DNA of 64,000 nt, taken from contig NZ_JABWGX010000010.1 of the NCBI RefSeq assembly GCF_021730435.1, forward strand, positions 1 to 64,000, read 5' to 3'. Source of the stretch: Xanthobacter agilis (lineage in GTDB: Bacteria; Pseudomonadota; Alphaproteobacteria; Rhizobiales; Xanthobacteraceae). Shown here piece after piece: positions 1-64,000 of the stretch; positions within the stretch are counted from its first letter, which is position 1, and each line of letters begins with the position of its first letter. Below the pieces are notes generated by a model. It was given only the letters and a program-made list of their open reading frames with translations. It had not been told where the DNA came from and did no database searches. The position numbers were made by a program, and so were the translations under genes.

Positions 1-1499
1 CCCCCTTGCCCGCCACCGCCACCGCCACCGCCACCGCCACCGCCGGACTGGTTCTTCTGCGCCTCGTCCTTCTGACGCTTCAAGATCTGCTGCACGAGAT
101 CGCGGTTGAAGAGGGCGTCGGCATGGGTGGAATCGGCCTTCAACGCCGCGTCATAGGCGGAGATGGCCTGCTCCAGCTTGCCGGCGCGGGCGAGGGCGTT
201 GCCGCGATTGTAGTCGCCGCCCGGCACGCCGGCGAAGGCGGCGGCGGCCTCCTCATAGCCGCCATCCTTGTAGAGCGCGCTCGCGCGCCATTCCGGATTG
301 TCGAAGCGGCGGGCGGCACCCGCATAATCGCCCTTGGCATAAGCCTCCGCGCCCTGCTGGTCGGGTCGCCACCACAGGTCGGCCCAGCGCGTGTCCTCGG
401 CTGGCACCGGAGGCGCGGAGGGGGCGGGCGGCGGATCGAATCCCTGCGCCATCACCCGCCCCTGTGGCAGCGCCAGGAGGCCAAGCAGCAGCACCAGGAT
501 GAAGCCGCGCCGGAACGCCAGCGGCGCCAGCACCAGCAGCACCACCACCAGATAGGGGCCGGCATCGGCCCATTGGTCGGCGGTCATGCCGCTGTCCTGC
601 AACGGGTTGCCCGCGCGCGGGTCGAACGCTGAGGACAGGACCGCGTCGAGGTCGCGGCCATCCACGGTCAGGAGCGTGAAGGTGCCGCTGCCATCGGCCG
701 CGAGCTGGGTCAGGCGGGCCTTGTCCATGCGGGTCAGCACCGGATCGCCGGCAGCCCCGCGCATGACGCTCCCGTCCGGCTCCTTCAGCGGGCTGCCGGT
801 GACGGTGCCGACGCCGATGACGCTCAGCCGATAACCCGCCTTGGCCGCCGCCTCGGCCGCCGCGCGGGTCTTGTCAGGGTCATCCCCCATGCCGTCGGTG
901 ACAAGCACGATGCGCCCGGCGCGGGCGTTCGCCCCCTGCAAAAGCTCCACCGCCTTGGCGATGGCGAGATCCGGCCGGTTGGCGGCCACCGGCATCAGGT
1001 CGGTGGCCAGTTCCGGCAGCATCTGGCCGATGATGCGCCCGTCCTCGGTGAGCGGGGCGGCCACGAACGGCACGTCGGCATAGACAATCAGCCCCACCTG
1101 CCCGCCGCGCATGCGCGACAGCACGTCGTCCAGCTTGTGGCGGGCGGCGGTGAGGCGGCTCGGCGACTGGTCGGTCGCGTCCATGGAACGGCCGAGGCTG
1201 AGCACCATCACCGTGGGGTCGAGCCGGTCGAGGGCGGGCGCGGGCAGCTTCTGCCAGGTGGGTCCCGCCATGGCGAGAGCGGCCAGGACCCAGCCGAAAA
1301 GGAGCAGCCCCAGCGGCCAGCGCCGGTCTCCGCCCTCGCCCTTCATGGCCAGATGGCGCAGAAGGTGGGCATCCACCAGGCCGCGCCAATCCTCCCGCCC
1401 CGCCCGCAGCGCCCGCCAGCCGAGGAGCGCGAACACCAGCGCCGGCGCCAGGGCCAGCAGCCAGAACGGCCGCAGGAAATGGAAATCCGCCGGGGTCAC
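1..1499 (-). CDS. BatB/BatC-like fused VWA-TPR membrane protein (partial, C-terminus off the window)
   Basis: The gene reads leftward from a GTG at 1499, overlapping the previous stop by 4 bp (GTGA), and stays open to the window edge, about 499 codons. Two N-terminal membrane segments (about residues 10-30 and 60-78) precede a von Willebrand A domain (about 90-290). Two hydrophobic segments follow (about 314-345), then TPR-like helices (about 380-475) and a poly-glycine tail. This is the BatB plus BatC arrangement of BAT (aerotolerance-type) operons, thought to act in envelope integrity with MoxR ATPases. The metal site that is DxSxS in VWA proteins is here SLGRS (residues 101-105), so the first Asp and first Ser are lost. 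The family assignment is firm. The biological role is inferred from operon context only. Confidence 0.85.
   Translation of the reverse strand, partial: MTPADFHFLRPFWLLALAPALVFALLGWRALRAGREDWRGLVDAHLLRHLAMKGEGGDRRWPLGLLLFGWVLAALAMAGPTWQKLPAPALDRLDPTVMVLSLGRSMDATDQSPSRLTAARHKLDDVLSRMRGGQVGLIVYADVPFVAAPLTEDGRIIGQMLPELATDLMPVAANRPDLAIAKAVELLQGANARAGRIVLVTDGMGDDPDKTRAAAEAAAKAGYRLSVIGVGTVTGSPLKEPDGSVMRGAAGDPVLTRMDKARLTQLAADGSGTFTLLTVDGRDLDAVLSSAFDPRAGNPLQDSGMTADQWADAGPYLVVVLLVLAPLAFRRGFILVLLLGLLALPQGRVMAQGFDPPPAPSAPPVPAEDTRWADLWWRPDQQGAEAYAKGDYAGAARRFDNPEWRASALYKDGGYEEAAAAFAGVPGGDYNRGNALARAGKLEQAISAYDAALKADSTHADALFNRDLVQQILKRQKDEAQKNQSGGGGGGGGGGGGQG
11..44. repeat. CGCCAC hexanucleotide repeat
   Basis: Five tandem copies of CGCCAC followed by CGCC. 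On the minus strand they encode part of the poly-glycine tail of the VWA-TPR protein. In-frame length change would alter the number of glycines without breaking the gene. Confidence 0.9.
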
Positions 1500-2521
1500 C
1501 GCCGCGCCTCCTCGATCGGCGCGGCCAGGGTCCCGCCACGCGGCACGCCCTGCGGTCGCAACACCCCGGCCCCCAAAAGGAAGGACAGCACCAGGGCCGC
1601 ACCGAGCGGCCATTGGAACAGGGCCTGGGTGGCATTCAGATAGAGCGGATCACCCGCCACCGGCTCCAGCCGGTCGATATCGGCATAGATGCCGGCGAGA
1701 CCCTGCACGTCGCGGGCGCGGAAATAGCGGCCGCCGGTGATGGCGGCAATCTTGCGCAGGGCATCCTCGTCGAGGTCGCTCGGCATGTTCACCATCCAAG
1801 GGTTCATGGCTCGCGGGTCGGCGCCCACGCCGATGGTGTAGATCTTCACATGCTCCCGCGCCGCCAGCTCGGCCGCCTGAAGCGGATTGAGCATGCCGGC
1901 GGTGTTGGCGCCGTCGGTGAGCAGGATCAGCACCCGCTGGTCGTCGGGCCGGTTGCGCAAGGTCTTGATGGCTAGGCCGATGGCATCGCCGATGGCGGTT
2001 TCCTGCCCGGTCATGCCGATGCTGGAGGCCGCGAGCAGCTCGCGCACCACGTTGCGGTCGAATGTCAGGGGCGCCTGCACATAGGCGCGGGTGCCGAACA
2101 GGATCAGCCCCACCCGGTCACCGACGCGGCGTGCGATGAAGTCGTCGGCCACCGCCTTCACCACCGACAACCGGTCCATGGGAACGCCGCCCACGGAGAA
2201 ATCCTGCCGTGCCATCGAGCCGGAGAGGTCCACCGCCAGCATCAGGTCGCGTCCCTCCACCGGCACTGCGATCGGCGGCCCCACATAGGTCGGCCGCGCC
2301 GCCGCCGTCACCAGCAGCAGCCAGATGAGGGTGAGCAGCAGCCCCCGCCACAGGTGCCCGGCGCCGCCCCGGCCGCCGACGAGGCCCGCCGCCCGCAGCT
2401 CCCGGAAGAAGGGCACCTTGAGCGCACCCGCCTTCGGGGTCGGCGCCGCCGGAAGCGCCAGCCAGGCAAGAAGCGGCAACGGCAGCAGGAAGAACGCCCA
2501 GAGCCATTGAAAGGTGATCAT
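1496..2521 (-). CDS. BatA-like von Willebrand factor A domain membrane protein
   Basis: A 341-residue protein starting at ATG 2521, which overlaps the upstream stop by 4 bp (ATGA). Residues 1-25 and about 55-75 are hydrophobic and the VWA domain follows. Its metal-binding motif is intact: DLSGSM with D98, S100 and S102. A third membrane segment lies near the C-terminus. This is the standard BatA topology, with the VWA domain held between membrane helices and facing the periplasm. It is translationally coupled to both neighbours in a moxR-DUF58-DUF4381-batA-batB order. BAT proteins are chaperone or assembly partners of MoxR AAA+ ATPases. No substrate can be read from the sequence. Confidence 0.88.
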   Translation of the reverse strand: MITFQWLWAFFLLPLPLLAWLALPAAPTPKAGALKVPFFRELRAAGLVGGRGGAGHLWRGLLLTLIWLLLVTAAARPTYVGPPIAVPVEGRDLMLAVDLSGSMARQDFSVGGVPMDRLSVVKAVADDFIARRVGDRVGLILFGTRAYVQAPLTFDRNVVRELLAASSIGMTGQETAIGDAIGLAIKTLRNRPDDQRVLILLTDGANTAGMLNPLQAAELAAREHVKIYTIGVGADPRAMNPWMVNMPSDLDEDALRKIAAITGGRYFRARDVQGLAGIYADIDRLEPVAGDPLYLNATQALFQWPLGAALVLSFLLGAGVLRPQGVPRGGTLAAPIEEARR

Positions 2522-3027
2522 GCGTGGCCCCGGATCCAGCGCCGCACCGCCGCCACCAGGGCCGCGCGGTCGATCTCCGCCGCCTCCGGCGCGCCCGGCG
2601 GCAGATAGGGCGCCAGGGCGAGAAAGCGGGCGATGTCGGCGGGCACCCCCTTCGGTCCGGCGCCCACGAAGCGGGCGAAAGCCGCGCCGGTGAAGGCGGC
2701 GGCGGGGGAGTGGGGATCGCGGCTCAACAATACCCGCCGGACCAGCACCGCCGCCGCCGCGCCCACGGCGCGGGTGTCGCCGTCGCGGGCCACCACCTTG
2801 AAGGCCTGGAGCGCGCGATAGGACAGGGTCTGCCGCCGCCGCCATTCCAGAAAGAGGCCGATCAGCACCGCCACCAGCACCAGCCCGGCCACCGCGAACC
2901 AGCCCGGCGCCGGCGGCCAGAACGGCACCGCCTCCGGTAGATGGATGTCATGCAGCGTTGCGAGTGGATCGGCGCCGGGATCGAGCGAGACCTTCGGGCT
3001 CTGAGGCAGAAGAAGATCCTGTGCCAT
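2518..3027 (-). CDS. DUF4381 domain membrane protein
   Basis: A 169-residue protein with one membrane helix (about residues 43-61), followed by a short basic stretch (EWRRRQ) and a cytosolic alpha-helical domain. Length and position, between the DUF58 and BatA genes, match the DUF4381 proteins of proteobacterial BAT operons. The start ATG at 3027 shares one base with the stop of the DUF58 gene (TGATG), and its own stop overlaps the batA start. The N-terminal periplasmic part carries the family-like phrase LHDIHLPEAVPFWPPAPGW. The function is unknown. It probably scaffolds the VWA proteins at the inner membrane. Confidence 0.8.
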   Translation of the reverse strand: MAQDLLLPQSPKVSLDPGADPLATLHDIHLPEAVPFWPPAPGWFAVAGLVLVAVLIGLFLEWRRRQTLSYRALQAFKVVARDGDTRAVGAAAAVLVRRVLLSRDPHSPAAAFTGAAFARFVGAGPKGVPADIARFLALAPYLPPGAPEAAEIDRAALVAAVRRWIRGHA

Positions 3028-3989
3028 CAGGCCACCCCCCGGCGCGACGCGCGACCGGGTCCCAGCCGCTCGGGATGGAGGAGATCGGCCGCGTCCTGCC
3101 CCGTCTCCAGGGGCACAAAAGCCATGCCATGGGGCCGGCAGAACAGCTCGATGCGCGCCCGGCGGGCGGCGAACCGCTCGGCATAGGCGGCCGCCACATC
3201 GCCGCGCCCCATGTCGAGCCGCGCCACGGCGGCACCGTCGCTGATGCGATAGCTGCCACGCGGCGGCAGGCGCGCCTCCAGCGGATCATAGGTGAAGATG
3301 GCGGTGACCTGGCTGGCGTGGGACAGCCGGTTCAGCTCGCGGGCGGCGGCGGCGTTGAAATCGGCGAAGTCGCTGGCGAGGAACACCAGCGTGCCCGGCC
3401 GCGCCGCGCCCCGCAGGCGGGCCAGCGCCTCGGCGAGGGTTGGCTCGGCGCCCTCCCCCTCCTGACCGAAGCCCTCGGCAGTGGCCTGCGCCACCGCCTT
3501 GACGAAATGCAGGATGCGCCGCCGGCTGCGCTCGGGCCGGAAGGCGGATAACCCGAACGGCGTCAGGACCACGCCGCCCACCCGGTCGCCCCCGGCGATC
3601 GCCACCCAGGTGAGCACCGCCGCGGCGCGCGCCGCCAGCACCGACTTGAAGCAATCGCGGGTGCCGAAGCGCATGGAGCGGCGCGCGTCCACCAGCAGCA
3701 GCACCGGCCGCTCGCGCTCCTCCTGGAACAATTTGGTGTGGGCCTTGCCGGTGCGGGCGGTCACCCGCCAATCGATGGTGCGGATGTCGTCGCCCGGCTG
3801 GTAGGCGCGCACCTCGTCGAACTCCATGCCGCGGCCGCGGAAGGAGGAGCGGTGGCCGCCGAACTGGTGGGTGCGCACCTTGCCTCCGGGCGCAAATCCA
3901 CCCACCCCGTCGCCGGGCCGGACCGCCACCAGCTCCTCGAGGCTGGCGACCAGACCATACAGGGGATCGGTTGTTGTCTCGGGCGGCAT
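3027..3989 (-). CDS. DUF58 domain-containing protein
   Basis: A 320-residue soluble protein. The DUF58 signature YQPGDDIRTIDWRVTART lies around residues 62-80 and is followed by a VWA-like fold (LLLVDARRSMRFGT). The VWA metal site is not canonical, as is usual for DUF58. It sits 10 bp after the moxR gene and is coupled to the DUF4381 gene downstream. DUF58 proteins are nearly always encoded next to MoxR ATPases and are thought to be their VWA-type partners. The assignment is by motif and synteny. No reaction is known. Confidence 0.88.
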   Translation of the reverse strand: MPPETTTDPLYGLVASLEELVAVRPGDGVGGFAPGGKVRTHQFGGHRSSFRGRGMEFDEVRAYQPGDDIRTIDWRVTARTGKAHTKLFQEERERPVLLLVDARRSMRFGTRDCFKSVLAARAAAVLTWVAIAGGDRVGGVVLTPFGLSAFRPERSRRRILHFVKAVAQATAEGFGQEGEGAEPTLAEALARLRGAARPGTLVFLASDFADFNAAAARELNRLSHASQVTAIFTYDPLEARLPPRGSYRISDGAAVARLDMGRGDVAAAYAERFAARRARIELFCRPHGMAFVPLETGQDAADLLHPERLGPGRASRRGVA

Positions 3990-3999
3990 GGGCGGGACG

Positions 4000-5007
<1,008 letters not shown>

Positions 5008-5846
5008 TGCGGGGTCTGTCCAGTTCGGGCCGTCGAATGGGAACCTTATAACGCCACCGCGGCGCAATACGCAGTGTTCCGAACCCCATTCTTTACACGC
5101 CAGCTTTACCTTCTCGCGCGCGCGGGAGCGAACCGGAAACAGACTGCGGCAAGAATACGCAGATCGTCCCGGTACGGGTGCGAAGTCGCACCGCTGCAGG
5201 ATTATGACGCCAAACTCCCCGGGCCGCCGTGACGATGCCACGGGATGGCCCCGGCTTGTCGTGACCGCGGTCCACACCCAGTTGTGAAGGCGAAGGCCGG
5301 TGCAGGCGTCGAACAGGTGTGTATGACCAGGCATCGGCATCGGGCATGATTGGGGGAGCGGGAGAAACATCACCTTACGTCATGACGGCCGTTCGCCGCA
5401 GTGCGAAGGCGCGGTGCATCACGGTCGGTAATCCACTCCCGCCGGCTCCGGCGGCTGTGGACAGGTTTCGCCCGCGTCGCTCCTTATTCTTGCCTTTTCA
5501 ATCTGTTCCGGTCGCCGTAAAGAGATTGGTTACGAAACCGGCATAGGGTCCCGGCGAGTGCGCCAAGGGGGTGCCAAGCGGGTGCCGAGGGGGGTGCCGC
5601 AGCGCGGTACAGGATTTGGCTCCACCGCTTTTCCTCGCCCGAGGGAGGAGCATTGCGAGACGAATTTCGGGTCGGACGCGTGTGGTGATCGTGGACTGGC
5701 GTCAGGGAAGCGGGTCTCATCTTCAGGAGGACCCGGACAAGATCGGCACCGAGAGTTCGGCGCGGCGCGGCGACATCGCGGTGGCACGGGCTCCGGCGCA
5801 TCGGAGCCCAGGGGATAACGAGGCCGCATTTCAAGCGACGGGGGTC
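5008..5846. other. 839-bp gap between divergent moxR and DUF2778 genes
   Basis: No convincing gene is seen. Frames open here are short or have shadow-like arginine/proline composition. The gap should hold both divergent promoters. A lower-GC stretch around 5480-5540 is the most promoter-like part. Three GGGTGCC copies at 5569, 5580 and 5592 are spaced 11-12 bp apart, about one helical turn, as a cooperative binding site might be. No known operator is recognised. Confidence 0.5.
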
Positions 5847-6944
5847 ATGGCGGAACCGGATTGGACAACGGACCCGGACATGGATGATGCGGCACCGCAG
5901 CGCCGGTGGCGCACGTCGCATGTGGTGGCGGCGGGCCTGCTGGGCCTGTCGGTGGTGGCCGCGGGCGTCGTGGCCGCCACGACCGGCTTTGCCCGCATCG
6001 ATCCGGAGCCCCGCATCGATGGCGCCGCCATCCAATCCATGATCCGGTCCGGTCCACGCAGCTTCACCCTCGCCAGCGCCGCCGATCCCCTGAGCCGCAC
6101 CGACGGCCTGCCGGCCTCCGGCACCCTGGCCATCAATTCCTATTGGATCCTCGGACCCGAGCTGGCCGCGCCGCCCACCACCTTCGTGCTGGTGCGCCTT
6201 TCGGATTCGCCTGATCCTGAGCGCGATGCCCGCATCGCCGCCATCATTGTCGAAAGCGTGCCGGTACCTTCCCGCAATCCGCTGATGGCTGGACGGATCC
6301 CGGAAGTGGAGCCGCGCGCGGTGCCGCTGCCGCTCGGCAATCCGCTGCTGCGCGGCCGCCGGCAGCTCGCCTCCCTGACACCCATGGACGTGCCCGAGGT
6401 GGCGCCGCCGCCCGCGAACCGTCCCACGGAGCCGCCGCCGGCGCCGAAGACACCGGACTCCGCCGCCCAGGACATCCCCCTACCCACGCCGGGCAGCGGC
6501 TTCGCCCTCTATGATATCGAGGGGCGGGCCCTGTACATGCCGAACGGCGAGAAGCTGGAAGCCCATTCCGGCTATGGCGAGGCCATGGACGACATCCGTC
6601 AGGTGGCGCTGAAGATGCGCGGGCCGACCCCGCCCAACGTCTATACCCTGCGCACGCGCGAGGCGCTGTTCCACGGCGTGGAAACCCTGCGCCTGACACC
6701 CATGGGCAGCAACAAGATGTATGGCCGCGACGGCTTCCTGATCCATCCCTTCATGATGGGTCCGCGCGGCGATTCCAACGGTTGCGTCTCCGTGAAGGAG
6801 CACGACAAGGTGCTGGCCGCCTATCGCCGGGGGGAATTGAAGAAGCTGGTGGTGGTCTCCCGCCTGCCCAACAGCCAAAAGCCCGCACCCTCTCTGCTGT
6901 CGTGGCTGCTGCCGAAGCAGCAGCCGGAAACGCCCGCGCCCTAA
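5847..6944 (+). CDS. Membrane-anchored DUF2778 (Tlde1/L,D-transpeptidase-like) protein
   Basis: A 365-residue protein from ATG 5847; ATG 5880 is an alternative. A single membrane anchor lies at about residues 28-50, followed by a long proline-rich spacer (PPPANRPTEPPPAPK). The C-terminal DUF2778 domain has the motif FLIHPFMMGPRGDSNGCVSV, whose His, Ser and Cys correspond to the catalytic H...SxGC of YkuD-like L,D-transpeptidases. DUF2778 proteins are common in Hyphomicrobiales, and the related Tlde1 is a type VI secretion toxin. Here the membrane anchor and lack of an immunity neighbour favour a chromosomal cell-wall enzyme. The peptidoglycan target is inferred from the fold. Confidence 0.75.
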   Translation: MAEPDWTTDPDMDDAAPQRRWRTSHVVAAGLLGLSVVAAGVVAATTGFARIDPEPRIDGAAIQSMIRSGPRSFTLASAADPLSRTDGLPASGTLAINSYWILGPELAAPPTTFVLVRLSDSPDPERDARIAAIIVESVPVPSRNPLMAGRIPEVEPRAVPLPLGNPLLRGRRQLASLTPMDVPEVAPPPANRPTEPPPAPKTPDSAAQDIPLPTPGSGFALYDIEGRALYMPNGEKLEAHSGYGEAMDDIRQVALKMRGPTPPNVYTLRTREALFHGVETLRLTPMGSNKMYGRDGFLIHPFMMGPRGDSNGCVSVKEHDKVLAAYRRGELKKLVVVSRLPNSQKPAPSLLSWLLPKQQPETPAP

Positions 6945-7268
6945 ACTCGGCCCGCAACTTGGCCCGCTGATCGGACCTGCGCGCCGCGACGCACAAGCCC
7001 TGGGCCGACGGGGCGATCGCCAACCGGGAACGATCTGGCCGCGCGCAGGCCCGCCTTACTTTCGCTTAATCCTTTTATTCACACGCCTTTTCGGCCGGGC
7101 GGCGGTCGGCAGCGCCGGACGACGCGCGGCGCGGCGGGCATGACCTGCGCGCCCGCCACCGCACCCCGCGTCGCCGGGCCTGCCGATTCCTCAGCGCTTG
7201 ACTTTCGATATATCTAAAGATACATCTGCGCCAGATCATATCTAAAGACATATCTTAGGAGTCTAAAA
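6945..7268. other. 324-bp intergenic region upstream of padR
   Basis: No gene is seen. The first part is GC-rich and featureless. The last 70 bp are AT-rich and carry the padR promoter and operator repeats described separately. Confidence 0.6.
7198..7260 (+). promoter_or_regulatory. padR promoter with two operator-like repeats
   Basis: A TTGACT at 7198-7203 is followed 17 bp later by TACATC (7221). Two copies of ATATCTAAAGA (7210-7220 and 7238-7248) overlap and follow the candidate -10 box. The first sits in an imperfect palindrome TATCT-AA-AGATA. AT-rich repeats right upstream of a padR gene suggest autoregulation. The ribosome site TAGGAG lies 8 bp before the ATG at 7269. Confidence 0.55.
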
Positions 7269-7886
7269 ATGTTTGGATGCAGACCCTTTCGTCCCGAGGC
7301 CCGGTGCGCCGGAGAAGGTGGGCCGGGTGACATGCGCGGCCCGCGCGGCGGGCGTGGGCGGGGTGGTGGTGGCGGCGACATGTTCCGCATCGGCCGCATG
7401 CTGGCCCATGGCGACCTGAAGCTGCTGGCCCTCGCGCTCATCGCCGAGCAGCCGCGCCACGGCTACGAACTCATCAAGGTGATCGAGGAGAAGACCACCG
7501 GCTGGTATTCGCCGAGCCCAGGCGTGGTCTATCCCACCCTCACCTTCCTGGAGGAGGCGGGCTATGTGACCGCCGAGCCGGACGGCGCCAAAAAGCTCTA
7601 TGCGATCACCCAGGAGGGCCGCGCCTATCTGGAGCAGAACCGCGATTTCGCGGAGGCCATCATGGGCCGCCTGTCGCAGATCGGCGACAAGATGAGCCGC
7701 GTGCGCAAATGGATGGGTTGGAGCGAGAGCGGCCCCAACGCGGGCGCCGACCTGCCCCGGCTGGTGGAAGCCGCCATCGAGAACCTGCGCGATGTGGCCC
7801 GGCAGAAGCTGGATCAGAGCCGCTCGGCCGAAACCCGCATCGTGGAGATCCTCGCCCGCGCCGCCAGCGACATCCGCGAGGCCTGA
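7269..7886 (+). CDS. PadR-family transcriptional regulator
   Basis: A 205-residue protein. A glycine/arginine-rich N-terminal extension (residues 1-36) precedes a PadR winged helix (about 44-120; core RHGYELIKVIEEKTTGWYSP and YPTLTFLEEAGYV). A C-terminal helical dimerisation segment follows. The layout resembles YqjI, a nickel-responsive PadR protein of Escherichia coli with an N-terminal extension. The extension here has only two Cys and no His cluster, so metal sensing is not shown. Operator-like repeats in its promoter suggest autorepression. No regulated neighbour is evident, since cobT downstream is separated by a terminator hairpin. Confidence 0.85.
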   Translation: MFGCRPFRPEARCAGEGGPGDMRGPRGGRGRGGGGGDMFRIGRMLAHGDLKLLALALIAEQPRHGYELIKVIEEKTTGWYSPSPGVVYPTLTFLEEAGYVTAEPDGAKKLYAITQEGRAYLEQNRDFAEAIMGRLSQIGDKMSRVRKWMGWSESGPNAGADLPRLVEAAIENLRDVARQKLDQSRSAETRIVEILARAASDIREA

Positions 7887-7953
7887 TCGCGGCCTGATCG
7901 TCCTGGGCCGGGGCGCGCGGGTCCGTCCCCGGCCCCTCTCGGAACCCCATTCC

Positions 7954-7990
7954 GGGCGCCACATTTGCGATGTGGCGCCCGGCGCTTTAT
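7954..7990 (+). terminator. Terminator-like hairpin after padR
   Basis: A perfect 11-bp stem, GGGCGCCACAT (7954-7964) with ATGTGGCGCCC (7970-7980), has a 5-nt loop and is followed by a weak T-rich run (CTTTATT). It separates padR from cobT. Confidence 0.65.
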
Positions 7991-8037
7991 TGAGCGCGCA
8001 CGAGCGCGCCCTCCCGCGCGCTGCCCTGGGCTTTTCC

Positions 8038-9063
8038 ATGCTTCCTCCCGACACCGGCCTTCCCTTCGACGACATCCGCGCCCTCATCGCCACCATGCCC
8101 GGCCCCGACGAGGGCGCTCGCGGCGCGGCCCTGAAGCGCCAGGGCGAGCTGGTGAAGCCGCCGGGCGCCCTCGGCCGACTGGAAGAGATCGCGGTCCATG
8201 TCGCCACTTGGCAGGGCAATTCCATGCCCACCGTCAACCGGCCCATGGTGGCGGTGTTTGCCGCCACCCATGGCGTGGCCGATCGCGGGGTCTCGCCCTA
8301 TCCGGGTGCGGTGACGCGCCAGATGCTGGACGCCTTCGGCACCGGCAAGGCAGCCGTGAACCAGATCTGCGCGACCTTCGACGCGGGGCTGCGGGTGTTC
8401 GACCTCGCCCTCGACTACCCGACCCCCGACATCAGCCGCGAACCGGCACTGGACGAGAAGGCCTGCGCCGCCACCATGGCGTTCGGCATGGAAGCCATCG
8501 CCGGGGGCTCCGATCTCCTGTGCCTGGGCGAGATGGGCATCGGCAACACCACCATCGCCGCCGCCATCTGCCATGGCCTGTATGGCGGCACGGCCGAGGA
8601 ATGGGTCGGCGCCGGCACCGGCTCCACCGGCGATGTGCTCGCCCGCAAGATCGAGGTGGTGCGCGCCGCGGTCGCCCTGCACAAGGACCACCTCGACGAC
8701 CCGCTGGAGCTGCTGCGCCGGCTCGGCGGGCGCGAGCTCGCCGCCATGGCCGGCGCCATCCTGGCGGCCCGGCACGAAAAGGTTCCGGTGATCCTCGACG
8801 GCTATGTGGTCACCGCCGCGGCGGCGGTGCTGCACGCGCTCGATTCCACCGCCCTCGACCATTGCCTCGCCGGCCACGTCTCCGCCGAGAAGGCCCACGG
8901 GGCGGTTCTGGAGCGGCTGGGGTTGAAGCCCATCCTCGACCTCGGCATGCGGCTCGGAGAAGGCTCGGGCGCCGCGCTCGCCATCGGCGTGGTGAAGGCG
9001 GCGGTGGCCTGCCACCGGGGCATGGCCACCTTCGCCGAGGCCGGCGTGTCTCAGGACGGTTGA
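8038..9063 (+). CDS. cobT: Nicotinate-nucleotide--dimethylbenzimidazole phosphoribosyltransferase
   Basis: A 341-residue protein, the usual CobT length, from ATG 8038. CobT activates the lower ligand of cobalamin by moving ribose-phosphate from nicotinate mononucleotide to dimethylbenzimidazole. Family landmarks are KPPGALGRLEE near the N-terminus, VAVFAATHGVADRGVSPYP, GEMGIGNTTIAAA, and the C-terminal EGSGAALAIGVVKAAV region that carries the catalytic Glu. No cobalamin riboswitch is visible in the short upstream gap and no other cob gene is adjacent, so it appears to be a single-gene unit. Confidence 0.93.
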   Translation: MLPPDTGLPFDDIRALIATMPGPDEGARGAALKRQGELVKPPGALGRLEEIAVHVATWQGNSMPTVNRPMVAVFAATHGVADRGVSPYPGAVTRQMLDAFGTGKAAVNQICATFDAGLRVFDLALDYPTPDISREPALDEKACAATMAFGMEAIAGGSDLLCLGEMGIGNTTIAAAICHGLYGGTAEEWVGAGTGSTGDVLARKIEVVRAAVALHKDHLDDPLELLRRLGGRELAAMAGAILAARHEKVPVILDGYVVTAAAAVLHALDSTALDHCLAGHVSAEKAHGAVLERLGLKPILDLGMRLGEGSGAALAIGVVKAAVACHRGMATFAEAGVSQDG

Positions 9064-9230
9064 CCACGGCGGCGCCGGAACCCACCGGCGCCCCATGTCC
9101 ACAGTTTCCAAACCCCGCATTTGCCGGTAGGATTAAAGCTTCTGACAGCCAACGAGGGGGCGAACCGATCCGGCGTCACGAGCCCGTCGTGCCCGCGCGC
9201 GATGGTGTGAGCCGGTAGAACACGCGATCC

Positions 9231-10634
9231 ATGCAGAAGCCCCGCAAGCTTTACGTAAAATCCTTCGGATGCCAGATGAACGTCTACGATTCCCAGCGTA
9301 TGGCGGACACCCTGGCGCGCGAGGGCTATGTGGAGACGCAGGAGCCGGCCGACGCCGACCTCGTCATTCTCAACACATGCCACATCCGCGAGAAGGCCGC
9401 CGAAAAGGTCTATTCGGAGCTGGGGCGCCTGCGCAAAGCAAAGCAGGAGGCGGGTTCCGACACCATGATCGCGGTAGCCGGCTGCGTCGCCCAGGCCGAG
9501 GGCGCCGAGATCATGCGCCGCGCCCCGGTGGTGGACCTCGTGGTCGGCCCCCAGAGCTACCATCGCCTGCCCGAGCTGCTGGCCGAGGCGAAGACTGGCA
9601 AGCGCATGGTCGACACCGATTTTCCGGTGGACGACAAATTCGACCACCTGCCCGCGCCGAGCCGCGCCGCCACCCGCTCCCGCGGGCCGGCCGCCTTCGT
9701 CACCGTGCAGGAAGGCTGCGACAAGTTCTGCACGTTCTGCGTGGTGCCCTACACGCGTGGCGCCGAGATGTCGCGCCCGGTGGCCAAGATCGTCGATGAA
9801 GCCACCCGGCTGGTGGACCAGGGCGTGCGCGAGATCACCCTCATCGGCCAGAACGTCAACGCCTTCCACGGGACGGGCGAAGACGGCGCCACCTGGGGCT
9901 TGGCCCGGCTGCTGGAGCGGCTCGCCCGGATCGAGGGCCTCGCCCGGCTGCGCTACACCACCTCCCATCCGCGCGACATGGACGATGCGCTGATTGCCGC
10001 CCATCGCGACCTGCCGCAGCTCATGCCCTATCTGCATCTGCCGGTGCAGTCCGGCTCCGACCGGATCCTGGCCGCCATGAACCGCAAGCACGGGCGCGAG
10101 GACTTCTTCGCCATCGTCGCGAAAATGCGCGCCGCGCGGCCGGATCTGGCCCTGTCCTCCGACTTCATCGTCGGCTTCCCCGGCGAGACCGACGCCGATT
10201 TCGCGGACACCATGGACTTGGTGCACCAAGCCCGCTTCGCCAGCGCCTATTCCTTCAAATATAGCCCGCGGCCGGGCACGCCCGCCGCCGACCACGCCGC
10301 CCAGGTGCCGGAAGAGCTGAAGGCGGAACGCCTCGCGCTCCTGCAAAAGGAGCTGGAAGCCTCCAAGGCCGCCTTCGACGCCGCCTGCCGCGGTCGCACC
10401 TTCGACATCCTGCTGGAGAAACCGGGTCGGCAGCCGGGCCAGCTCATCGGCCGTTCACCCTACCTTCAGAGCGTGGTCGTGAACAACCCGCCCGCCCCGA
10501 TCGGCGACATCATCACCGTCACCATCACCGACGTGGGCCCCAACAGCCTCGCCGGCCGCTGCGACGCGCGCGCCGCCTCGGACATCGCCCCTTCCCGTGG
10601 TTCGGCGGCCCAACCGGCGCCTTTGGAGGCTTAG
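9231..10634 (+). CDS. miaB: tRNA-2-methylthio-N6-dimethylallyladenosine synthase
   Basis: A 467-residue radical-SAM methylthiotransferase. The N-terminal UPF0004 domain has its three cluster cysteines (C14, C50, C85). The radical-SAM cluster motif CDKFCTFC is at residues 163-170 and a TRAM domain is at the C-terminus. MiaB adds the methylthio group to i6A37 in tRNAs reading UNN codons. It starts the classical miaB-phoH-ybeY-tlyC-lnt order, with phoH only 3 bp downstream. Length and motifs are fully typical. Confidence 0.96.
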
Positions 10635-10637
10635 AGC

Positions 10638-11717
10638 TTGCGCAGACCCGGCAGCGACCGCCCCGATCGTCCCGCGACCGGCCCCACCCCCGCGGCGGTG
10701 AAGGCCCCCTGGGCCGCAGCGGAAGACGAAGTCCCCACCCATGTGGTGCTCGCCTTCGACGACAACCGCCTCGCCACCCAGCTCTTCGGTCATTACGGGC
10801 GCAACCTCGCCCTGATCGAGCGCAAGCTGGGCGTGAAGGCCGATTCGCGCGGCAATCACGTCACCCTCGAAGGCGGCCGCGAGGGCTGCGAGCAGGCGCG
10901 TGCGGTGTTGGAGCACCTCTATGAGGCGCTCAGAAAGGGCCGCGACATTGCCCAAGGGGATGTGGACGGGGCGATTCGAGAAGTGACCTCGCAAGGCTCC
11001 CTGTTCGACTTCGATCCGGCGGCCCAGCGCCAGTCCTTCGACGAGATCCAGCTCCGGCGCCGCCCGGTGCGTGCGCGCACCCCGGCGCAGGATGCCTATA
11101 TCCGCGCCCTCAAACGGCATACCCTGGTGTTCGGGGTGGGTCCCGCCGGCACCGGCAAGACCTGGCTGGCGGTGGCCTATGCGGTGCACCTGCTGGAGCG
11201 GCGCATGGTGGACCGCATCATCCTGTCCCGGCCAGCGGTGGAAGCCGGCGAGCGGCTCGGCTTCCTGCCCGGCGACATGAAGGAAAAGGTCGATCCGTAC
11301 CTGCGACCGATCTACGACGCCCTGAACGACCTGATGGACCGCGCGTTCGTGGAACGGGCGCTGCAATCGGGCGAGATCGAGATCGCGCCGCTCGCGTTCA
11401 TGCGTGGGCGCACGCTCTCCAACGCCGCCGTGATCCTGGACGAGGCGCAGAACGCCACCTCCATGCAGATGAAGATGTTTTTGACCCGCCTCGGCGAAAA
11501 CTCGCACATGATCGTCACCGGCGATCCGAGCCAGACCGACCTGCCCGGCGCCCAGGTTTCGGGCCTTGCGGAAGCGGTGGGCCTGCTCGGTGGCGTGGAG
11601 GGCATTGGCGTGTGCACCTTCAAGGCCGAGGACGTGGTGCGCCATGAGCTGGTCGGACGCATCGTCGCCGCTTATGAGCAGGCGAGCGCCCCGCGCAATC
11701 TCAGGATCGAGGGCTGA
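10638..11717 (+). CDS. PhoH-like ATPase
   Basis: A 359-residue protein with an N-terminal KH-like segment (about residues 35-110) and a PhoH ATPase domain. Walker A GPAGTGKTWLAV is at about residue 170 and Walker B-like VILDEAQNA near 270. The start is a TTG 3 bp after the miaB stop, the only in-frame start that leaves the N-terminal domain complete; a GAGCTTGC context offers little Shine-Dalgarno signal, which suits translational coupling. PhoH (YbeZ) works with YbeY in rRNA maturation and RNA quality control, and ybeY follows after 3 bp. Confidence 0.9.
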   Translation: MRRPGSDRPDRPATGPTPAAVKAPWAAAEDEVPTHVVLAFDDNRLATQLFGHYGRNLALIERKLGVKADSRGNHVTLEGGREGCEQARAVLEHLYEALRKGRDIAQGDVDGAIREVTSQGSLFDFDPAAQRQSFDEIQLRRRPVRARTPAQDAYIRALKRHTLVFGVGPAGTGKTWLAVAYAVHLLERRMVDRIILSRPAVEAGERLGFLPGDMKEKVDPYLRPIYDALNDLMDRAFVERALQSGEIEIAPLAFMRGRTLSNAAVILDEAQNATSMQMKMFLTRLGENSHMIVTGDPSQTDLPGAQVSGLAEAVGLLGGVEGIGVCTFKAEDVVRHELVGRIVAAYEQASAPRNLRIEG

Positions 11718-11720
11718 GCC

Positions 11721-12242
11721 ATGCCGGATACCGACGCCCTGCCGCCCGACGCCGTCGAGATCGACGTGCTGGTGGAAGTCCCCCTGTGGTCCGCCCTCCC
11801 CGATGCCGAGGGCATCGCGGTGGGGGCCGCGCTGGCGGCGCTCGCCGCGGTGAGCGAGGAGGTGCCCGCCCCCGCGGAAATGAGCATCACCCTCACCGAC
11901 GATGCCCACATCCAGGTGCTGAACCGCGAGTGGCGCGACATCGACAAGCCCACCAACGTCCTGTCCTTCCCGGCCCCGGACCTGCCGGACGATGTGGACG
12001 ACGCCCCCCAGCCCCTCGGCGACGTCATCGTCGCCTATGAGACGCTGACGCGGGAGGCCGAGCTGGAAGGCAAGGTGGTGGCACACCATCTCACCCATCT
12101 GGTGGTGCATGGAACCCTGCACCTGCTAGGGTACGACCATCTCGACGACGACGAAGCAGAAGAAATGGAGGGCTTGGAGCGCCAGATCCTCGACGGGCTC
12201 GGGATCGATGATCCCTACCGCCTGCCGCAGGACGGTGGCTAA
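11721..12242 (+). CDS. ybeY: Endoribonuclease YbeY (rRNA maturation factor)
   Basis: A 173-residue metalloprotein. The zinc-site signature HxxxHxxxxxH is visible in HHLTHLVVHGTLHLLGYDH near residues 114-132. YbeY takes part in 16S rRNA 3'-end processing and ribosome quality control. It is tightly spaced between phoH and tlyC. The N-terminal acidic segment (about 25 residues) is slightly longer than in E. coli, as is usual in rhizobial homologues. Confidence 0.94.
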   Translation: MPDTDALPPDAVEIDVLVEVPLWSALPDAEGIAVGAALAALAAVSEEVPAPAEMSITLTDDAHIQVLNREWRDIDKPTNVLSFPAPDLPDDVDDAPQPLGDVIVAYETLTREAELEGKVVAHHLTHLVVHGTLHLLGYDHLDDDEAEEMEGLERQILDGLGIDDPYRLPQDGG

Positions 12243-12257
12243 AGCTGAAGAGAGGCC

Positions 12258-13232
12258 ATGGCCAACACCGACCAACCGACCGAGACCAGCTCCGCGGAGC
12301 CGCAAAGTTTTCTCGATCGATTGCGTGCCCTCCTCGGCACGTTCCGACCGCACGGCTCACTCCGCACAGATCTGACGGAGGTGCTGGACGCGGCGAGCGC
12401 GCCCGGGGAGGACAGCGAGTTCACGCCCGCCGAACGCAAGATGTTGCGCAACATCCTGCATCTGAAGGAGGTGGGCATCGGCGACATCATGGTGCCCCGC
12501 GCCGAGATTGTTGCCGTGCGCAAGGACATCTCCCTGGGCGAGTTGCTCAAGGTCTTCGTGTCCGACGCCCATTCGCGGCTCGTGGTCTATGACGAGACCC
12601 TCGACGACCCGGTGGGCATGGTGCATCTGCGCGACCTCATCGCCTTCGTCGCCAGCGGCATCGCGTCGAGCGCGCCCGGCGCCAAGCTCGATCTCTCGGC
12701 GGTCGATCTCGACCGCACCCTGGAAGACGCCGGCCTCACCCGCCGCCTGCTCTATGTGCCGCCCTCCATGCCGGCGGTGGACCTGCTCGTGTCCATGCAG
12801 GCGGCGCGCACGCACCTTGCGCTGGTGATCGACGAATACGGCGGCACCGATGGCCTCGTCTCCATCGAGGATGTGGTGGAGGAGATCGTCGGCGAGATCG
12901 AGGACGAGCATGACGACACCGCCGAGAGCCGGCTCGAGGTGCAGCCCGACGGCAGCTTCATGGTGGACGCCCGGGCCCCGCTCGAATCGGTGGTGGAGGT
13001 GCTGGGCCCCGGCTTCGCCTCGGAAGAGGAGCTGGAGGAGGTGGACAGCCTCGGCGGCCTGGTGGTTCGGCTCGCCGCGCGCGTGCCCCAGGAAGGGGAG
13101 GTCATCACTTTGCCGGGTCAATACCAACTTGAGGTTGTGGAGGCCGATCCTCGCCGGGTGAAGAAGCTGCGCATCATTCCGCCGGCGCGGCCCGGTGTCC
13201 GGGAAGACGCGGTGGCCGCCGGCGACGCATGA
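12258..13232 (+). CDS. tlyC: Hemolysin C/CorC-family CBS-domain protein
   Basis: A 324-residue protein made of paired CBS domains (about residues 75-205, starting IMVPRAEIVAV) and a C-terminal CorC/HlyC transporter-associated domain (about 225-310). The N-terminal DUF21 membrane domain is absent, so this is the short soluble CorC/TlyC form, implicated in magnesium/cobalt efflux control or membrane association rather than haemolysis. It belongs to the ybeY-tlyC-lnt run, with 15 bp to ybeY. The substrate is not known from sequence. Confidence 0.88.
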   Translation: MANTDQPTETSSAEPQSFLDRLRALLGTFRPHGSLRTDLTEVLDAASAPGEDSEFTPAERKMLRNILHLKEVGIGDIMVPRAEIVAVRKDISLGELLKVFVSDAHSRLVVYDETLDDPVGMVHLRDLIAFVASGIASSAPGAKLDLSAVDLDRTLEDAGLTRRLLYVPPSMPAVDLLVSMQAARTHLALVIDEYGGTDGLVSIEDVVEEIVGEIEDEHDDTAESRLEVQPDGSFMVDARAPLESVVEVLGPGFASEEELEEVDSLGGLVVRLAARVPQEGEVITLPGQYQLEVVEADPRRVKKLRIIPPARPGVREDAVAAGDA

Positions 13233-13332
13233 CACAGCGGTTGCTCCCGGCGGGCGCGGGGACCGGCCGCCCGGATGAGGTGGCGCCTTGGGCCGCCGCG
13301 AAAACGTGCGCCATGTACCGAGGGGCGCCCGC

Positions 13333-14991
13333 ATGACCATTGCGCCGCCGCTGTCGCCCGCCGCTACCGGCGCCCCGATGACCGGACCGGTCCGGCGGCT
13401 CGCTTCACGGCTGCGGGGCCTGCGCGACCTGTCCGGCTGGCGGCGCGCCGCTGCCGCCATGGTCGCGGGCGCGTTCGGCGCGCTCGCCATGCCCCCGTTC
13501 GGCGTGTGGCCGGCTCTCGCGGTCAGCTTTCCGGTGCTGGTGCTGCTGCTGGACGGGACCCGCGGTCGCCTCTGGCCGGGGCTCAAGGCGGCCGCCGGCA
13601 TCGGCTGGGCCTTCGGCTTCGGCTATTTCCTGGCCTCCCTGTGGTGGATCGGCGCCGCCTTCCTGGTGGAAGCCGATGTCTTCGCCTGGCTCCTGCCGTT
13701 CGCCGTTCTCGCCATGCCCGCCGGGCTCGGCCTGTTCACCGCCTTCGGCGCGGTTCTGGCCCGGCTGCTGTGGTCCGAGGGGCCGTTGCGGCTGTTCGCC
13801 TTCGCCTTCGCCTTCACCACCGCCGAATGGCTGCGCGGGCATGTGCTCACCGGCTTTCCGTGGAACACCTTCGGCTATGCGTTCGCCCAATGGCTGCCGC
13901 TGACGCAGAGCGCGGCGCTGGTAGGCGCCTATGGTCTGACCTTCTTCGCGCTGCTGCTGCTGGCAACACCGGTGCTTACCCTCAGCCGGCGCCGGTGGGA
14001 ACGCGCGGGCATCTTGGCGGCGGCGCTGCTGATCGCCACCGCGGCCGCCTGGGGCGCCACCCGCCTGAACGCGGAGACGCCCCGGTTCGTGCCCGACGTG
14101 CGGTTGCGGATCATGCAGCCCGACCTGCCGCAGGACCAGAAGTTCAATTACAGCCGGCGGCAGGACGTCCTGGCCAGCTATCTGACCCAGAGCGCGGAGG
14201 CGTCAGCGACCTATCCCAACGGCCTTCAGGACGTCACCGTCCTGATCTGGCCCGAAAGCGCCCTGCCCTTCATCTATGAGCGCGAGCCGTGGGCCGCCGC
14301 GGCGATCGCCGCCACCCTTCCGGCCAACGTCACCCTGGTGACCGGCGCGGTGCGCTACGGGGCGCCGCCGAAAGGCCAGCATTCCCCGTTCTTCAATTCC
14401 GTCCGGGTGATCGACCACGATGGAAACGTGCTGCGCAGCACCGACAAGTCCCACCTTGTTCCGTTCGGCGAATACTTGCCCTTGCAGGATGTTCTCGAAC
14501 AGCTCGGTGTGGAACAACTCACGCGTGTGCGTGGAGGATTTTCAGCGGCGGGCGCGCTGCGCGCCCTGGAGGTGCCCGGCCTGCCCCGCGTCGCGCCATT
14601 GGTATGTTACGAAATTATCTTTCCGGGCAATGTGATTCCCCAAGGGGAAAGGCCGCAAGTGCTTCTCAATCTGACGAATGACGGATGGTTCGGATTGACC
14701 CCTGGACCCTACCAGCACTTTGTTCAGGCACGCTTGCGGGCGGTCGAGGAGGGCCTGCCGCTGGTGCGTGCCGCGAACACCGGCATCTCTGCAATCATCG
14801 ACCCCATGGGGCGAATCGTCGCAATGGGACAACTCGGTGCGCGCACCCTGGTGGACGGGCCCCTTCCCCAAGCCCTGGAAACACTTCCCCTTGCTGCGGT
14901 GCATGCCAAACTGGTCCTATTGTGGGTGCAATTTTCCAGTCTTCTCCTTGCGCTGTTACCTCTCGCAGGGCGTATTGCACGCAAAAGTTGA
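13333..14991 (+). CDS. lnt: Apolipoprotein N-acyltransferase
   Basis: A 552-residue inner-membrane enzyme that adds the third acyl chain to lipoproteins. The N-terminal half has about seven membrane helices. The C-terminal half is a nitrilase-like domain with the catalytic Glu in IWPESALPF, Lys in STDKSHLVPFGEYLP, and Cys in PLVCYEIIFPG. I chose ATG 13333; a TTG at 13288 and ATG 13378 are alternatives. The gene follows tlyC by about 100 bp and is the last of the miaB-lnt block. Confidence 0.93.
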   Translation: MTIAPPLSPAATGAPMTGPVRRLASRLRGLRDLSGWRRAAAAMVAGAFGALAMPPFGVWPALAVSFPVLVLLLDGTRGRLWPGLKAAAGIGWAFGFGYFLASLWWIGAAFLVEADVFAWLLPFAVLAMPAGLGLFTAFGAVLARLLWSEGPLRLFAFAFAFTTAEWLRGHVLTGFPWNTFGYAFAQWLPLTQSAALVGAYGLTFFALLLLATPVLTLSRRRWERAGILAAALLIATAAAWGATRLNAETPRFVPDVRLRIMQPDLPQDQKFNYSRRQDVLASYLTQSAEASATYPNGLQDVTVLIWPESALPFIYEREPWAAAAIAATLPANVTLVTGAVRYGAPPKGQHSPFFNSVRVIDHDGNVLRSTDKSHLVPFGEYLPLQDVLEQLGVEQLTRVRGGFSAAGALRALEVPGLPRVAPLVCYEIIFPGNVIPQGERPQVLLNLTNDGWFGLTPGPYQHFVQARLRAVEEGLPLVRAANTGISAIIDPMGRIVAMGQLGARTLVDGPLPQALETLPLAAVHAKLVLLWVQFSSLLLALLPLAGRIARKS

Positions 14992-15089
14992 TCGACGCTT
15001 TCCCGTTGTGTGCCTATGTTCGCCGTCAATCAGGGCAGCCTTCGCATTGCGAAGTCAAAATACTCTTTTCCGACATAGCCGGAGAGACC

Positions 15090-15503
15090 ATGGCCAAGAA
15101 GGCGCCGAACCCTATCGATAAACATGTTGGCTCGCGCGTGCGGATGCGTCGAATGATGATCAGCATGAGCCAAGAGAAACTGGGTGAGCACCTCGGCATC
15201 ACGTTTCAGCAGATCCAGAAGTACGAGAAGGGGACCAACCGCATCGGGGCGAGCCGATTGCAGCAGATCTCCATCACGCTGGGCGTGCCCGTGGCGTTCT
15301 TTTTTGAAGGAGCCCCCACCGTGGGGCCTGAAAGCGACGGTGTCGCGGAGGCGCAGTCCCCCGCATACGTGTCGGATTTTCTGGCCACATCGGACGGGCT
15401 CGCTCTCACCCGTAACTTCATGCGCATCTCGGACGCACGCGTCCGTCGGCGCATCGTAGATCTCGTCATCGCCATCGCCGGCGAGGCCGAACCGACCACC
15501 TGA
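15090..15503 (+). CDS. XRE-family helix-turn-helix regulator
   Basis: A 137-residue protein from ATG 15090. The HTH_3 domain occupies about residues 12-66 (MSQEKLGEHLGITFQQIQKY then EKGTNRIGASRLQQISITL). A C-terminal helical tail follows. A regulator of this type between lnt and metK is conserved in Hyphomicrobiales. It probably recognises a nearby operator. A 6-bp hairpin (CGTTCG/CGAACG, 15504-15521) starts exactly at its stop. The target genes are unknown; the adjacent metK is an obvious candidate but this is not shown. Confidence 0.88.
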   Translation: MAKKAPNPIDKHVGSRVRMRRMMISMSQEKLGEHLGITFQQIQKYEKGTNRIGASRLQQISITLGVPVAFFFEGAPTVGPESDGVAEAQSPAYVSDFLATSDGLALTRNFMRISDARVRRRIVDLVIAIAGEAEPTT

Positions 15504-15608
15504 CGTTCGATTTGACGAACGCCGTTGCCTCGGTGATCTTGACCGCACCCCGCCGCGTTGCGAAAAGCAACAACCGCAACGCGGTGCGGGCGCAAGAAGG
15601 GTCAAAAC
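15504..15608 (+). promoter_or_regulatory. Structured metK leader
   Basis: A CGGTGATCTTGACCG segment (15531-15545) can form a 4-bp stem. It runs into a long hairpin with a perfect 10-bp stem (15553-15562 with 15575-15584) and an outer CCGCA/TGCGG extension. The TCTTG in the first loop can also pair with CAAGA just before the ribosome site AAGAAGG. That gives a possible switch between alternative pairings controlling metK translation. The 5' part resembles alphaproteobacterial SAM-II leaders, but their conserved GCTAAA is missing. I therefore call only a candidate leader. Confidence 0.45.
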
Positions 15609-16802
15609 ATGGCGCGTCAATCCTACCTTTTCACGAGTGAATCCGTGTCCGAAGGGCATCCGGACAAGGTGTGCGACCGCATCTCCGACGAGGTGGTGGA
15701 TACGTTCTTCCGAACCGCAGAGTCCGAGGGCTGGGACCCCACTCAGGTCCGCGTCGCCTGCGAAACCCTTGCGACCACGAACAAAGTCGTGATCGCGGGC
15801 GAGACTCGCGGTCCCTCGACCATCACCCGCGACCTGATCGCCCATGTCGCGCGGCTCGCCATCAGGGACATCGGCTACGAGCAGGCCGGCTTCCACTGGC
15901 AGACCGCCGACATCGACGTGGTGGTGCATTCCCAGTCGGCGGATATCGCCCAGGGCGTGGACATCGCCGGCAACAAGGATGAAGGCGCCGGCGACCAGGG
16001 AATCATGTTCGGCTACGCGGTCCGCGAAACCCCGGAGCTGATGCCCGCCCCCATCTATTACGCCCACAAGATCCTGAAGACCCTGGCCGAAGCCCGCCAT
16101 TCCGGCGCCACCACCGCGCTCGGCCCGGATGCCAAGAGCCAGGTGACCGTGCGCTACGAGAACGGCAAGCCGGCCGGCGTGACGCAGATCGTGCTCTCCA
16201 CCCAGCACCTGGATGAGCACCTGTCGTCCCAGGACGTGCGCGCCATCGTCGAACCCTACATCCGCTCCACCCTGCCCGATGGCTGGATCTCCAAGGAGAC
16301 GGTCTGGCACGTCAATCCCACCGGCAAGTTCGTGATCGGCGGACCCGACGGCGACACCGGCCTCACCGGCCGCAAGATCATCGTGGACACTTACGGCGGC
16401 GCGGCGCCCCACGGCGGCGGCGCCTTTTCCGGCAAGGATCCCACCAAGGTGGACCGCTCCGCCGCCTATGCTGCCCGCTACCTCGCCAAGAATGTGGTCG
16501 CCGCCGGCCTTGCCGATCGCGCCACCATTCAGCTCGCCTATGCCATCGGCGTCTCCGACCCGCTCGCGGTCTATGTGGACCTGCACGGCACCGGCCAGGT
16601 GGACGAGGCCAAGCTCGAAGTGGTGCTGCGGGAAGCGGTCAATCTGCGGCCGCGCGGCATCCGCGAGCATTTCGGCCTGTGCAAGCCCATCTATGCCCGC
16701 ACCGCCTCCTACGGCCATTTCGGCCGCCCCCCGGAGGCCGATGGCGGCTTCTCCTGGGAAAAGACCGACATCGTGGATGCGCTGAAGTCCGCCTTCGCCT
16801 GA
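15609..16802 (+). CDS. metK: S-adenosylmethionine synthetase
   Basis: A 397-residue enzyme that makes S-adenosylmethionine from methionine and ATP. Landmarks are [18 protein letters not shown] at the N-terminus, [12 protein letters not shown], and [19 protein letters not shown]. The length is typical. The start ATG at 15609 has AAGAAGG upstream. The neighbouring trmB product uses SAM as methyl donor, as do MiaB and RsmG elsewhere in the window. A hairpin downstream (16838-16861) probably ends the transcript. Confidence 0.97.
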
Positions 16803-16837
16803 GCCGGCGCGACGTCAGCTCCACCCCTGGGGCAACC

Positions 16838-16869
16838 ATGGCCGGGCCGCGTCCCGGCCATGTGCGTTT
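16838..16869 (+). terminator. Terminator-like hairpin after metK
   Basis: A perfect 9-bp stem, ATGGCCGGG (16838-16846) with CCCGGCCAT (16853-16861), has a 6-nt loop and a short T run (GCGTTTA) after it. Confidence 0.55.
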
Positions 16870-16925
16870 ATGCCAAACATCCTTGGCCGACCCTTTCGGC
16901 GCCGGTCAAGGACCGGGGCCGATGG
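16868..16925 (+). repeat. Intergenic hairpin repeat, copy 1
   Basis: Begins TTATGCCAAA and ends GACCGGGGCCGATGG, the same two blocks as the element at 60133-60210. A stem CCGGTC (16902-16907) / GACCGG (16911-16916) precedes the conserved 3' block. An outer pairing CCTTGGCC/GGTCAAGG is also possible. It lies between metK and trmB, downstream of the metK terminator. Confidence 0.6.
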
Positions 16926-17145
16926 TCTGAGAGCGATCCACATCCGCGCCCCGACGTTTGGGTGCGAAGACAGGTGGCGTGAACCGTGGCATCGACCGGT
17001 CCGGGGACGCCCGCCTTGCCCTCGCCCACCCGGCACGCCCATGCTATCGCCTCGCCCGCGGGATCCGGCGCGCCGAAGGCACCGGGTCCAGGCATCCCCA
17101 CCGATCCCTTCCGTGCCGCAGCGGCCGCACGACGAGAGTTCCAGC

Positions 17146-17856
17146 TTGGCCAATCCCGATATTCGCCCGTCCGCATCTGATCCGCTGAGCCCCGGCGCCT
17201 TCTACGGGCGGCGGGTCGGCAAGGCGCTGCGCGCCACCCAGCAGGACGCCATCACGCGCCTGCTGCCCCGGTACCGCTTCACCCTGGAAGACGCGCAGGC
17301 ACCCGAGCGCCTGTTTTCCGCCCCGCCGGAAACGCTCTGGCTGGAGATCGGGTTCGGCGGCGGTGAGCATCTGCTCGACCACGCCGCGCGCCGGCCCCAC
17401 ACCGGCTTCCTGGGCGTCGAGCCGTTCCTGAACGGCATGGCGCGCATGCTGGTGGATCTCGAAAAGAGCGGGCGCGACAACATCCGCCTGTTCGATGCGG
17501 ACGCCGCCTTGCTGCTCGATCGGCTCCCGGCGGCGAGCCTTGCGGGCACCGATCTGTTCTATCCCGACCCCTGGCCGAAGACCCGCCATTGGAAGCGCCG
17601 GTTCGTGCGTCCGGACAATCTGGACCGCCTCGCACGGGTCATCACCCCCGGCGGCCTCTTCCGCGTAGCGTCGGACGTGCCCGATTATGTGGGCTGGACC
17701 CTCGCCACCGTGCGCGCCCACGGTGCCTTCCGCTGGACCGCCGGCACCGCCGCCCATTGGACCACGCCCTATCCGGACTGGCCCGGCACCCGCTATGAGG
17801 CGAAAGCCCTGCAGGACGGGCGCATTCCCACCTATCTCACCTTCGTGCGGGCGTGA
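17146..17856 (+). CDS. trmB: tRNA (guanine-N7-)-methyltransferase
   Basis: A 236-residue class I SAM methyltransferase that makes m7G46 in tRNA. The SAM-binding motif is LEIGFGGGEHLLDH. The TrmB motifs FYPDPWPKTRHWKRRF and the C-terminal WPGTRYEAKALQDGR are present. No ATG lies near the homologous N-terminus. The best start is TTG 17146, preceded by GAGAG. The frame continues upstream in shadow-like sequence, so the start is uncertain. In many rhizobia it follows metK, as here. Confidence 0.9.
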   Translation: MANPDIRPSASDPLSPGAFYGRRVGKALRATQQDAITRLLPRYRFTLEDAQAPERLFSAPPETLWLEIGFGGGEHLLDHAARRPHTGFLGVEPFLNGMARMLVDLEKSGRDNIRLFDADAALLLDRLPAASLAGTDLFYPDPWPKTRHWKRRFVRPDNLDRLARVITPGGLFRVASDVPDYVGWTLATVRAHGAFRWTAGTAAHWTTPYPDWPGTRYEAKALQDGRIPTYLTFVRA

Positions 17857-17893
17857 CCTTGTCCCCGGTTGCCCGGCTCCGAAAGGGCGCCCG

Positions 17894-18778
17894 TCAGCGC
17901 CCCTCGCCGGCCGCGGCCAACGCGTCGAGCCCCTCGCGATAGGTGGGGTAGGCGAGTTGCACGCCCAGCGCCGCCTTCAGGCGATGGTTGGACACGCGCT
18001 TGCTGGCGCCCCAGAAGCTGAGCGCCATCGGCGTCATGGTGCGCGCAGCCTCGGCGAACGGGATCGCCGGCGGCGGCGCCAGGCCCAGAAGTCCCGCCCC
18101 ATAGCTCACCGGTTCGCCCGGGGCGGTGGGCAGATCATCCGCCACGTTCAGCACCCCGTCGAACCGCCGGGCCACGACGGCGCCGATCGCCCGGCTGATG
18201 TCCTCCACATGGATCCGGTTGAACACCTGCCCCGGCCGATCGATGATCCGGGCTTCCCCCGCCTGGAGCTGGACCAGCACGTTGCGGCCCGGACCGTAGA
18301 TCCCCGCGAGGCGCAACGCCGCCACCGCCACGCCGTGGCGCCGGCCAAACGCGAACCACGCCGCCTCCGCCGCCAGCCGCCGGTCCAGACGCTCGGTGCC
18401 GGCGCGGGCGGGGCTTGCCTCGTCCACCCACCCTCCTTGATGATCGCCGTAGACGCCAAGAGTCGTCAGATAGATCACCTGCCGCAGCCGGCCGGTGGCC
18501 AGTGCCGCGCCGGCATGGCGCAGCACCGGGTCTCCGGCCGCGTCCGGGGGCGCGGAGACGATCAGCACCTCAGCCTCGGCGAGAGCGGTCGCGAGCGGCA
18601 CCGACAGGCGTTCGCCGTCGAACTGAAAGCCCTCCACCTCCGCCGGCAGGGCGGCGACGCCCGCCGGGGAGCGGGCGGTGGCAATCACCCTCTTGAAGGC
18701 GTCGGGCCGGGTCGCCACCAGATGCCGGGCGCAATAGCCGAAGCCCACCGCCGCGAGAACGGTCATGCCACGCTCCAT
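17894..18778 (-). CDS. NAD(P)-dependent epimerase/dehydratase-like SDR protein
   Basis: A 294-residue Rossmann-fold protein. The N-terminal dinucleotide site AAVGFGYCARHLV is of the atypical-SDR (YeeZ-like) type. Other marks are STLGVYGDH-like YLTTLGVYGDH, and RLAGIYGPGRN further on. The usual catalytic YxxxK is not evident. Start ATG 18778 or, four codons later, 18766. It reads leftward and converges with trmB. The substrate cannot be told. Homologues are often annotated as sugar-nucleotide epimerases but lack proof. Confidence 0.75.
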   Translation of the reverse strand: MERGMTVLAAVGFGYCARHLVATRPDAFKRVIATARSPAGVAALPAEVEGFQFDGERLSVPLATALAEAEVLIVSAPPDAAGDPVLRHAGAALATGRLRQVIYLTTLGVYGDHQGGWVDEASPARAGTERLDRRLAAEAAWFAFGRRHGVAVAALRLAGIYGPGRNVLVQLQAGEARIIDRPGQVFNRIHVEDISRAIGAVVARRFDGVLNVADDLPTAPGEPVSYGAGLLGLAPPPAIPFAEAARTMTPMALSFWGASKRVSNHRLKAALGVQLAYPTYREGLDALAAAGEGR

Positions 18779-18810
18779 GTTTCCACTGGAAACTAATATT
18801 ATTAGCCGAC

Positions 18811-19776
18811 TTACTCAGCGCGGCCCGCGAGGCAGGCGGCAAGCTGCCGGCGCACCACGGTCTCGGCCGCGCGGGTCACATCCTTGCGGTCGTGGGTGGC
18901 GTCGATGCGCAACGGCGGTCCGAAGATCACTTCCACATCGAGCGCGCCCTGGCGCAGCACCGCCAACAGGTGCGGCGCGAGCGCCATGTCGCCATACCAC
19001 GCCGCCAGCGGCCGGTGACTGCGGCCCATGGGCAGGCCCTGCAGCCCGGTGTAGGCCACCGTCAGCGGTTGCACCACCACTTCATCATGACTGGCGAAGA
19101 CGTCCCGCACCGCCCCCACCAGGGCCGTGCGGAACGGCAGCAGGCGATTGCCGTCGCCCGACGTGCCTTCCGCGAACACCACCACCGGATCACCATCCAC
19201 CAGCCGTTCGGCGATCTCGCGGTTGACGGACCCGGTCGCCTGCCGCTTCTGGCGGTCCACGAACACCGTGCGCTGGAACTTCGCCAGAAGGCCGATGAGC
19301 GGCCAGGACGCAACCTCGCTCTTGGCCACGAAGAACAGCGGCGTCAGCGACCCGATCACCGGAATATCAAGCCAAGACGCATGGTTGGCGAGAATCAGCA
19401 GGGGCCGATGCGGATCCGGCGCGCCCTTCACCGTGACCCGCACGCCGAGCGCCTTCAGCACGATGCGATGATAGACGGCCGGAATGAGCCGGCGTGTCGG
19501 CAGGCGCAGCTTCAGGGAAAGCCATTGCAGCGGAATGCCGATGGCGGTGGCAAGCCCGACCCCGGCCAGCACGAGGCCGATCCGCACCCCGTCGAGCACT
19601 GCACTCGCGCGCGGACAGTCCAATCCGAGCGCCTGCACCTCTTCCCGCTTGCGCCGGCCGTCGGCCGCCACGTCCGTCACCGGGGGCGGACCGGCTTCAG
19701 GCAAGGCAACAGAGCGCACCTGCCGGCGTGAGGTCGTCGCGTCACGCGTGGCCCGTGACCGCCTATTTATCGTCAT
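18811..19776 (-). CDS. 1-acyl-sn-glycerol-3-phosphate acyltransferase (PlsC family)
   Basis: About 321 residues from ATG 19776, overlapping the 3' end of the fur-like gene by 14 bp. One membrane helix lies at about residues 65-88. The acyltransferase motif I is NHASWLD (HX4D) and motif III is FAEGTSGDGN. It would transfer acyl chains to lysophospholipid in phosphatidate synthesis. The first 50 residues are basic and poorly conserved, so a later start is possible. It is co-oriented with fur and rimI-tsaB, an order seen in other rhizobia. Confidence 0.85.
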   Translation of the reverse strand: MTINRRSRATRDATTSRRQVRSVALPEAGPPPVTDVAADGRRKREEVQALGLDCPRASAVLDGVRIGLVLAGVGLATAIGIPLQWLSLKLRLPTRRLIPAVYHRIVLKALGVRVTVKGAPDPHRPLLILANHASWLDIPVIGSLTPLFFVAKSEVASWPLIGLLAKFQRTVFVDRQKRQATGSVNREIAERLVDGDPVVVFAEGTSGDGNRLLPFRTALVGAVRDVFASHDEVVVQPLTVAYTGLQGLPMGRSHRPLAAWYGDMALAPHLLAVLRQGALDVEVIFGPPLRIDATHDRKDVTRAAETVVRRQLAACLAGRAE

Positions 19777-20179
19777 CATCAAGCGGCACCGCATAAAGCT
19801 CCAGGCGGTGCCCGCGCAGCTTGAACCCCAGCCGGCGCGCAATCTCTTCCTGCAGCTTCTCGATTTCCTCGGACTGAAACTCGATGACGGTGCCGGACCT
19901 GAGGTCGATCAGGTGATCGTGGTGCTCGTCCGGCATCTGCTCATACCGGGCGCGACCGTCGCCGAAGTCATGCCGCTCGATGATGCCGGCATCCTCCAGC
20001 ATCTTCACCGTGCGGTAGACGGTGGAAATGGAAATGTTGTCGTCTATGGCGGCCGCGCGGCGGTGCAGTTCCTCCACGTCCGGATGGTCATCCGCACCGG
20101 AGAGAACCCGCGCGATCACGCGCCGCTGCTCGGTCATCCGCATGCCCTTGGCCAGGCACGCCTGCTCGATGACACTCAT
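19763..20179 (-). CDS. Fur/Mur-family metalloregulator
   Basis: A 138-residue protein from ATG 20179 with GGAAAG upstream; ATG 20206 is an alternative. The winged helix is at about residues 15-85 (MRMTEQRRVIARVL; ISISTVYRTVKMLEDAGI). The metal site core DEHHDHLID is followed by E and H ligands of the dimerisation domain. The C-terminal CxxC zinc motifs are absent, as in the rhizobial Fur homologue that acts as a manganese regulator (Mur). I therefore call Fur/Mur without choosing. The short gene shares its 3' end with plsC. Confidence 0.88.
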   Translation of the reverse strand: MSVIEQACLAKGMRMTEQRRVIARVLSGADDHPDVEELHRRAAAIDDNISISTVYRTVKMLEDAGIIERHDFGDGRARYEQMPDEHHDHLIDLRSGTVIEFQSEEIEKLQEEIARRLGFKLRGHRLELYAVPLDDDDK

Positions 20180-20293
20180 CTTTCCGCTCAAGCGGCACCT
20201 CCGCAATGACGGCGCGACATGACCGCCTTATCGCCCTGCCGGCATTCTGCCGCAAGGGGTTCCCGTGGGTCCCGCGCAACTCGGCCGCGGACT

Positions 20294-20764
20294 TTAGAAG
20301 TCCCGCCGGAAAAGCAGCGCGTCGGTGCCCCGATAATAGCCCTTGCGACGACCCACCTGCTGATAGCCGATCCGTGCATACAATTTCAACGCCGCCACAT
20401 TGCCCTCCTCAACCTCGAGGAAGGATATGGACACGCCTTCAGCCGCAAGACGTGACAGGTGATGGGTGAGAAGTACGCCGCCGATACCCCGGCCCCGCGC
20501 GCTTTCCGCCACCGCGATCGACAAAATCTCTGCTTCCGGCACCACCACATGGGACAGGACGAAGCCGAGCAACGCCCCTTTGCGCCCCGCGGCCGCCACA
20601 TGCCCGCGCGCGGCCCGCTCGGCCAGCATCCGTTCGAATTCCTCCGCCGGCCATCCTTGCGCGAACGATGCCCCGTGCAGCGCCGCCAGCGCCGGCGCGT
20701 CGTCGCCCTGGGCGGTGCGGAACAGCGGCGGCGCCGCTGGGAAGAGATAATCGATCAGGGACAT
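20294..20764 (-). CDS. rimI: Ribosomal protein S18 alanine N-acetyltransferase-like GNAT
   Basis: A 156-residue GNAT. The acetyl-CoA binding motif is AESARGRGIGGVLL and motif B is EVEEGNVAALKLYARIGYQ. The ATG at 20764 shares one base with the tsaB stop (TAATG), the common tsaB-rimI coupling. RimI acetylates the N-terminal Ala of S18 in E. coli. Other substrates are possible for alphaproteobacterial homologues. Confidence 0.88.
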   Translation of the reverse strand: MSLIDYLFPAAPPLFRTAQGDDAPALAALHGASFAQGWPAEEFERMLAERAARGHVAAAGRKGALLGFVLSHVVVPEAEILSIAVAESARGRGIGGVLLTHHLSRLAAEGVSISFLEVEEGNVAALKLYARIGYQQVGRRKGYYRGTDALLFRRDF

Positions 20765-21447
20765 TATCGCCGCGCGATGCGCGCCTTGTCCTGCGGCTTG
20801 GCGTCCGGCGGCCGCAGATACAGGGGCTTGGGCAGCGCCGCCTCCGGATCCGCCGCGACACCCAGGCGAGCGACCCAGGCCACGTCAGGCGCCGGCACGT
20901 CGTCCACATGGAGCGGCGGCGCCTCGCCGCTCGGCCATGCCTCGGCCAGGAGACGGGCACCAGAGCCCACCAGCCGCGCCGGGCCGATGGCCACCGCGCG
21001 CGCGGCCTCCCGCACCGAGGTCACCTTCGGCGCGATCAGGGTGCGCCCGCCAACCCCGAACATTTGCAGGAAAACATGCCCGTGCTTGGCATCGATGGCC
21101 GCCACCACCGGCACGGCATCGTCGAGCGCCAGGAAGGGCGCGGCCAGCGCCGCCAGCGTCGTCACACCCACCACCGGCCGGTTTGCGGCGAGCGCAAAGC
21201 CGCGCGCCGCCGAAAGCCCGACCCGAAGCCCGGTGAAGCTGCCCGGGCCAACGGTGACGGCGACCCGGCCGATATGCTCAAAATCGAGCCCGGCGTCTTC
21301 CATCACCCGTTGCACCAACGGGATCAGGGCCTCGGCATGGCCGCGGTCCATGAGCAGCGAGTCGCCGGCCACGATGCTGTCGCTCTCCGCATCGAGCACC
21401 GCCGCCGAGCACGCTGAAAGCGCGGTATCTATGGCCAGGACGAACAT
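20764..21447 (-). CDS. tsaB: tRNA threonylcarbamoyladenosine biosynthesis protein TsaB
   Basis: A 227-residue ASKHA-fold protein from ATG 21447 (MFVLAIDTA). It is a partner of TsaD/TsaE in making t6A37. Landmarks are AVTVGPGSFTGLRVGLSAAR and the N-terminal LAIDTALSACSAAV. It is translationally coupled to rimI. Upstream extension of the frame to 21519 is possible but begins outside the family's conserved start. Confidence 0.92.
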   Translation of the reverse strand: MFVLAIDTALSACSAAVLDAESDSIVAGDSLLMDRGHAEALIPLVQRVMEDAGLDFEHIGRVAVTVGPGSFTGLRVGLSAARGFALAANRPVVGVTTLAALAAPFLALDDAVPVVAAIDAKHGHVFLQMFGVGGRTLIAPKVTSVREAARAVAIGPARLVGSGARLLAEAWPSGEAPPLHVDDVPAPDVAWVARLGVAADPEAALPKPLYLRPPDAKPQDKARIARR

Positions 21448-21611
21448 GAACACAAAGCCCCTCTTCCCGCCACGATTGCCCGAAACGGGCGCAAACGGAA
21501 GGGGACCCGCCCCGCTCACCTTGCCAAAGGGTTAATATGCGGGCCGGATGGCGGCACCCGGCCCGCCCGCAGTGAACGCAAGACTGGCATAGCCGCTCGG
21601 GCCACGGCCGC

Positions 21612-22175
21612 TCAGGCGGCCTGCACTTCGCGGATTTCCGGCACGAAGTGCTTCAGCAGATTTTCCACGCCGTTCTTCAGCGTGGCCGTGGATGACGGGC
21701 AGCCGGAGCAAGAGCCCTTCATATTCAGATAGACCACGCCGTCCTTGAAGCCGCGGAAGGTGATGTCGCCGCCGTCATTGGCCACCGCCGGGCGCACCCG
21801 GGTGTCCAGCAGCTCCTTGATGGTGGCGACGATCTCGGCGTCGGCCCGGTCATAGAATTCATCAGCGGCCTCGTCCGCCGCCAGGGCCACGCCCTCGGCG
21901 ATGATCGGCGCGCCCGACATGAAATGCTCCATGATGGCGCCAAGGATGGCGGGCTTCATCTGCCGCCAGTCGCCTTGAGCCTTGGTCACGGTGACAAAAT
22001 CCGGCCCCAGCATGACCCCATCCACCCCGCGCACCTCGAACAGGCGCTGCGCCAGGGGCGACAGGCCCGCATCGTCCGCGCTCCGCACGTCGAGCACGCC
22101 TTCGCCAAGCACCGGGCGGCCGGGCAGAAACTTGAGGGTCGCCGGATTGGGCGTCGCTTCAGTCTGAATGAACAT
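21612..22175 (-). CDS. NfuA-type iron-sulfur cluster carrier
   Basis: A 187-residue protein. The N-terminal Nfu domain starts MFIQTEATPNPATLKFLPG, and the C-terminal NifU-like domain has the cluster-binding CSGC motif near residue 155 (NMKGSCSGCPSSTATLKNG). It carries Fe-S clusters to apo-proteins. In rhizobia it lies next to tsaB, as here. It stands alone between tsaB and rho with its own upstream gap. Confidence 0.92.
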   Translation of the reverse strand: MFIQTEATPNPATLKFLPGRPVLGEGVLDVRSADDAGLSPLAQRLFEVRGVDGVMLGPDFVTVTKAQGDWRQMKPAILGAIMEHFMSGAPIIAEGVALAADEAADEFYDRADAEIVATIKELLDTRVRPAVANDGGDITFRGFKDGVVYLNMKGSCSGCPSSTATLKNGVENLLKHFVPEIREVQAA

Positions 22176-22252
22176 GGCCTAATCCTCAAAATATGAAAGG
22201 CCGGACCCGCCGGCATCTGTCACAGAAGATAGGTCCTCGCCATAAAATGCGA

Positions 22253-22302
22253 AAGGCCGACCCTAGGGAATGTCCGGAGTTGACAATCCCGTGGCCGGCC
22301 TT
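22253..22302 (-). terminator. Candidate terminator after rho
   Basis: Read on the minus strand, AAGGCCG (22302-22296) can pair with CGGCCTT (22259-22253) and is followed by TTTCGCATTTT. The sequence GAAAGGCC is repeated 57 bp away near the nfuA start (22194). The long loop makes this a moderate call. Confidence 0.4.
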
Positions 22303-22331
22303 GATCGCCCACCATCCGCGCAGGCGCGCAA

Positions 22332-23603
22332 TCAGGTGTTCATGGAATCGAAGAAGTCCTGGTTGGTCTTCGTCTGCCGCAGCTTGTCCAAAAGGAACTC
22401 GATACCGTCCACCGTACCCATGGGGTTCAGGATGCGGCGCAGCACATACATCTTCTTGAGCGTATCGGAGGGAACCAGCAGTTCCTCCTTGCGGGTGCCG
22501 GAGCGCGTGATGTCGATAGCCGGGAACACGCGCTTGTCGGAGACCTTGCGGTCGAGAATGACTTCCGAATTGCCGGTGCCCTTGAACTCCTCGAAGATCA
22601 CCTCGTCCATGCGCGAGCCGGTCTCGATGAGCGCGGTGGCGATGATGGTGAGCGAGCCACCTTCCTCGATGTTGCGCGCCGCGCCGAAGAAGCGCTTGGG
22701 CCGCTGCAAAGCGTTGGCGTCCACGCCGCCGGTGAGCACCTTGCCCGAGGACGGTACGACCGTATTGTAGGCGCGGCCGAGCCGGGTGATGGAATCGAGC
22801 AGGATCACTACGTCGCGGCCGTGTTCCACCAGGCGCTTCGCCTTCTCGATGACCATTTCGGCCACCTGGACGTGCCGGGCGGCGGGTTCATCAAAGGTGG
22901 AGGAGATCACTTCACCCTTCACCGAGCGCTGCATGTCGGTCACTTCCTCCGGCCGCTCGTCGATGAGCAGCACGATGAGGTAGCACTCGGGGTGATTCGC
23001 GGTGATGGACTTGGCGATGTTCTGGAGCAGCACCGTCTTGCCGGTGCGCGGCGGCGCCACGATCAGGCCGCGCTGGCCTTTGCCGATGGGCGCCACGATA
23101 TCGATGATCCGGGGCGAAAAATCCTTTTTGCCGCCGGGCACTTCCTCATGCTCAAGCTTCAGCCGCTCATCGGGATAAAGCGGCGTCAGATTGTCGAAAT
23201 TGATCTTGTGCCGGGTTTTTTCCGGATCCTCGAAATTGATCGTGTTGACCTTGAGCAGGGCGAAATAGCGCTCGCCTTCCTTGGGGCCTCTGATCTGGCC
23301 TTCCACCGTGTCACCGGTGCGCAGGCCGAAACGGCGGATCTGGGAGGGAGAGACATAAATGTCGTCGGGACCGGGCAGATAATTGGCTTCCGGCGACCGG
23401 AGGAACCCGAAACCGTCCTGCAGCACCTCCACAACGCCTTCACCGATGATCTCGGTCTCGCTGAGGGCCAGCTGCTTCAGAATGGCGAACAGCAGCTCCT
23501 GCTTGCGCAGGGTGCTCGCATTCTCCACCTCGTTCTCCTCGGCAAAGGCGAGCAGCTCGACAGGCGTTTTGGATTTCAGGTCTTGAAGTTTTACTTCCCG
23601 CAT
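22332..23603 (-). CDS. rho: Transcription termination factor Rho
   Basis: A 423-residue hexameric RNA helicase. The N-terminal Rho_N helical domain and cold-shock-like RNA-binding domain ([20 protein letters not shown]) precede the ATPase, with Walker [14 protein letters not shown] and the Q-loop region [20 protein letters not shown]. Length and motifs are typical. It sits in the order hemE-hemJ-rho reading away from the proposed origin, as in Caulobacter. Confidence 0.97.
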
Positions 23604-23861
23604 ATGGGAAAGCCTCGATTAGGAAATGAATGAGCGGATCCGCGCGGATTGGTCGGAACGCACATGAGAGGAGGGACGGGGATCGCAGGTCTTCAGGAGC
23701 AGCCGGGGCGACAGCTTCCGCCTGACGCGCGCGCCCGAGCCACAGCGGATCTTCCCGTGGGCTCAAGCCTCAGCCAGCGCGTTCGCCTGCGTTGAGGAAA
23801 GCGGATGCAGGATAGGCACACCCCGCGCCTGACGCAAGCCCTTCGTCGGCGCCAAGCCCCA

Positions 23862-24287
23862 TCAAAACGGCTTGACCACCACCAGGATCACGATGCCGAT
23901 CATCAGGAGTGTCGGTACTTCATTGGCAATGCGATAGAATTTTGCCGGCCGGACATTCCTGTCAGAGGCAAAATCGCGCACCCACCGGGCCTGGAAGCCG
24001 TGCACCGCGGACATGGCCAGCACCAGGGCAAGCTTGGCGTGAAACCAACCGTCCATGTACCAGTTCCCATCATAGGCCAGGAACAGACCGGCGAGCCATG
24101 TCACAATCATGGCGGGCGTGGAAATGGCCTTCAATAGGCGCCGCTCCATGACCTTGAAGGTCTCGGACTGGGCCGATCCTTTCGGTGCCATGGTATGGTA
24201 CACGAAGAGCCGGGGCATATAGAGCAGCGCCGCCATCCAGGCAATCACCGCCATGACGTGCAGCGCCTTGATCCAGAGATAAAGCAC
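23862..24287 (-). CDS. hemJ: Protoporphyrinogen IX oxidase HemJ
   Basis: A 141-residue membrane protein with four helices. The conserved N-terminal His lies in YLWIKALHVMAVIAWMA, followed by YMPRLFVYH. The conserved Lys-containing region is FHAKLALVLAMSAVHG. HemJ oxidises protoporphyrinogen to protoporphyrin IX in many alphaproteobacteria lacking HemG/HemY. It is 26 bp downstream of hemE, so the two haem genes form one unit. Confidence 0.92.
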   Translation of the reverse strand: MLYLWIKALHVMAVIAWMAALLYMPRLFVYHTMAPKGSAQSETFKVMERRLLKAISTPAMIVTWLAGLFLAYDGNWYMDGWFHAKLALVLAMSAVHGFQARWVRDFASDRNVRPAKFYRIANEVPTLLMIGIVILVVVKPF

Positions 24288-24313
24288 GGCCTCTCCTCAT
24301 ATTTTTTGTCTGG

Positions 24314-25360
24314 TCACGACGCGGCCCGCACCCCCTCCACCAACGCCTCCACATAAGCGAGCGGAGTTTCCGGGCGGATGCCGTGGCCGAGATTGAAAAT
24401 GTGGCGGCAGCCGGCGAAATCCGCGCGGATGCGCCGGATCTCGTCCTCCAGCGCCGCCCCTCCGGCGATCAACCGCAACGGGTCGAGATTGCCTTGCAGC
24501 GCCACTTTGTCCCCAAGGCGGGCACGGGCGGCGTGGCGATCCGCCGTCCAATCAAGGCCGATCGCGGTGATGCCCGCCGCCGCCAGCCGCTCCAGGGCTT
24601 CAAGGTTCGCGCCCTTGGGAAAGGCGATGACCCGGACGCCGGGATGCAATGCCTTCAGGCCGGAAACGATGCGCTTCAACGGTTCCACGCACCACATTTC
24701 GAACGAGAGCGGATCGAGCACGCCGGCCCAGGTATCGAAAATCTGCACCGCATCCGCGCCTGCCCGCACCTGGGCCGACAGATGGACGATGGACGCCTCC
24801 ACCAGACGATCGATCAGCGCCTGGAACACCGCCGGATCGCGCAGCGCCAGCAGGCGCGCGGGCGCCTGGTCGTCAGTGCCCTGCCCCGCCACCATGTAGG
24901 TTGCCACCGTCCAGGGCGCGCCGCAGAAGCCGATCAGCGCGACCTCCGGCGGCAGGTCAGCCCGCACCGCGGCGATGGCCTCATACACCGGCTCGGTACG
25001 GGCCGGATCGAGATGGTCGGGCAGCGCGGCGATGCGCGTTGCATGATCGACCCGCTCCAGGCGCGGCCCCTCGCCGGCGGTGAACGTGAGGTCCACGCCC
25101 AAGGCGTGGGGCACCACCAGGATATCGGAAAAGATGATGGCCGCATCGAAACCGAAGCGGCGGATGGGCTGGAGCGTCACCTCGGCGGCGAGCTTCGGCG
25201 TGTAGCACAGGGTGAGGAAATCGCCGGCGATGGCGCGCACCTCCCGGTATTCGGGAAGGTAGCGGCCGGCTTGGCGCATCATCCAGAGCGGAGGCGGATC
25301 AAGGGGCGTTCCGTCCAGGACGGCGAGGAAGGGCGAACGCGGTGCCGGAGAGAGGCTCAT
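24314..25360 (-). CDS. hemE: Uroporphyrinogen decarboxylase
   Basis: A 348-residue enzyme removing the four acetate carboxyls of uroporphyrinogen III. The signature [13 protein letters not shown] is near residue 27 and the second signature [15 protein letters not shown] near 145. In Caulobacter crescentus and Rickettsia prowazekii the replication origin abuts hemE. Here its start faces a short AT-rich gap with origin-like signals. It is transcribed leftward with hemJ. Confidence 0.97.
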
Positions 25361-25695
25361 CCCATGCCTTTAATAAATGAGAGTCTTATTTAAAGAGAGA
25401 GTCTTCAGAGTCTTTACGGTTGATTAACCAGTCGCAACGCCATCGACAACCAATCCACACGCCAACCCGATTCAGATACCGCATTTGCCGCAGGTGCGAG
25501 CCCCGGCGGGTGCCGGTTAATAAAGGATTAACGGGTCGGTGCCATCAGATATGCACATCGGCCCACAGGCCCCCCCGGAAACGGGTCCCTTCGAGTCGAA
25601 ATGTGGACGGCTATGCCCTCTTTCCCCAGGCCGATCTTGCGTCGGCGAAAGGAGCGTGCCTTCTTCAACAGCCTTCCACAGCCCTGGTGGATAAA
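25361..25695. other. Putative chromosomal replication origin (oriC) between hemE and ppsR
   Basis: Seen: an AT-rich start (25364-25435). Five GANTC sites at 25381, 25399, 25408, 25469 and 25593, the first three inside AGAGTCTT octamers. A TTAA-N7-TTAA CtrA box at 25517-25531, and a TTAACCA half-site at 25424. DnaA-box-like 9-mers ATATGCACA (25549) and GGTGGATAA (25686), each one mismatch from consensus, and CAATCCACA (25451) with two. Known: the origins of C. crescentus and R. prowazekii lie beside hemE and RP001, the PPDK-regulator family. Inferred: gene orientation switches here from leftward to rightward for about 8-10 kb each way, and parAB is 8 kb away. No gene lies in this gap. Confidence 0.68.
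25517..25531 (+). promoter_or_regulatory. CtrA-type box TTAA-N7-TTAA
   Basis: TTAATAAAGGATTAA matches the full CtrA consensus spacing. In Caulobacter CtrA binds such sites in the origin to block initiation. The site is 165 bp upstream of the ppsR start and 157 bp from hemE. Confidence 0.65.
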
Positions 25696-26550
25696 GTGAC
25701 GCCGACGAAAGCCCCGACCGACAGCTATTTTCACCTGCATCTGGTGTCGGATGCGACGGGCGAGACCCTCATCACCGTGGGCCGCGCCGCGTGCGCCCAA
25801 TATGCGAATGTGCTCGCCATCGAGCATGTGTATCCGCTGGTTCGCACCATGAAGCAGCTCGACCGGGTGCTGAGCGAGATCGAGTCCAATCCGGGCATCG
25901 TGCTTTACACGCTGGTGGACAATGAGATCCGCGGCCGGCTCAAGGAGCGCTGCCGGGATCTCGGCGTGCCCTATCTGTCGGTGATGGCGCCCATCGTGCG
26001 GCTGTTTCAATCCTATCTCGGGGGTGAGCCGACGCCGCGTATCGGCGGCCAGCATTCCCTTGACGCGGTCTATTTCAAGCGCATCGATGCGCTGAACTTC
26101 ACCGTGATGCATGACGACGGGCAGATGACCGAAGATCTGGAGAACGCCGACGTGGTGCTCCTCGGGGTCTCGCGGACCTCCAAGACGCCGACCTCCATCT
26201 ATCTGGCCAACCGTGGCATCAAGACCGCCAACATTCCCTTGGTGCCCAATGTGCCTCTGCCGTCCAACATCGAGACGCTGAGGAAGCCGTTGGTGGTGGG
26301 CCTGGTGGCAAGTCCGGAGCGGATCGTGGAGATCCGCCAGAACCGCCTGCTGGGTCTGAACGCCGCCGACACTGGGACCTCCTACACCGACCGGCAGGCG
26401 GTGTCGGAGGAGATCGCCTTTTCCCGCCGCCTATGCGCGCGCAACGGCTGGCCCCTTATCGACGTGACCCGCCGCTCCATCGAGGAGACGGCAGCCACCA
26501 TCCTGGCGCTGTTCAACGAGCGTCGCCGCCAACAGTTGGCCGAGACCTGA
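25696..26550 (+). CDS. Pyruvate, phosphate dikinase regulatory protein (DUF299/PSRP)
   Basis: About 284 residues. The N-terminal core is [16 protein letters not shown]. The ATP/ADP-binding loop [18 protein letters not shown] is near residue 155. PSRP is a bifunctional kinase/pyrophosphorylase that switches PPDK or PEP synthase on and off. No ATG is near the conserved start. GTG 25696 is preceded by GGTGG, and GTG 25687 is also in frame. This family includes Rickettsia RP001, the gene flanking the origin, and it is followed by maf after 4 bp. Confidence 0.9.
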
Positions 26551-26554
26551 GACT

Positions 26555-27169
26555 ATGGAAAGCAAGACGTTGTGGCGCGGCGAGCAGCCGTTGGTTCTCG
26601 CCTCCAAGAGTGCCACCCGCTTGAGCCTTCTCGTGCATGCCGGCATGCCGGTGGAAACCGTGTCCACCGATGTCAACGAGCGGGGCCTTCAGGCCGAGGC
26701 CGGGGATCTCGATCCGAGCCGGATCGCCTTGATGCTGGCCCGGGCCAAGGCGGCGGCCGGAGCGGTGGCGGCGCCGGGGCGCATCGTCCTGGGGGCCGAC
26801 CAGACCCTCGCCCTTGGCACTGAGATCTTCCACAAGCCACGGACGGTGGAGGCGGCCCGCGCCCAGCTCGAGACCCTTTCGGGCAAGACCCATGCGCTGC
26901 ATTCCGCGGCGACGGTGGTGATGGACGGCGAGATCGCGTTCGAGACCGTGGCGAGCGCCTATCTGACCATGCGGCCTTTGACGCAGGACATATTGGATAC
27001 CTATCTCGGTGCCGCCGGGCAGCGGGTGTTGACCTCGGTCGGGGCCTACCAGCTCGAATCGGTGGGGGTGCATCTGTTCAGCAAGGTGGAGGGGGATCAT
27101 TTCACCATCCTCGGCCTGCCGCTGCTGCAATTGCTGCCCTTCTTCCGCGATCAGGGCATGCTGCCGTGA
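26555..27169 (+). CDS. maf: Maf-family nucleotide pyrophosphatase
   Basis: A 204-residue protein. The N-terminal signature LVLASKSATRLSLL and the catalytic Asp region VLGADQTLALG are seen. Maf proteins hydrolyse modified or canonical nucleoside triphosphates and affect septation in some bacteria. It is placed between ppsR and aroE and overlaps aroE by 4 bp (GTGA). The order ppsR-maf-aroE-coaE-dnaQ is the origin-proximal order known from Caulobacter. Confidence 0.93.
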   Translation: MESKTLWRGEQPLVLASKSATRLSLLVHAGMPVETVSTDVNERGLQAEAGDLDPSRIALMLARAKAAAGAVAAPGRIVLGADQTLALGTEIFHKPRTVEAARAQLETLSGKTHALHSAATVVMDGEIAFETVASAYLTMRPLTQDILDTYLGAAGQRVLTSVGAYQLESVGVHLFSKVEGDHFTILGLPLLQLLPFFRDQGMLP

Positions 27170-28014
27170 CCATCCGGGCCTGCGTCACCGGATCGCCGAT
27201 CGCCCATTCCCGTTCGCCGCTGCTGCATGGCTATTGGCTGCAGCATTACGGCATCGATGGCGAGTATGGTCGCGAGGAGGTGCCGCCGGCGGAAGCGGCC
27301 GCCTTCTATCGCAGCTTGGCGGCGCGCGGCTATGTGGGCTGCAATGTCACCTTGCCCAATAAGGAAATCGCGTTTTCGGTGCTCGATGAGGCCGACGACA
27401 GTGCCGCGGCGCTGGGGGCGGCCAATACGCTGTGGCTGGCGGATGGACGCCTGCACGGCGCCAACACAGACGGCTATGGCTTTTTGGCCAATCTCGATGC
27501 AGGCGCGCCGGGGTGGGACAGCCGCCGTGAGGTGGCGGTGGTGCTCGGTGCCGGCGGTGCGTCCCGTGCGGTGGTGCATGCCCTGGCCGGTCGCGGCTTC
27601 ACGCGGATCGTGCTGGCCAATCGCACTTTGTCCCGCGCCGAGGCGGTGGCCGCGCCCTATGGGCGGAAGGTCCAACCCTTGCCGCTGGGTGATGTGTCCA
27701 AGGTGCTGGGGGCCGCCGATGTGCTGGTCAATTGCACGTCGCTTGGCATGAAGGGGTCTGAGCCGCTGGATTTCGATCTGTCACCGGTTCCGGCCGAGGC
27801 GGTGGTGACGGACATCGTCTATGTGCCACTGCTGACGCCTTTTCTGAAGGCGGCCCAGGCGCGGGGCTTGAGGACGGTGGATGGGCTTGGCATGCTGTTG
27901 CATCAGGGTGTGCCTGGTTTCGAGCGCTGGTTCGGCGTCCGCCCGGAGGTGACGGTGGGTCTGCGCGAGAGGGTAGTTGCGGATCTGAGTGCGAAGGGTC
28001 AGCTGGAGGCGTGA
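27166..28014 (+). CDS. aroE: Shikimate dehydrogenase
   Basis: A 282-residue NADP-dependent enzyme reducing 3-dehydroshikimate. The substrate motif is [10 protein letters not shown]. The catalytic Lys and Asp are in NVTLPNKE and NTDGYGF. The NADP site is [15 protein letters not shown] followed by [11 protein letters not shown]. It starts with GTG 27166 overlapping the maf stop. All catalytic residues are present. Confidence 0.95.
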
Positions 28015-28018
28015 CGCC

Positions 28019-28639
28019 ATGTGGATTGTCGGCCTTACCGGGTCCATCGGCATGGGCAAATCCGCGACTGCGTCCATGTTCCGCGGCTTTGGCGTACCGG
28101 TGCATGATGCTGATGCCGCCGTGCACCGGCTGTATCGCGGCGCGGCGGTGGCGCCGGTGGGCGCGGCCTTTCGCGGAGTGGTGCGCGGCGATGTGGTTGA
28201 CCGCCCTGCCCTCGCGGCTCAGGTCCTGGGCGATCCGGAGGCCATGGCGCGGCTGGAAGCCATCGTCCATCCGCTGGTCTGGGCGGAGGAAAAGGCGTTT
28301 CTGGACCGGGCGCGGGGCATGGGCACGCGCCTTTGCGTGCTTGATATTCCGCTATTGTTCGAAACCGGTGCGGCGCAACGCGCTCATGCGGTGGTTGTGG
28401 TGAGCGCGCCGCCGGAGATCCAGCGTCAGCGCGTGCTGGATCGGCCGGGCATGACGGAAGAGAAGCTGGAGGCCATATTGGCCAAGCAGATGCCGGATAT
28501 GGAAAAGCGCCGGCGCGCCCATTTCATCATTGAGACCGGGCGTGGCTTTGAGGCTGCGCGCCATCAGGTGGCGGGTCTCCTGCGGGCGCTGTCCGGTCCG
28601 GGCCGGCGCCGACCGGCTGAGAAACAGGATGTGGCGTGA
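28019..28639 (+). CDS. coaE: Dephospho-CoA kinase
   Basis: A 206-residue P-loop kinase performing the last step of coenzyme A synthesis. The P-loop is [16 protein letters not shown] at residues 5-20, with [11 protein letters not shown], the DIPLLFETG lid-associated motif and [16 protein letters not shown]. It is 4 bp after aroE, and its stop shares a base with the dnaQ start (TGATG). Confidence 0.95.
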
Positions 28640-29361
28640 TGCGTGAGCTGGTGCTCGACACTGAAACCACCGGACTTGAAGCCAATGGCGGCGACCGGCT
28701 GGTGGAAATCGGCTGCGTAGAGATGGTAAACCGGATTCTCACCGGAAATGTCTACCATGTTTACATCAATCCCGAGCGGGACATGCCGATCGAGGCATTC
28801 AACGTGCACGGACTCTCGACGGAATTTCTTTCCGACAAGCCGGTGTTTTCGACGATCGCGGATGAATTTCTGGAGTTCATCGCCGAAGATACGCTGGTCA
28901 TCCATAACGCGGCCTTCGACGTGGGCTTCCTGAACGCGGAGCTTGGCCGTACCGGACGCCCGCTGATTGCCCGTGATCGCGTGGTGGATACGCTGGCGCT
29001 CGCCCGCCGCAAGCATCCGGGCGGCGGCAATCGTCTCGACGACTTGATGAACCGCTACGGCATCGATAGTTCGCGTCGCGTGAAGCATGGGGCGTTGCTT
29101 GATGCCGAGCTTCTGGCGGAAGTCTATAGCGAGCTGCTCGGTGGGCGTCAGGCCAGCCTGATCGGTCTGGTGGAGGACGAGAGCGAGGCGCCTCGTCTGG
29201 TGATCGAGGCTAAGGCCGCGCGCCAGAGACCGGGGGTCCTGCCTTCGCGCGTGACGGCGGAGGAAGCGGAGGCCCACGCGGCGTTCGTGGCGGCGCTGGG
29301 AGAAAAGGCGCTTTGGCTGAAATACGCCGCGCCGGCGCCAGAGAGCGAGGGCGGCGTCTGA
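28639..29361 (+). CDS. dnaQ: DNA polymerase III subunit epsilon (proofreading 3'-5' exonuclease)
   Basis: A 240-residue DEDDh exonuclease. Exo I is VLDTETTGLE, Exo II is NAAFDVGFL and Exo III is KHGALLDAELLAEVY. The C-terminal 60 residues should bind the polymerase alpha subunit. ATG 28639 is chosen; a GTG codon directly before it could also serve. It ends the coupled ppsR-dnaQ run. The secB gene often found after dnaQ in related genomes is absent. Confidence 0.94.
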   Translation: MRELVLDTETTGLEANGGDRLVEIGCVEMVNRILTGNVYHVYINPERDMPIEAFNVHGLSTEFLSDKPVFSTIADEFLEFIAEDTLVIHNAAFDVGFLNAELGRTGRPLIARDRVVDTLALARRKHPGGGNRLDDLMNRYGIDSSRRVKHGALLDAELLAEVYSELLGGRQASLIGLVEDESEAPRLVIEAKAARQRPGVLPSRVTAEEAEAHAAFVAALGEKALWLKYAAPAPESEGGV

Positions 29362-29740
29362 TTTCGCCATGTGCAACCGTATCATATATTCAAAGATGCA
29401 TTTTTTAGATTATTCGCGAAAAACGTGATCGCCTGAGAAGCGCGCTGACGGCGAAATCGAGTGTGTTCCGATGTCGTGGTCGGAAACGGTGAAACGTGGC
29501 TCCATAGCTTCTAAAATCGATTCTTGCAGGGGTCGTCGGATTTTGGCGGTGAAGCGGGTGGATCCGGCGGCTTTCGAAGCCGCCATATGGTGATTTGGGC
29601 TTTCGCGACGCATATCACGGCGCCACCGTGCAATTGCGATCAACGATGGCGTCTTCGGTTTCCGCGCAGATCGCAGAGGGGGGCAAAACGGAGCCCTGGC
29701 GGCGCGCGCCGATGCCCGAAACAACAAACGGAATTTTTCC
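29362..29740. other. 379-bp gap between dnaQ and mnmE
   Basis: No gene is recognised. The first 60 bp are AT-rich (a CATTTTTTAGATTATTCGCG stretch near 29400), compatible with a terminator/promoter region. A perfect hairpin GGCGGCTT-TCG-AAGCCGCC lies at 29566-29584 without a T run. The mnmE promoter must lie here. This gap is also the junction where the mnmE-parB block joins the dnaQ block. Confidence 0.55.
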
Positions 29741-31039
29741 ATGGCTGCCGATACCATTTTCGCGCTCTCCTCGGGCCGCCTGCCTGCGGGCGTTGCCGTA
29801 GTGCGGGTCTCGGGTCCGGCTGCGGGGGATGCGCTGCAATCTTTGACCGGGGTTATTCCGCTGCCCCGGCAGGCGCGCTATGGGGCGCTGCGACGCGCCT
29901 CGAGCGGCGAAATCCTCGATCGTGGGTTGCAGCTTTTCTTTCCCGGCCCGGCGAGTGCCACGGGGGAGAATGTGGCGGAACTGCACCTGCATGGTGGGCG
30001 GGCGGTGGTGGCAGCGGTCTTTTCGGCGCTCGCCGCAATGCCCGGCCTGCGCCCTGCGGAGCCTGGAGAGTTCACCCGTCGCGCCCATGGCAATGGCAAG
30101 TTGGATCTCTCCGAGGTGGAAGGTCTGGCGGATCTTATCGCGGCCGAAAGCGAAGCTCAGCGGCGGCAGGCTCTGGCGCAGGCGGGTGGCACGCTCTCGC
30201 GCCGGGTTGATACCTGGCGTGAGGCTTTGCTGTGGTCGCTGGCGGTGACCGAGACGAGTCTCGACTTTGCCGATGAGGGAGATGTGGAGGAGCGCCTGAA
30301 TGACGATGTGGGTCAGGCGCTGGCGCCGGTGGTCGCCGATATGGAGGCGGCTCTGCGGGATTCCCAGCGCGGCGAGCGCGTGCGTGACGGATTGGTGGTG
30401 GCCATCGCCGGCCCGCCCAACGTGGGCAAGTCGAGCCTGCTGAACCGGCTGGCCGGGCGGGATGTGGCCATCGTCTCGCCGGTGGCCGGGACCACGCGGG
30501 ACGTGCTGGAAGTGCACCTGGAATTGGCGGGCCAATCGGTGACGGTGCTGGACACGGCGGGCCTGCGGGAGGCCACCGACGTGGTGGAGATCGAGGGTGT
30601 GCGGCGCGCCCTGGCGCGGGCGGAAGAGGCGCATCTCGTCTTGTGGCTGTCCGATACGGCGGAGCGGCCACCTCAGGCCTTGGGCCATGCGCTTTTGGTG
30701 CGCACCAAGATGGACCTTGGAGGCGTGGCGCCCTCCGGCTGGATCCCGCTTTCGACGGCGCGGACCGAGGGGCTGGAGGAACTGCTGCGGGTGGTCGGCG
30801 GGCTCCTGGATGAGCTGGTCGGGGGCGAGCCGGCGCTGATCACCCGTGAGCGGCAACGCCGGGCGTTGGATCTGGCGCTGGGTTATCTGCGCGCGGTGGT
30901 GGAAAATGAAGGGATCAGCGGGGAATTGCGCGCGGAGGAATTGCGGCTTGCGGCGCGGGCGCTGGATCGCATTGTCGGACGGATCGATGTGGAGGATGTC
31001 CTGGATCGGGTGTTTTCCACCTTCTGCATCGGGAAGTGA
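29741..31039 (+). CDS. mnmE: tRNA uridine-5-carboxymethylaminomethyl modification GTPase
   Basis: A 432-residue dynamin-like GTPase working with MnmG to modify U34 of tRNAs. The N-terminal formyl-THF-binding domain starts DTIFALSSGRLPAGVAVVRV. The G domain has G1 GPPNVGKSSLLN, G2 TTRD, and G3 DTAGLRE. The C-terminal catalytic CIGK is intact. The gene is slightly shorter than in E. coli, as usual in alphaproteobacteria. A parS site follows 13 bp after its stop. Confidence 0.96.
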   Translation: MAADTIFALSSGRLPAGVAVVRVSGPAAGDALQSLTGVIPLPRQARYGALRRASSGEILDRGLQLFFPGPASATGENVAELHLHGGRAVVAAVFSALAAMPGLRPAEPGEFTRRAHGNGKLDLSEVEGLADLIAAESEAQRRQALAQAGGTLSRRVDTWREALLWSLAVTETSLDFADEGDVEERLNDDVGQALAPVVADMEAALRDSQRGERVRDGLVVAIAGPPNVGKSSLLNRLAGRDVAIVSPVAGTTRDVLEVHLELAGQSVTVLDTAGLREATDVVEIEGVRRALARAEEAHLVLWLSDTAERPPQALGHALLVRTKMDLGGVAPSGWIPLSTARTEGLEELLRVVGGLLDELVGGEPALITRERQRRALDLALGYLRAVVENEGISGELRAEELRLAARALDRIVGRIDVEDVLDRVFSTFCIGK

Positions 31040-31051
31040 GCGCCGACTTTT

Positions 31052-31067
31052 TGTTTCACGTGAAACA
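31052..31067. other. parS centromere site 1
   Basis: A perfect 16-bp palindrome TGTTTCACGTGAAACA, identical to the consensus ParB-binding parS. It lies in the mnmE-mnmG gap. ParB nucleates here and spreads as a CTP-dependent clamp. Confidence 0.95.
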
Positions 31068-31141
31068 TTCATCGCACACGCGACACGGTTTTAGCTCGCT
31101 GTGGCCTTGACGGCGCGGACGCGACGGCGTTTTCAAGAGCG

Positions 31142-33061
31142 ATGACCAATCTTTTGGACCTCTCCCCCTCCCCGGCCGGCCCGGCGGAACTGGCCTTCGA
31201 CGTGGTGGTCGTGGGTGGCGGCCACGCGGGCTGCGAAGCCGCTGCCGCTGCGGCGCGAACCGGTGCGCGCACCGCGCTTGTGACCCATGATGCCGGGACC
31301 ATCGGCGCCATGTCGTGCAATCCGGCCATCGGGGGCTTGGGCAAGGGTCATCTGGTGCGGGAGATTGATGCCCTGGATGGTCTCATGGGCCGGGTGGCCG
31401 ACGCGGGCGGCATCCAGTTCCGCGTGCTCAACCGGCGCAAGGGCCCGGCCGTCCGTGGTCCGCGCGCGCAGGCCGACCGCAAGCTCTACGCGCGTGCCAT
31501 GCAGGCTGCTCTCGCGCAGACGGAAGGCCTCTTCGTCATCGGTGGCGAGGCGGATGACCTGGATGTGCGCGACGGGCGGATCGCGGCGGTTCGCCTCTCG
31601 GACGGCCGCAGGCTGCGGACCGGGGCGGTGGTGTTGACGACCGGCACGTTTCTGAATGGCCTCATTCATATGGGCGAGGTGTCCTTTCCCGCCGGGCGGA
31701 TGGGCGAGAAGCCAGCGTTGCGCCTGTCGCCGGCGTTGCGCCGGCTGGGGCTAGGGCTGGGCCGCCTGAAAACCGGAACGCCGGCGCGGCTGGACGGGCG
31801 GACCATCGATTGGGCCGGGCTGGAGATGCAGGCGGGGGATGATCCGCCCGAGCCCTTCTCCGAGCTGACCACGGTCCTTTCAAATCCCCAGGTGGAGTGC
31901 GGCATCACCCGCACCACCACTGCGACTCACGACGTGATCCGCGCCAACCTGCATCGCTCGGCCATGTATTCTGGGCGGATCGAGAGCACCGGGCCGCGCT
32001 ACTGCCCCTCGATCGAGGACAAGATTGTTCGCTTCGGGGATCGGGACGGACATCAGATCTTCCTGGAGCCGGAGGGGCTGGAGGACCACACGGTCTATCC
32101 CAACGGCCTGTCGACCTCCCTTCCCGAGGAGGTGCAGCAGCTCTTCCTGCGGACCATACCGGGCCTGGAGCGGGTGGCCGTGCTGCGGCCCGGTTATGCC
32201 ATCGAATATGATCATGTGGACCCTCGCCAGCTTTCGACCACGCTGGAAGCAAGGCAGGTGCGGGGGCTTTTTTTCGCCGGGCAGATCAACGGGACCACAG
32301 GCTATGAGGAAGCTGCGGCGCAGGGGCTGCTCGCGGGCCTCAACGCGGCGCGCCGGGCGGCCGGGGCTGACGGGATGGTGCTTGATCGGGCCACGTCCTA
32401 TCTCGGCGTGATGGTGGATGACCTGGTGACGCGGGGTGTGAGCGAGCCCTACCGCATGTTCACCTCAAGGGCGGAATATCGGCTGACGCTGCGCACCGAT
32501 AATGCGGATCAGCGTTTGACGGCGCTCGGGGAGCAGCTGGGCCTGGTCGGCAGGCGGCGGGCGCAGGTGTTTGCCGGCAAGATGAAGGCGCTGGGCGAGG
32601 TTCGAGCGCTGGTGGAGCGCCTCACCCTGACGCCCAACATGGGTGCGCGCCACGGGCTAAATCTGAACAAGGACGGCTTGCGCCGGTCGGCCTTCGATCT
32701 TCTCGCCTACCCCGATATCGATCTCAAACGGCTGTGCGGGATCTGGCCGGAGCTGGCCGCGATCGATCCGAAGCTGGGGGATCAGATCGAGGTGGACGCG
32801 AAATACGCGGTCTATCTCGGGCGGCAGGCGGCCGACATCGCCGTGTTGCGGCGCGACGAGGGCCTGATGCTGCCGAGCCAGCTTGCGTATGACACGTTGC
32901 CGGGCCTATCGAATGAGCTGAAGCAGAAATTGGCGCGGGTGCGCCCGCAGACCGTCGGTCAGGCCGGGCGCATTGAGGGGATGACACCGGCGGCGTTGAC
33001 CTTGCTCGCGACCTATGCGCGACGCGGGTCCACGGCGGCGGCTGACGGAGATGCGGCTTAG
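31142..33061 (+). CDS. mnmG: tRNA uridine-5-carboxymethylaminomethyl modification enzyme, FAD subunit
   Basis: A 639-residue FAD protein, partner of MnmE. The dinucleotide site is [18 protein letters not shown] near residue 20. GidA signatures are [19 protein letters not shown] and [16 protein letters not shown]. Length is typical. It is flanked by parS sites on both sides, the second inside the following rsmG gene. Confidence 0.96.
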
Positions 33062-33143
33062 GGTGCGGGCTCGGCCGGGCGTGGATGGCGCGATTTTGGA
33101 AAGGCGGGCGCAGGTGGCACGGGATGTTGCGGACGACACGGAA

Positions 33144-33824
33144 GTGGTGAGCCAGCGGCGCGGTGTCGAAGCGAGTGTTTCACGTGAAACATTCCAGCGC
33201 CTGGACGCGCTTGTCGGCTTGCTGCTGAAGTGGCAACGGACGATCAATCTCGTGGCGCCGGCGACGCTCCCGCAGGTCTGGGCGCGGCATGTGGCTGATT
33301 CGCTTCAGCTGGTGGCGCTTGCACCCACCGATGCGACCCGCTGGGTGGATCTGGGGTCCGGCGGAGGATTTCCAGGCCTCGTGGTGGCCGCCGTGCTCGC
33401 CGAGCGGTCCGGCGCCGCGGTTGATCTGGTGGAAAGCGATAGCCGTAAGGCCGCTTTCCTGCGCGAAGCGATTCGCGTCATCGGCTTGCCGGGACGGGTA
33501 CATGTCGCGCGGATCGAGAAGGTGGGGGCGGAGCTGGCGGGTGGAACCCATGTGGTTTCCGCCCGCGCGCTTGCGCCTTTGCCTAAATTGCTCGATCTCG
33601 CGGCGCCTTTTCTCGCCGCAGGTGCAGTGGGGCTGTTTCTGAAGGGGAAGGATGCCACAGGCGAATTGACCGAGGCGCGTAAAGGCTGGACACTCGACGT
33701 CGAGCTCGCGCCCAGCCACACCGACCCCGATGGCCGGATCGTGGTTGTAAAGAGCGCCAGACCCCTTGCAGCTGCCGCCCATGCGCGTTCATCCGCTCGC
33801 GAGCGGCCGGATGCGGCGGGATGA
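33144..33824 (+). CDS. rsmG: 16S rRNA (guanine-N7)-methyltransferase RsmG
   Basis: About 226 residues from GTG 33144; GTG 33147, or ATG 33051 overlapping mnmG, are alternatives. It methylates G527 of 16S rRNA. The SAM site is [16 protein letters not shown]; RsmG features [14 protein letters not shown] and [13 protein letters not shown] are present. The N-terminal SVSRETFQ is encoded by a parS palindrome, so the protein sequence is constrained by the centromere. I prefer the GTG start because the longer N-terminus is arginine-rich and not family-like. Confidence 0.88.
33176..33191. other. parS centromere site 2
   Basis: A perfect TGTTTCACGTGAAACA, the same 16-mer as site 1, embedded in the 5' coding part of rsmG. 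Confidence 0.95.
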
Positions 33825-33879
33825 TGACCCGCCGTGTTGCGACCCTATTTCATCCGATTTGATCGAGGATCGTCGACCC

Positions 33880-34725
33880 ATGAGCGATCTCAATATGTCC
33901 GCTCCCCCGCCCGCCCCCGCCCCCGCCCGGCCGCGCGTGCTGGCGCTGGCCAACCAGAAGGGGGGCGTGGGCAAGACCACGACCGCCATCAACCTCGGAA
34001 CGGCGCTCGCCGCTATCGGTGAAAAGGTTCTGGTGGTCGATCTTGATCCGCAGGGCAATGCCTCCACCGGGCTCGGGATCGACCGGCGGGCGCGCCAGCG
34101 CTCCACCTATGACATCTTGGTGGGAGATGCGAGCTTTCGCGAAACCATCATGGAAACGGCGGTTCCCGGGCTGCATGTGGCGCCGGCGACCCTCGACCTG
34201 TCGGGGCTGGAGCTGGAGATCGCATCGGCTCGCGATCGCGCGTTTCGCCTGCGCAATGCGTTGCAGGGGCTGGCGGAGGACGACGCCGCGGCGCGCTACA
34301 GCTATGTTCTGGTGGACTGCCCGCCGGCGCTCTCCTTGCTCACCGTCAACGCCATGGCGGCCTCCGACGCCATCTTGGTGCCGCTTCAGTGCGAGTTTTT
34401 CGCGCTCGAGGGCTTGTCCCAGCTCATGAAGACGGTGGACCAGGTGCGCACGGGGCTGAACCCGAACCTGGTGATTCACGGCATCGTCCTCACCATGTAT
34501 GACGGGCGGAACAACCTGTCGGAACAGGTGGTGCAGGACGTGCGCGCGTTCATGGGGGACAAGGTGTACGACACCATCATTCCGCGGAACGTGCGCATTT
34601 CCGAGGCGCCATCCTACGGCAAGCCGGCGTTACTCTATGACCTGAAGTGCGCGGGCTCGCAGGCCTATTTGAAGCTGGCGTCCGAGGTCATTCAGCGCGA
34701 GCGGGCCGCACGGGCCGCCGCTTGA
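33880..34725 (+). CDS. parA: Chromosome partitioning ATPase ParA
   Basis: A 281-residue ParA/Soj ATPase from ATG 33880. The deviant Walker A is KGGVGKTTTAINLG, Walker A' VVDLDPQGNASTGLG, and Walker B VLVDCPPALSLLTVNA. The proline-rich N-terminus (PPPAPAPARPR) is a short linker. ParA forms ATP-dependent dimers on DNA and pulls ParB-parS complexes. It precedes parB by 27 bp. Confidence 0.96.
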   Translation: MSDLNMSAPPPAPAPARPRVLALANQKGGVGKTTTAINLGTALAAIGEKVLVVDLDPQGNASTGLGIDRRARQRSTYDILVGDASFRETIMETAVPGLHVAPATLDLSGLELEIASARDRAFRLRNALQGLAEDDAAARYSYVLVDCPPALSLLTVNAMAASDAILVPLQCEFFALEGLSQLMKTVDQVRTGLNPNLVIHGIVLTMYDGRNNLSEQVVQDVRAFMGDKVYDTIIPRNVRISEAPSYGKPALLYDLKCAGSQAYLKLASEVIQRERAARAAA

Positions 34726-34752
34726 GATCGATGTTTGCAGTAAAGGAAAGCC

Positions 34753-35652
34753 ATGTCCATGGCGGATGAACCGCGCTCCCGGCTCGGCCGGGGGCTTGCC
34801 GCGTTGATCGGCGAGATGAACGATCCGCAGCCCGAGGCTGCCGCGCCCGCCGGGGCGCGCGCGGGGGTGCAGCGCCGTCTGCCCATCGAGCACGTCCGTG
34901 CCAATCCGCGCAATCCGCGCCGGGCCTTTCTTGAGGAAGGGCTGGAGGATCTCACGGCTTCTATCCGGGAAAAGGGGATCATCCAGCCCATCGTCGTGCG
35001 GCCGCTGCCCGGGATCAATGCCTTTGAGATCGTCGCCGGCGAGCGGCGCTGGCGCGCGGCGCAGCGGGCGGCCTTGCACGAAGTGCCGGTGATCGTGCTG
35101 GAGCTCTCCGATCGCGAGGCGCTGGAGATCGCGATCATCGAGAACGTGCAGCGGGCGGATCTCAATCCGGTCGAAGAGGCTCAGGGATACGAGGCCTTGA
35201 TGGCGCAGTTCGATTATTCACAAAGCGATTTAGCAAAGGTGATTGGCAAGAGCCGGAGCCATATCGCCAATACGCTCCGGCTGCTGAAGCTGCCGGCGGA
35301 GGTGAAGATCTATCTGGAAGACGGCCGCCTCACCGCTGGTCATGCGCGGGCGCTGATTGGCCATGAGCACCCCGAGCAGATCGCCCGGCAAGTGGTGGAG
35401 AAGGGTCTCAACGTCCGTGACGTGGAGGCGCTGGTCAAGGCCCATGGGGCGGGCGCCGGCGAACCGCTGAAGCGCAAGCCGGCGCCGGAGAGCGCCAAAT
35501 CGGCGGATGTCCGGGCTCTGGAACGGCGCCTGGGCGAGGCGCTGGGATTGAGCGTATCGCTGGACAGCCGGGGCGAAGCGGGCGAGCTGCGCATCCGTTA
35601 TGCGAGCCTCGATCAATTGGACGATCTGTGCCGGCGGCTCGGCGTGGACTGA
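34753..35652 (+). CDS. parB: Chromosome partitioning protein ParB
   Basis: A 299-residue ParB/Spo0J. The N-terminal ParA-interacting peptide (RSRLGRGLAALIGEM), the CTP-binding domain with GERRWRAAQ, the HTH YSQSDLAKVIGKSRSHIANT, and a C-terminal dimerisation domain are all in order. It binds parS. Three matching sites lie in this window. It is followed by a strong hairpin terminator shared with convergent mucR. Confidence 0.96.
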   Translation: MSMADEPRSRLGRGLAALIGEMNDPQPEAAAPAGARAGVQRRLPIEHVRANPRNPRRAFLEEGLEDLTASIREKGIIQPIVVRPLPGINAFEIVAGERRWRAAQRAALHEVPVIVLELSDREALEIAIIENVQRADLNPVEEAQGYEALMAQFDYSQSDLAKVIGKSRSHIANTLRLLKLPAEVKIYLEDGRLTAGHARALIGHEHPEQIARQVVEKGLNVRDVEALVKAHGAGAGEPLKRKPAPESAKSADVRALERRLGEALGLSVSLDSRGEAGELRIRYASLDQLDDLCRRLGVD

Positions 35653-35857
35653 AGCAATCCGCGGTGAGGCGTTTCCGCTTCGTTTCGGATCACGCGCCAT
35701 TCGAGAGTTTGGCGCGGTTGCCGCGAACCGAAATGGCGTCGTCGGTGGGCGGAAATCTGCCGCATCATCAAAGAACAGGAGGCGGCCAGTTCGTCCGTTC
35801 TTTTGGCTGTGTTCCGCGCTTTTCACCGGCGCTTGGTTCAAAACGCCTGGAAACACA

Positions 35858-35893
35858 AACCCCCGCACCAAGAGAGATTGAGTTGCGGGGGTT
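35858..35893. terminator. Bidirectional terminator between parB and mucR
   Basis: A 10-bp stem AACCCCCGCA (35858-35867) with TGCGGGGGTT (35884-35893) around a 16-nt loop. It lies between convergent genes. Confidence 0.7.
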
Positions 35894-35919
35894 GAGTGTT
35901 CGGTCGACGCGGCCGGATT

Positions 35920-36387
35920 TCAGACCGGAGCGGCCTTGCGGCGGCTCGGCTTCTTGACCGGGGCGACCGGGGCCTTCTTGCGGCTCTGACCAAGACCCAT
36001 GTTCTTGGCGAGTTCAGAGCGCGCGGCAGCATAGGCCGGGGCGACCATGGGGTAATCCTTCGGCAGGCCCCACTTCTCGCGGTAAGCATCAGGCGTCATG
36101 CCATAGCTGGTCCGCAGGTGGCGCTTCAGGGATTTGAACTTCTTACCGTCTTCAAGACAGATGATGTATTCGGGCGTGACCGACTTCTTGACGGGCACGG
36201 CCGGCTTCTGCTCTTCGACCGGCGGAGCAACCGGGGTCCCGAGCTGACCGAGCGCGCGGTGCACGGATTCGATCAGCGCCGGAAGATCAGCGGCCGCCAC
36301 GCTGTTGTTGCTCACATAGGCGGCGACGATGTCCGCGGTGAAGTCGATATGGCTTTGCGATTGCGGATTGGTTGAGGAATCGCTCAC
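35920..36387 (-). CDS. MucR/Ros-family zinc-finger transcriptional regulator
   Basis: A 155-residue protein from GTG 36387 with GGGA upstream. The MucR core is [20 protein letters not shown] and the next segment [21 protein letters not shown] lysine-rich tail ([15 protein letters not shown]) ends the protein. MucR proteins bind AT-rich promoters and control exopolysaccharide, motility and, in Caulobacter and Sinorhizobium, cell-cycle genes. Its upstream region is itself AT-rich, consistent with autoregulation. It could control the polysaccharide genes in this window; that is speculation. Confidence 0.92.
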
Positions 36388-37060
36388 AGGGCATCCCTTT
36401 CTGCTTGCACGCTGCGGCTGTCCGCGTGGGCAGCACTGCATTTATAGAAATATACGTAAAGTCGAAGCTTCGCAAATATTCTATAGCAGACGTTAAACCA
36501 GTTACAATCGGGTCTTCTAAAAAACTTTGAAATTGAGCATCTATGCGGGTTTGATGCGAAAGCAGCAGCACCGTGCCGCAGGGAAAATGAAAGGTGGAGG
36601 GTGCCGGAAATGGCACTGATTCGCTTTCGAAAAGACGCGATCCCTCCGTCCGGCGAAGTCCATTTGGCAACCGATGGGTGTAGGAATTGCTGCCATCTGG
36701 GGCCAGTGTCCAATGAATTGCGACATACTGCTTGGCTCCCGCGGACGCTGCGGTCACGGTCAAGATTTCGCCGAGGATGCGGCTGTCCCAAGGGGGCGCG
36801 GAATGAACCGACATTGCCTCGACGACGCAATATTCTGGCTTTGCGTAGAAACGGTGGCGATAGCATGTGATGTGCGGGTGAAATGAAACTGCGTGATCCA
36901 GAAATGCGGGTCTTGAGGTTCGTGGGTGCCGGCGCGGTTGAGAACAGGTGGTCGGGCCATGCGTCTTCCCAGCGGGAGCTGCAGGTGTCGGCCATTGGCG
37001 TTGGCGCGCCGAAGGTTTACATGCGGCGATCGCCGTCGCCGCAGGAGATTGGGAAGTATC
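36388..37060. other. 673-bp lower-GC gap between mucR and recR
   Basis: The part next to mucR (36430-36560) is AT-rich and should hold the mucR promoter. The rest has lower GC than the window and no recognised gene. A minus-strand frame from ATG 36814 stays open for 175 codons to 36287, running through the mucR start in another frame. Its product (starting MSVHSAPPWDSRILGEIL) matches no family I know, so I do not call it. The dnaX and ybaB genes that often precede recR are not here. Confidence 0.5.
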
Positions 37061-37666
37061 ATGCCGCGCGCAGTCGCCGGACCGGAAATCGAACGACTTA
37101 TTCAGCTGCTGGCGCGCCTGCCGGGCCTTGGGCCGCGTTCGGCGCGCCGCGCAGTGCTGCAGCTCATCAAGAAGCGCGAGGGGCTGATGGCGCCGCTGGC
37201 GCGGGCGCTGACCGACGTTCTGGACAAGGTGGTGGAGTGCAAGGTCTGCGGGAACGTGGATGTGTGCGATCCCTGCACCGTCTGCACCGACCCGGTGCGA
37301 GATGGGCGCCTGCTGGTGGTGGTGTCGGATGTGGGTGATCTTTGGGCGCTGGAGCGGGCGGGTGTGCTGAACGCGCGCTACCATGTGCTGGGCGGCGTAT
37401 TGTCCCCCCTCGACGGGGTGGGGCCGGATGATCTCAATTTGTCGAAGCTGGTGGCGCGCGTGGTGGACCAGAACGTCGTCGAAGTCATTCTTGCCCTCGG
37501 GGCCACGGTGGATGGCCAGACCACGGCCCATTACATCACCGATCTCTTGCGAGATCTTCCCGTGCGGGTGACACGCCTCGCCCAGGGGGTGCCGGTGGGT
37601 GGCGAGCTGGACTATCTCGACGAAGGCACCTTGTCCGCGGCGATCCGCGCGCGCACCCAGATGTGA
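37061..37666 (+). CDS. recR: Recombination protein RecR
   Basis: A 201-residue protein of the RecFOR gap-repair pathway. The helix-hairpin-helix region [17 protein letters not shown], the zinc motif [16 protein letters not shown], and the Toprim domain ([18 protein letters not shown]) are all present. It starts at ATG 37061 with GGAG 15 bp upstream. It ends 19 bp from the convergent FUSC gene. It stands alone rather than after dnaX-ybaB. Confidence 0.95.
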
Positions 37667-37685
37667 CCTCCACCGGCCTCCCCGC

Positions 37686-39659
37686 TCAGGCGGCGGCGGG
37701 CGCCGCGTGATGGGCCTCGGCGCCCTTGTGATCGCGGAAGAAGCCGGGATTGGCGCGCACGGCGGCGGCGGCGCGGCGCAGGACATCGGGATCGTCGTGG
37801 CCAGTCGCGGCAAGCCGTGTGGCGGCGCGCTCCAGGGCGCCGGCGACCCGCTCGGGTTGCTCCGACAGCACGGCGACGCTGGCAAGCGCGGCGGCAACGG
37901 CGCGGCGGCGGCTGTCCGGCAAGCCGCTCTCCGCAAGGCGGCCGTGCAGGACGCGGATGGCGGTGCCGAGGGCAAGGGCGGCCAGTCCGCCATCGACGGC
38001 GGCGAAGTCGCGGTCGCCGGATTTTTCGCCCCAGCGCACGAGGCGCAGCAGGCGATGATAGAGCCGCGCCCGCCAGCGCGCGGCTTCAGCCGGACCGAAC
38101 GGCGCGCGGGCCATGGCCTTCAGCTCATGTACCATCATGCCGACCAGCATCGCCCGTCGCCGTCGCGCATCCATGGGGAAGGCCAGGCGGAAGGCGATCA
38201 GCGCGATCAGCGGCCCGAGCAGCATGGCGAGCACCATCTGCACCATGCCGGCCGGTGTGCCATGCAGGGGGAAGGCGGGCTGCAGCAGGAGCAGCAGCGA
38301 CATGTTGTAGTCCATGCCGGCCAGCAGGGTGAGGCGATGCGCCATCACGAAGGCGCCTACGAGGATGAACGGCATGGTCAGCACGATCACCTGGGTGAGA
38401 TCCGCCGCGTGGGGCAGCACCAGCCAGCGGGCGGCCAGCGCCGCCGCCGCGCCGGCGGCCGAGCCGCCGAGCACGAAGCGCATGGTGAGCGCCGGGTTGT
38501 CGAAGGTCGAGAAAAGGGAGGTCATGATGGCGGCCCCCATCAGCATGAAGGGGCCATAGGTCCAGCCGGTGGCGAGCCAGATGGCGCCGACCACGAGCAC
38601 GGCGCCGGTGGCACGCAGGGTGGCGGCGCGGGCGCCCACCACATCCCGATGCAGCAGGAACGGGGGCGTCAGCGCATCGGCGTCGTCGCGCGCCGGGGCG
38701 GCCGGGGCCTGGAGCTCCTGAACGGCGCGGGCCAGGGTCTCCACCACGGACACGATGCCGGGATCGTCTCTGTCGCCGGAAAGGTATCGCGGCAGATGAG
38801 CCAGGGGCATGGGGTCGGGAGCCGGCGCGTCGAGGCCGTCGGCGGCGTTCCGCAGGGCGGCAAGGCCCCCGGCCCTCTGGCGGGCCGTGGGCACGGTGCC
38901 GATCCGGCCGCGGGCGAACACCAGTCCATTGAGCAGGGCGGCCATCAGGGTGCGCACGCGCCGGACGGTGTGCCGGCTGCGGGCGGAGCCGGCCCCGTGG
39001 GGATCGAGCATGTCGTCGATGGCCGCCATCTCGGACATGATCGCCCGTTCCTCGGCAAAGACGCGGGCGCTGTCCGCGGTGTCGAGGGCGGCGGCGAGAT
39101 GGCGCAGTACGCGGGCGGTGAGCCGCCGCACGCGGCCGAGCAGATCGGATTCCGCGCTTAAGGGCGTGAACAGCCAGCCCACCGCGAACGATGTGGCGAC
39201 GCCCACGCAGATGGTGAGCACCCGGTCGAGGGCGAGGCCGTAGATGTGGTCAGGATGGCCGAAATCCACCAGCGCCACCATGGCCGCGGAATAGCCGGCG
39301 AGGATGGTGCCGTAGCCGGTGAAGCCGCCGATGAGATTGCCCGCCCCAGCGCACAGGCCGATCCAGAGCGCAAGCCCTGCGACCAGCAGCGCCGGGGTGC
39401 CGGCGCAGCACAGGATGAGGGCGACACCGACCAGCGCGCCGGCGAAGGTGCCGAGGATGCGGAATGCGCCCTTTTCGAGAAGCTGGCCGCGGGTGGGCTG
39501 GGCCACCACCCACACCGTCATGGCCGCCCATTGGGGGTTGTCGATGTGGAGGGCTGCGGCGATGGCCAGCGCCAGGGCGGCGGCCATCGCCGTGCGCAGG
39601 GTGAAGGCGAGGCGCGGCCCGTCGAAGCCGAGCCGGGTCAAGAGCGAGGCGGCGGGCAT
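37686..39659 (-). CDS. FUSC-family (AaeB-like) inner-membrane transporter
   Basis: A 657-residue protein with two membrane blocks of about six helices (about residues 25-165 and 345-480), separated by a cytosolic alpha-helical domain. The signature MTVWVVAQPTRGQLLEKGAFRILGT shows the FUSC fold of aromatic-acid efflux proteins such as AaeB. No AaeA-type membrane-fusion partner is next to it. The start shares one base with the stop of a marR gene (TGATG), so the pair is probably a regulator-efflux unit responding to a phenolic or aromatic acid. The substrate is inferred. Confidence 0.82.
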   Translation of the reverse strand: MPAASLLTRLGFDGPRLAFTLRTAMAAALALAIAAALHIDNPQWAAMTVWVVAQPTRGQLLEKGAFRILGTFAGALVGVALILCCAGTPALLVAGLALWIGLCAGAGNLIGGFTGYGTILAGYSAAMVALVDFGHPDHIYGLALDRVLTICVGVATSFAVGWLFTPLSAESDLLGRVRRLTARVLRHLAAALDTADSARVFAEERAIMSEMAAIDDMLDPHGAGSARSRHTVRRVRTLMAALLNGLVFARGRIGTVPTARQRAGGLAALRNAADGLDAPAPDPMPLAHLPRYLSGDRDDPGIVSVVETLARAVQELQAPAAPARDDADALTPPFLLHRDVVGARAATLRATGAVLVVGAIWLATGWTYGPFMLMGAAIMTSLFSTFDNPALTMRFVLGGSAAGAAAALAARWLVLPHAADLTQVIVLTMPFILVGAFVMAHRLTLLAGMDYNMSLLLLLQPAFPLHGTPAGMVQMVLAMLLGPLIALIAFRLAFPMDARRRRAMLVGMMVHELKAMARAPFGPAEAARWRARLYHRLLRLVRWGEKSGDRDFAAVDGGLAALALGTAIRVLHGRLAESGLPDSRRRAVAAALASVAVLSEQPERVAGALERAATRLAATGHDDPDVLRRAAAAVRANPGFFRDHKGAEAHHAAPAAA

Positions 39660-40144
39660 CAGCGTGTGGTCGCGGCAAGGGGGGCGGTGGCGGCGGTCGG
39701 TGCCGCTGCCGCCTGGATCCGGCCGTCGATGCTGGCGAAAGCCGCCATCAGGGCGTCGATCTGCGCGTCCGAGAGGTCTTCAAGCAGCAGGTCCTCGATG
39801 CGGGCCAGCTTGGCGCGGATGTCGGTGACCGCCGTGCGGCCTTCCGCTGTCAGGTAGAGCTGCTTCAGCCGGCGGTCGTGGGTGGCGGTGCGGCGCTCCA
39901 CCAGCCCGCGCTCGGCAAGCAGGTCGAGCAGCCGCACCAGGGTGGAATCGTCGATGCCCACCGCGAGGGCGAGCTCTTTCTGGCACAGGCCATCGCCCTG
40001 CTCCGCCAAGTGCACGAGAGGCGCCCAGCTCGCGTCGCTGAGGCCGATGGCGGCGAGGCGATGGTCCAGGGCGCGCCGCCACCGGCGCGCGAGACCGACG
40101 AGCTGGATGCCCAAGCGGCGGCGATTGGAGCTATCGATTTGCAT
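39659..40144 (-). CDS. MarR-family transcriptional regulator
   Basis: A 161-residue protein from ATG 40144. The winged helix is at about residues 35-105 (QKELALAVGIDDSTLVRLLD; HDRRLKQLYLTAEG). It is coupled to the FUSC transporter downstream and overlaps a palindrome at its start codon, so autorepression and control of efflux are likely. The ligand is unknown; MarR proteins next to such pumps often bind phenolic acids. Confidence 0.88.
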   Translation of the reverse strand: MQIDSSNRRRLGIQLVGLARRWRRALDHRLAAIGLSDASWAPLVHLAEQGDGLCQKELALAVGIDDSTLVRLLDLLAERGLVERRTATHDRRLKQLYLTAEGRTAVTDIRAKLARIEDLLLEDLSDAQIDALMAAFASIDGRIQAAAAPTAATAPLAATTR

Positions 40145-40159
40145 CCAATTGATTTGGAT
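40143..40159. promoter_or_regulatory. MarR operator-like palindrome
   Basis: ATCCAA-TTGAT-TTGGAT has perfect 6-bp arms and covers the marR start codon. A second TTGG/CCAA pair follows (40154-40168). Confidence 0.5.
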
Positions 40160-40310
40160 TAAAACCAATGGGATGGCAACCACAATGCCATGCACTGATC
40201 GCATGGCTCATGCCAGGGTTCCCCGCTCGACGCCCGCCGCCGGGATTCAGGCGACTGCCGAGGTGCCATGTCCCCCTGCCCCGTCGGGCCCCATTTGGGG
40301 GGAGACGGGT

Positions 40311-41546
40311 TCAGTTTTGCAGGTTTTCGTAGCGCCGATCGCTCAGAGTCTTCAGGAACGCCACCAGGGCGTCGATGCGCTTGTCGTCGAGCGCCGGACC
40401 GGTCTCCAGCTCCTTGATGGAGATGTTTTCGGCCACCTCCGGCGGGGCGAAGGGCTTTCCGGTCTCCGGATTGATGTGCCGCGCCGGGTTCTGGGTGTTG
40501 TAGGTGTTGTAGAACAAGATCACCGTCCGCAGGTCCTTGAACACACCGTTGTGCATGTAAGGCCCGGTGACCGCCACGTTGCGCAGGGTCGGCACCTTGA
40601 AGCGGCCGGCCTGGACTTTCTTGTCCTTGCCTTTCAGCGCGGGATTCTGGGCGAGGCCCAGGTCGCGGCTGTCAGGCTTGAGGCCGGCGGCGGCCCGCGC
40701 CACTTCATTCTTCGGCACGCCGATATTGTGGAACTCGTAATTGCTGAAGGTTTCACCCGGTGTGCCGCCCTGCGCATTCAGTTGGTGGCACAGGCTGCAA
40801 TTGGTGAATTGCTGGGAGAAGAACAGCACGCGCCCCAGTTCTTCCTGCTCTGTCAGCTTTTCCTCGCCGCGCAGATAGCGGTCATATTTCGAATCGAACG
40901 GCGCGAACACCGGCGTCGCTTCAAAGGCGGCGATGGCCTTGGTCATGGCGGCATAGCCGGTGTCGGGCGATCGCAGCACGCCGTTGCCGTAAAGCGTGTC
41001 GAAGGCGCGCACATAGGCCGGGTTTTCCTTCAGGCGGGCGACCACGCTCGCCTTGTCGGGCATGCCCATTTCCAGCGGATTGAGCGGCGGGCCGCCGGCC
41101 TGGGCCGCAAGATCGGCGGCGCGCCCGTCCAGAAACTGGCCGCCGTGATAGAGGCCCGGCTTCGTCGATTTGCCGAACGCGGGACTGAACCGGGCATAGG
41201 CGGCTGTGGGCGCGTTGCGGTCGCCCAGCGACGTCCCGTTGTCGCCCAGGGAGACCGCGCCCCCCGCCGCCGGGGTTTCCCGTGGGTCGGTGAAGGCGTG
41301 GTCCGGCGCGTGGCAGGAGGAACACGACTGGGTGCGGTTCTTGGAAAGGTTGGTGTCGAAGAACAGGGCTTCGCCCAGCTTTTCCGGGTTGGACAGGTCG
41401 TTTGCATCCTCGGCGCGGGCGCCGGGTGCGGTCAGCAGCGCAAGGCCTGTCATGACCAGGGCGAGAACACGCGCCCGCCGGGTCCGCGTCCGCGTTGAAG
41501 CGCGACGTGGACGATCGCGGCCCGACAGTATGGCAAAAGAAGACAT
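40311..41546 (-). CDS. Di-haem cytochrome c peroxidase (CcpA/MauG family)
   Basis: A 411-residue periplasmic protein from ATG 41546, with AAGGTGG upstream. The Sec-type signal peptide ends near residue 45 (LALLTAPGARA). Two c-type haem sites are visible, CSSCH (about residue 74) and CSLCH (about residue 250). It would reduce hydrogen peroxide with electrons from cytochrome c, or modify a partner as MauG does. It is a single-gene unit on the minus strand. An iron-control-like palindrome lies upstream. Confidence 0.88.
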   Translation of the reverse strand: MSSFAILSGRDRPRRASTRTRTRRARVLALVMTGLALLTAPGARAEDANDLSNPEKLGEALFFDTNLSKNRTQSCSSCHAPDHAFTDPRETPAAGGAVSLGDNGTSLGDRNAPTAAYARFSPAFGKSTKPGLYHGGQFLDGRAADLAAQAGGPPLNPLEMGMPDKASVVARLKENPAYVRAFDTLYGNGVLRSPDTGYAAMTKAIAAFEATPVFAPFDSKYDRYLRGEEKLTEQEELGRVLFFSQQFTNCSLCHQLNAQGGTPGETFSNYEFHNIGVPKNEVARAAAGLKPDSRDLGLAQNPALKGKDKKVQAGRFKVPTLRNVAVTGPYMHNGVFKDLRTVILFYNTYNTQNPARHINPETGKPFAPPEVAENISIKELETGPALDDKRIDALVAFLKTLSDRRYENLQN

Positions 41547-41668
41547 CACCACCTTCGCTCCCCGCCGGTCCGGAACCGGCCAGCGCCTCGATGTATTTTC
41601 CGCCATGAAGCGCCGTCGGCCGTGCCACGACAATCCGGGAATTTACGAAATAGCTGGCAAATCAAAGA

Positions 41669-41685
41669 TTTATAGACATTCTAAA
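41669..41685. promoter_or_regulatory. Iron-control-element-like palindrome
   Basis: TTTATAGACATTCTAAA differs at two positions from TTTAGAA-N3-TTCTAAA, the ICE bound by Irr in rhizobia. It lies 123-139 bp upstream of a haem-protein gene, a plausible Irr target. Confidence 0.35.
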
Positions 41686-41704
41686 CAGTGGCCTCAGTCG
41701 AGGC

Positions 41705-41720
41705 CGTTTCACGTGAAACG
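41705..41720. other. parS centromere site 3
   Basis: CGTTTCACGTGAAACG is a perfect palindrome. It shares the 14-bp core of sites 1 and 2, and only the outermost base pair differs. It lies 6 kb beyond parB. Confidence 0.88.
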
Positions 41721-41969
41721 CAATCGCGGCGTGTCTTCAGGGAAGGCGGGCGCGCCAGGGCGGACCGGAGGCGGCGGGGTCTTACTGCCCATCCGCCCGC
41801 CCCACCGCTCGCGGTGCCGACCAAGGACCCTGTGGACACCCCGGCGATGAAGCACATTGCCCCGGTGGTCCGGCTGCTCGAACCACCGGGCGTGGATTTT
41901 GTGCCTTTCAGCGCTCAGTGTCCGAGGGGCGACACCGAAGACCCGGTATCATGCCCAGGGGCCTCGGCC

Positions 41970-43517
41970 TTATTGGGAGCGCACGCGGGCGGCGGGCGGC
42001 GCTGCAAAGCCCTCCGCGAGGCTCCAGGCATCGTCCAGTGTGAGGCGCGAGCGCCGCGCGTGGTGCGCCGTTTGCGGACAATCGGTGCGGGTGTGGGCGC
42101 CCCGGCTCTCCTGCCGTCCCAGGGCCGACACGGCCATCATGAGGCCGACCAGGGCCGGATCGGCGTCCGCGCCGCCGGAGCGGGCAAGGGGCGCCAGAGC
42201 GGTGATGGCTGCCTTCAGGCCGTCCCCATCCCGCAGCACGCCCAGGTGCCGGGAGACGATGGCCCGCGCGGCGGCCGGATCGGGCGGCGGTGGCATCTCC
42301 GCCGGCAGACGGCGGGCCGGTGGCGTGGCGCGCGTGCCGGCGATGCTCTCGGCCACCCAGCGACCGCAGACCACGCCTTCCACCAGGGAATTGCTGGCCA
42401 GCCGGTTGGCGCCGTGCAGGCCGGTGGACGCTACCTCGCCGCAGGCCCAGAGCCCGGCGACGGTGCTGCGCCCTTCCCCATCCACGGCAATGCCGCCCAT
42501 GTGGTAATGGGCCGCCGGCCGAATGGGAATGGGCTGGGTCGCCGGGTCGATGCCGGCGCTCGCGCACAGGCCGGCGATGGCCGGAAAGCGGCGCGCGAAC
42601 CCCTGCCCCAGCGCGCTTCGGGCATCGAGAAAGACGGTGCGTCCGGCCGAAAGCTCGGCCCACACCGCGCGCGCCACCACATCGCGGGGGGCCAGCTCGG
42701 CGCCGGGCACCTGGGCGAGGAAACGGGTGCCGTCGGCGGTGATGAGGGTCGCCCCCTCCCCGCGCACCGCTTCGCTCACCAGCGAGAGGGGGCGCGCCGT
42801 CCCGGCAAGCGCGGTCGGGTGGAACTGCACGAACTCCAGGTCCATGAGCGCCGCCCCGGCGCGGGCGGCGAGGGCGAGCCCCAGGCCGAAAGCGGAATCG
42901 GGATTGGTGGTATGCGCGAACAGGGCCCCCACCCCGCCCGTGGCCAGCGCCACCTGAGCGGTGCGCAGCACTGTTCCGCCGCCGTCTCCGGCGACCAGCA
43001 GGCCGGCGACGGCGCCCTGCGCCATCACCAGCCGGCGCGCCTCGACCCCCTCCACCACCGTCACGGACGGGCAGGCGCGCACCGCGGCCGCGAGGGCCCG
43101 CACCAGCTCGCGCCCGGTGGCGTCGCCATCGGCATGGACGATGCGGCGGCGGCTGTGGGCCGCCTCCAGGCCCAGGGCAAGGCGCCCGGCTGCGTCGCGA
43201 TCGAAGCGGGTGCCGATGCGCGCCAGCTCGGTGATGGCGTCGGGCGCGGCGGTGAGGATGCGGCGCGCCATGATGGGGTCGCACAGGCCGTCGCCGGCGG
43301 CGAGGGTATCGGCGAGGTGGAGGTCGGCATCGTCATCATCGCCGACGCTGGCGGCCATGCCGCCCTGGGCGAGCGGGCTCGACCCGTCCGCGCCCAGCGG
43401 CGCGCGGGTGATGAGCACCACCGGCCGGGGGGCCAGGAACAGGGCCGCGGCAAGGCCCGCCACCCCGCCGCCGACGATCACCGGCCGCGCGTCGCATCCG
43501 GCGAGGGCGGCGGTCAC
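41970..43517 (-). CDS. nadB: L-aspartate oxidase
   Basis: A 515-residue FAD enzyme making iminoaspartate for quinolinate synthesis. FAD site VIVGGGVAGLAAALFLA is at the N-terminus. Succinate-dehydrogenase/fumarate-reductase-like motifs are PLAQGGMAASVGDDDD and MDLEFVQFHPTAL. AAHYHMGGIAVDGEGRSTVAGLWACGE-type sequence continues to HGANRLASNSLVEGVV. It starts at GTG 43517, overlapping the nadA stop by 4 bp (GTGA). Confidence 0.94.
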   Translation of the reverse strand: MTAALAGCDARPVIVGGGVAGLAAALFLAPRPVVLITRAPLGADGSSPLAQGGMAASVGDDDDADLHLADTLAAGDGLCDPIMARRILTAAPDAITELARIGTRFDRDAAGRLALGLEAAHSRRRIVHADGDATGRELVRALAAAVRACPSVTVVEGVEARRLVMAQGAVAGLLVAGDGGGTVLRTAQVALATGGVGALFAHTTNPDSAFGLGLALAARAGAALMDLEFVQFHPTALAGTARPLSLVSEAVRGEGATLITADGTRFLAQVPGAELAPRDVVARAVWAELSAGRTVFLDARSALGQGFARRFPAIAGLCASAGIDPATQPIPIRPAAHYHMGGIAVDGEGRSTVAGLWACGEVASTGLHGANRLASNSLVEGVVCGRWVAESIAGTRATPPARRLPAEMPPPPDPAAARAIVSRHLGVLRDGDGLKAAITALAPLARSGGADADPALVGLMMAVSALGRQESRGAHTRTDCPQTAHHARRSRLTLDDAWSLAEGFAAPPAARVRSQ

Positions 43518-44521
43518 AGCGCCAGCATCCGCTCCACCGAGACGCGGGCGCGGGCCGCCGTCTCGGGGTCGATCTCCACCACATGCCGGTTCTCCTCCAG
43601 CGCCTGGCGGATGTTGGCGACGGTGATCTTCTTCATGTGCGGGCAGAGATTGCAGGGCCGCACGAACTCGAGATCGGGATATTGAACGGAGATGTTGTCG
43701 CTCATGGAGCATTCGGTGAGCAGCACCACGCTGCTCGGCCGGTTCACGCCCACATAATCGGCCATGGCTCCGGTGGAGCCGGCGAAGTCGGCGGCACGGA
43801 CCACCTCCGGCGGGCATTCGGGATGGACCAGCACGGTAATGCCCGGATGCGCCTCCCGCAGCTCGGCGATATCGGAGGCGGTGAAGCGCTCGTGGACCTC
43901 GCATTGCCCGGCCCAGGAGAGGATCTCCACCCCGGTCTCGGCGGCGACGTTCTGCGCCAGATACTGGTCCGGCAGCATGATGACCTTGGGCAGGCCGAAG
44001 GATTTCACCACCCGCGCCGCGTTGCCGGAGGTGCAGCACACGTCCACCTCGGCCTTCACCGCCGCCGAGGTGTTCACATAGGCGATCACCGGTAGGCCGG
44101 GATGGAGCCGCCGCAGCTGCCGCACATCGGCGGGCGTGATGGAATCGGCGAGCGAGCAGCCGGCCTCCGGATCGGGCATCAGCACCGTTTTCTGCGGGTT
44201 CAGCAGCTTGGCCGTCTCGGCCATGAAATAGACCCCGGCGAGCACGATCACGTCGGCATCGGTGGTGGCGGCCTCGCGGGCCAGCGTCAGGCTGTCGCCG
44301 ACGATGTCCGCCACGCAATGGTAGATCTCCGGCGTCTGGTAGTTGTGGGCCAGGATGACCGCGTTGCGCTCGATCTTCAGATGCTGGATCGCCTCCACAT
44401 CATTGGCCAGCACCCCCCATTCGGCGGGCGGGATGACGCGCTTCACGCGCTCATAGAGATGGGAGGTGCGGGCGGTGGCCGAACCGACGGCAGGCATTTC
44501 CACAGGCGTGACGCTGGACAT
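43514..44521 (-). CDS. nadA: Quinolinate synthase
   Basis: A 335-residue Fe4S4 enzyme that joins iminoaspartate with dihydroxyacetone phosphate to give quinolinate. Family motifs are AVILAHNYQTPEIYHCVAD, PDPEAGCSLADSI, VNTSAAVKAEVDVCCTSGNA, and the cluster Cys near CNLCPHMK. It is coupled to nadB. The promoter and an NrtR-type operator lie in the 59-bp gap upstream. Confidence 0.96.
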   Translation of the reverse strand: MSSVTPVEMPAVGSATARTSHLYERVKRVIPPAEWGVLANDVEAIQHLKIERNAVILAHNYQTPEIYHCVADIVGDSLTLAREAATTDADVIVLAGVYFMAETAKLLNPQKTVLMPDPEAGCSLADSITPADVRQLRRLHPGLPVIAYVNTSAAVKAEVDVCCTSGNAARVVKSFGLPKVIMLPDQYLAQNVAAETGVEILSWAGQCEVHERFTASDIAELREAHPGITVLVHPECPPEVVRAADFAGSTGAMADYVGVNRPSSVVLLTECSMSDNISVQYPDLEFVRPCNLCPHMKKITVANIRQALEENRHVVEIDPETAARARVSVERMLAL

Positions 44522-44539
44522 GTCGCTATACTCAGTTTG

Positions 44540-44574
44540 AGCATATTTCGATCATATGCTTACCTTGAGCATAT
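44540..44574. promoter_or_regulatory. NrtR-type operator at the nadA promoter
   Basis: AGCATAT (44540-44546) and ATATGCT (44554-44560) form a perfect inverted repeat with a 7-bp spacer. A third AGCATAT (44568-44574) follows. On the minus strand TTGACA (44584-44579) can be the -35 box of nadA. The repeats lie between it and the start, a repressor position. Confidence 0.65.
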
Positions 44575-44580
44575 CCCCTG

Positions 44581-45534
44581 TCAAGGGCGGGCGAGAGGCA
44601 GCTTGGTTCCGGCGAAGGCGCGCTCGGCCAGCACGGCGTGACGGAAGCGGAAGAGTTTTGCCGGCCGTCCAATGCCTTCGGAGGTCAGTTCGCCGGTTTC
44701 CTCCACCAGCTCCTGCTGTTCCATGAGCCGGCGAAAATTCTGCTTGTGCACGGTGCGCCCGGCCAGTGCCTCAACGCACCGTTGCAATTGCAGCAGGGTG
44801 AAGGTGTCGGGCATCAGCTCGAACACCACCGGGCGATATTTGATCTTGGCGCGAAGCCGCGCGACGCCGGTGGCGAGAATGCGGCGGTGGTCGCCCATCA
44901 TGGTCGTGCCTGGCACGGTCTTGTCCGCCGCGGTCGCCGTCCGGTGCGCTTCCGGCACCAGCCCGGCCTCGTACAGCAGCTCATAGCGCTGGAGCGTCAT
45001 TTCCTCGTTCCAGGGCTGGTCGTCGAGGCCGAAGGCGGTGATCGCCCGCTGTCGCCGATGGTCGCGCTCAGCGCGGCTTGGCGCGGCCGCGCTCCAGCCG
45101 GCGAGGGCCGGCGCCACCAGTCCGCCGATCACGGGCGGCACGCCGGCGCGATGATCCTCCCACGGGAAATACTCGTACCAGCTCCGCCAGCCGCCTTCGC
45201 CGCCGCTCATCTCGCGGGTGAGGCCGAGATAGCTGATGGAGATGGTGCGGGCTCCGCCCTCCCCGCCCCGATCCTTGTCGGCGAAGGTGTAGAGTTGCTC
45301 CACATAGCCCAGCGGATGGTGCGTCTGCCGCTCCACCCAGGCCCGAAGGCCCGATTGCAGCGACCGGTGGCCAAGCTCGAACGGCCCGGACGGCAAGGCG
45401 CGGCCCCCCTCCAGGGTCATCACCCGCGGCGCGCCTGAGGACACCGCGACGAGCACGGCGATAAGGTCCGCCTGGAGGGCATGGAGCGGCGGCGGTTCCG
45501 GCTGTTCGTCGGGTGCGATTATGGGTGCGATCAT
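44581..45534 (-). CDS. NrtR-like Nudix-related NAD metabolism regulator
   Basis: A 317-residue protein from ATG 45534. The N-terminal half is a Nudix-like domain whose box is degenerate (SGPFELGHRSLQSGLRAWV). The catalytic REUxEExGU glutamates are missing. The motif HPLGYVEQLYTF is typical of this family. The C-terminal half is a winged helix (FTLLQLQRCVEALAGRTVHK; LFRFR). Nudix-domain repressors of the NrtR type bind ADP-ribose and control NAD genes. Its position just upstream of nadA supports this. Confidence 0.82.
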   Translation of the reverse strand: MIAPIIAPDEQPEPPPLHALQADLIAVLVAVSSGAPRVMTLEGGRALPSGPFELGHRSLQSGLRAWVERQTHHPLGYVEQLYTFADKDRGGEGGARTISISYLGLTREMSGGEGGWRSWYEYFPWEDHRAGVPPVIGGLVAPALAGWSAAAPSRAERDHRRQRAITAFGLDDQPWNEEMTLQRYELLYEAGLVPEAHRTATAADKTVPGTTMMGDHRRILATGVARLRAKIKYRPVVFELMPDTFTLLQLQRCVEALAGRTVHKQNFRRLMEQQELVEETGELTSEGIGRPAKLFRFRHAVLAERAFAGTKLPLARP

Positions 45535-45615
45535 GGGGATGCCGTCGTCGCCGAACGGCTGTCCGCGCGCCGTGGTCCGCTCCGGCCCGCGCTGCAACCG
45601 CGAGGATTGCGGGGT

Positions 45616-46668
45616 TCAGGCATCGGCGGCCTGATCCTCGCTCGGCTGCAGATCGTCCAGCGAGGCGAGGCGCACATTGCCTTTGCCGCTTTTCTTCACC
45701 GCGTACATGGCGGCGTCGGCCAGGCGCATGAGGGTGGCGTCGCTGGCGGCATGGAGGGGATAGAGGGCGATGCCGATGCTGGCCCCCACGCTGACGGTGG
45801 CCGGCGGCGAGGCTTGGCGCAGGACGTAAGGGTTGCGCAGCGAGTCGCACAGCCGCTGGCCCTGGGCAAGGGCCACCTGCGTGTCGGCCACGTCCAGCAT
45901 GATGATGGCGAACTCGTCGCCGGACAGGCGCACCGCGAAATCCTCGCACCGGAGGTTGGCCCGAAGCCTTTGGGCGATGGCGCACAGGAGCTCGTCGCCG
46001 GCCGCGTGGCCGTGGCGGTCGTTCACCTGCTTGAAGCCGTCGATGTCGATGTAGAGCAAAGCGAAGGCGGTGGAATTCTGCCGCGCCTGGGCGAAGGCGC
46101 GGGTGAGGTGCTCCATGAACAGGATGCGGTTGCCGAGGCCGGTCAGGGAATCGTGGGTGGCCATGTGGCGCACCTGCTTTTCCACCCGCCGGCGTTCCTC
46201 GATCTCCACCTCGAGCTGCCGGTTGCGCTTCTCCAATTCTTCCATTGCCGCCTTGAGCCGCATCTTGGAGATGTGCAACTCCAGGAATACTGTGACCTTG
46301 GACAGCAGCACCGCATCATTGATGGGCTTGGCGATGTAATCGACTGCGCCGAAAGTATAACCCTTCAGGCGATTGATGTCGTCGAGATAGGCCGCGGTTA
46401 CGAACACGATGGGGATGTCGCAGGTGGCCGGGTCGTTGTTGAGCAGCGAGGCCACCTCGAAGCCGTCCATGTCCGGCATCTGCACGTCGAGCAGGATCAG
46501 CGCGAAGCGGTGGTCGAGGCACAGCGCCAGCGCCTCGTTGCCCGATTTCGCCTCGTAGATGTCCGCATCCACCGGCGCCAGCAGGCGGCGCATGCCGGCG
46601 AGATTGGCGGAGACGTCGTCCACCACCAGGATCTTGGGACGGGGTTCGGTGCCGGAGGGCTCGGTCAT
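45616..46668 (-). CDS. Receiver-GGDEF diguanylate cyclase response regulator
   Basis: A 350-residue protein from ATG 46668. The receiver domain (residues 10-130) has the phospho-Asp in ILLDVQMPDMDG. A coiled linker (EELEKRNRQLEVEIEERRR) joins it to a GGDEF domain whose active site is SGDEF. An RxxD inhibitory (I) site (RCED) sits just before it, so product inhibition is likely. It probably makes cyclic di-GMP on phosphorylation. Its ATG overlaps the cheB stop (ATGA). It ends the kinase-cheR-cheB operon. Confidence 0.9.
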   Translation of the reverse strand: MTEPSGTEPRPKILVVDDVSANLAGMRRLLAPVDADIYEAKSGNEALALCLDHRFALILLDVQMPDMDGFEVASLLNNDPATCDIPIVFVTAAYLDDINRLKGYTFGAVDYIAKPINDAVLLSKVTVFLELHISKMRLKAAMEELEKRNRQLEVEIEERRRVEKQVRHMATHDSLTGLGNRILFMEHLTRAFAQARQNSTAFALLYIDIDGFKQVNDRHGHAAGDELLCAIAQRLRANLRCEDFAVRLSGDEFAIIMLDVADTQVALAQGQRLCDSLRNPYVLRQASPPATVSVGASIGIALYPLHAASDATLMRLADAAMYAVKKSGKGNVRLASLDDLQPSEDQAADA

Positions 46669-47273
46669 GACCGGCTGGCCTTGTTGATGTGGTCGGCGAG
46701 GGCTTCGATGGGCGCGCACAGGTCGGCTCCGGCGCGCTCAAGGGCGGCGCGCGGCATGGTCGGAACTTCGGCATCGTCCGGAGCTTGAACCAAGGCCTGA
46801 CCTCCCCACTGACGGATGTGCGCAAGACCTTCCGCGCCGTCGCTGCTGGCTCCGGTGAGAACGACACCAATAAGGCTTTTCTGGTACGCGCGGGCCGCGG
46901 TCTCGAACAGGACGTCGATCGACGGGCGGGAGAAACACACTTTCGGATCCACGGAAAGAGAAAAGTATCGGCCGGGCTCGATCTGCAGGTGGTAGCCGCT
47001 GGGCGCGACGTGCACCCGGCCGGCGGTCACCGGCATCCGTTCCCGCGCCAGGACCACCGGCAAGGCGGAGCGGCGGGCAAGCACGTCGGCCAGCAGGTCG
47101 GGTCCATCGGCACCCACATGGTTTACCACCACGACGGCGGCGGGCAATGCGGGATCGAGCCGTCGCAGCAGCCTTTGGAGGGCCCCCGGCCCGCCCGCCG
47201 ATGCACCGATGACCACGGCCCATGTGTTTCGGCCCAGTTCTCGGCCCACGTTTTGGCCCGCGTCTCGGCCCAT
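46665..47273 (-). CDS. CheB methylesterase/deamidase without receiver domain
   Basis: A 202-residue stand-alone CheB domain from ATG 47273. The Ser-His-Asp triad is visible in VVIGASAGG, VVVVNHVGAD and VVLTGASSDGAEG. The N-terminal receiver domain of classical CheB is missing. It lies between cheR and the GGDEF gene in one operon with a hybrid kinase. CheB here may modify a receptor or regulate the kinase, as in non-chemotaxis CheR/CheB modules. Confidence 0.9.
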   Translation of the reverse strand: MGRDAGQNVGRELGRNTWAVVIGASAGGPGALQRLLRRLDPALPAAVVVVNHVGADGPDLLADVLARRSALPVVLARERMPVTAGRVHVAPSGYHLQIEPGRYFSLSVDPKVCFSRPSIDVLFETAARAYQKSLIGVVLTGASSDGAEGLAHIRQWGGQALVQAPDDAEVPTMPRAALERAGADLCAPIEALADHINKASRS

Positions 47274-47299
47274 GTCATGTCGTCCCGATCCGCTCTTGT

Positions 47300-48142
47300 T
47301 CAGGTGCCGCTCTTGCGTCGGTAGATCTGCGCATCCCCGTCGATCAGTTGGAACTTCTCGCGGGCGCTGGCGAACTGCATGTTCTCGCGGGTGCCGATGC
47401 ACAGGAAGCCCCCGCGCACGAGACTTTCGGCGAACATGCCCAGGACCCGGTCCTGCAGCGGCGTCGTGAAATAAATCAGCACGTTGCGGCACAAGATGAG
47501 GTGGGCCTCACAGAACACCGTGTCGGTGACCAGATTGTGCTCCGCGAAGGTCACGCGGGAGATGAGGCGCTCGTCCAGCTTCAGGAAGTCGTAGCGCGCG
47601 TGGTAGTAATCGGAGAGGCTTTTGGTGCCGCCGCTGTCGAGATAGCGCCGCGCCGCGTCGCGGGCATCCTGCAGCGGAAAGATGCCCTCCCGCGCCCGCG
47701 CCAGCGCTTTGGCCGAAATGTCGGTGGCATAGATGCGCGCCCGCTCGTACAGCCCGGCTTCCACGAGCAGGATGGCGAGCGAATAGACCTCCTGCCCATG
47801 GGCGCAGCCCGCCTGCCAGATGTTGATGGACGGGTAGGAGGAGAGGAGCGGGAACACCTTTTCCTTCAGGGCGCGAAAGGTGTGGGGATCGCGGAACAGT
47901 TCCGAGACCGGCACCGACAGGCTCGAGATGGCCTCGGTGATGCGCTCCGGGCTGTGCAGCAAAAGGTCGGTGAGGGCGGTGATGGTGGGGGTGCCGAACT
48001 GCATGTTCAGATTGCGCACCCGCCGCGTGAGCGAGGCCCGGCTGTAGCCGGAGAAGTCGTAACCGTAGCGCCGGTCGAGGGCGGTCACGAACAGGTCCAG
48101 CTCCAGATCCTCCAGCGCGGCGAGATCATGGGGATCGGTCAT
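47300..48142 (-). CDS. CheR-type protein-glutamate methyltransferase
   Basis: A 280-residue protein from ATG 48142, overlapping the kinase stop by 4 bp (ATGA). The N-terminal CheR_N helical domain (RYGYDFSGYSRASLTRRV) precedes the SAM-dependent domain with WQAGCAHGQEVYSLAI and LILCRNVLIYFTTPLQ. It methylates glutamates of receptors in chemotaxis. No receptor gene is nearby, so the target may be elsewhere. Confidence 0.92.
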   Translation of the reverse strand: MTDPHDLAALEDLELDLFVTALDRRYGYDFSGYSRASLTRRVRNLNMQFGTPTITALTDLLLHSPERITEAISSLSVPVSELFRDPHTFRALKEKVFPLLSSYPSINIWQAGCAHGQEVYSLAILLVEAGLYERARIYATDISAKALARAREGIFPLQDARDAARRYLDSGGTKSLSDYYHARYDFLKLDERLISRVTFAEHNLVTDTVFCEAHLILCRNVLIYFTTPLQDRVLGMFAESLVRGGFLCIGTRENMQFASAREKFQLIDGDAQIYRRKSGT

Positions 48143-51100
48143 CGGGGCGGCAACCAGGCGCGGATCATGGAGAGCAGCTTCGGCACGTCGATGGGCTTGG
48201 AGAGATAGTCGCTGGCGCCGGCGGCGAGGCACTTCTCCCGGTCGTCCTTCATGGCCTTGGCGGTGAGGGCGATGATGGGCAGCTTGGCGAACTGATGCCT
48301 TTTGCGGATTTCGGTCATGGCCTCGTAGCCGTCCATCACCGGCATCATGATGTCCATGAGCACGATCTCGAGATCGGGATGGGCCTCGAGCTGGCTCAGG
48401 GCCTTGGCGCCGTCCGGTGCCAGGGTGACGTCGATGCCCTTGCCGCGCAACACCTTGGCGAGGGCGTAGATGTTGCGCATGTCGTCATCGACCAGCAGCA
48501 GGCGGCGGCCTTTCAGGTCGCCGTCGGGGTGGTCGGAGAGGGCCTTCGCCTCGTGCCGGACCGAGTGCAGGAAGAGGCTGACCTCGTCCATGAGCCGCTC
48601 CGGCGAGCGGGCGCCCTTGATGACGATGCTGTCGGTGAAGGCGCGCAGCTTGAGGCTTTCCTCGGGGGTCAGGTCGCGGCCGGAATAGACCACCACCGGC
48701 ACCGGCCGGGTGCCGGCCGCGATCCGTTCCAGCAGCTCGAAGCCCGACATGCCCGGCAGGCCCAGGTCGAGCACCACGCAATCCACCTCTTCCCGGCCGA
48801 TCAGGTCGAGCGCCTCCTCGCCGCTGCCGGCCTCCAGCACCTGCACCTGCTCCCCGCCGATGAGCTTGCGCGCCGCGACACGGGCGGCGGGGTCGTCGTC
48901 CACCACCAGCACGCGGCGCGGCTCGCCGGCGGAAAAATGGGTCAGGGTCGCGAGCGCGCCATTGAGGTCCTCGGCGCTCACCGGCTTGGTGAGAAAGCCC
49001 ACGGCGCCGAGGTCGCGGCCGCGCTTGGCCTCGTCGAGGGCGGAAACGAAGTGCACCGGGATGTGCCGCGTGGCGGCATCGGCCTTCAGGCGCGCGATGA
49101 CGGTCCAGCCGTCCATGCCGGGCAGCATCACGTCGAGCAGGATGCCGGTGGGCTTGTAGCGGCGGGCGAGCTCCAGCCCGCTTTCGCCATCGGCCGCGGC
49201 AAGCACCTGATAGCCCTTGCGCCGCACCAGGGTGACGAGGGTGCGCGCGAACGCGGGGTCGTCCTCCACCACGAGGATGGTGGTCAGCCCCTCCTGGAGC
49301 GAGGCCCGGTCGTCCTCGATCACCAGCGCCGGGCGCGGATAGGGCGCGCGGGGCGTTTCGGGCGGGGCGGCGCGGGCGGGGGCCGGCGCGTCCTCGTCCT
49401 CCGGCGCGCCGATGGGCAACGTGAGCCGGAAGGTGGAGCCGGCGTCGAGGCGGCTCTCCACGGTCACGTCGCCCCCCAGCAGGCGGGCAAGGCGCTGGGT
49501 GATGGCGAGGCCGAGGCCGGTGCCGCCGAACTGTCGGCGGGTGGAGGAATCCACCTGCTCGAACGCCAGGAAGATGGCTTCCGTCTTGTCATCGGGAATG
49601 CCGATGCCGGTGTCGGTGACGCTGATCGTCAGGGTCTCGGCCGCCCCCTGGGAGAAGGTGACGGTGACGGTACCCTCGCTCGTGAACTTGAAGGCGTTGC
49701 CGAGCAGGTTGTTGGTGATCTGCTCCAGCTTGCCGTCGTCGGTCATGATCCGCGTCGGCGCGTCGGGCTGGACGATGACGGTGAAGCAGACGCCCTTCTC
49801 CTGCGCCACATGGCGGAAATTGCGCTCCATGCGGGTGGCGAGGGCGGGGATGGACACCGGCTCGTGCACGATCTCCATCTTGCCCGCCTCCACCTTGGAC
49901 AGGTCGAGGATGTCGTTGATGAGCCGCAACAGGTTGGTGCCCGAGGCGTGGATGATGCCGGCGGCCTCCACCTCGTCGGTATCGAGGTGGCCGTTGTGGT
50001 TCTCGGCGAGGTCGTGGGCGAGAATGAGCAGGCTGTTGAGCGGCGTGCGCAGCTCGTGGGACATGTTGGCGAGGAATTGTGACTTGTACTGGTTGGCGCG
50101 GGCGAGCTCGTCGGCGCGGGCTTCCGCGTCTTGGTTGACCGCTTCGAGCTGCGCTTTCTGGGCGGTCAGCTCCTCGGAATTGCGGCGCAGGTCCGCATTG
50201 GAGCGTTGCAGTTCGTCGGCCTGCACGCGGAGTTCCTCCTCGGAAGCGGCGAGCCTCTGCGATTGCCCCTGAAGCTGCTCGTTGGTGGCGCGCAATTCCT
50301 CCTGCTGGGTGCGCAGCTCTTCTTCCGCCACCCTGAGATCGGAGGTCTGGCGCTGGGTCTGTTCCAGAAGCTCCAGGGTGCGGACGGCGCGATTCAGATT
50401 CTCGAGCGACAGCGCCACCACCGGCACCACGTCGCGGAGCAGGAGCTCGCGGGGACCGGTGAAGGGCGTGAAGCTGGCCAGTTCCAGCACCCCGAGCAGG
50501 CTGTTCTTGCTGACGATGGGCAAGGCCACCACCGCCCGCGGCACCGCTTCCCCGGTGCCGGAGTGAATGCGGACGTAATCGTCTGGTACCGGGGTCAGCA
50601 TGATCGGCTTGCGCTCGCGCGCAGCCTGGCCCACCAGGCCCTCGCCCAGCTTGTAGCGGGTCGAAACGTGGCGTCGTTCGGTGAAGGCATAGCTGCCGGT
50701 GAGGACCAGCGCGTTGCTGGCCGCGTCGAACGCGTAGAACACACCGACCCCGGCTTCGAGGCGGGGCGCCAGCTCGGCCAGCAGGTCGTCGGCGAAGGTG
50801 GCGACATCCTCGGCCCGCTGGAGTTTCGCCGAGACCGCTCCGACGCCGGTCTTCACCCAGTCCCGGTCGTAGGTCTCGATGGCCATCGTCTTGAACACCG
50901 AGAGCGCACGGGCGATGGTGCCGACCTCGTCGTGGCGGTGGGTGTAGGGGACTTCGACGCCGTGGTCGTGGGCCGCGAGCTGCTCCATGCGGCTTGCCAA
51001 CAACCGCAGCGGCCGCGTGATGAACCGCGCCGCCAGCAACAGCGCCGCGAGGCCGACGGCCAGGGTCGCGACGAGGGCGACCACGTCCACGAGCTTCAGC

Positions 51101-51735
51101 AGGTCCTTGGTCTGCTGAAGCTCGGTCAGGGACACCTGGAGTTCCGCCTGGGCGTGGCCGACGAGCTGCTCCAGGAGGCCCGCCACGGCCCGGCTGCCGT
51201 TCTCGCCCACCTCCGCCGTCACGAAGCCGCGCACAGCCCCGGCGATCATCTCCGGGGTGGCCTCGCCGCGCTCGGCGCGTTCGCCGACCACGAGCATGGG
51301 GGCGGCCACCGCTTGCGACCAGCGATCGTTGATTTTTGCGGCGCGGTCGGCGAGGGTGCGCAGCACCGGATTGCGGGCCGCGGCCACCTGAAGCGCCTCG
51401 AACGCGTCGCCGACGTCGTCGTCCGCGGTGTCGACCCGCTGGTGCATCCCGGCCGGCTGAAGCAGGAGCCCCTGCACCAGGACCGCCTGCCGCTCGCTGA
51501 GGGCATGGACCACCGCGTTGGCGAGTTCCACATGGTGCACGAGCGCGTTCGCCTCCTCCTGGAGGGCGGTGGAGCGACGCAGCGTGAGGCTGTTGGCGCC
51601 GAGCAGGATCAGAAAGAACAGCAGCAGCACCAGGATGATGCCGGCGAGCTTCCATTGCAGGGGCAGGTTCGCGAGCCAGGTGGAGAGGAATCGCGCTCCT
51701 GGCTGCGACGTCGTCTCCGATTCTTTTGTGGCCAT
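48139..51735 (-). CDS. Hybrid sensor histidine kinase with HAMP, GAF and three receiver domains
   Basis: A 1198-residue membrane kinase from ATG 51735, with GGGAG 5 bp upstream. Order: two membrane helices (about residues 25-48 and 220-240) bracketing a periplasmic CHASE3-like region; HAMP (about 240-295); GAF (about 310-450); a long coiled coil (about 460-560); HisKA with phospho-His in FLANMSHELRTPLNS; and HATPase_c (VTDTGIGIP, GGTGLGLAI). Receivers 1-3 have Asp in ILLDVMLPGMDG, VVLDLGLPGMSG and VLMDIMMPVMDG. It is the first gene of the kinase-cheR-cheB-GGDEF operon. Confidence 0.9.
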   Translation of the reverse strand: MATKESETTSQPGARFLSTWLANLPLQWKLAGIILVLLLFFLILLGANSLTLRRSTALQEEANALVHHVELANAVVHALSERQAVLVQGLLLQPAGMHQRVDTADDDVGDAFEALQVAAARNPVLRTLADRAAKINDRWSQAVAAPMLVVGERAERGEATPEMIAGAVRGFVTAEVGENGSRAVAGLLEQLVGHAQAELQVSLTELQQTKDLLKLVDVVALVATLAVGLAALLLAARFITRPLRLLASRMEQLAAHDHGVEVPYTHRHDEVGTIARALSVFKTMAIETYDRDWVKTGVGAVSAKLQRAEDVATFADDLLAELAPRLEAGVGVFYAFDAASNALVLTGSYAFTERRHVSTRYKLGEGLVGQAARERKPIMLTPVPDDYVRIHSGTGEAVPRAVVALPIVSKNSLLGVLELASFTPFTGPRELLLRDVVPVVALSLENLNRAVRTLELLEQTQRQTSDLRVAEEELRTQQEELRATNEQLQGQSQRLAASEEELRVQADELQRSNADLRRNSEELTAQKAQLEAVNQDAEARADELARANQYKSQFLANMSHELRTPLNSLLILAHDLAENHNGHLDTDEVEAAGIIHASGTNLLRLINDILDLSKVEAGKMEIVHEPVSIPALATRMERNFRHVAQEKGVCFTVIVQPDAPTRIMTDDGKLEQITNNLLGNAFKFTSEGTVTVTFSQGAAETLTISVTDTGIGIPDDKTEAIFLAFEQVDSSTRRQFGGTGLGLAITQRLARLLGGDVTVESRLDAGSTFRLTLPIGAPEDEDAPAPARAAPPETPRAPYPRPALVIEDDRASLQEGLTTILVVEDDPAFARTLVTLVRRKGYQVLAAADGESGLELARRYKPTGILLDVMLPGMDGWTVIARLKADAATRHIPVHFVSALDEAKRGRDLGAVGFLTKPVSAEDLNGALATLTHFSAGEPRRVLVVDDDPAARVAARKLIGGEQVQVLEAGSGEEALDLIGREEVDCVVLDLGLPGMSGFELLERIAAGTRPVPVVVYSGRDLTPEESLKLRAFTDSIVIKGARSPERLMDEVSLFLHSVRHEAKALSDHPDGDLKGRRLLLVDDDMRNIYALAKVLRGKGIDVTLAPDGAKALSQLEAHPDLEIVLMDIMMPVMDGYEAMTEIRKRHQFAKLPIIALTAKAMKDDREKCLAAGASDYLSKPIDVPKLLSMIRAWLPPR

Positions 51736-51997
51736 GCGCGCTCCCATTCTGCTGCGGCCCGAACAGGCCGCGCATTGAATCACGCAATCAGAAAAAAGTC
51801 CTGAAGTCCCAAGGCGCATCCAGGACACATCAAGGTCGCCTCCGGCCTTGCCGGCTTCGCCTCGACGGGCGACTTGACCTCGGCCGCCGTAACCATAGGA
51901 ATGATCGGGACACCGCCAGCGGTTGCCTTGCGCGATCGGGCCTCCTAACAGTCATGGATCGTTCGTTTCCGTTTCCGGCTATTTCGCAGGTCGTGCC

Positions 51998-52675
51998 ATG
52001 TGGAGATCAGGTCGCCTCGCCGCATGTGGGGCTGTCTTTGCCGCAGCGCTTGTCGGCTCCGCCGGGCCGGGCGGAGCGCAGGAGCTGACCCGGCTCTATG
52101 CACCCAAGCCGCCCGCCGGCTCGGCCTATGTGCGCGTGGTGGACCTCTCGCGCTCCGGCGCGCTCATCGGCTTCGACGCCGGTTCCGGCGTGGCCGCGGC
52201 CCAGGGCGAGCCGGCCACGCTCTACCGCATCGTGAAGGGCGGGGCGCCGCTCAGCCTGACCCTGGCGGGCAAGCCGGTGAAAGGGGCGGTGACGCCGCCG
52301 GCGGATGCCTTTTCCACCATCGTGATCGGCGCCGGCGGCAATGCGGTGCTCATCCCCGATTCCACCGAGGGGCGGAACGACCTGAAGGCGCAGCTGCGGG
52401 TTTATAATCTGGTGCCCGGCTGCGCCGGAGCCGTGGCCGTGGCGGAGGGGCCCACCGTGTTCGACGCCGTCGCCACCAATGAGACCCGCCAACGCGCCAT
52501 CAACCCCATCGAGGCCACGCTGGTGGGCCGCTGCGGCGCGGCTTCCACCGCCCCCCTGAAGCTGCCGCCGCTGAAAGCCGGAGACCATTACAGCCTGTTC
52601 CTGGTGCCCGGTCCCGATGGCGTGGTGCTGGCCGGCCAGCGCGACGAGACCGAACCTTATCGCGGCCCCAACTGA
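51998..52675 (+). CDS. AlgF-like periplasmic polysaccharide O-acetylation protein
   Basis: A 225-residue secreted protein from ATG 51998. The signal peptide is residues 1-28 (LAACGAVFAAALVGSAGPGGA). The mature part resembles AlgF of alginate acetylation in size and beta-rich character, with two Cys (VPGCAGAV, VGRCGAAS) that may form a disulfide. It is 9 bp upstream of the algI-like gene, diverges from the kinase operon, and starts the acetylation operon. AlgF bridges the membrane acyl carrier and periplasmic transferases in Pseudomonas; that role is inferred here. Confidence 0.7.
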   Translation: MWRSGRLAACGAVFAAALVGSAGPGGAQELTRLYAPKPPAGSAYVRVVDLSRSGALIGFDAGSGVAAAQGEPATLYRIVKGGAPLSLTLAGKPVKGAVTPPADAFSTIVIGAGGNAVLIPDSTEGRNDLKAQLRVYNLVPGCAGAVAVAEGPTVFDAVATNETRQRAINPIEATLVGRCGAASTAPLKLPPLKAGDHYSLFLVPGPDGVVLAGQRDETEPYRGPN

Positions 52676-52684
52676 CCGCGCGCC

Positions 52685-54070
52685 ATGGTCTTCGCCTCCG
52701 ACAGCTTCCTGTTCCTGTTCCTACCGGTCTTTCTCATCGCCTACGCGCTGACGCCGGGGGCGGCGCGCAATCTCGCCATCCTCGCCTTCTCCTGGCTGTT
52801 CTATGCCTGGTGGCGGGCGGATTTCCTGCCCCTCATCGTCTCGATCGCGCTCTGGTCCTGGGCCACCGGCCTGTGGATCGCCCGCGCCGCCGGACCGGCG
52901 CGACACACCGCGCTGCTTGTGGGCATCGCCTGGCCGCTGGTGTCGCTGATCTGGTTCAAATACGCGAACATGCTGGTGGCCACCGGGCAGGCGGTCACTG
53001 CCAGCGTCTGGGGCTGGGAGGACGTGCTGCTGCCCATCGGCCTCAGCTTCTTCGTGTTCGGCGCCATCTCCTATTCGGTGGACGTGTTTCGCCGGACGGT
53101 GCCCGCCGAGCCGTCCTTCGTGAACTATGCCACCTATCAGTCCATGTTCGGCCACCTCGTGGCGGGACCGGTGGTGCGGTACAAATGGGTGGCGGAACGG
53201 CTGAAGGCCCGGACCTTCCAGCGCCAGGAATTCATGTTCGGGGTCGAGCGCTTCATGCTCGGCTTTGCCCAGAAGGTGCTGATCGCCGATACCCTGGCCC
53301 CGCTGGTGGACGCTGGATATGCCCTTGCCCACCCCACCACCGCGGATGTCGCGCTGGCGGTGACCGGCTACACGCTCCAGCTTTATTTCGACTTCTGCGG
53401 TTACAGCGCCATGGCCATCGGCCTCGGCCTCATGGTCGGCCTGAAGTTTCCCGAGAATTTCGACAATCCGTACCTGTCCGCCTCACTGTCGGAATTCTGG
53501 CGGCGCTGGCACATTTCGCTGTCGAGCTGGCTGCGCGACTATCTTTACATCCCGTTGGGCGGTAATCGCGGCTCCACCGGACGCACCTCGGCCAATCTCA
53601 TCCTCACCATGGGCCTTGGCGGGCTGTGGCATGGGGCGAGCTGGACCTTCCTGGCCTGGGGCCTGTGGCACGGCTTGGGCCTCATGGCGGGCCGGGTGTG
53701 GACGGCGCGCGGCCTGCCCGCCATCGGTCCGCTCCTCGGCCATGGGCTGACGCTGGTGTTCGTCATGGCGGGCTGGGCCCTGTTCCGCGCCCAGAGCTGG
53801 GGGGAAGCGGCGACCATATTCACCGGGCTGGCGGGGGCCAATGGGGTCGCGCTCTCCCCGGCCATGGGCGCCGCCGTGCGGCCGGTGGAGATCCTGGCGC
53901 TGGCGGTGGGCATCGGCTTCGTCTATCTGCCCAAGGTGCTGCGCATCGACCCGGCGGCCCCGGAGCCGGGCCATGCCCTGCGCGCTTGGCTGGCGCTGCC
54001 GCTGTTCCTGTTCGCCGTGCTGGTCCTGCAAGGGCGCACCGTGGTGCCCTTCCTTTACTTCCAGTTCTAG
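52685..54070 (+). CDS. AlgI-like MBOAT O-acyltransferase
   Basis: A 461-residue polytopic membrane protein of the MBOAT family. The characteristic RRWHISLSSWLRDYLYIPLG block is near residues 278-297. The active-site His lies in GGLWHGASW (about residue 320). AlgI moves acetyl groups across the inner membrane for polysaccharide acetylation. It lies between the algF-like gene and two AlgJ/AlgX-like genes. Confidence 0.92.
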   Translation: MVFASDSFLFLFLPVFLIAYALTPGAARNLAILAFSWLFYAWWRADFLPLIVSIALWSWATGLWIARAAGPARHTALLVGIAWPLVSLIWFKYANMLVATGQAVTASVWGWEDVLLPIGLSFFVFGAISYSVDVFRRTVPAEPSFVNYATYQSMFGHLVAGPVVRYKWVAERLKARTFQRQEFMFGVERFMLGFAQKVLIADTLAPLVDAGYALAHPTTADVALAVTGYTLQLYFDFCGYSAMAIGLGLMVGLKFPENFDNPYLSASLSEFWRRWHISLSSWLRDYLYIPLGGNRGSTGRTSANLILTMGLGGLWHGASWTFLAWGLWHGLGLMAGRVWTARGLPAIGPLLGHGLTLVFVMAGWALFRAQSWGEAATIFTGLAGANGVALSPAMGAAVRPVEILALAVGIGFVYLPKVLRIDPAAPEPGHALRAWLALPLFLFAVLVLQGRTVVPFLYFQF

Positions 54071-54078
54071 GGGGCAGC

Positions 54079-55155
54079 ATGGCCAGACTTGCCCGCATTC
54101 TTGCGACCCTTGGCTTTCTGGCCCTCATGTTCACCGGCCTGGGCTTCGTCGCGGTTCATCTGGCGGGGCCGGCGGGCGGGCGCATCGCGACGCAGGCGAA
54201 TCTGCCGGGGGTGCTCGACGGTGCCCTCACCGGCGCCGTCGACAAGGCGGTGGTGGCGGCGCTGCCGGCCTTCGAAGGGCTTCAGGACATCGTCGCCGGC
54301 CTCTCCTACCGCATGCTGGGCGATGCCGGTCCGCAGGTGCGCGCCGGCTGTCCCGGCTGGCTGTTCCTGGCCGAGGAGCTGGTGGAGACCCGCGACGGTG
54401 CCGCCCACCTCGCCGATCGGGTGAAACTCGCGGCAAAGCTCAAGGCAGCGGTCGAGGCGAAGGGCGCGGCGCTGGTGGTGCTGCCGGTGCCGGACAAGGC
54501 GGATCTGTCCCGCGCCACCCTCTGCGGCCTCGCCGTGTCGGCCCAGGCACGCGGCCGGGCGGAGGCCTGGCGGCGCCAGAGCGCCGGCGCGGGGCTCGAT
54601 CAGGTGGATATCGCCACCGATTGGCCGGCCGGCGCGTTCCTGCGCACCGATACGCATTGGAACGACGATGGCGCCGCCTTCGCCGCGCACCGGGTGGCGG
54701 ACCATGTCATTGCCCGCCTCGGCCCCGGCACTCTGCCGGCGCGGGTGGTGGTGGGCGTGCCGAAGGACCGGATCGGCGACCTGATGCGCCTTGCGGGCCT
54801 TGCGCGCACCTGGCCCTGGTCCGGTCCTCAGCCGGACCGGCAGCCGGAGGTGGGCACCGCGTTCACGCGCACGGGCGGACTGCTGGACGATGTGCCCGCC
54901 CCCACCGTGCTGCTTGCCGGATCGTCCTATTCGCGCAACTCCGGCTTTCTCGATTATCTTCAGGATGCCCTCGACCGGGAGGTGGCGCAGAAAAGCCAGG
55001 ACGGCGGCGGCTTTGCCGGCCCGCTGCTCGACCTGCTTGCCACCGCCCCCGATTCCTTGAGCCAGACCCGCCTCGTGGTCTGGGAATTCCCCATGCGCGT
55101 CCTGACCCAGCCCCTGACGGCCGCCGAACGCAACTTTCTCGGAGACGACAGATGA
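54079..55155 (+). CDS. AlgJ/AlgX-like SGNH-type acetyltransferase (first copy)
   Basis: A 358-residue protein from ATG 54079. An N-terminal signal anchor (about residues 6-27) precedes an AlgX/DHHW-type SGNH domain. The start motif GWLFLAEE, the catalytic DTHWNDDGA (Asp/His) and the nucleophile Ser in LLAGSSYSRN are all seen. It would transfer acetyl to the polymer in the periplasm. Its stop overlaps the next start by 4 bp (ATGA), so it is coupled to the second copy. Confidence 0.85.
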   Translation: MARLARILATLGFLALMFTGLGFVAVHLAGPAGGRIATQANLPGVLDGALTGAVDKAVVAALPAFEGLQDIVAGLSYRMLGDAGPQVRAGCPGWLFLAEELVETRDGAAHLADRVKLAAKLKAAVEAKGAALVVLPVPDKADLSRATLCGLAVSAQARGRAEAWRRQSAGAGLDQVDIATDWPAGAFLRTDTHWNDDGAAFAAHRVADHVIARLGPGTLPARVVVGVPKDRIGDLMRLAGLARTWPWSGPQPDRQPEVGTAFTRTGGLLDDVPAPTVLLAGSSYSRNSGFLDYLQDALDREVAQKSQDGGGFAGPLLDLLATAPDSLSQTRLVVWEFPMRVLTQPLTAAERNFLGDDR

Positions 55156-56165
55156 CGCACCCTTTCTCGCGACCTTTCGGAACCGCCGGGAAGCTGCTGC
55201 GGGGCGCCGCACTCGCCGTTGGCCTTGGCGCGGCGAGCCTTGCGGCCGGCGTCGCGCCGGCCTTGGCGCAGAGCGGCATCATTCAGGGCCAGGGCGGATG
55301 GCTGTTTCCCGGCTGGGAGAGCCTGAGCGTGCTCGACAAGGCCGGCATTGCCCGCACCATCGGCCTGCTGAAGGACACCCAGACCGCCCTTGCGGCCAAG
55401 AACATCAAGCTTCTGCCTGTCGTCGTGCCGCTGAAGGCGAGCTTCTACACGGACAAATTGCCGGACGGCACGAAGATCTCCGCCGAGATCGCCGGGCAGT
55501 ACGATTATATCCTTGCCGAATTGAAGAAGGCCAGGCTCGACACCGTGGACCTGCGCCCGGCGCTGAAATCGGTGCAGACGGGCAAGCAGGTCATCTTTTA
55601 TCGGGCCGACTACCATTGGAGCGTGTGGTCGGCGGAAGCCGCCGCCGATGCCGTCGCCCAGGCGATCAAGGCGAGCGGCGTCAAGCTTGCGGGCGCGGCG
55701 GGCAGCGGCGACAAGCTGGGGTCCTGGGTCACGCAGCGCCATCTCGGCGATCTCGCCGAGCGCTTTCTCACCCCCGACCAGCAAAAACAGGTGGGGCCGG
55801 ACCTCTACACCGTGCGTATGCAGCCGGAGGCGAAGGGCGGCCTCGTGGATACGGCGTCGGCTCCGGTGCATGTGGTGGGCAACAGCTTCGTACAGCCCTA
55901 TCTCGGCTTCCCGCAGAAGCTTTCCAGCGCCCTCGACCGCCCGGTGGCGCTCACCTGGAACCCCGGCAACGTGGGGCCCTGGGTGACCTTTCTCCAGTTT
56001 ACGAGCGCGCCGGACTTTGCCCGCAATCCGCCGCAGGTGGTGGTGTGGCAGTTCAACGAGGGACCGTTCCATTCCGCGCCGGAGGCGACCGACCAATGGG
56101 ATGCCTCTTCGATCATGACCGCGCAGCAGTTCCGTGACCGGATGCAGGCGGCGGTGGGCAAGTAA
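55152..56165 (+). CDS. AlgX/AlgJ-like SGNH-type acetyltransferase (second copy)
   Basis: A 337-residue protein. A cleavable signal peptide ends at about residue 38 (GVAPALA). The same family motifs appear: GWLFPGWE, catalytic ADYHWSVW (Asp/His) and nucleophile Ser in VVGNSFVQPYL. Its signal peptide, against an anchor in the first copy, suggests a soluble periplasmic form. The two copies are clearly divergent. It ends the operon before a strong terminator. Confidence 0.85.
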   Translation: MTHPFSRPFGTAGKLLRGAALAVGLGAASLAAGVAPALAQSGIIQGQGGWLFPGWESLSVLDKAGIARTIGLLKDTQTALAAKNIKLLPVVVPLKASFYTDKLPDGTKISAEIAGQYDYILAELKKARLDTVDLRPALKSVQTGKQVIFYRADYHWSVWSAEAAADAVAQAIKASGVKLAGAAGSGDKLGSWVTQRHLGDLAERFLTPDQQKQVGPDLYTVRMQPEAKGGLVDTASAPVHVVGNSFVQPYLGFPQKLSSALDRPVALTWNPGNVGPWVTFLQFTSAPDFARNPPQVVVWQFNEGPFHSAPEATDQWDASSIMTAQQFRDRMQAAVGK

Positions 56166-56254
56166 TGCCATCGGCCCCGATCGTCCGGGGTTCCGGCGCG
56201 CGGATCGCAACCTCTTCTTAACCTTGCTGGCTTTCAAAGATTTCAAAAACCCTG

Positions 56255-56283
56255 AAGGGGAGGTCCGCGGGCCTCCCCTTTTT
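56255..56283 (+). terminator. Intrinsic terminator after the acetylation operon
   Basis: A 9-bp stem AAGGGGAGG (56255-56263) with CCTCCCCTT (56272-56280), an 8-nt loop, and a TTTTT run through 56283. It is the best terminator in the window, so the NfrA-like gene needs its own promoter. Confidence 0.88.
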
Positions 56284-56358
56284 GCTGCGCCGACGCGCAA
56301 TGGATTGTTTAAAAACAAAATTTCACGTCAGCGCGCGGCTTCTCCAGTAGCCATGGCG

Positions 56359-56373
56359 TTAATGGAGGGTTAA
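56359..56373 (+). promoter_or_regulatory. CtrA-type box TTAA-N7-TTAA upstream of the NfrA-like gene
   Basis: TTAATGGAGGGTTAA is 90 bp before the start codon. Further TTAA half-sites follow in the AT-rich stretch to 56440. It is the second full CtrA box in the window. Confidence 0.5.
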
Positions 56374-56461
56374 GAAGACTGGGTAATGTTTACTTTGGAT
56401 TAACATTCGAATACTTATTAAGGTTAACTGCTATTTAAGTAATGTCGGCGATGGTGAGGCC

Positions 56462-59400
56462 ATGAGCACCGCCATCCATCTCCCCTCTGCCGCGCTTCCC
56501 GTCCTCGACCGGGAGAGCGCGCGGCTTCCGCGGCATCTTGCCTTGAGCCTGATGCTGGCCGCTTCGGTCAGCGTCCTGAGCCTTGGCGCGGCGGGCAGCG
56601 CGGGTGCGCAGCCGTCCGGGCAACCGGTGCTGGGCGCGCCCACGCCCGCCAATCCGACACCGGCTCCCAGCCACGCGGCGCCGGGCGCGGTGAACCCGGT
56701 TCCGGACCCCGTTTCCTCCACCCCGGCCCCGGGTGGTGCGTCGGGGGGGATGGAGCCGGTGCCCGCGGCTCTCACGGGCGCGGCATGGAACACGGCAAAC
56801 CAGGGCTATCAGGCCTTCCAGCAGAAGAATTTCGCCCGGTCGGCCTATCTGGCGCGCGAGGTGCTGCGGCTGCGGCCGGATGCGGCGGCGATGTGGATTT
56901 TGCTGATGGATTCCCTCGATGCCGAGGGCAAGCTTTCCGAATCAGTGGCGGCTGGCAACGAGGCCATTGCCGCGGGCGTGAAGGATCCCTCGCTCCGGGC
57001 GCGGCTGGTGGCGCAGAGCAAGGTGCTGGCCCAGGCGCCGTCGCTCGCCGCCAACAAGGCGCTGGAGGCGAACGACCCCGCGAAGGCGGTGGATGAGGCG
57101 CGCCGGGCCATCATGCTGGTGCCGGACGATCTCAGCTACCGCATGCTGCTGGTCTATGCGCTGATCGCCCAGAAGAATTATGAGGCGGCGGAGAAGGCGG
57201 CCGGGGATGCCACCGAGGTCGATCCCCATTCGTTCCTGCCACGGAGCCTGCGGGGATTCCTGCGTGTGCGGCTCGGACAGGTGGCGGGGGGCGAGCGCGA
57301 TTTCGACGAAGCCCTCAAGGACGAAGTCCTGTCCGGCGACACCGAGCGCGACGCGCGCCTGGTCGCGGCCGACGCGGCGCTGTCGGTCGGCCACATTGAC
57401 CGCGCCCTCAAGATCCTGGAGCCCCTGGCCCACAGCGACAACAAGGCGGTGCTCTCCCGCCTGTCGGTGGCGCGGGCGGCGCAGAAAAACCCGCGGATCA
57501 TTCCCGAGAAGGCCAACCAAACCCTGCCGGTGCCCTTCCAGAAGTGCGTTGACACCCCCTATGGACCCTCGTGCGCGCTGGTGCCGGCCGATGCGCCGCC
57601 CGGCAGCGGCGTCACCGACACCCCCGGCTTCTACGCCGCCCAGGACGCATTCGAGGCCTATCGCAAGGGCGACGACGTGGTGGCGGAAAAGCGCATTCGC
57701 GAAGCGCTTCAGTTCAACCCCAAGAACGGGGCCTGGCATCGCCTGCTCATCGACACGCTGGAACGGGCCGGCAAGCTGAAGGAACTGGAGGCGGCCATCA
57801 ACGACGCCGCCGCCAAGGCCGGCGACGATCCGGCCCTTCAGGCCCTGCGCGCCGTCACCGACAAGCGCATCGCCGAGCCCGATGCCAACCAGGCCATCAA
57901 GGAGCTGTCCGCCGGGCGGCCCAAGAACGCCGTCGCCCTCGCGCGCAAGGCGGTGGAGCGCGCGCCGAATGTGATGCCGTTCCGCCTCATCCTCATCAAT
58001 GCCCTGATGGCCTCCGGCCAGACCGAGGACGCCGAGGCCGAGGCGGCCGCTGCCGTCAAGGAGGACGAGAACGACCCCCTGCCGCGTGTGCTCGACGCCT
58101 GGCTGCTGGACAGGCTCGGCCGGCGCGAGGCGGCGGCGGCCGAGTTCGACAAGGTGCTGGGCTCCAATCTGCTCACCGACGCGGAAGAGGTGAACTATCG
58201 CCTCATCGCCGCCAATGCCGCCCTGGTGGCCGGGCAGGGCGAGGACGCGCTGAAGATCCTGCAATCCCTCACCGACGCCAAGAACAAGGATGTGGCCGCC
58301 TATCGCCGCACGGCCGAAGCGCTGGTGAAGACGCCCAACATGAAGCGCCCGGCGCTGGTGCCGCCCACGGTGCTGTGCCAGCCCACCAAATATGGGGTGA
58401 TCTGCTCGGTGTTCTTCGGCGCGCCCGGCGGGCCGGGCGGGGCCGGGCTCAACCCGGCAAGCCCCGGCTATGCCGCCGCCAGCGCCGCTTATACCGCCTT
58501 CGGCCGGCGCGACTATGCCACCGCCATCCGCGAGATCCGCAGGGCCATCGACGCCGAGCCCGGCAATGCCAGCTACCGCATGCTGCTCATGAACGCATTG
58601 ATGGCCGCGGGCCGCTATGCCGAAGCCGAGGGCCTGCTCGACCAGCTGTTGGCGGCGAGCCCGCGCGACGCGGCGCTGCTGATGCAGCGGGGCAACCTGC
58701 GCATGCAGGCCCACCAATATGCGGGCGCCATTCGCGACTTCCGCGCCGCCCTGGCCTCGGGGCGGCTCTCGCCCTCGGAGGCGCGCACGGTGCGCTTCTC
58801 CTTGGTGGATGCCGCCTTGCAGGCGAAGGATCCGGAGCTTGCCATGTCGGTGCTCCAGCCGCTGGCGAACGAGCAGAGCTATGAGGTGCAGGCGCGCCTC
58901 GGCTACACCTACTTGGCCCTTGGCGACAAGGCGCAGGCGCTTGCGGCATTCGAGGTGGCGGCGCGCCGCGCCCAGGGCCGCGAGCAGCGCAACGCCATGC
59001 TCACCGCCCGCGTCAACGTGCTGGTGCAGCTCAACCGCAAGGACGAGGCGCGGGCCCTGTTCGCCGCCGCGTACGAGAGTGGCGACCTCAGGAACATGCG
59101 GATGGTGGATCTCGCGGTGCTGGCGGGGCAGGCGGGCGAGGATGATCTCGCCTTCCAGCTGTTCCAGCAGGCCAACGACAAATGGCAGCTGCGGGGCACC
59201 AATCTCATCAATGCCGGCTACAATGCGCGGCGCACCTACAACAATGCGGTGGCGGTGGATTACTTCAAGCGCGCCATCGACGAGAATCGCAAGGGCGAGC
59301 TGCCGCTTGATCCGCAATACGTCTTCGGCCTCCGGCGCGAGGTGGCGGAACTGAGCCGCACCTGGGGCGCCTATGCCTCCATCAGCTACGGCGCGGTGGG

Positions 59401-60091
59401 CATCGCTCCCGGCTCCTACCTCGCCACGACCACCCCCGGCGCCTATCACACCATCGGCGCCGGCGGCGAACTCTATTGGCGTCCGCCGGGCATTGGCTAT
59501 CGCGACGGGGCCATCTTCGAGCTGTTCGTGCGCGGTTACACCACACTCTATGACGAGAACGGCGGCACCACCGGCATCGAGACCTTCCAAGGCAGCGTCG
59601 GCGCGCGCTGGAAGCCCATCAAGACCGAGAACCTGGTGCTGGAAGTGTCCTATCTCTTCCCCACCGGCGGCACCTCGCGCGAGGATGTGCTGTTGCGGGC
59701 GGCCTATTCCAAGGGCGAGGGCACCGACCTGCGGGTGGACGAGCCCAATTGGCGGGCTTGGCAGGTCTATGCCGACTATAATTACTACACCATGCTGCCG
59801 GAGACGGTGGCGAGCTTCGAGGTGCGTTACGGTCACGCCTTCCGGCTCGATCCCATCAGCGACCATCTGGTGCTGTGGCCGTTCGTGGCCCTCGGCGGTG
59901 CCTATGACAACGGCTATGCGACCCCGTTCGCCATGGGCGTCGGCCCCGGCGTGAGCCTGCGCTACTGGTTCAACGAGGACGAATACCAGGCACCCCATTC
60001 CTACCTGGACCTCATGGCCCAGTACCGCTTCAAGCTCGCCGGCGACGAGCGCGCCGAGGGCCTGTTCGCCGGCGCCTTCCTCTCCTATTGA
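56462..60091 (+). CDS. TPR and beta-barrel outer-membrane export protein (NfrA/BcsC type)
   Basis: A 1209-residue protein. The signal peptide is about residues 1-50 (ending GAAGSAGA). After a proline-rich linker come three TPR modules of about 281 residues each, starting near residues 107, 388 and 668. The junctions carry Cys pairs CVDTPYGPSC (about 361) and CQPTKYGVIC (about 638). From about residue 960 to the end the sequence is beta-barrel-like and ends YRFKLAGDERAEGLFAG with a final aromatic residue. The C-terminus matches NfrA, the phage N4 receptor component. A TPR-barrel fold of this kind exports polysaccharide (BcsC, PgaA, NfrA). The acetylation operon lies just upstream. Confidence 0.85.
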   Translation: MSTAIHLPSAALPVLDRESARLPRHLALSLMLAASVSVLSLGAAGSAGAQPSGQPVLGAPTPANPTPAPSHAAPGAVNPVPDPVSSTPAPGGASGGMEPVPAALTGAAWNTANQGYQAFQQKNFARSAYLAREVLRLRPDAAAMWILLMDSLDAEGKLSESVAAGNEAIAAGVKDPSLRARLVAQSKVLAQAPSLAANKALEANDPAKAVDEARRAIMLVPDDLSYRMLLVYALIAQKNYEAAEKAAGDATEVDPHSFLPRSLRGFLRVRLGQVAGGERDFDEALKDEVLSGDTERDARLVAADAALSVGHIDRALKILEPLAHSDNKAVLSRLSVARAAQKNPRIIPEKANQTLPVPFQKCVDTPYGPSCALVPADAPPGSGVTDTPGFYAAQDAFEAYRKGDDVVAEKRIREALQFNPKNGAWHRLLIDTLERAGKLKELEAAINDAAAKAGDDPALQALRAVTDKRIAEPDANQAIKELSAGRPKNAVALARKAVERAPNVMPFRLILINALMASGQTEDAEAEAAAAVKEDENDPLPRVLDAWLLDRLGRREAAAAEFDKVLGSNLLTDAEEVNYRLIAANAALVAGQGEDALKILQSLTDAKNKDVAAYRRTAEALVKTPNMKRPALVPPTVLCQPTKYGVICSVFFGAPGGPGGAGLNPASPGYAAASAAYTAFGRRDYATAIREIRRAIDAEPGNASYRMLLMNALMAAGRYAEAEGLLDQLLAASPRDAALLMQRGNLRMQAHQYAGAIRDFRAALASGRLSPSEARTVRFSLVDAALQAKDPELAMSVLQPLANEQSYEVQARLGYTYLALGDKAQALAAFEVAARRAQGREQRNAMLTARVNVLVQLNRKDEARALFAAAYESGDLRNMRMVDLAVLAGQAGEDDLAFQLFQQANDKWQLRGTNLINAGYNARRTYNNAVAVDYFKRAIDENRKGELPLDPQYVFGLRREVAELSRTWGAYASISYGAVGIAPGSYLATTTPGAYHTIGAGGELYWRPPGIGYRDGAIFELFVRGYTTLYDENGGTTGIETFQGSVGARWKPIKTENLVLEVSYLFPTGGTSREDVLLRAAYSKGEGTDLRVDEPNWRAWQVYADYNYYTMLPETVASFEVRYGHAFRLDPISDHLVLWPFVALGGAYDNGYATPFAMGVGPGVSLRYWFNEDEYQAPHSYLDLMAQYRFKLAGDERAEGLFAGAFLSY

Positions 60092-60132
60092 GCGGGGCGG
60101 CCACAGCGAACGGATCTGCGCGGCGAGAACCT

Positions 60133-60210
60133 TATGCCAAAGGCCATGAGCGTCACGCGCGGGCCTTTGGCAAGGTCCGCGCGGCCCCGGCCAAAGACCG
60201 GGGCCGATGG
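60133..60210 (+). repeat. Intergenic hairpin repeat, copy 2
   Basis: Shares with 16868-16925 the 5' block TTATGCCAAA and the 3' block GACCGGGGCCGATGG, with a different, longer middle. CTTTGGC and GCCAAAG pair around a CG-rich core, as CCTTGGCC and GGTCAAGG can in copy 1. It lies between the NfrA-like gene and hemN. Confidence 0.6.
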
Positions 60211-60264
60211 CATCAAGGGGCGCCGCTTCATTTTTGCGGCATCGGGGCCCCGCGTGGCGGTTTC

Positions 60265-60278
60265 TTGCGACATGTCAA
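60265..60278 (+). promoter_or_regulatory. FixK/FNR-type box upstream of hemN
   Basis: TTGCGACATGTCAA matches TTGAT-N4-GTCAA with a perfect right half and two mismatches in the left. It is centred near 60271. A start site about 41 bp on would place transcription at about 60313. That favours ATG 60344 as the hemN start. Confidence 0.6.
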
Positions 60279-60343
60279 AGCGGTTGCGCATCGTGTGGCA
60301 CATGGGTGACATGACACAGCCCCGTCAGCCCCGAGACGATGCC

Positions 60344-61801
60344 ATGATGAATACGGCCATGAATACGGCCATGAATACGGCCACTTCCCCTTCGGCCACC
60401 CTGCGACCGGACACGCCCGCCCCGGCGCCGCTCGACACCGCCGGCCTGCTTGCCCGCTATGGGCGCCCGGTGCCGCGCTACACCTCTTATCCCACTGCGC
60501 CGCATTTCACGCCGGAGGTGAGCGGCGAAACCTATGCCAGCTGGCTCGCCGCCGTGCCGGCCGGGAGCGCGGTTTCGGTCTATGTGCATGTGCCGTTCTG
60601 CGCGGAGCTCTGCCTGTATTGCGGCTGTCAGACCGCGGTGGTGCACAACGCCAAGCCCGTCACGGCTTATGCCGAGCGTCTGGAAGAAGAAATCGCGCGG
60701 GTGCGCGCGCACCTGCCGGCACAGCTCACCCTGACGCATCTGCATTTCGGTGGCGGCACCCCCACCATGCTGGCCGAAGCGGATTTCGCCCGGGTGATGG
60801 GGGCGCTGCGACGCGCCTTCGACTTCGCGCCGGACGCCGAGATCGCCATCGAGATCGACCCGCGTACCATGGATGCCGACAAGGTGGCGGTGCTGGCGCG
60901 CGAGGGTTTCAACCGGGCCAGCCTCGGCGTGCAGGACTTCGAGGAGAAGGTACAGGCGGCCATCGGCCGGCGGCAATCCTATGCCGATACCAAGGCGGTG
61001 GCCGACGCGTTGCGGGCCGCCGGCATCACCGCCATCAATCTCGACCTCATGTACGGCCTGCCTCACCAGACCGCCGAAACCGTCACTCATACGGTGGAAC
61101 AGGCGCTGGGCCTCGATCCGGACCGCATCGCCGTGTTCGGCTATGCCCATGTGCCGTGGATGAAGAAGCACCAGACCCTGATCCCCGAGGCCGACCTGCC
61201 GGGGCTGCTGGAGCGCCTGACCCAGGCCGAGCTGGTGTCCGATCTGTTGACCGGGCATGGCTATCGGGCGGTGGGGCTCGACCATTTCGCCCGCGCGTCC
61301 GATCCCATGGCGCTGCGGGCCGAGGCCGGTACCCTGAAGCGCAATTTCCAGGGCTACACCACCGACGACGCGCCGGTGCTGCTGGGGTTCGGCGCCTCCT
61401 CCATCGGCGCGCTGCCGCAAGGCTATGTGCAGAACGTGGCTTCGACCGCGCAATGGCACCAGGCCATGGAGCGGGGTGGCCTGCCCATCGCCCGCGGCAT
61501 CGCCTTGACCCATGAGGATCGGCTGCGCCGGGCCGTCATCGAGCGGCTCATGTGTGACCTTAAGGTGGATCTTGACGCGTTGGCCGCCGCTCACGGGGTG
61601 CGGGCGGATCTGTTCGATGCCGAGCTTGCGGCGCTTGATCCCCTGGTGGCCGATGGGCTCGCGCTGCGCCGGGGCCGGGTGGTGGAGGTGCCGGAAGCGG
61701 CGCGCGCCTTCACCCGCGTGGTGTGCGCGGCGTTCGACCCGCGTCTTCAGGCTGCCCGCGTGCAGGAGCCGGAAAAGAAAAGGCACGCCGCTGCGGTTTA
61801 G
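60344..61801 (+). CDS. hemN: Oxygen-independent coproporphyrinogen III oxidase
   Basis: A 485-residue radical-SAM enzyme for haem synthesis under low oxygen. The cluster motif CAELCLYC is at residues 86-93 with CGC continuing, and the SAM-binding LHFGGGTPTML follows. Family blocks are PRYTSYPTAPHF, EIDPRTMDADKVAVL and YGLPHQTAETVTHT. I start at ATG 60344 because the FixK box would place the transcript start near 60313. Three in-frame 12-bp repeats (ATGAATACGGCC, 60347-60382) give an N-terminal MNTA-MNTA-MNTA. FixK control is supported by fixK next door. Confidence 0.93.
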   Translation: MMNTAMNTAMNTATSPSATLRPDTPAPAPLDTAGLLARYGRPVPRYTSYPTAPHFTPEVSGETYASWLAAVPAGSAVSVYVHVPFCAELCLYCGCQTAVVHNAKPVTAYAERLEEEIARVRAHLPAQLTLTHLHFGGGTPTMLAEADFARVMGALRRAFDFAPDAEIAIEIDPRTMDADKVAVLAREGFNRASLGVQDFEEKVQAAIGRRQSYADTKAVADALRAAGITAINLDLMYGLPHQTAETVTHTVEQALGLDPDRIAVFGYAHVPWMKKHQTLIPEADLPGLLERLTQAELVSDLLTGHGYRAVGLDHFARASDPMALRAEAGTLKRNFQGYTTDDAPVLLGFGASSIGALPQGYVQNVASTAQWHQAMERGGLPIARGIALTHEDRLRRAVIERLMCDLKVDLDALAAAHGVRADLFDAELAALDPLVADGLALRRGRVVEVPEAARAFTRVVCAAFDPRLQAARVQEPEKKRHAAAV

Positions 61802-61822
61802 GGCAGGGCGTGCCAAGGCAAG

Positions 61823-61852
61823 ATGCGGCGGTCGATTGCGTCTCCGCCGCAT
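61823..61852. terminator. Bidirectional terminator-like hairpin between hemN and fixK
   Basis: A 9-bp stem ATGCGGCGG (61823-61831) with CCGCCGCAT (61844-61852) around a 12-nt loop, between convergent genes. Confidence 0.6.
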
Positions 61853-61883
61853 AATCCGGGAAGTGGGACCCGGAACCGAAGCT

Positions 61884-62582
61884 TCAGGCGTTCAGGCCGC
61901 GCAACGCGCTGCTGTCTTTCAGGAGCACCCGGCGCGAGGAGGGCAGGGCGATGGCGGCGGTTTCTTCCAGATGAGTGAGCGTGCGCGACACAGTCTCGAT
62001 GGTCAGGCCGAGATAATCGGCGATGTCCTGGCGCGACATGGGCAAGGTCACCTCGGTGCCGCCGGTGGTGGAGCGCTGGGCCATGTCCAGGAGGAAGGTC
62101 GCGACCCGCTCCTGGGCGGTCTTGCGGCCGAGCACCAGCAGGTGGTTCTGCGTCCGCGTCAGCTCGGCTGCGGTCAACGCCCACAGGGCATGGGCGAGCT
62201 CCGGATCGTCGCTGGCCCGGGCGAACAGAATGGCGCGCTTCACCCGCACCACCTTGCACTCGCTCACCGCCTCGGCGGAGAAGCGGTGGCGGGCGGCGGT
62301 CTCCCAGCCGAACACGTCGCCGGCCAGGCAGAAGGTCTCGATCTGGCGGCGGCCATCGCCCAGCAGCTTGCAGATGCGCACCGCGCCGGTCAGCACGATG
62401 AAAATGTGTTCAGCCGCGGCATCCTCGGCGAAGATCTCGGAATTGCGGTCGAAGGACGTGACCACGCCGAGGCTCGCCAGGACGTCGCGTGGCGTGCGCG
62501 GGGCGGGCTCCTCGCTCCACTGGACGGGCGGCAACGACTGGACATATGCCTTCTGGGTCATTGCGGCAGCGGGGCTCGGCAT
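61884..62582 (-). CDS. fixK: FixK-type Crp/Fnr-family regulator
   Basis: A 232-residue protein from ATG 62582, with AGGAGGG 8 bp upstream. A cyclic-nucleotide-binding fold (residues 30-130) is followed by a Crp-type winged helix with LPMSRQDIADYLGLTIETVS. The N-terminal cysteine cluster of oxygen-sensing FnrN is absent. It therefore acts as a FixK, controlled by FixL/FixJ rather than sensing oxygen itself. It converges with hemN, which carries a FixK-type box, and diverges from the fixL-like gene. Confidence 0.88.
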   Translation of the reverse strand: MPSPAAAMTQKAYVQSLPPVQWSEEPAPRTPRDVLASLGVVTSFDRNSEIFAEDAAAEHIFIVLTGAVRICKLLGDGRRQIETFCLAGDVFGWETAARHRFSAEAVSECKVVRVKRAILFARASDDPELAHALWALTAAELTRTQNHLLVLGRKTAQERVATFLLDMAQRSTTGGTEVTLPMSRQDIADYLGLTIETVSRTLTHLEETAAIALPSSRRVLLKDSSALRGLNA

Positions 62583-62789
62583 CGGAAAAACCCTCCTGAA
62601 ATCCCTATCAGCGATACGCTCCGGCTGCGTTGCGAGAAATTCGGAACGAACACTTAAGTCGCGCCCCTTAGGTATGTTTACGGAGGCCCAGCGATTGCGT
62701 AACAAGGCATGGACGCGTTCAGCGCGCGGGTGGCGGATCGGCGGCCCGCGGGTGCCGGAGGGCGTGCTGCGGCAAGAGGTGGGCGGCGC
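62583..62789. promoter_or_regulatory. Divergent fixK-fixL promoter region
   Basis: A 207-bp gap. The part near fixK is less GC-rich. A CTTAAGT motif near 62653 and TATGTTTAC near 62672 are candidates for FixJ-type binding, but I cannot match them to a defined consensus. Confidence 0.4.
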
Positions 62790-64000
62790 GTGCCGGAACG
62801 TCCGCGTTTCGGGACGGAAAAGGGTGAGGTCACGGCCTTGACGGATGGGAAGACGGCGGTTCCGCCGGCTGCGCGGGCGCCGAAGCTGCCGCGCGGCCTT
62901 TGGCTGGACCTGGGGCGGGGCGGGGCCGCGGCCGCGGTGATGCTGGGCCTGTGCGCGGTTCTCGATCTGCCGCCGCTGGACGCGCCCGGTCTGTTGCTGC
63001 TGCTGCTCGGCATCGTGGCGGTCAGCGGCTTGGGCCTCGCGGCCGCGCTCGCGGCGCTGGTCGTCGGATTGGGCGGCGGCGTGCTGATGGCGGCCCTGCT
63101 GCCGGATTTCGGGCCACTGAACTGGCCAGGCGCGACTTTGTTCCCGATCGTGGGCTGTGGCATCGTGGTGCTCGGCGAGCGGCTGCGCCGCACCCGGCTC
63201 GATGCCGCCGCCCGCACCCGCGATCTCCTGGCGCGGGAAGCGCACCTGTCCTCCATTCTCAGCACCGTGCCCGACGCCATGGTGGTGATCGACGAGCGCG
63301 GCGTGATGCAATCCTTTTCCGCCACCGCCGAGCGCCTGTTCGGCTACAGCGCCGAGGAGGCCCTGGGGCAGAATGTCTCCATCCTCATGCCTTCGCCCCA
63401 CCGGGAGGGGCACGACGGCTATATCGGCCGGTATCTAAAGACTGGCGAACAGCGGATCATCGGCATCGGCCGGGTGGTGGTGGGCGAGCGCAAGGACGGC
63501 TCGACCTTTCCCATGGAGCTGTCGGTGGGCGAGATGCGCTCGGCCTCCCGGCGGTTTTTCACCGGCTTCATCCGCGACCTGACGGAACGGCAGGAGACCG
63601 AGGCGCGGCTGCAGGAGCTGCAGGCGGAGCTGGTGCACATCTCGCGCCTCACCGCCATGGGCGAGATGGCGTCCACCCTGGCCCATGAGCTGAACCAGCC
63701 GCTGTCGGCCATCGCCAATTACATCAAGGGCTCGCGGCGCCTGTTGGATGGCGGCGCGGTGCGCACCGAGATGCTCCAGGGGGCCTTGGAGAAAGCGGGC
63801 GAGCAGGCCCTGCGCGCGGGACAGATCATCCGCCGGCTGCGGGACTTCGTCTCCCGCGGGGAAAGCGAGCGGCGCCTGGAAAGCCTGTCCAAGATGGTGG
63901 AGGAGGCGAGCGCGCTCGCCCTTGTGGGGGCCAAGGAACATGGTATCCAGGTCCGATTCCACTACGATCCGAAATGCGACGTGGTGCTGGCGGACAAGGT
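62790..64000 (+). CDS. fixL: FixL-type haem-PAS oxygen-sensing histidine kinase (partial, 3' end off the window)
   Basis: About 403 codons from GTG 62790, preceded by AGAGGTGG. TTG 62838 is an alternative. Three or four membrane helices (about residues 45-125) precede a PAS domain with the haem-ligand His in [15 protein letters not shown] (H208) and the FixL signature [17 protein letters not shown]. The HisKA phospho-His is in [12 protein letters not shown] (H299). The ATPase part is cut by the edge. FixL senses oxygen by haem, phosphorylates FixJ, and turns on fixK. fixJ should lie just downstream. Confidence 0.92.

Follow-up and report, generated by a model that had tools for sequence, protein, structure and literature searches.

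Direct control of the replication origin by CtrA is best known from Caulobacter and has been reported to be absent in some relatives that have been well studied. Sinorhizobium and Brucella belong to the same order as Xanthobacter and Hyphomonas to a different one; in Caulobacter, as in Xanthobacter, parS is located near the origin. In the Caulobacter origin, Cori, five CtrA boxes are described alongside G-boxes and an IHF site, the CtrA sites overlapping those for DnaA and IHF (PMC4285127, PMC1914354, PMC4468827), and its G-box is given as TGATCCACA (PMC4285127). The origin of S. meliloti is reported to lack CtrA motifs and not to be bound by CtrA (PMC4433202), and for B. abortus, too, CtrA is reported to leave the origin unbound (PMC2877005). 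A CtrA ChIP-seq peak adjoining the origin has been reported for Hyphomonas neptunium (PMC7200025), and the predicted origins of Rickettsia and Wolbachia are described as having a hemE flank and predicted intergenic CtrA boxes (PMC1914354).

Closer to the organism studied here, Lee et al. 2008 predicted the origin of A. caulinodans ORS571 from the gene cluster typical of alphaproteobacterial origins together with GC skew and KOPS, and the legend of their origin-cluster figure includes X. autotrophicus, S. meliloti and Brucella beside Azorhizobium (PMC2443382). The location of the origin in the Xanthobacter family has thus very probably been predicted already. The accessible text of that report mentions neither hemE nor ppsR by name, so it is we who infer that the predicted location is the hemE-ppsR gap, and no analysis of CtrA, CcrM or DnaA sites is noted in it.

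In this work we analyze the hemE-ppsR intergenic region of Xanthobacter agilis, which an earlier note had put forward as a putative chromosomal origin, within a 64,000-bp stretch of DNA (the window) that corresponds to positions 1-64000 of contig C1 in a 4.81-Mb draft genome assembly of 66 contigs. The new part of our results is a conserved pair of CtrA boxes; the location of the origin itself is not new. A literature search across titles and abstract openings, mainly of freely available papers, yielded no description of such a box pair in the Xanthobacter group.

Gene context and replication polarity

The putative oriC, delimited on the basis of sequence and flanking-gene profiles, comprises the 326 bp between hemE and ppsR (25361..25686) and has a GC content of 55%, compared to 68% in the window. 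It is flanked on the left by hemE, encoding uroporphyrinogen decarboxylase on the minus strand (24314..25360; TIGR01464, 387.5 bits for a cut-off of 303), and on the right by ppsR, encoding the PPDK/PEP synthase regulator on the plus strand (25687..26550; PRK05339, 349.7 bits for a cut-off of 225; PF03618). With both profile scores above cut-off and the genes divergent, the flanks named in the earlier note are confirmed, as is the switch from leftward to rightward transcription, with rho, hemJ and hemE on the minus strand and ppsR, maf, aroE, coaE, dnaQ, mnmE, mnmG, rsmG, parA and parB, in this order, on the plus strand. The gap itself had been given as 335 bp; its location stands, but ppsR likely starts at the GTG at 25687, so that the intergenic region ends at 25686 and the last nine bases of the longer interval are coding.

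The arrangement is widely kept. The hemE gene is divergent from and adjoins ppsR in 64 of the 67 relatives examined, the other three (L026, L028 and L075) having no hemE match and being excluded, and it is divergently adjacent to ppsR in 53 of 60 genomes examined across the class. These 60 were drawn from the 77 genomes, own genome aside, that remained once the 36 of 114 in which a ppsR match was absent had been set apart. Twelve loci (L032-L034, L040-L045, L048, L049, L062), taken as duplicates of whole-genome loci, were removed before counting. Rfam and tRNA scans of the 64-kb window returned no matches, and neither did a search of a plasmid collection with the hemE-ppsR region.

A motif search for parS identified two perfect palindromes, at 31052..31067 (TGTTTCACGTGAAACA) and 33176..33191, located 5.4 and 7.5 kb to the right of ppsR, as well as a weak parS-like site with two mismatches at 41705..41720. 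The right-hand gene cluster includes parA (33766..34725, ORF coordinates with an approximate start) and parB (34753..35652), both on the plus strand, so that two perfect parS sites and parAB lie within 10 kb of the gap. One further match with a single mismatch is present elsewhere in the genome, on contig C9. Each of four relatives (G001, G003, G012 and G013) harbors two parS sites 7.3-9.6 kb to the right of ppsR, one of them perfect and the other with a single mismatch. All further matches in these genomes, with two mismatches, fall within ~110 kb of ppsR, and a reversed parS control pattern yielded one match per strand in G001 only.

The placement of parS bears on the possibility that the origin lies elsewhere, for instance at dnaA, and that the hemE-ppsR gap represents no more than an ancient, conserved neighborhood. 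In Caulobacter, dnaA is close to the origin; here its distance to hemE and parS is 130-168 kb in three relatives (G001, G003 and G012) and 2.05 Mb in G013. The best parS is nonetheless found with hemE/ppsR rather than with dnaA in all five genomes, G013 included.

Strand asymmetry was assessed both locally and in complete relatives. GC skew in the window changes from -0.037 on the left of the gap to +0.053 on its right, and takes values of +0.014 to +0.040 across the next four 20-kb stretches. It falls slightly below zero at ~51-61 kb, counter to the origin reading, and in the part of the window that lies to the right of the gap KOPS point in the wrong direction (3 forward, 8 reverse), compared to 11 and 5 in the next 80 kb. 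G001 was sampled in 40 20-kb stretches and fitted with a two-arm model. Its ppsR lies at 5.226 Mb, compared to a best GC-skew origin of 5.22 Mb (on a 20-kb grid) and a KOPS origin of 5.18-5.20 Mb, and dnaA provides a worse fit than hemE for both measures. For G003 the best GC-skew and KOPS origins fall at 1.90-1.96 Mb and 2.92-2.98 Mb, respectively; hemE, at 2.39 Mb, is not the best fit, but it still beats dnaA for both. In G013 hemE explains almost nothing, with residuals of 0.0143 of 0.0151 for GC skew and 10.77 of 10.77 for KOPS, and a position near dnaA (position 0) fits better (0.0137 and 9.42), the best KOPS fit being 9.17 at ~4.25 Mb. Both GC skew and KOPS polarity run opposite to expectation over the first 1.85 Mb of this 5,308,934-bp contig (loci L090-L109 and L158-L177), from which we infer a large inversion or a misassembly. 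Genome-wide GC skew, which had been proposed as a check on the origin, hence points cleanly to the gap in G001, is ambiguous in G003 and offers no fit in the apparently rearranged G013, these being the three complete relatives sampled.

The dnaA gene of the own genome (G000) is found at C63:140346-140831, on a contig other than that of the putative origin. The 80 kb around it are skew-positive throughout, and there is thus no switch at dnaA. An origin at dnaA, which is favored by the fits in G013 for GC skew and KOPS, is rejected on parS placement and on the skew fits of G001 and G003, with G013 as the exception; taking into account also the footprint-like conservation of the gap detailed below, we regard an origin outside the gap as very improbable. 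Gene context, parS, the local flip in GC skew and this conservation together support the original proposal that the hemE-ppsR gap is, very probably, the chromosomal origin. A search for a dif site with an E. coli-like core was set aside after matching in one of five genomes, with three mismatches and on a contig of a draft assembly.

The CtrA box pair and its conservation

The full CtrA box reported in the earlier note is recovered as an exact match to TTAA-N7-TTAA, TTAATAAAGGATTAA, on the plus strand at 25517..25531 (P=0.0015 against dinucleotide shuffles of the gap). A further box that had not been noted, TTTACGGTTGATTAA, is located on the same strand at 25413..25427, with one mismatch to the consensus in its left half. 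We designate these, from left to right, box 1 and box 2, both supported by consensus match and alignment; they are spaced 104 bp apart, and the presence of two boxes with at most one mismatch has a P of 0.004 in dinucleotide shuffles of the gap.

We aligned 24 gaps of the Xanthobacter-Azorhizobium-Aquabacter clade, comprising the window and 23 others, four of them from metagenome assemblies. The group was defined by a ppsR identity of at least 77% before boxes were counted, and the 23 other gaps are 58-88% identical to that of the window. Two candidate boxes with at most one mismatch occur in all 24 gaps, which are related rows, some of them near copies (e.g. L016 and L036), rather than independent tests. 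Box 1 and box 2 are each exact in 20 of the 24, and the right half of box 1, GTTGATTAAC, is present in every one. The boxes are separated by 104 bp in 20 gaps, by 93 bp in two close relatives and by 102 and 105 bp in one gap each; the 93-bp rows are short by 11 bp, or approximately one helical turn. Mean column agreement amounts to 0.98 for box 1, 0.96 for the first DnaA-like block and 0.88 for box 2, compared to 0.50-0.68 in spacers 1-5 and 0.61 in the spacer between the boxes.

Conserved runs were taken as five or more columns with 85% agreement. They consist of AGAGAGTCT (25396-25404), TTTACGGTTGATTAAC (25413-25428), TCGACAACCA and TCCACAC (25443-25460), GGTTAA (25515-25520), which covers the left half of box 2, the right half being more variable, CACAG (25564-25568), TGTGGA (25602-25607), CTTGC (25636-25640), TGCCTT (25657-25662) and TCCACAG (25675-25681). 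Distances among them are also rigid: the GAGTC site beside box 1 is 20 bp from GTTGATTAAC in 24 of 24 gaps, GTTGATTAAC is 35 bp from the TCCACA core in 23 of 24, and the two boxes flank this invariant core.

The spacing between the TTAA half-sites is specific. Across the 24 clade gaps, 40 exact TTAA pairs are found at a spacing of 7 bp and none at each of 12 other spacings (3-15). In 41 other gaps, mostly from Hyphomicrobiales, there are nine exact pairs at 7 bp versus 0-2 at any other spacing, and 27 versus 6-16 if one mismatch is allowed. The 53 class-wide gaps contain seven exact pairs at 7 bp versus 0-4 at other spacings, with no 7-bp excess among one-mismatch pairs (18 vs 10-23). The nine exact boxes outside the clade are found at differing offsets (L018, L021, L029, L030, L031, L052, L060, L061 and L065), the gaps of L060 and L061 being very similar to each other, and their excess over other spacings suggests that CtrA may have been recruited repeatedly to origins in Hyphomicrobiales. 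In the sampled sequence of three relatives, with the gap left out, four exact boxes occur in 2.39 Mb, and none occurs in 160 kb of the own genome outside the window.

Within the window, the only other exact boxes are at 56359 and 56424, in an AT-rich intergenic region (56166-56461) that adjoins an AlgX-like gene upstream and, downstream, a gene whose product is a TPR protein of 1209 aa that includes an NfrA_C domain (56462-60091, plus strand). The boxes make this locus a candidate for an envelope or exopolysaccharide operon under CtrA control.

The genome encodes a CtrA at C10:53018-53686 that shares 90% identity with a CtrA query sequence across 223 aa and contains receiver and Trans_reg_C domains. 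It also encodes DnaA, a CcrM-like methyltransferase on contig C11 (N6_N4_Mtase and RAMA domains) and a GcrA-family gene, although the search for the latter also matched Sulfolobus among the controls. Sixteen further matches in the genome, 26-40% identical to the CtrA query, extend over the greater part of it, raising the question of whether the TTAA-N7-TTAA pairs could be bound by another factor, such as a CtrA-paralogue response regulator or a nucleoid protein. The conserved GTTGATTAAC, which extends beyond a TTAA half-site, would also fit such a factor. We nevertheless deem this improbable, given that the half-site pairs of the clade show high specificity for a spacing of 7 bp, which is that of the published CtrA consensus (PMC4285127, PMC1914354), and that CtrA itself is so close to the query. 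Taken together, the conservation of the sites and the presence of CtrA, CcrM-like and GcrA-family genes support the reading that the region may be under CtrA and CcrM control. Separately, a region on the minus strand of the window (46288-49278) accounts for four matches to the CtrA query, three of them inside a single 1270-aa open frame that probably encodes a multi-receiver signalling protein.

Candidate initiation elements and a proposed mechanism

All five GANTC (CcrM) sites reported in the earlier note are present in the gap (P=0.01, dinucleotide shuffles of the gap), a number that no other 335-bp stretch of the window matches (67 GANTC in 64 kb). Three are clustered next to box 1, at 25381..25385 (kept in 19/24 aligned gaps), 25399..25403 (the GAGTC site, kept in 24/24) and 25408..25412 (12/24); those at 25469..25473 (2/24) and 25593..25597 (4/24) are not conserved. 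The three octamers also described there were found as three copies of AGAGTCTT, a count reached in 0 of 2000 shuffles. The AT-rich start of the gap was likewise reproduced: a composition scan identified a stretch with 70% AT over 60 bp (25368..25427), a candidate unwinding element in a window with an AT content of 32%, where one other place exceeds 70% AT at this length.

The three DnaA-box-like 9-mers, starting at 25451, 25549 and 25686 (minus strand), do exist, but they are weak (P=0.036, 500 shuffles). The first (site a, 25451..25459, plus strand) reads CAATCCACA in the window, with at most two mismatches; its TCCACA core is present in 24/24 gaps, and in many relatives it reads CGATCCACA, one base off the Caulobacter G-box. 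The second (site b, 25549..25557, plus strand; ATATGCACA in the window, again with at most two mismatches) contains CCACA or CCCCA in 21/24 rows, the window being among the three without it. The third (site f, 25686..25694; TTATCCACC on the minus strand, also with at most two mismatches) overlaps the ppsR start and keeps GTGGA.AA in 19/24. The alignment reveals two additional DnaA-like cores: TGTGGA at 25602..25607 (core d, minus strand, 24/24) and TCCACAG at 25675..25681 (core e, plus strand), which is TCCACAG or CCACAG in 23/24. Counting both strands, the gap contains four CCACA cores versus 0.57 expected, a value reached in 0 of 500 shuffles. The DnaA box TTATNCACA occurs in none of the 24 clade gaps, and a loose IHF consensus, in a scan that a diverged site would escape, is absent from the gap of the window and present in one of the 24.

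The main rival to a role in replication accepts the gap as the origin and takes the CtrA and CcrM sites to be promoter elements of hemE and/or ppsR, with no gating of replication. In Caulobacter, transcription is controlled by CtrA, CcrM and GcrA. Most CtrA-activated promoters of that species are reported to have one site at -35 (PMC11264516). Box 1, separated from the hemE start codon by 53 bp that hold the GANTC array, is at a plausible promoter distance upstream of this gene. Box 2, however, has hemE at a distance of 157 bp and ppsR at 156 bp, and a scan of 25200-25800 limited to sigma-70-type promoters found none. Furthermore, the distance between the boxes is nearly constant even though the spacer is poorly conserved, as would be expected of a nucleoprotein complex formed jointly on both boxes more than of a simple promoter. 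On balance we consider the promoter reading unlikely.

We favor instead the reading in which the gap is an oriC that combines opening by DnaA, repression by CtrA through two boxes and a methylation mark set by CcrM, and we judge these propositions, taken jointly, to be probable; replication start, the binding of DnaA and CtrA, repression and the effects of methylation are all read here from sequence. DnaA would load onto the string of weak TCCACA-core sites and open the AT-rich edge on the hemE side. Phosphorylated CtrA (CtrA~P) would occupy both boxes, which lie around the most conserved DnaA-like site and, at 104 bp or about ten helical turns, would be on one face of the helix, thereby blocking opening and keeping the origin closed in whichever cell type or phase has active CtrA. 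Hemimethylation of the invariant GAGTC beside box 1, a CcrM site, could mark an origin that has just been copied, possibly acting through GcrA on a promoter on the hemE side.

Comparison with described origins

The region resembles Cori in several respects. Both are gaps between divergent hemE and a ppsR homologue (COG1806), both contain CtrA boxes of the form TTAA-N7-TTAA and an AT-rich stretch (of ~40 bp in Cori), and both have a site at or close to the G-box sequence. They differ in that there are two CtrA boxes here instead of five and that no IHF consensus is found in the gap of the window. CtrA and DnaA-like sites, which overlap in Cori, are separate here: box 1 ends at 25427 and site a starts at 25451, whereas box 2 ends at 25531 and the next DnaA-like site starts at 25549. 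A GANTC array lies beside box 1, and for Cori no such array is mentioned in the accessible text of the three reports (PMC4285127, PMC1914354, PMC4468827). We class the region among the hemE-type alphaproteobacterial origins; it may function in the manner of a CtrA-gated one, but two features of Cori, the overlap of sites and the IHF site, fail to appear.

Other described origins differ further. Those of Rickettsia and Wolbachia are reported to contain TTATNCACA DnaA boxes and IHF sites, their number of CtrA boxes ranges from 0 to 7, and in Wolbachia more than 600 kb separate hemE from the ppsR homologue (PMC1914354). Hyphomonas neptunium is described with a single CtrA site that lies beside the origin (PMC7200025).

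A rigid two-box layout is kept by a lineage within the order of Sinorhizobium and Brucella. This would open, in the culturable Azorhizobium and X. autotrophicus, the question of how control of an origin by a response regulator arises, and a second question of how CtrA can exert such control without an evident IHF site. With the origins of S. meliloti and Brucella reported as unbound by CtrA (PMC4433202, PMC2877005), the Xanthobacter-Azorhizobium-Aquabacter origin looks like a lineage-specific CtrA-gated type, without the IHF site and the overlapping boxes of Caulobacter. More tentatively, and with somewhat less than even confidence, we propose that this clade gained a compact CtrA switch independently of Caulobacter, in which phased boxes 104 bp apart would bridge a G-box-like site, with a CcrM mark 20 bp away and no IHF antagonist.
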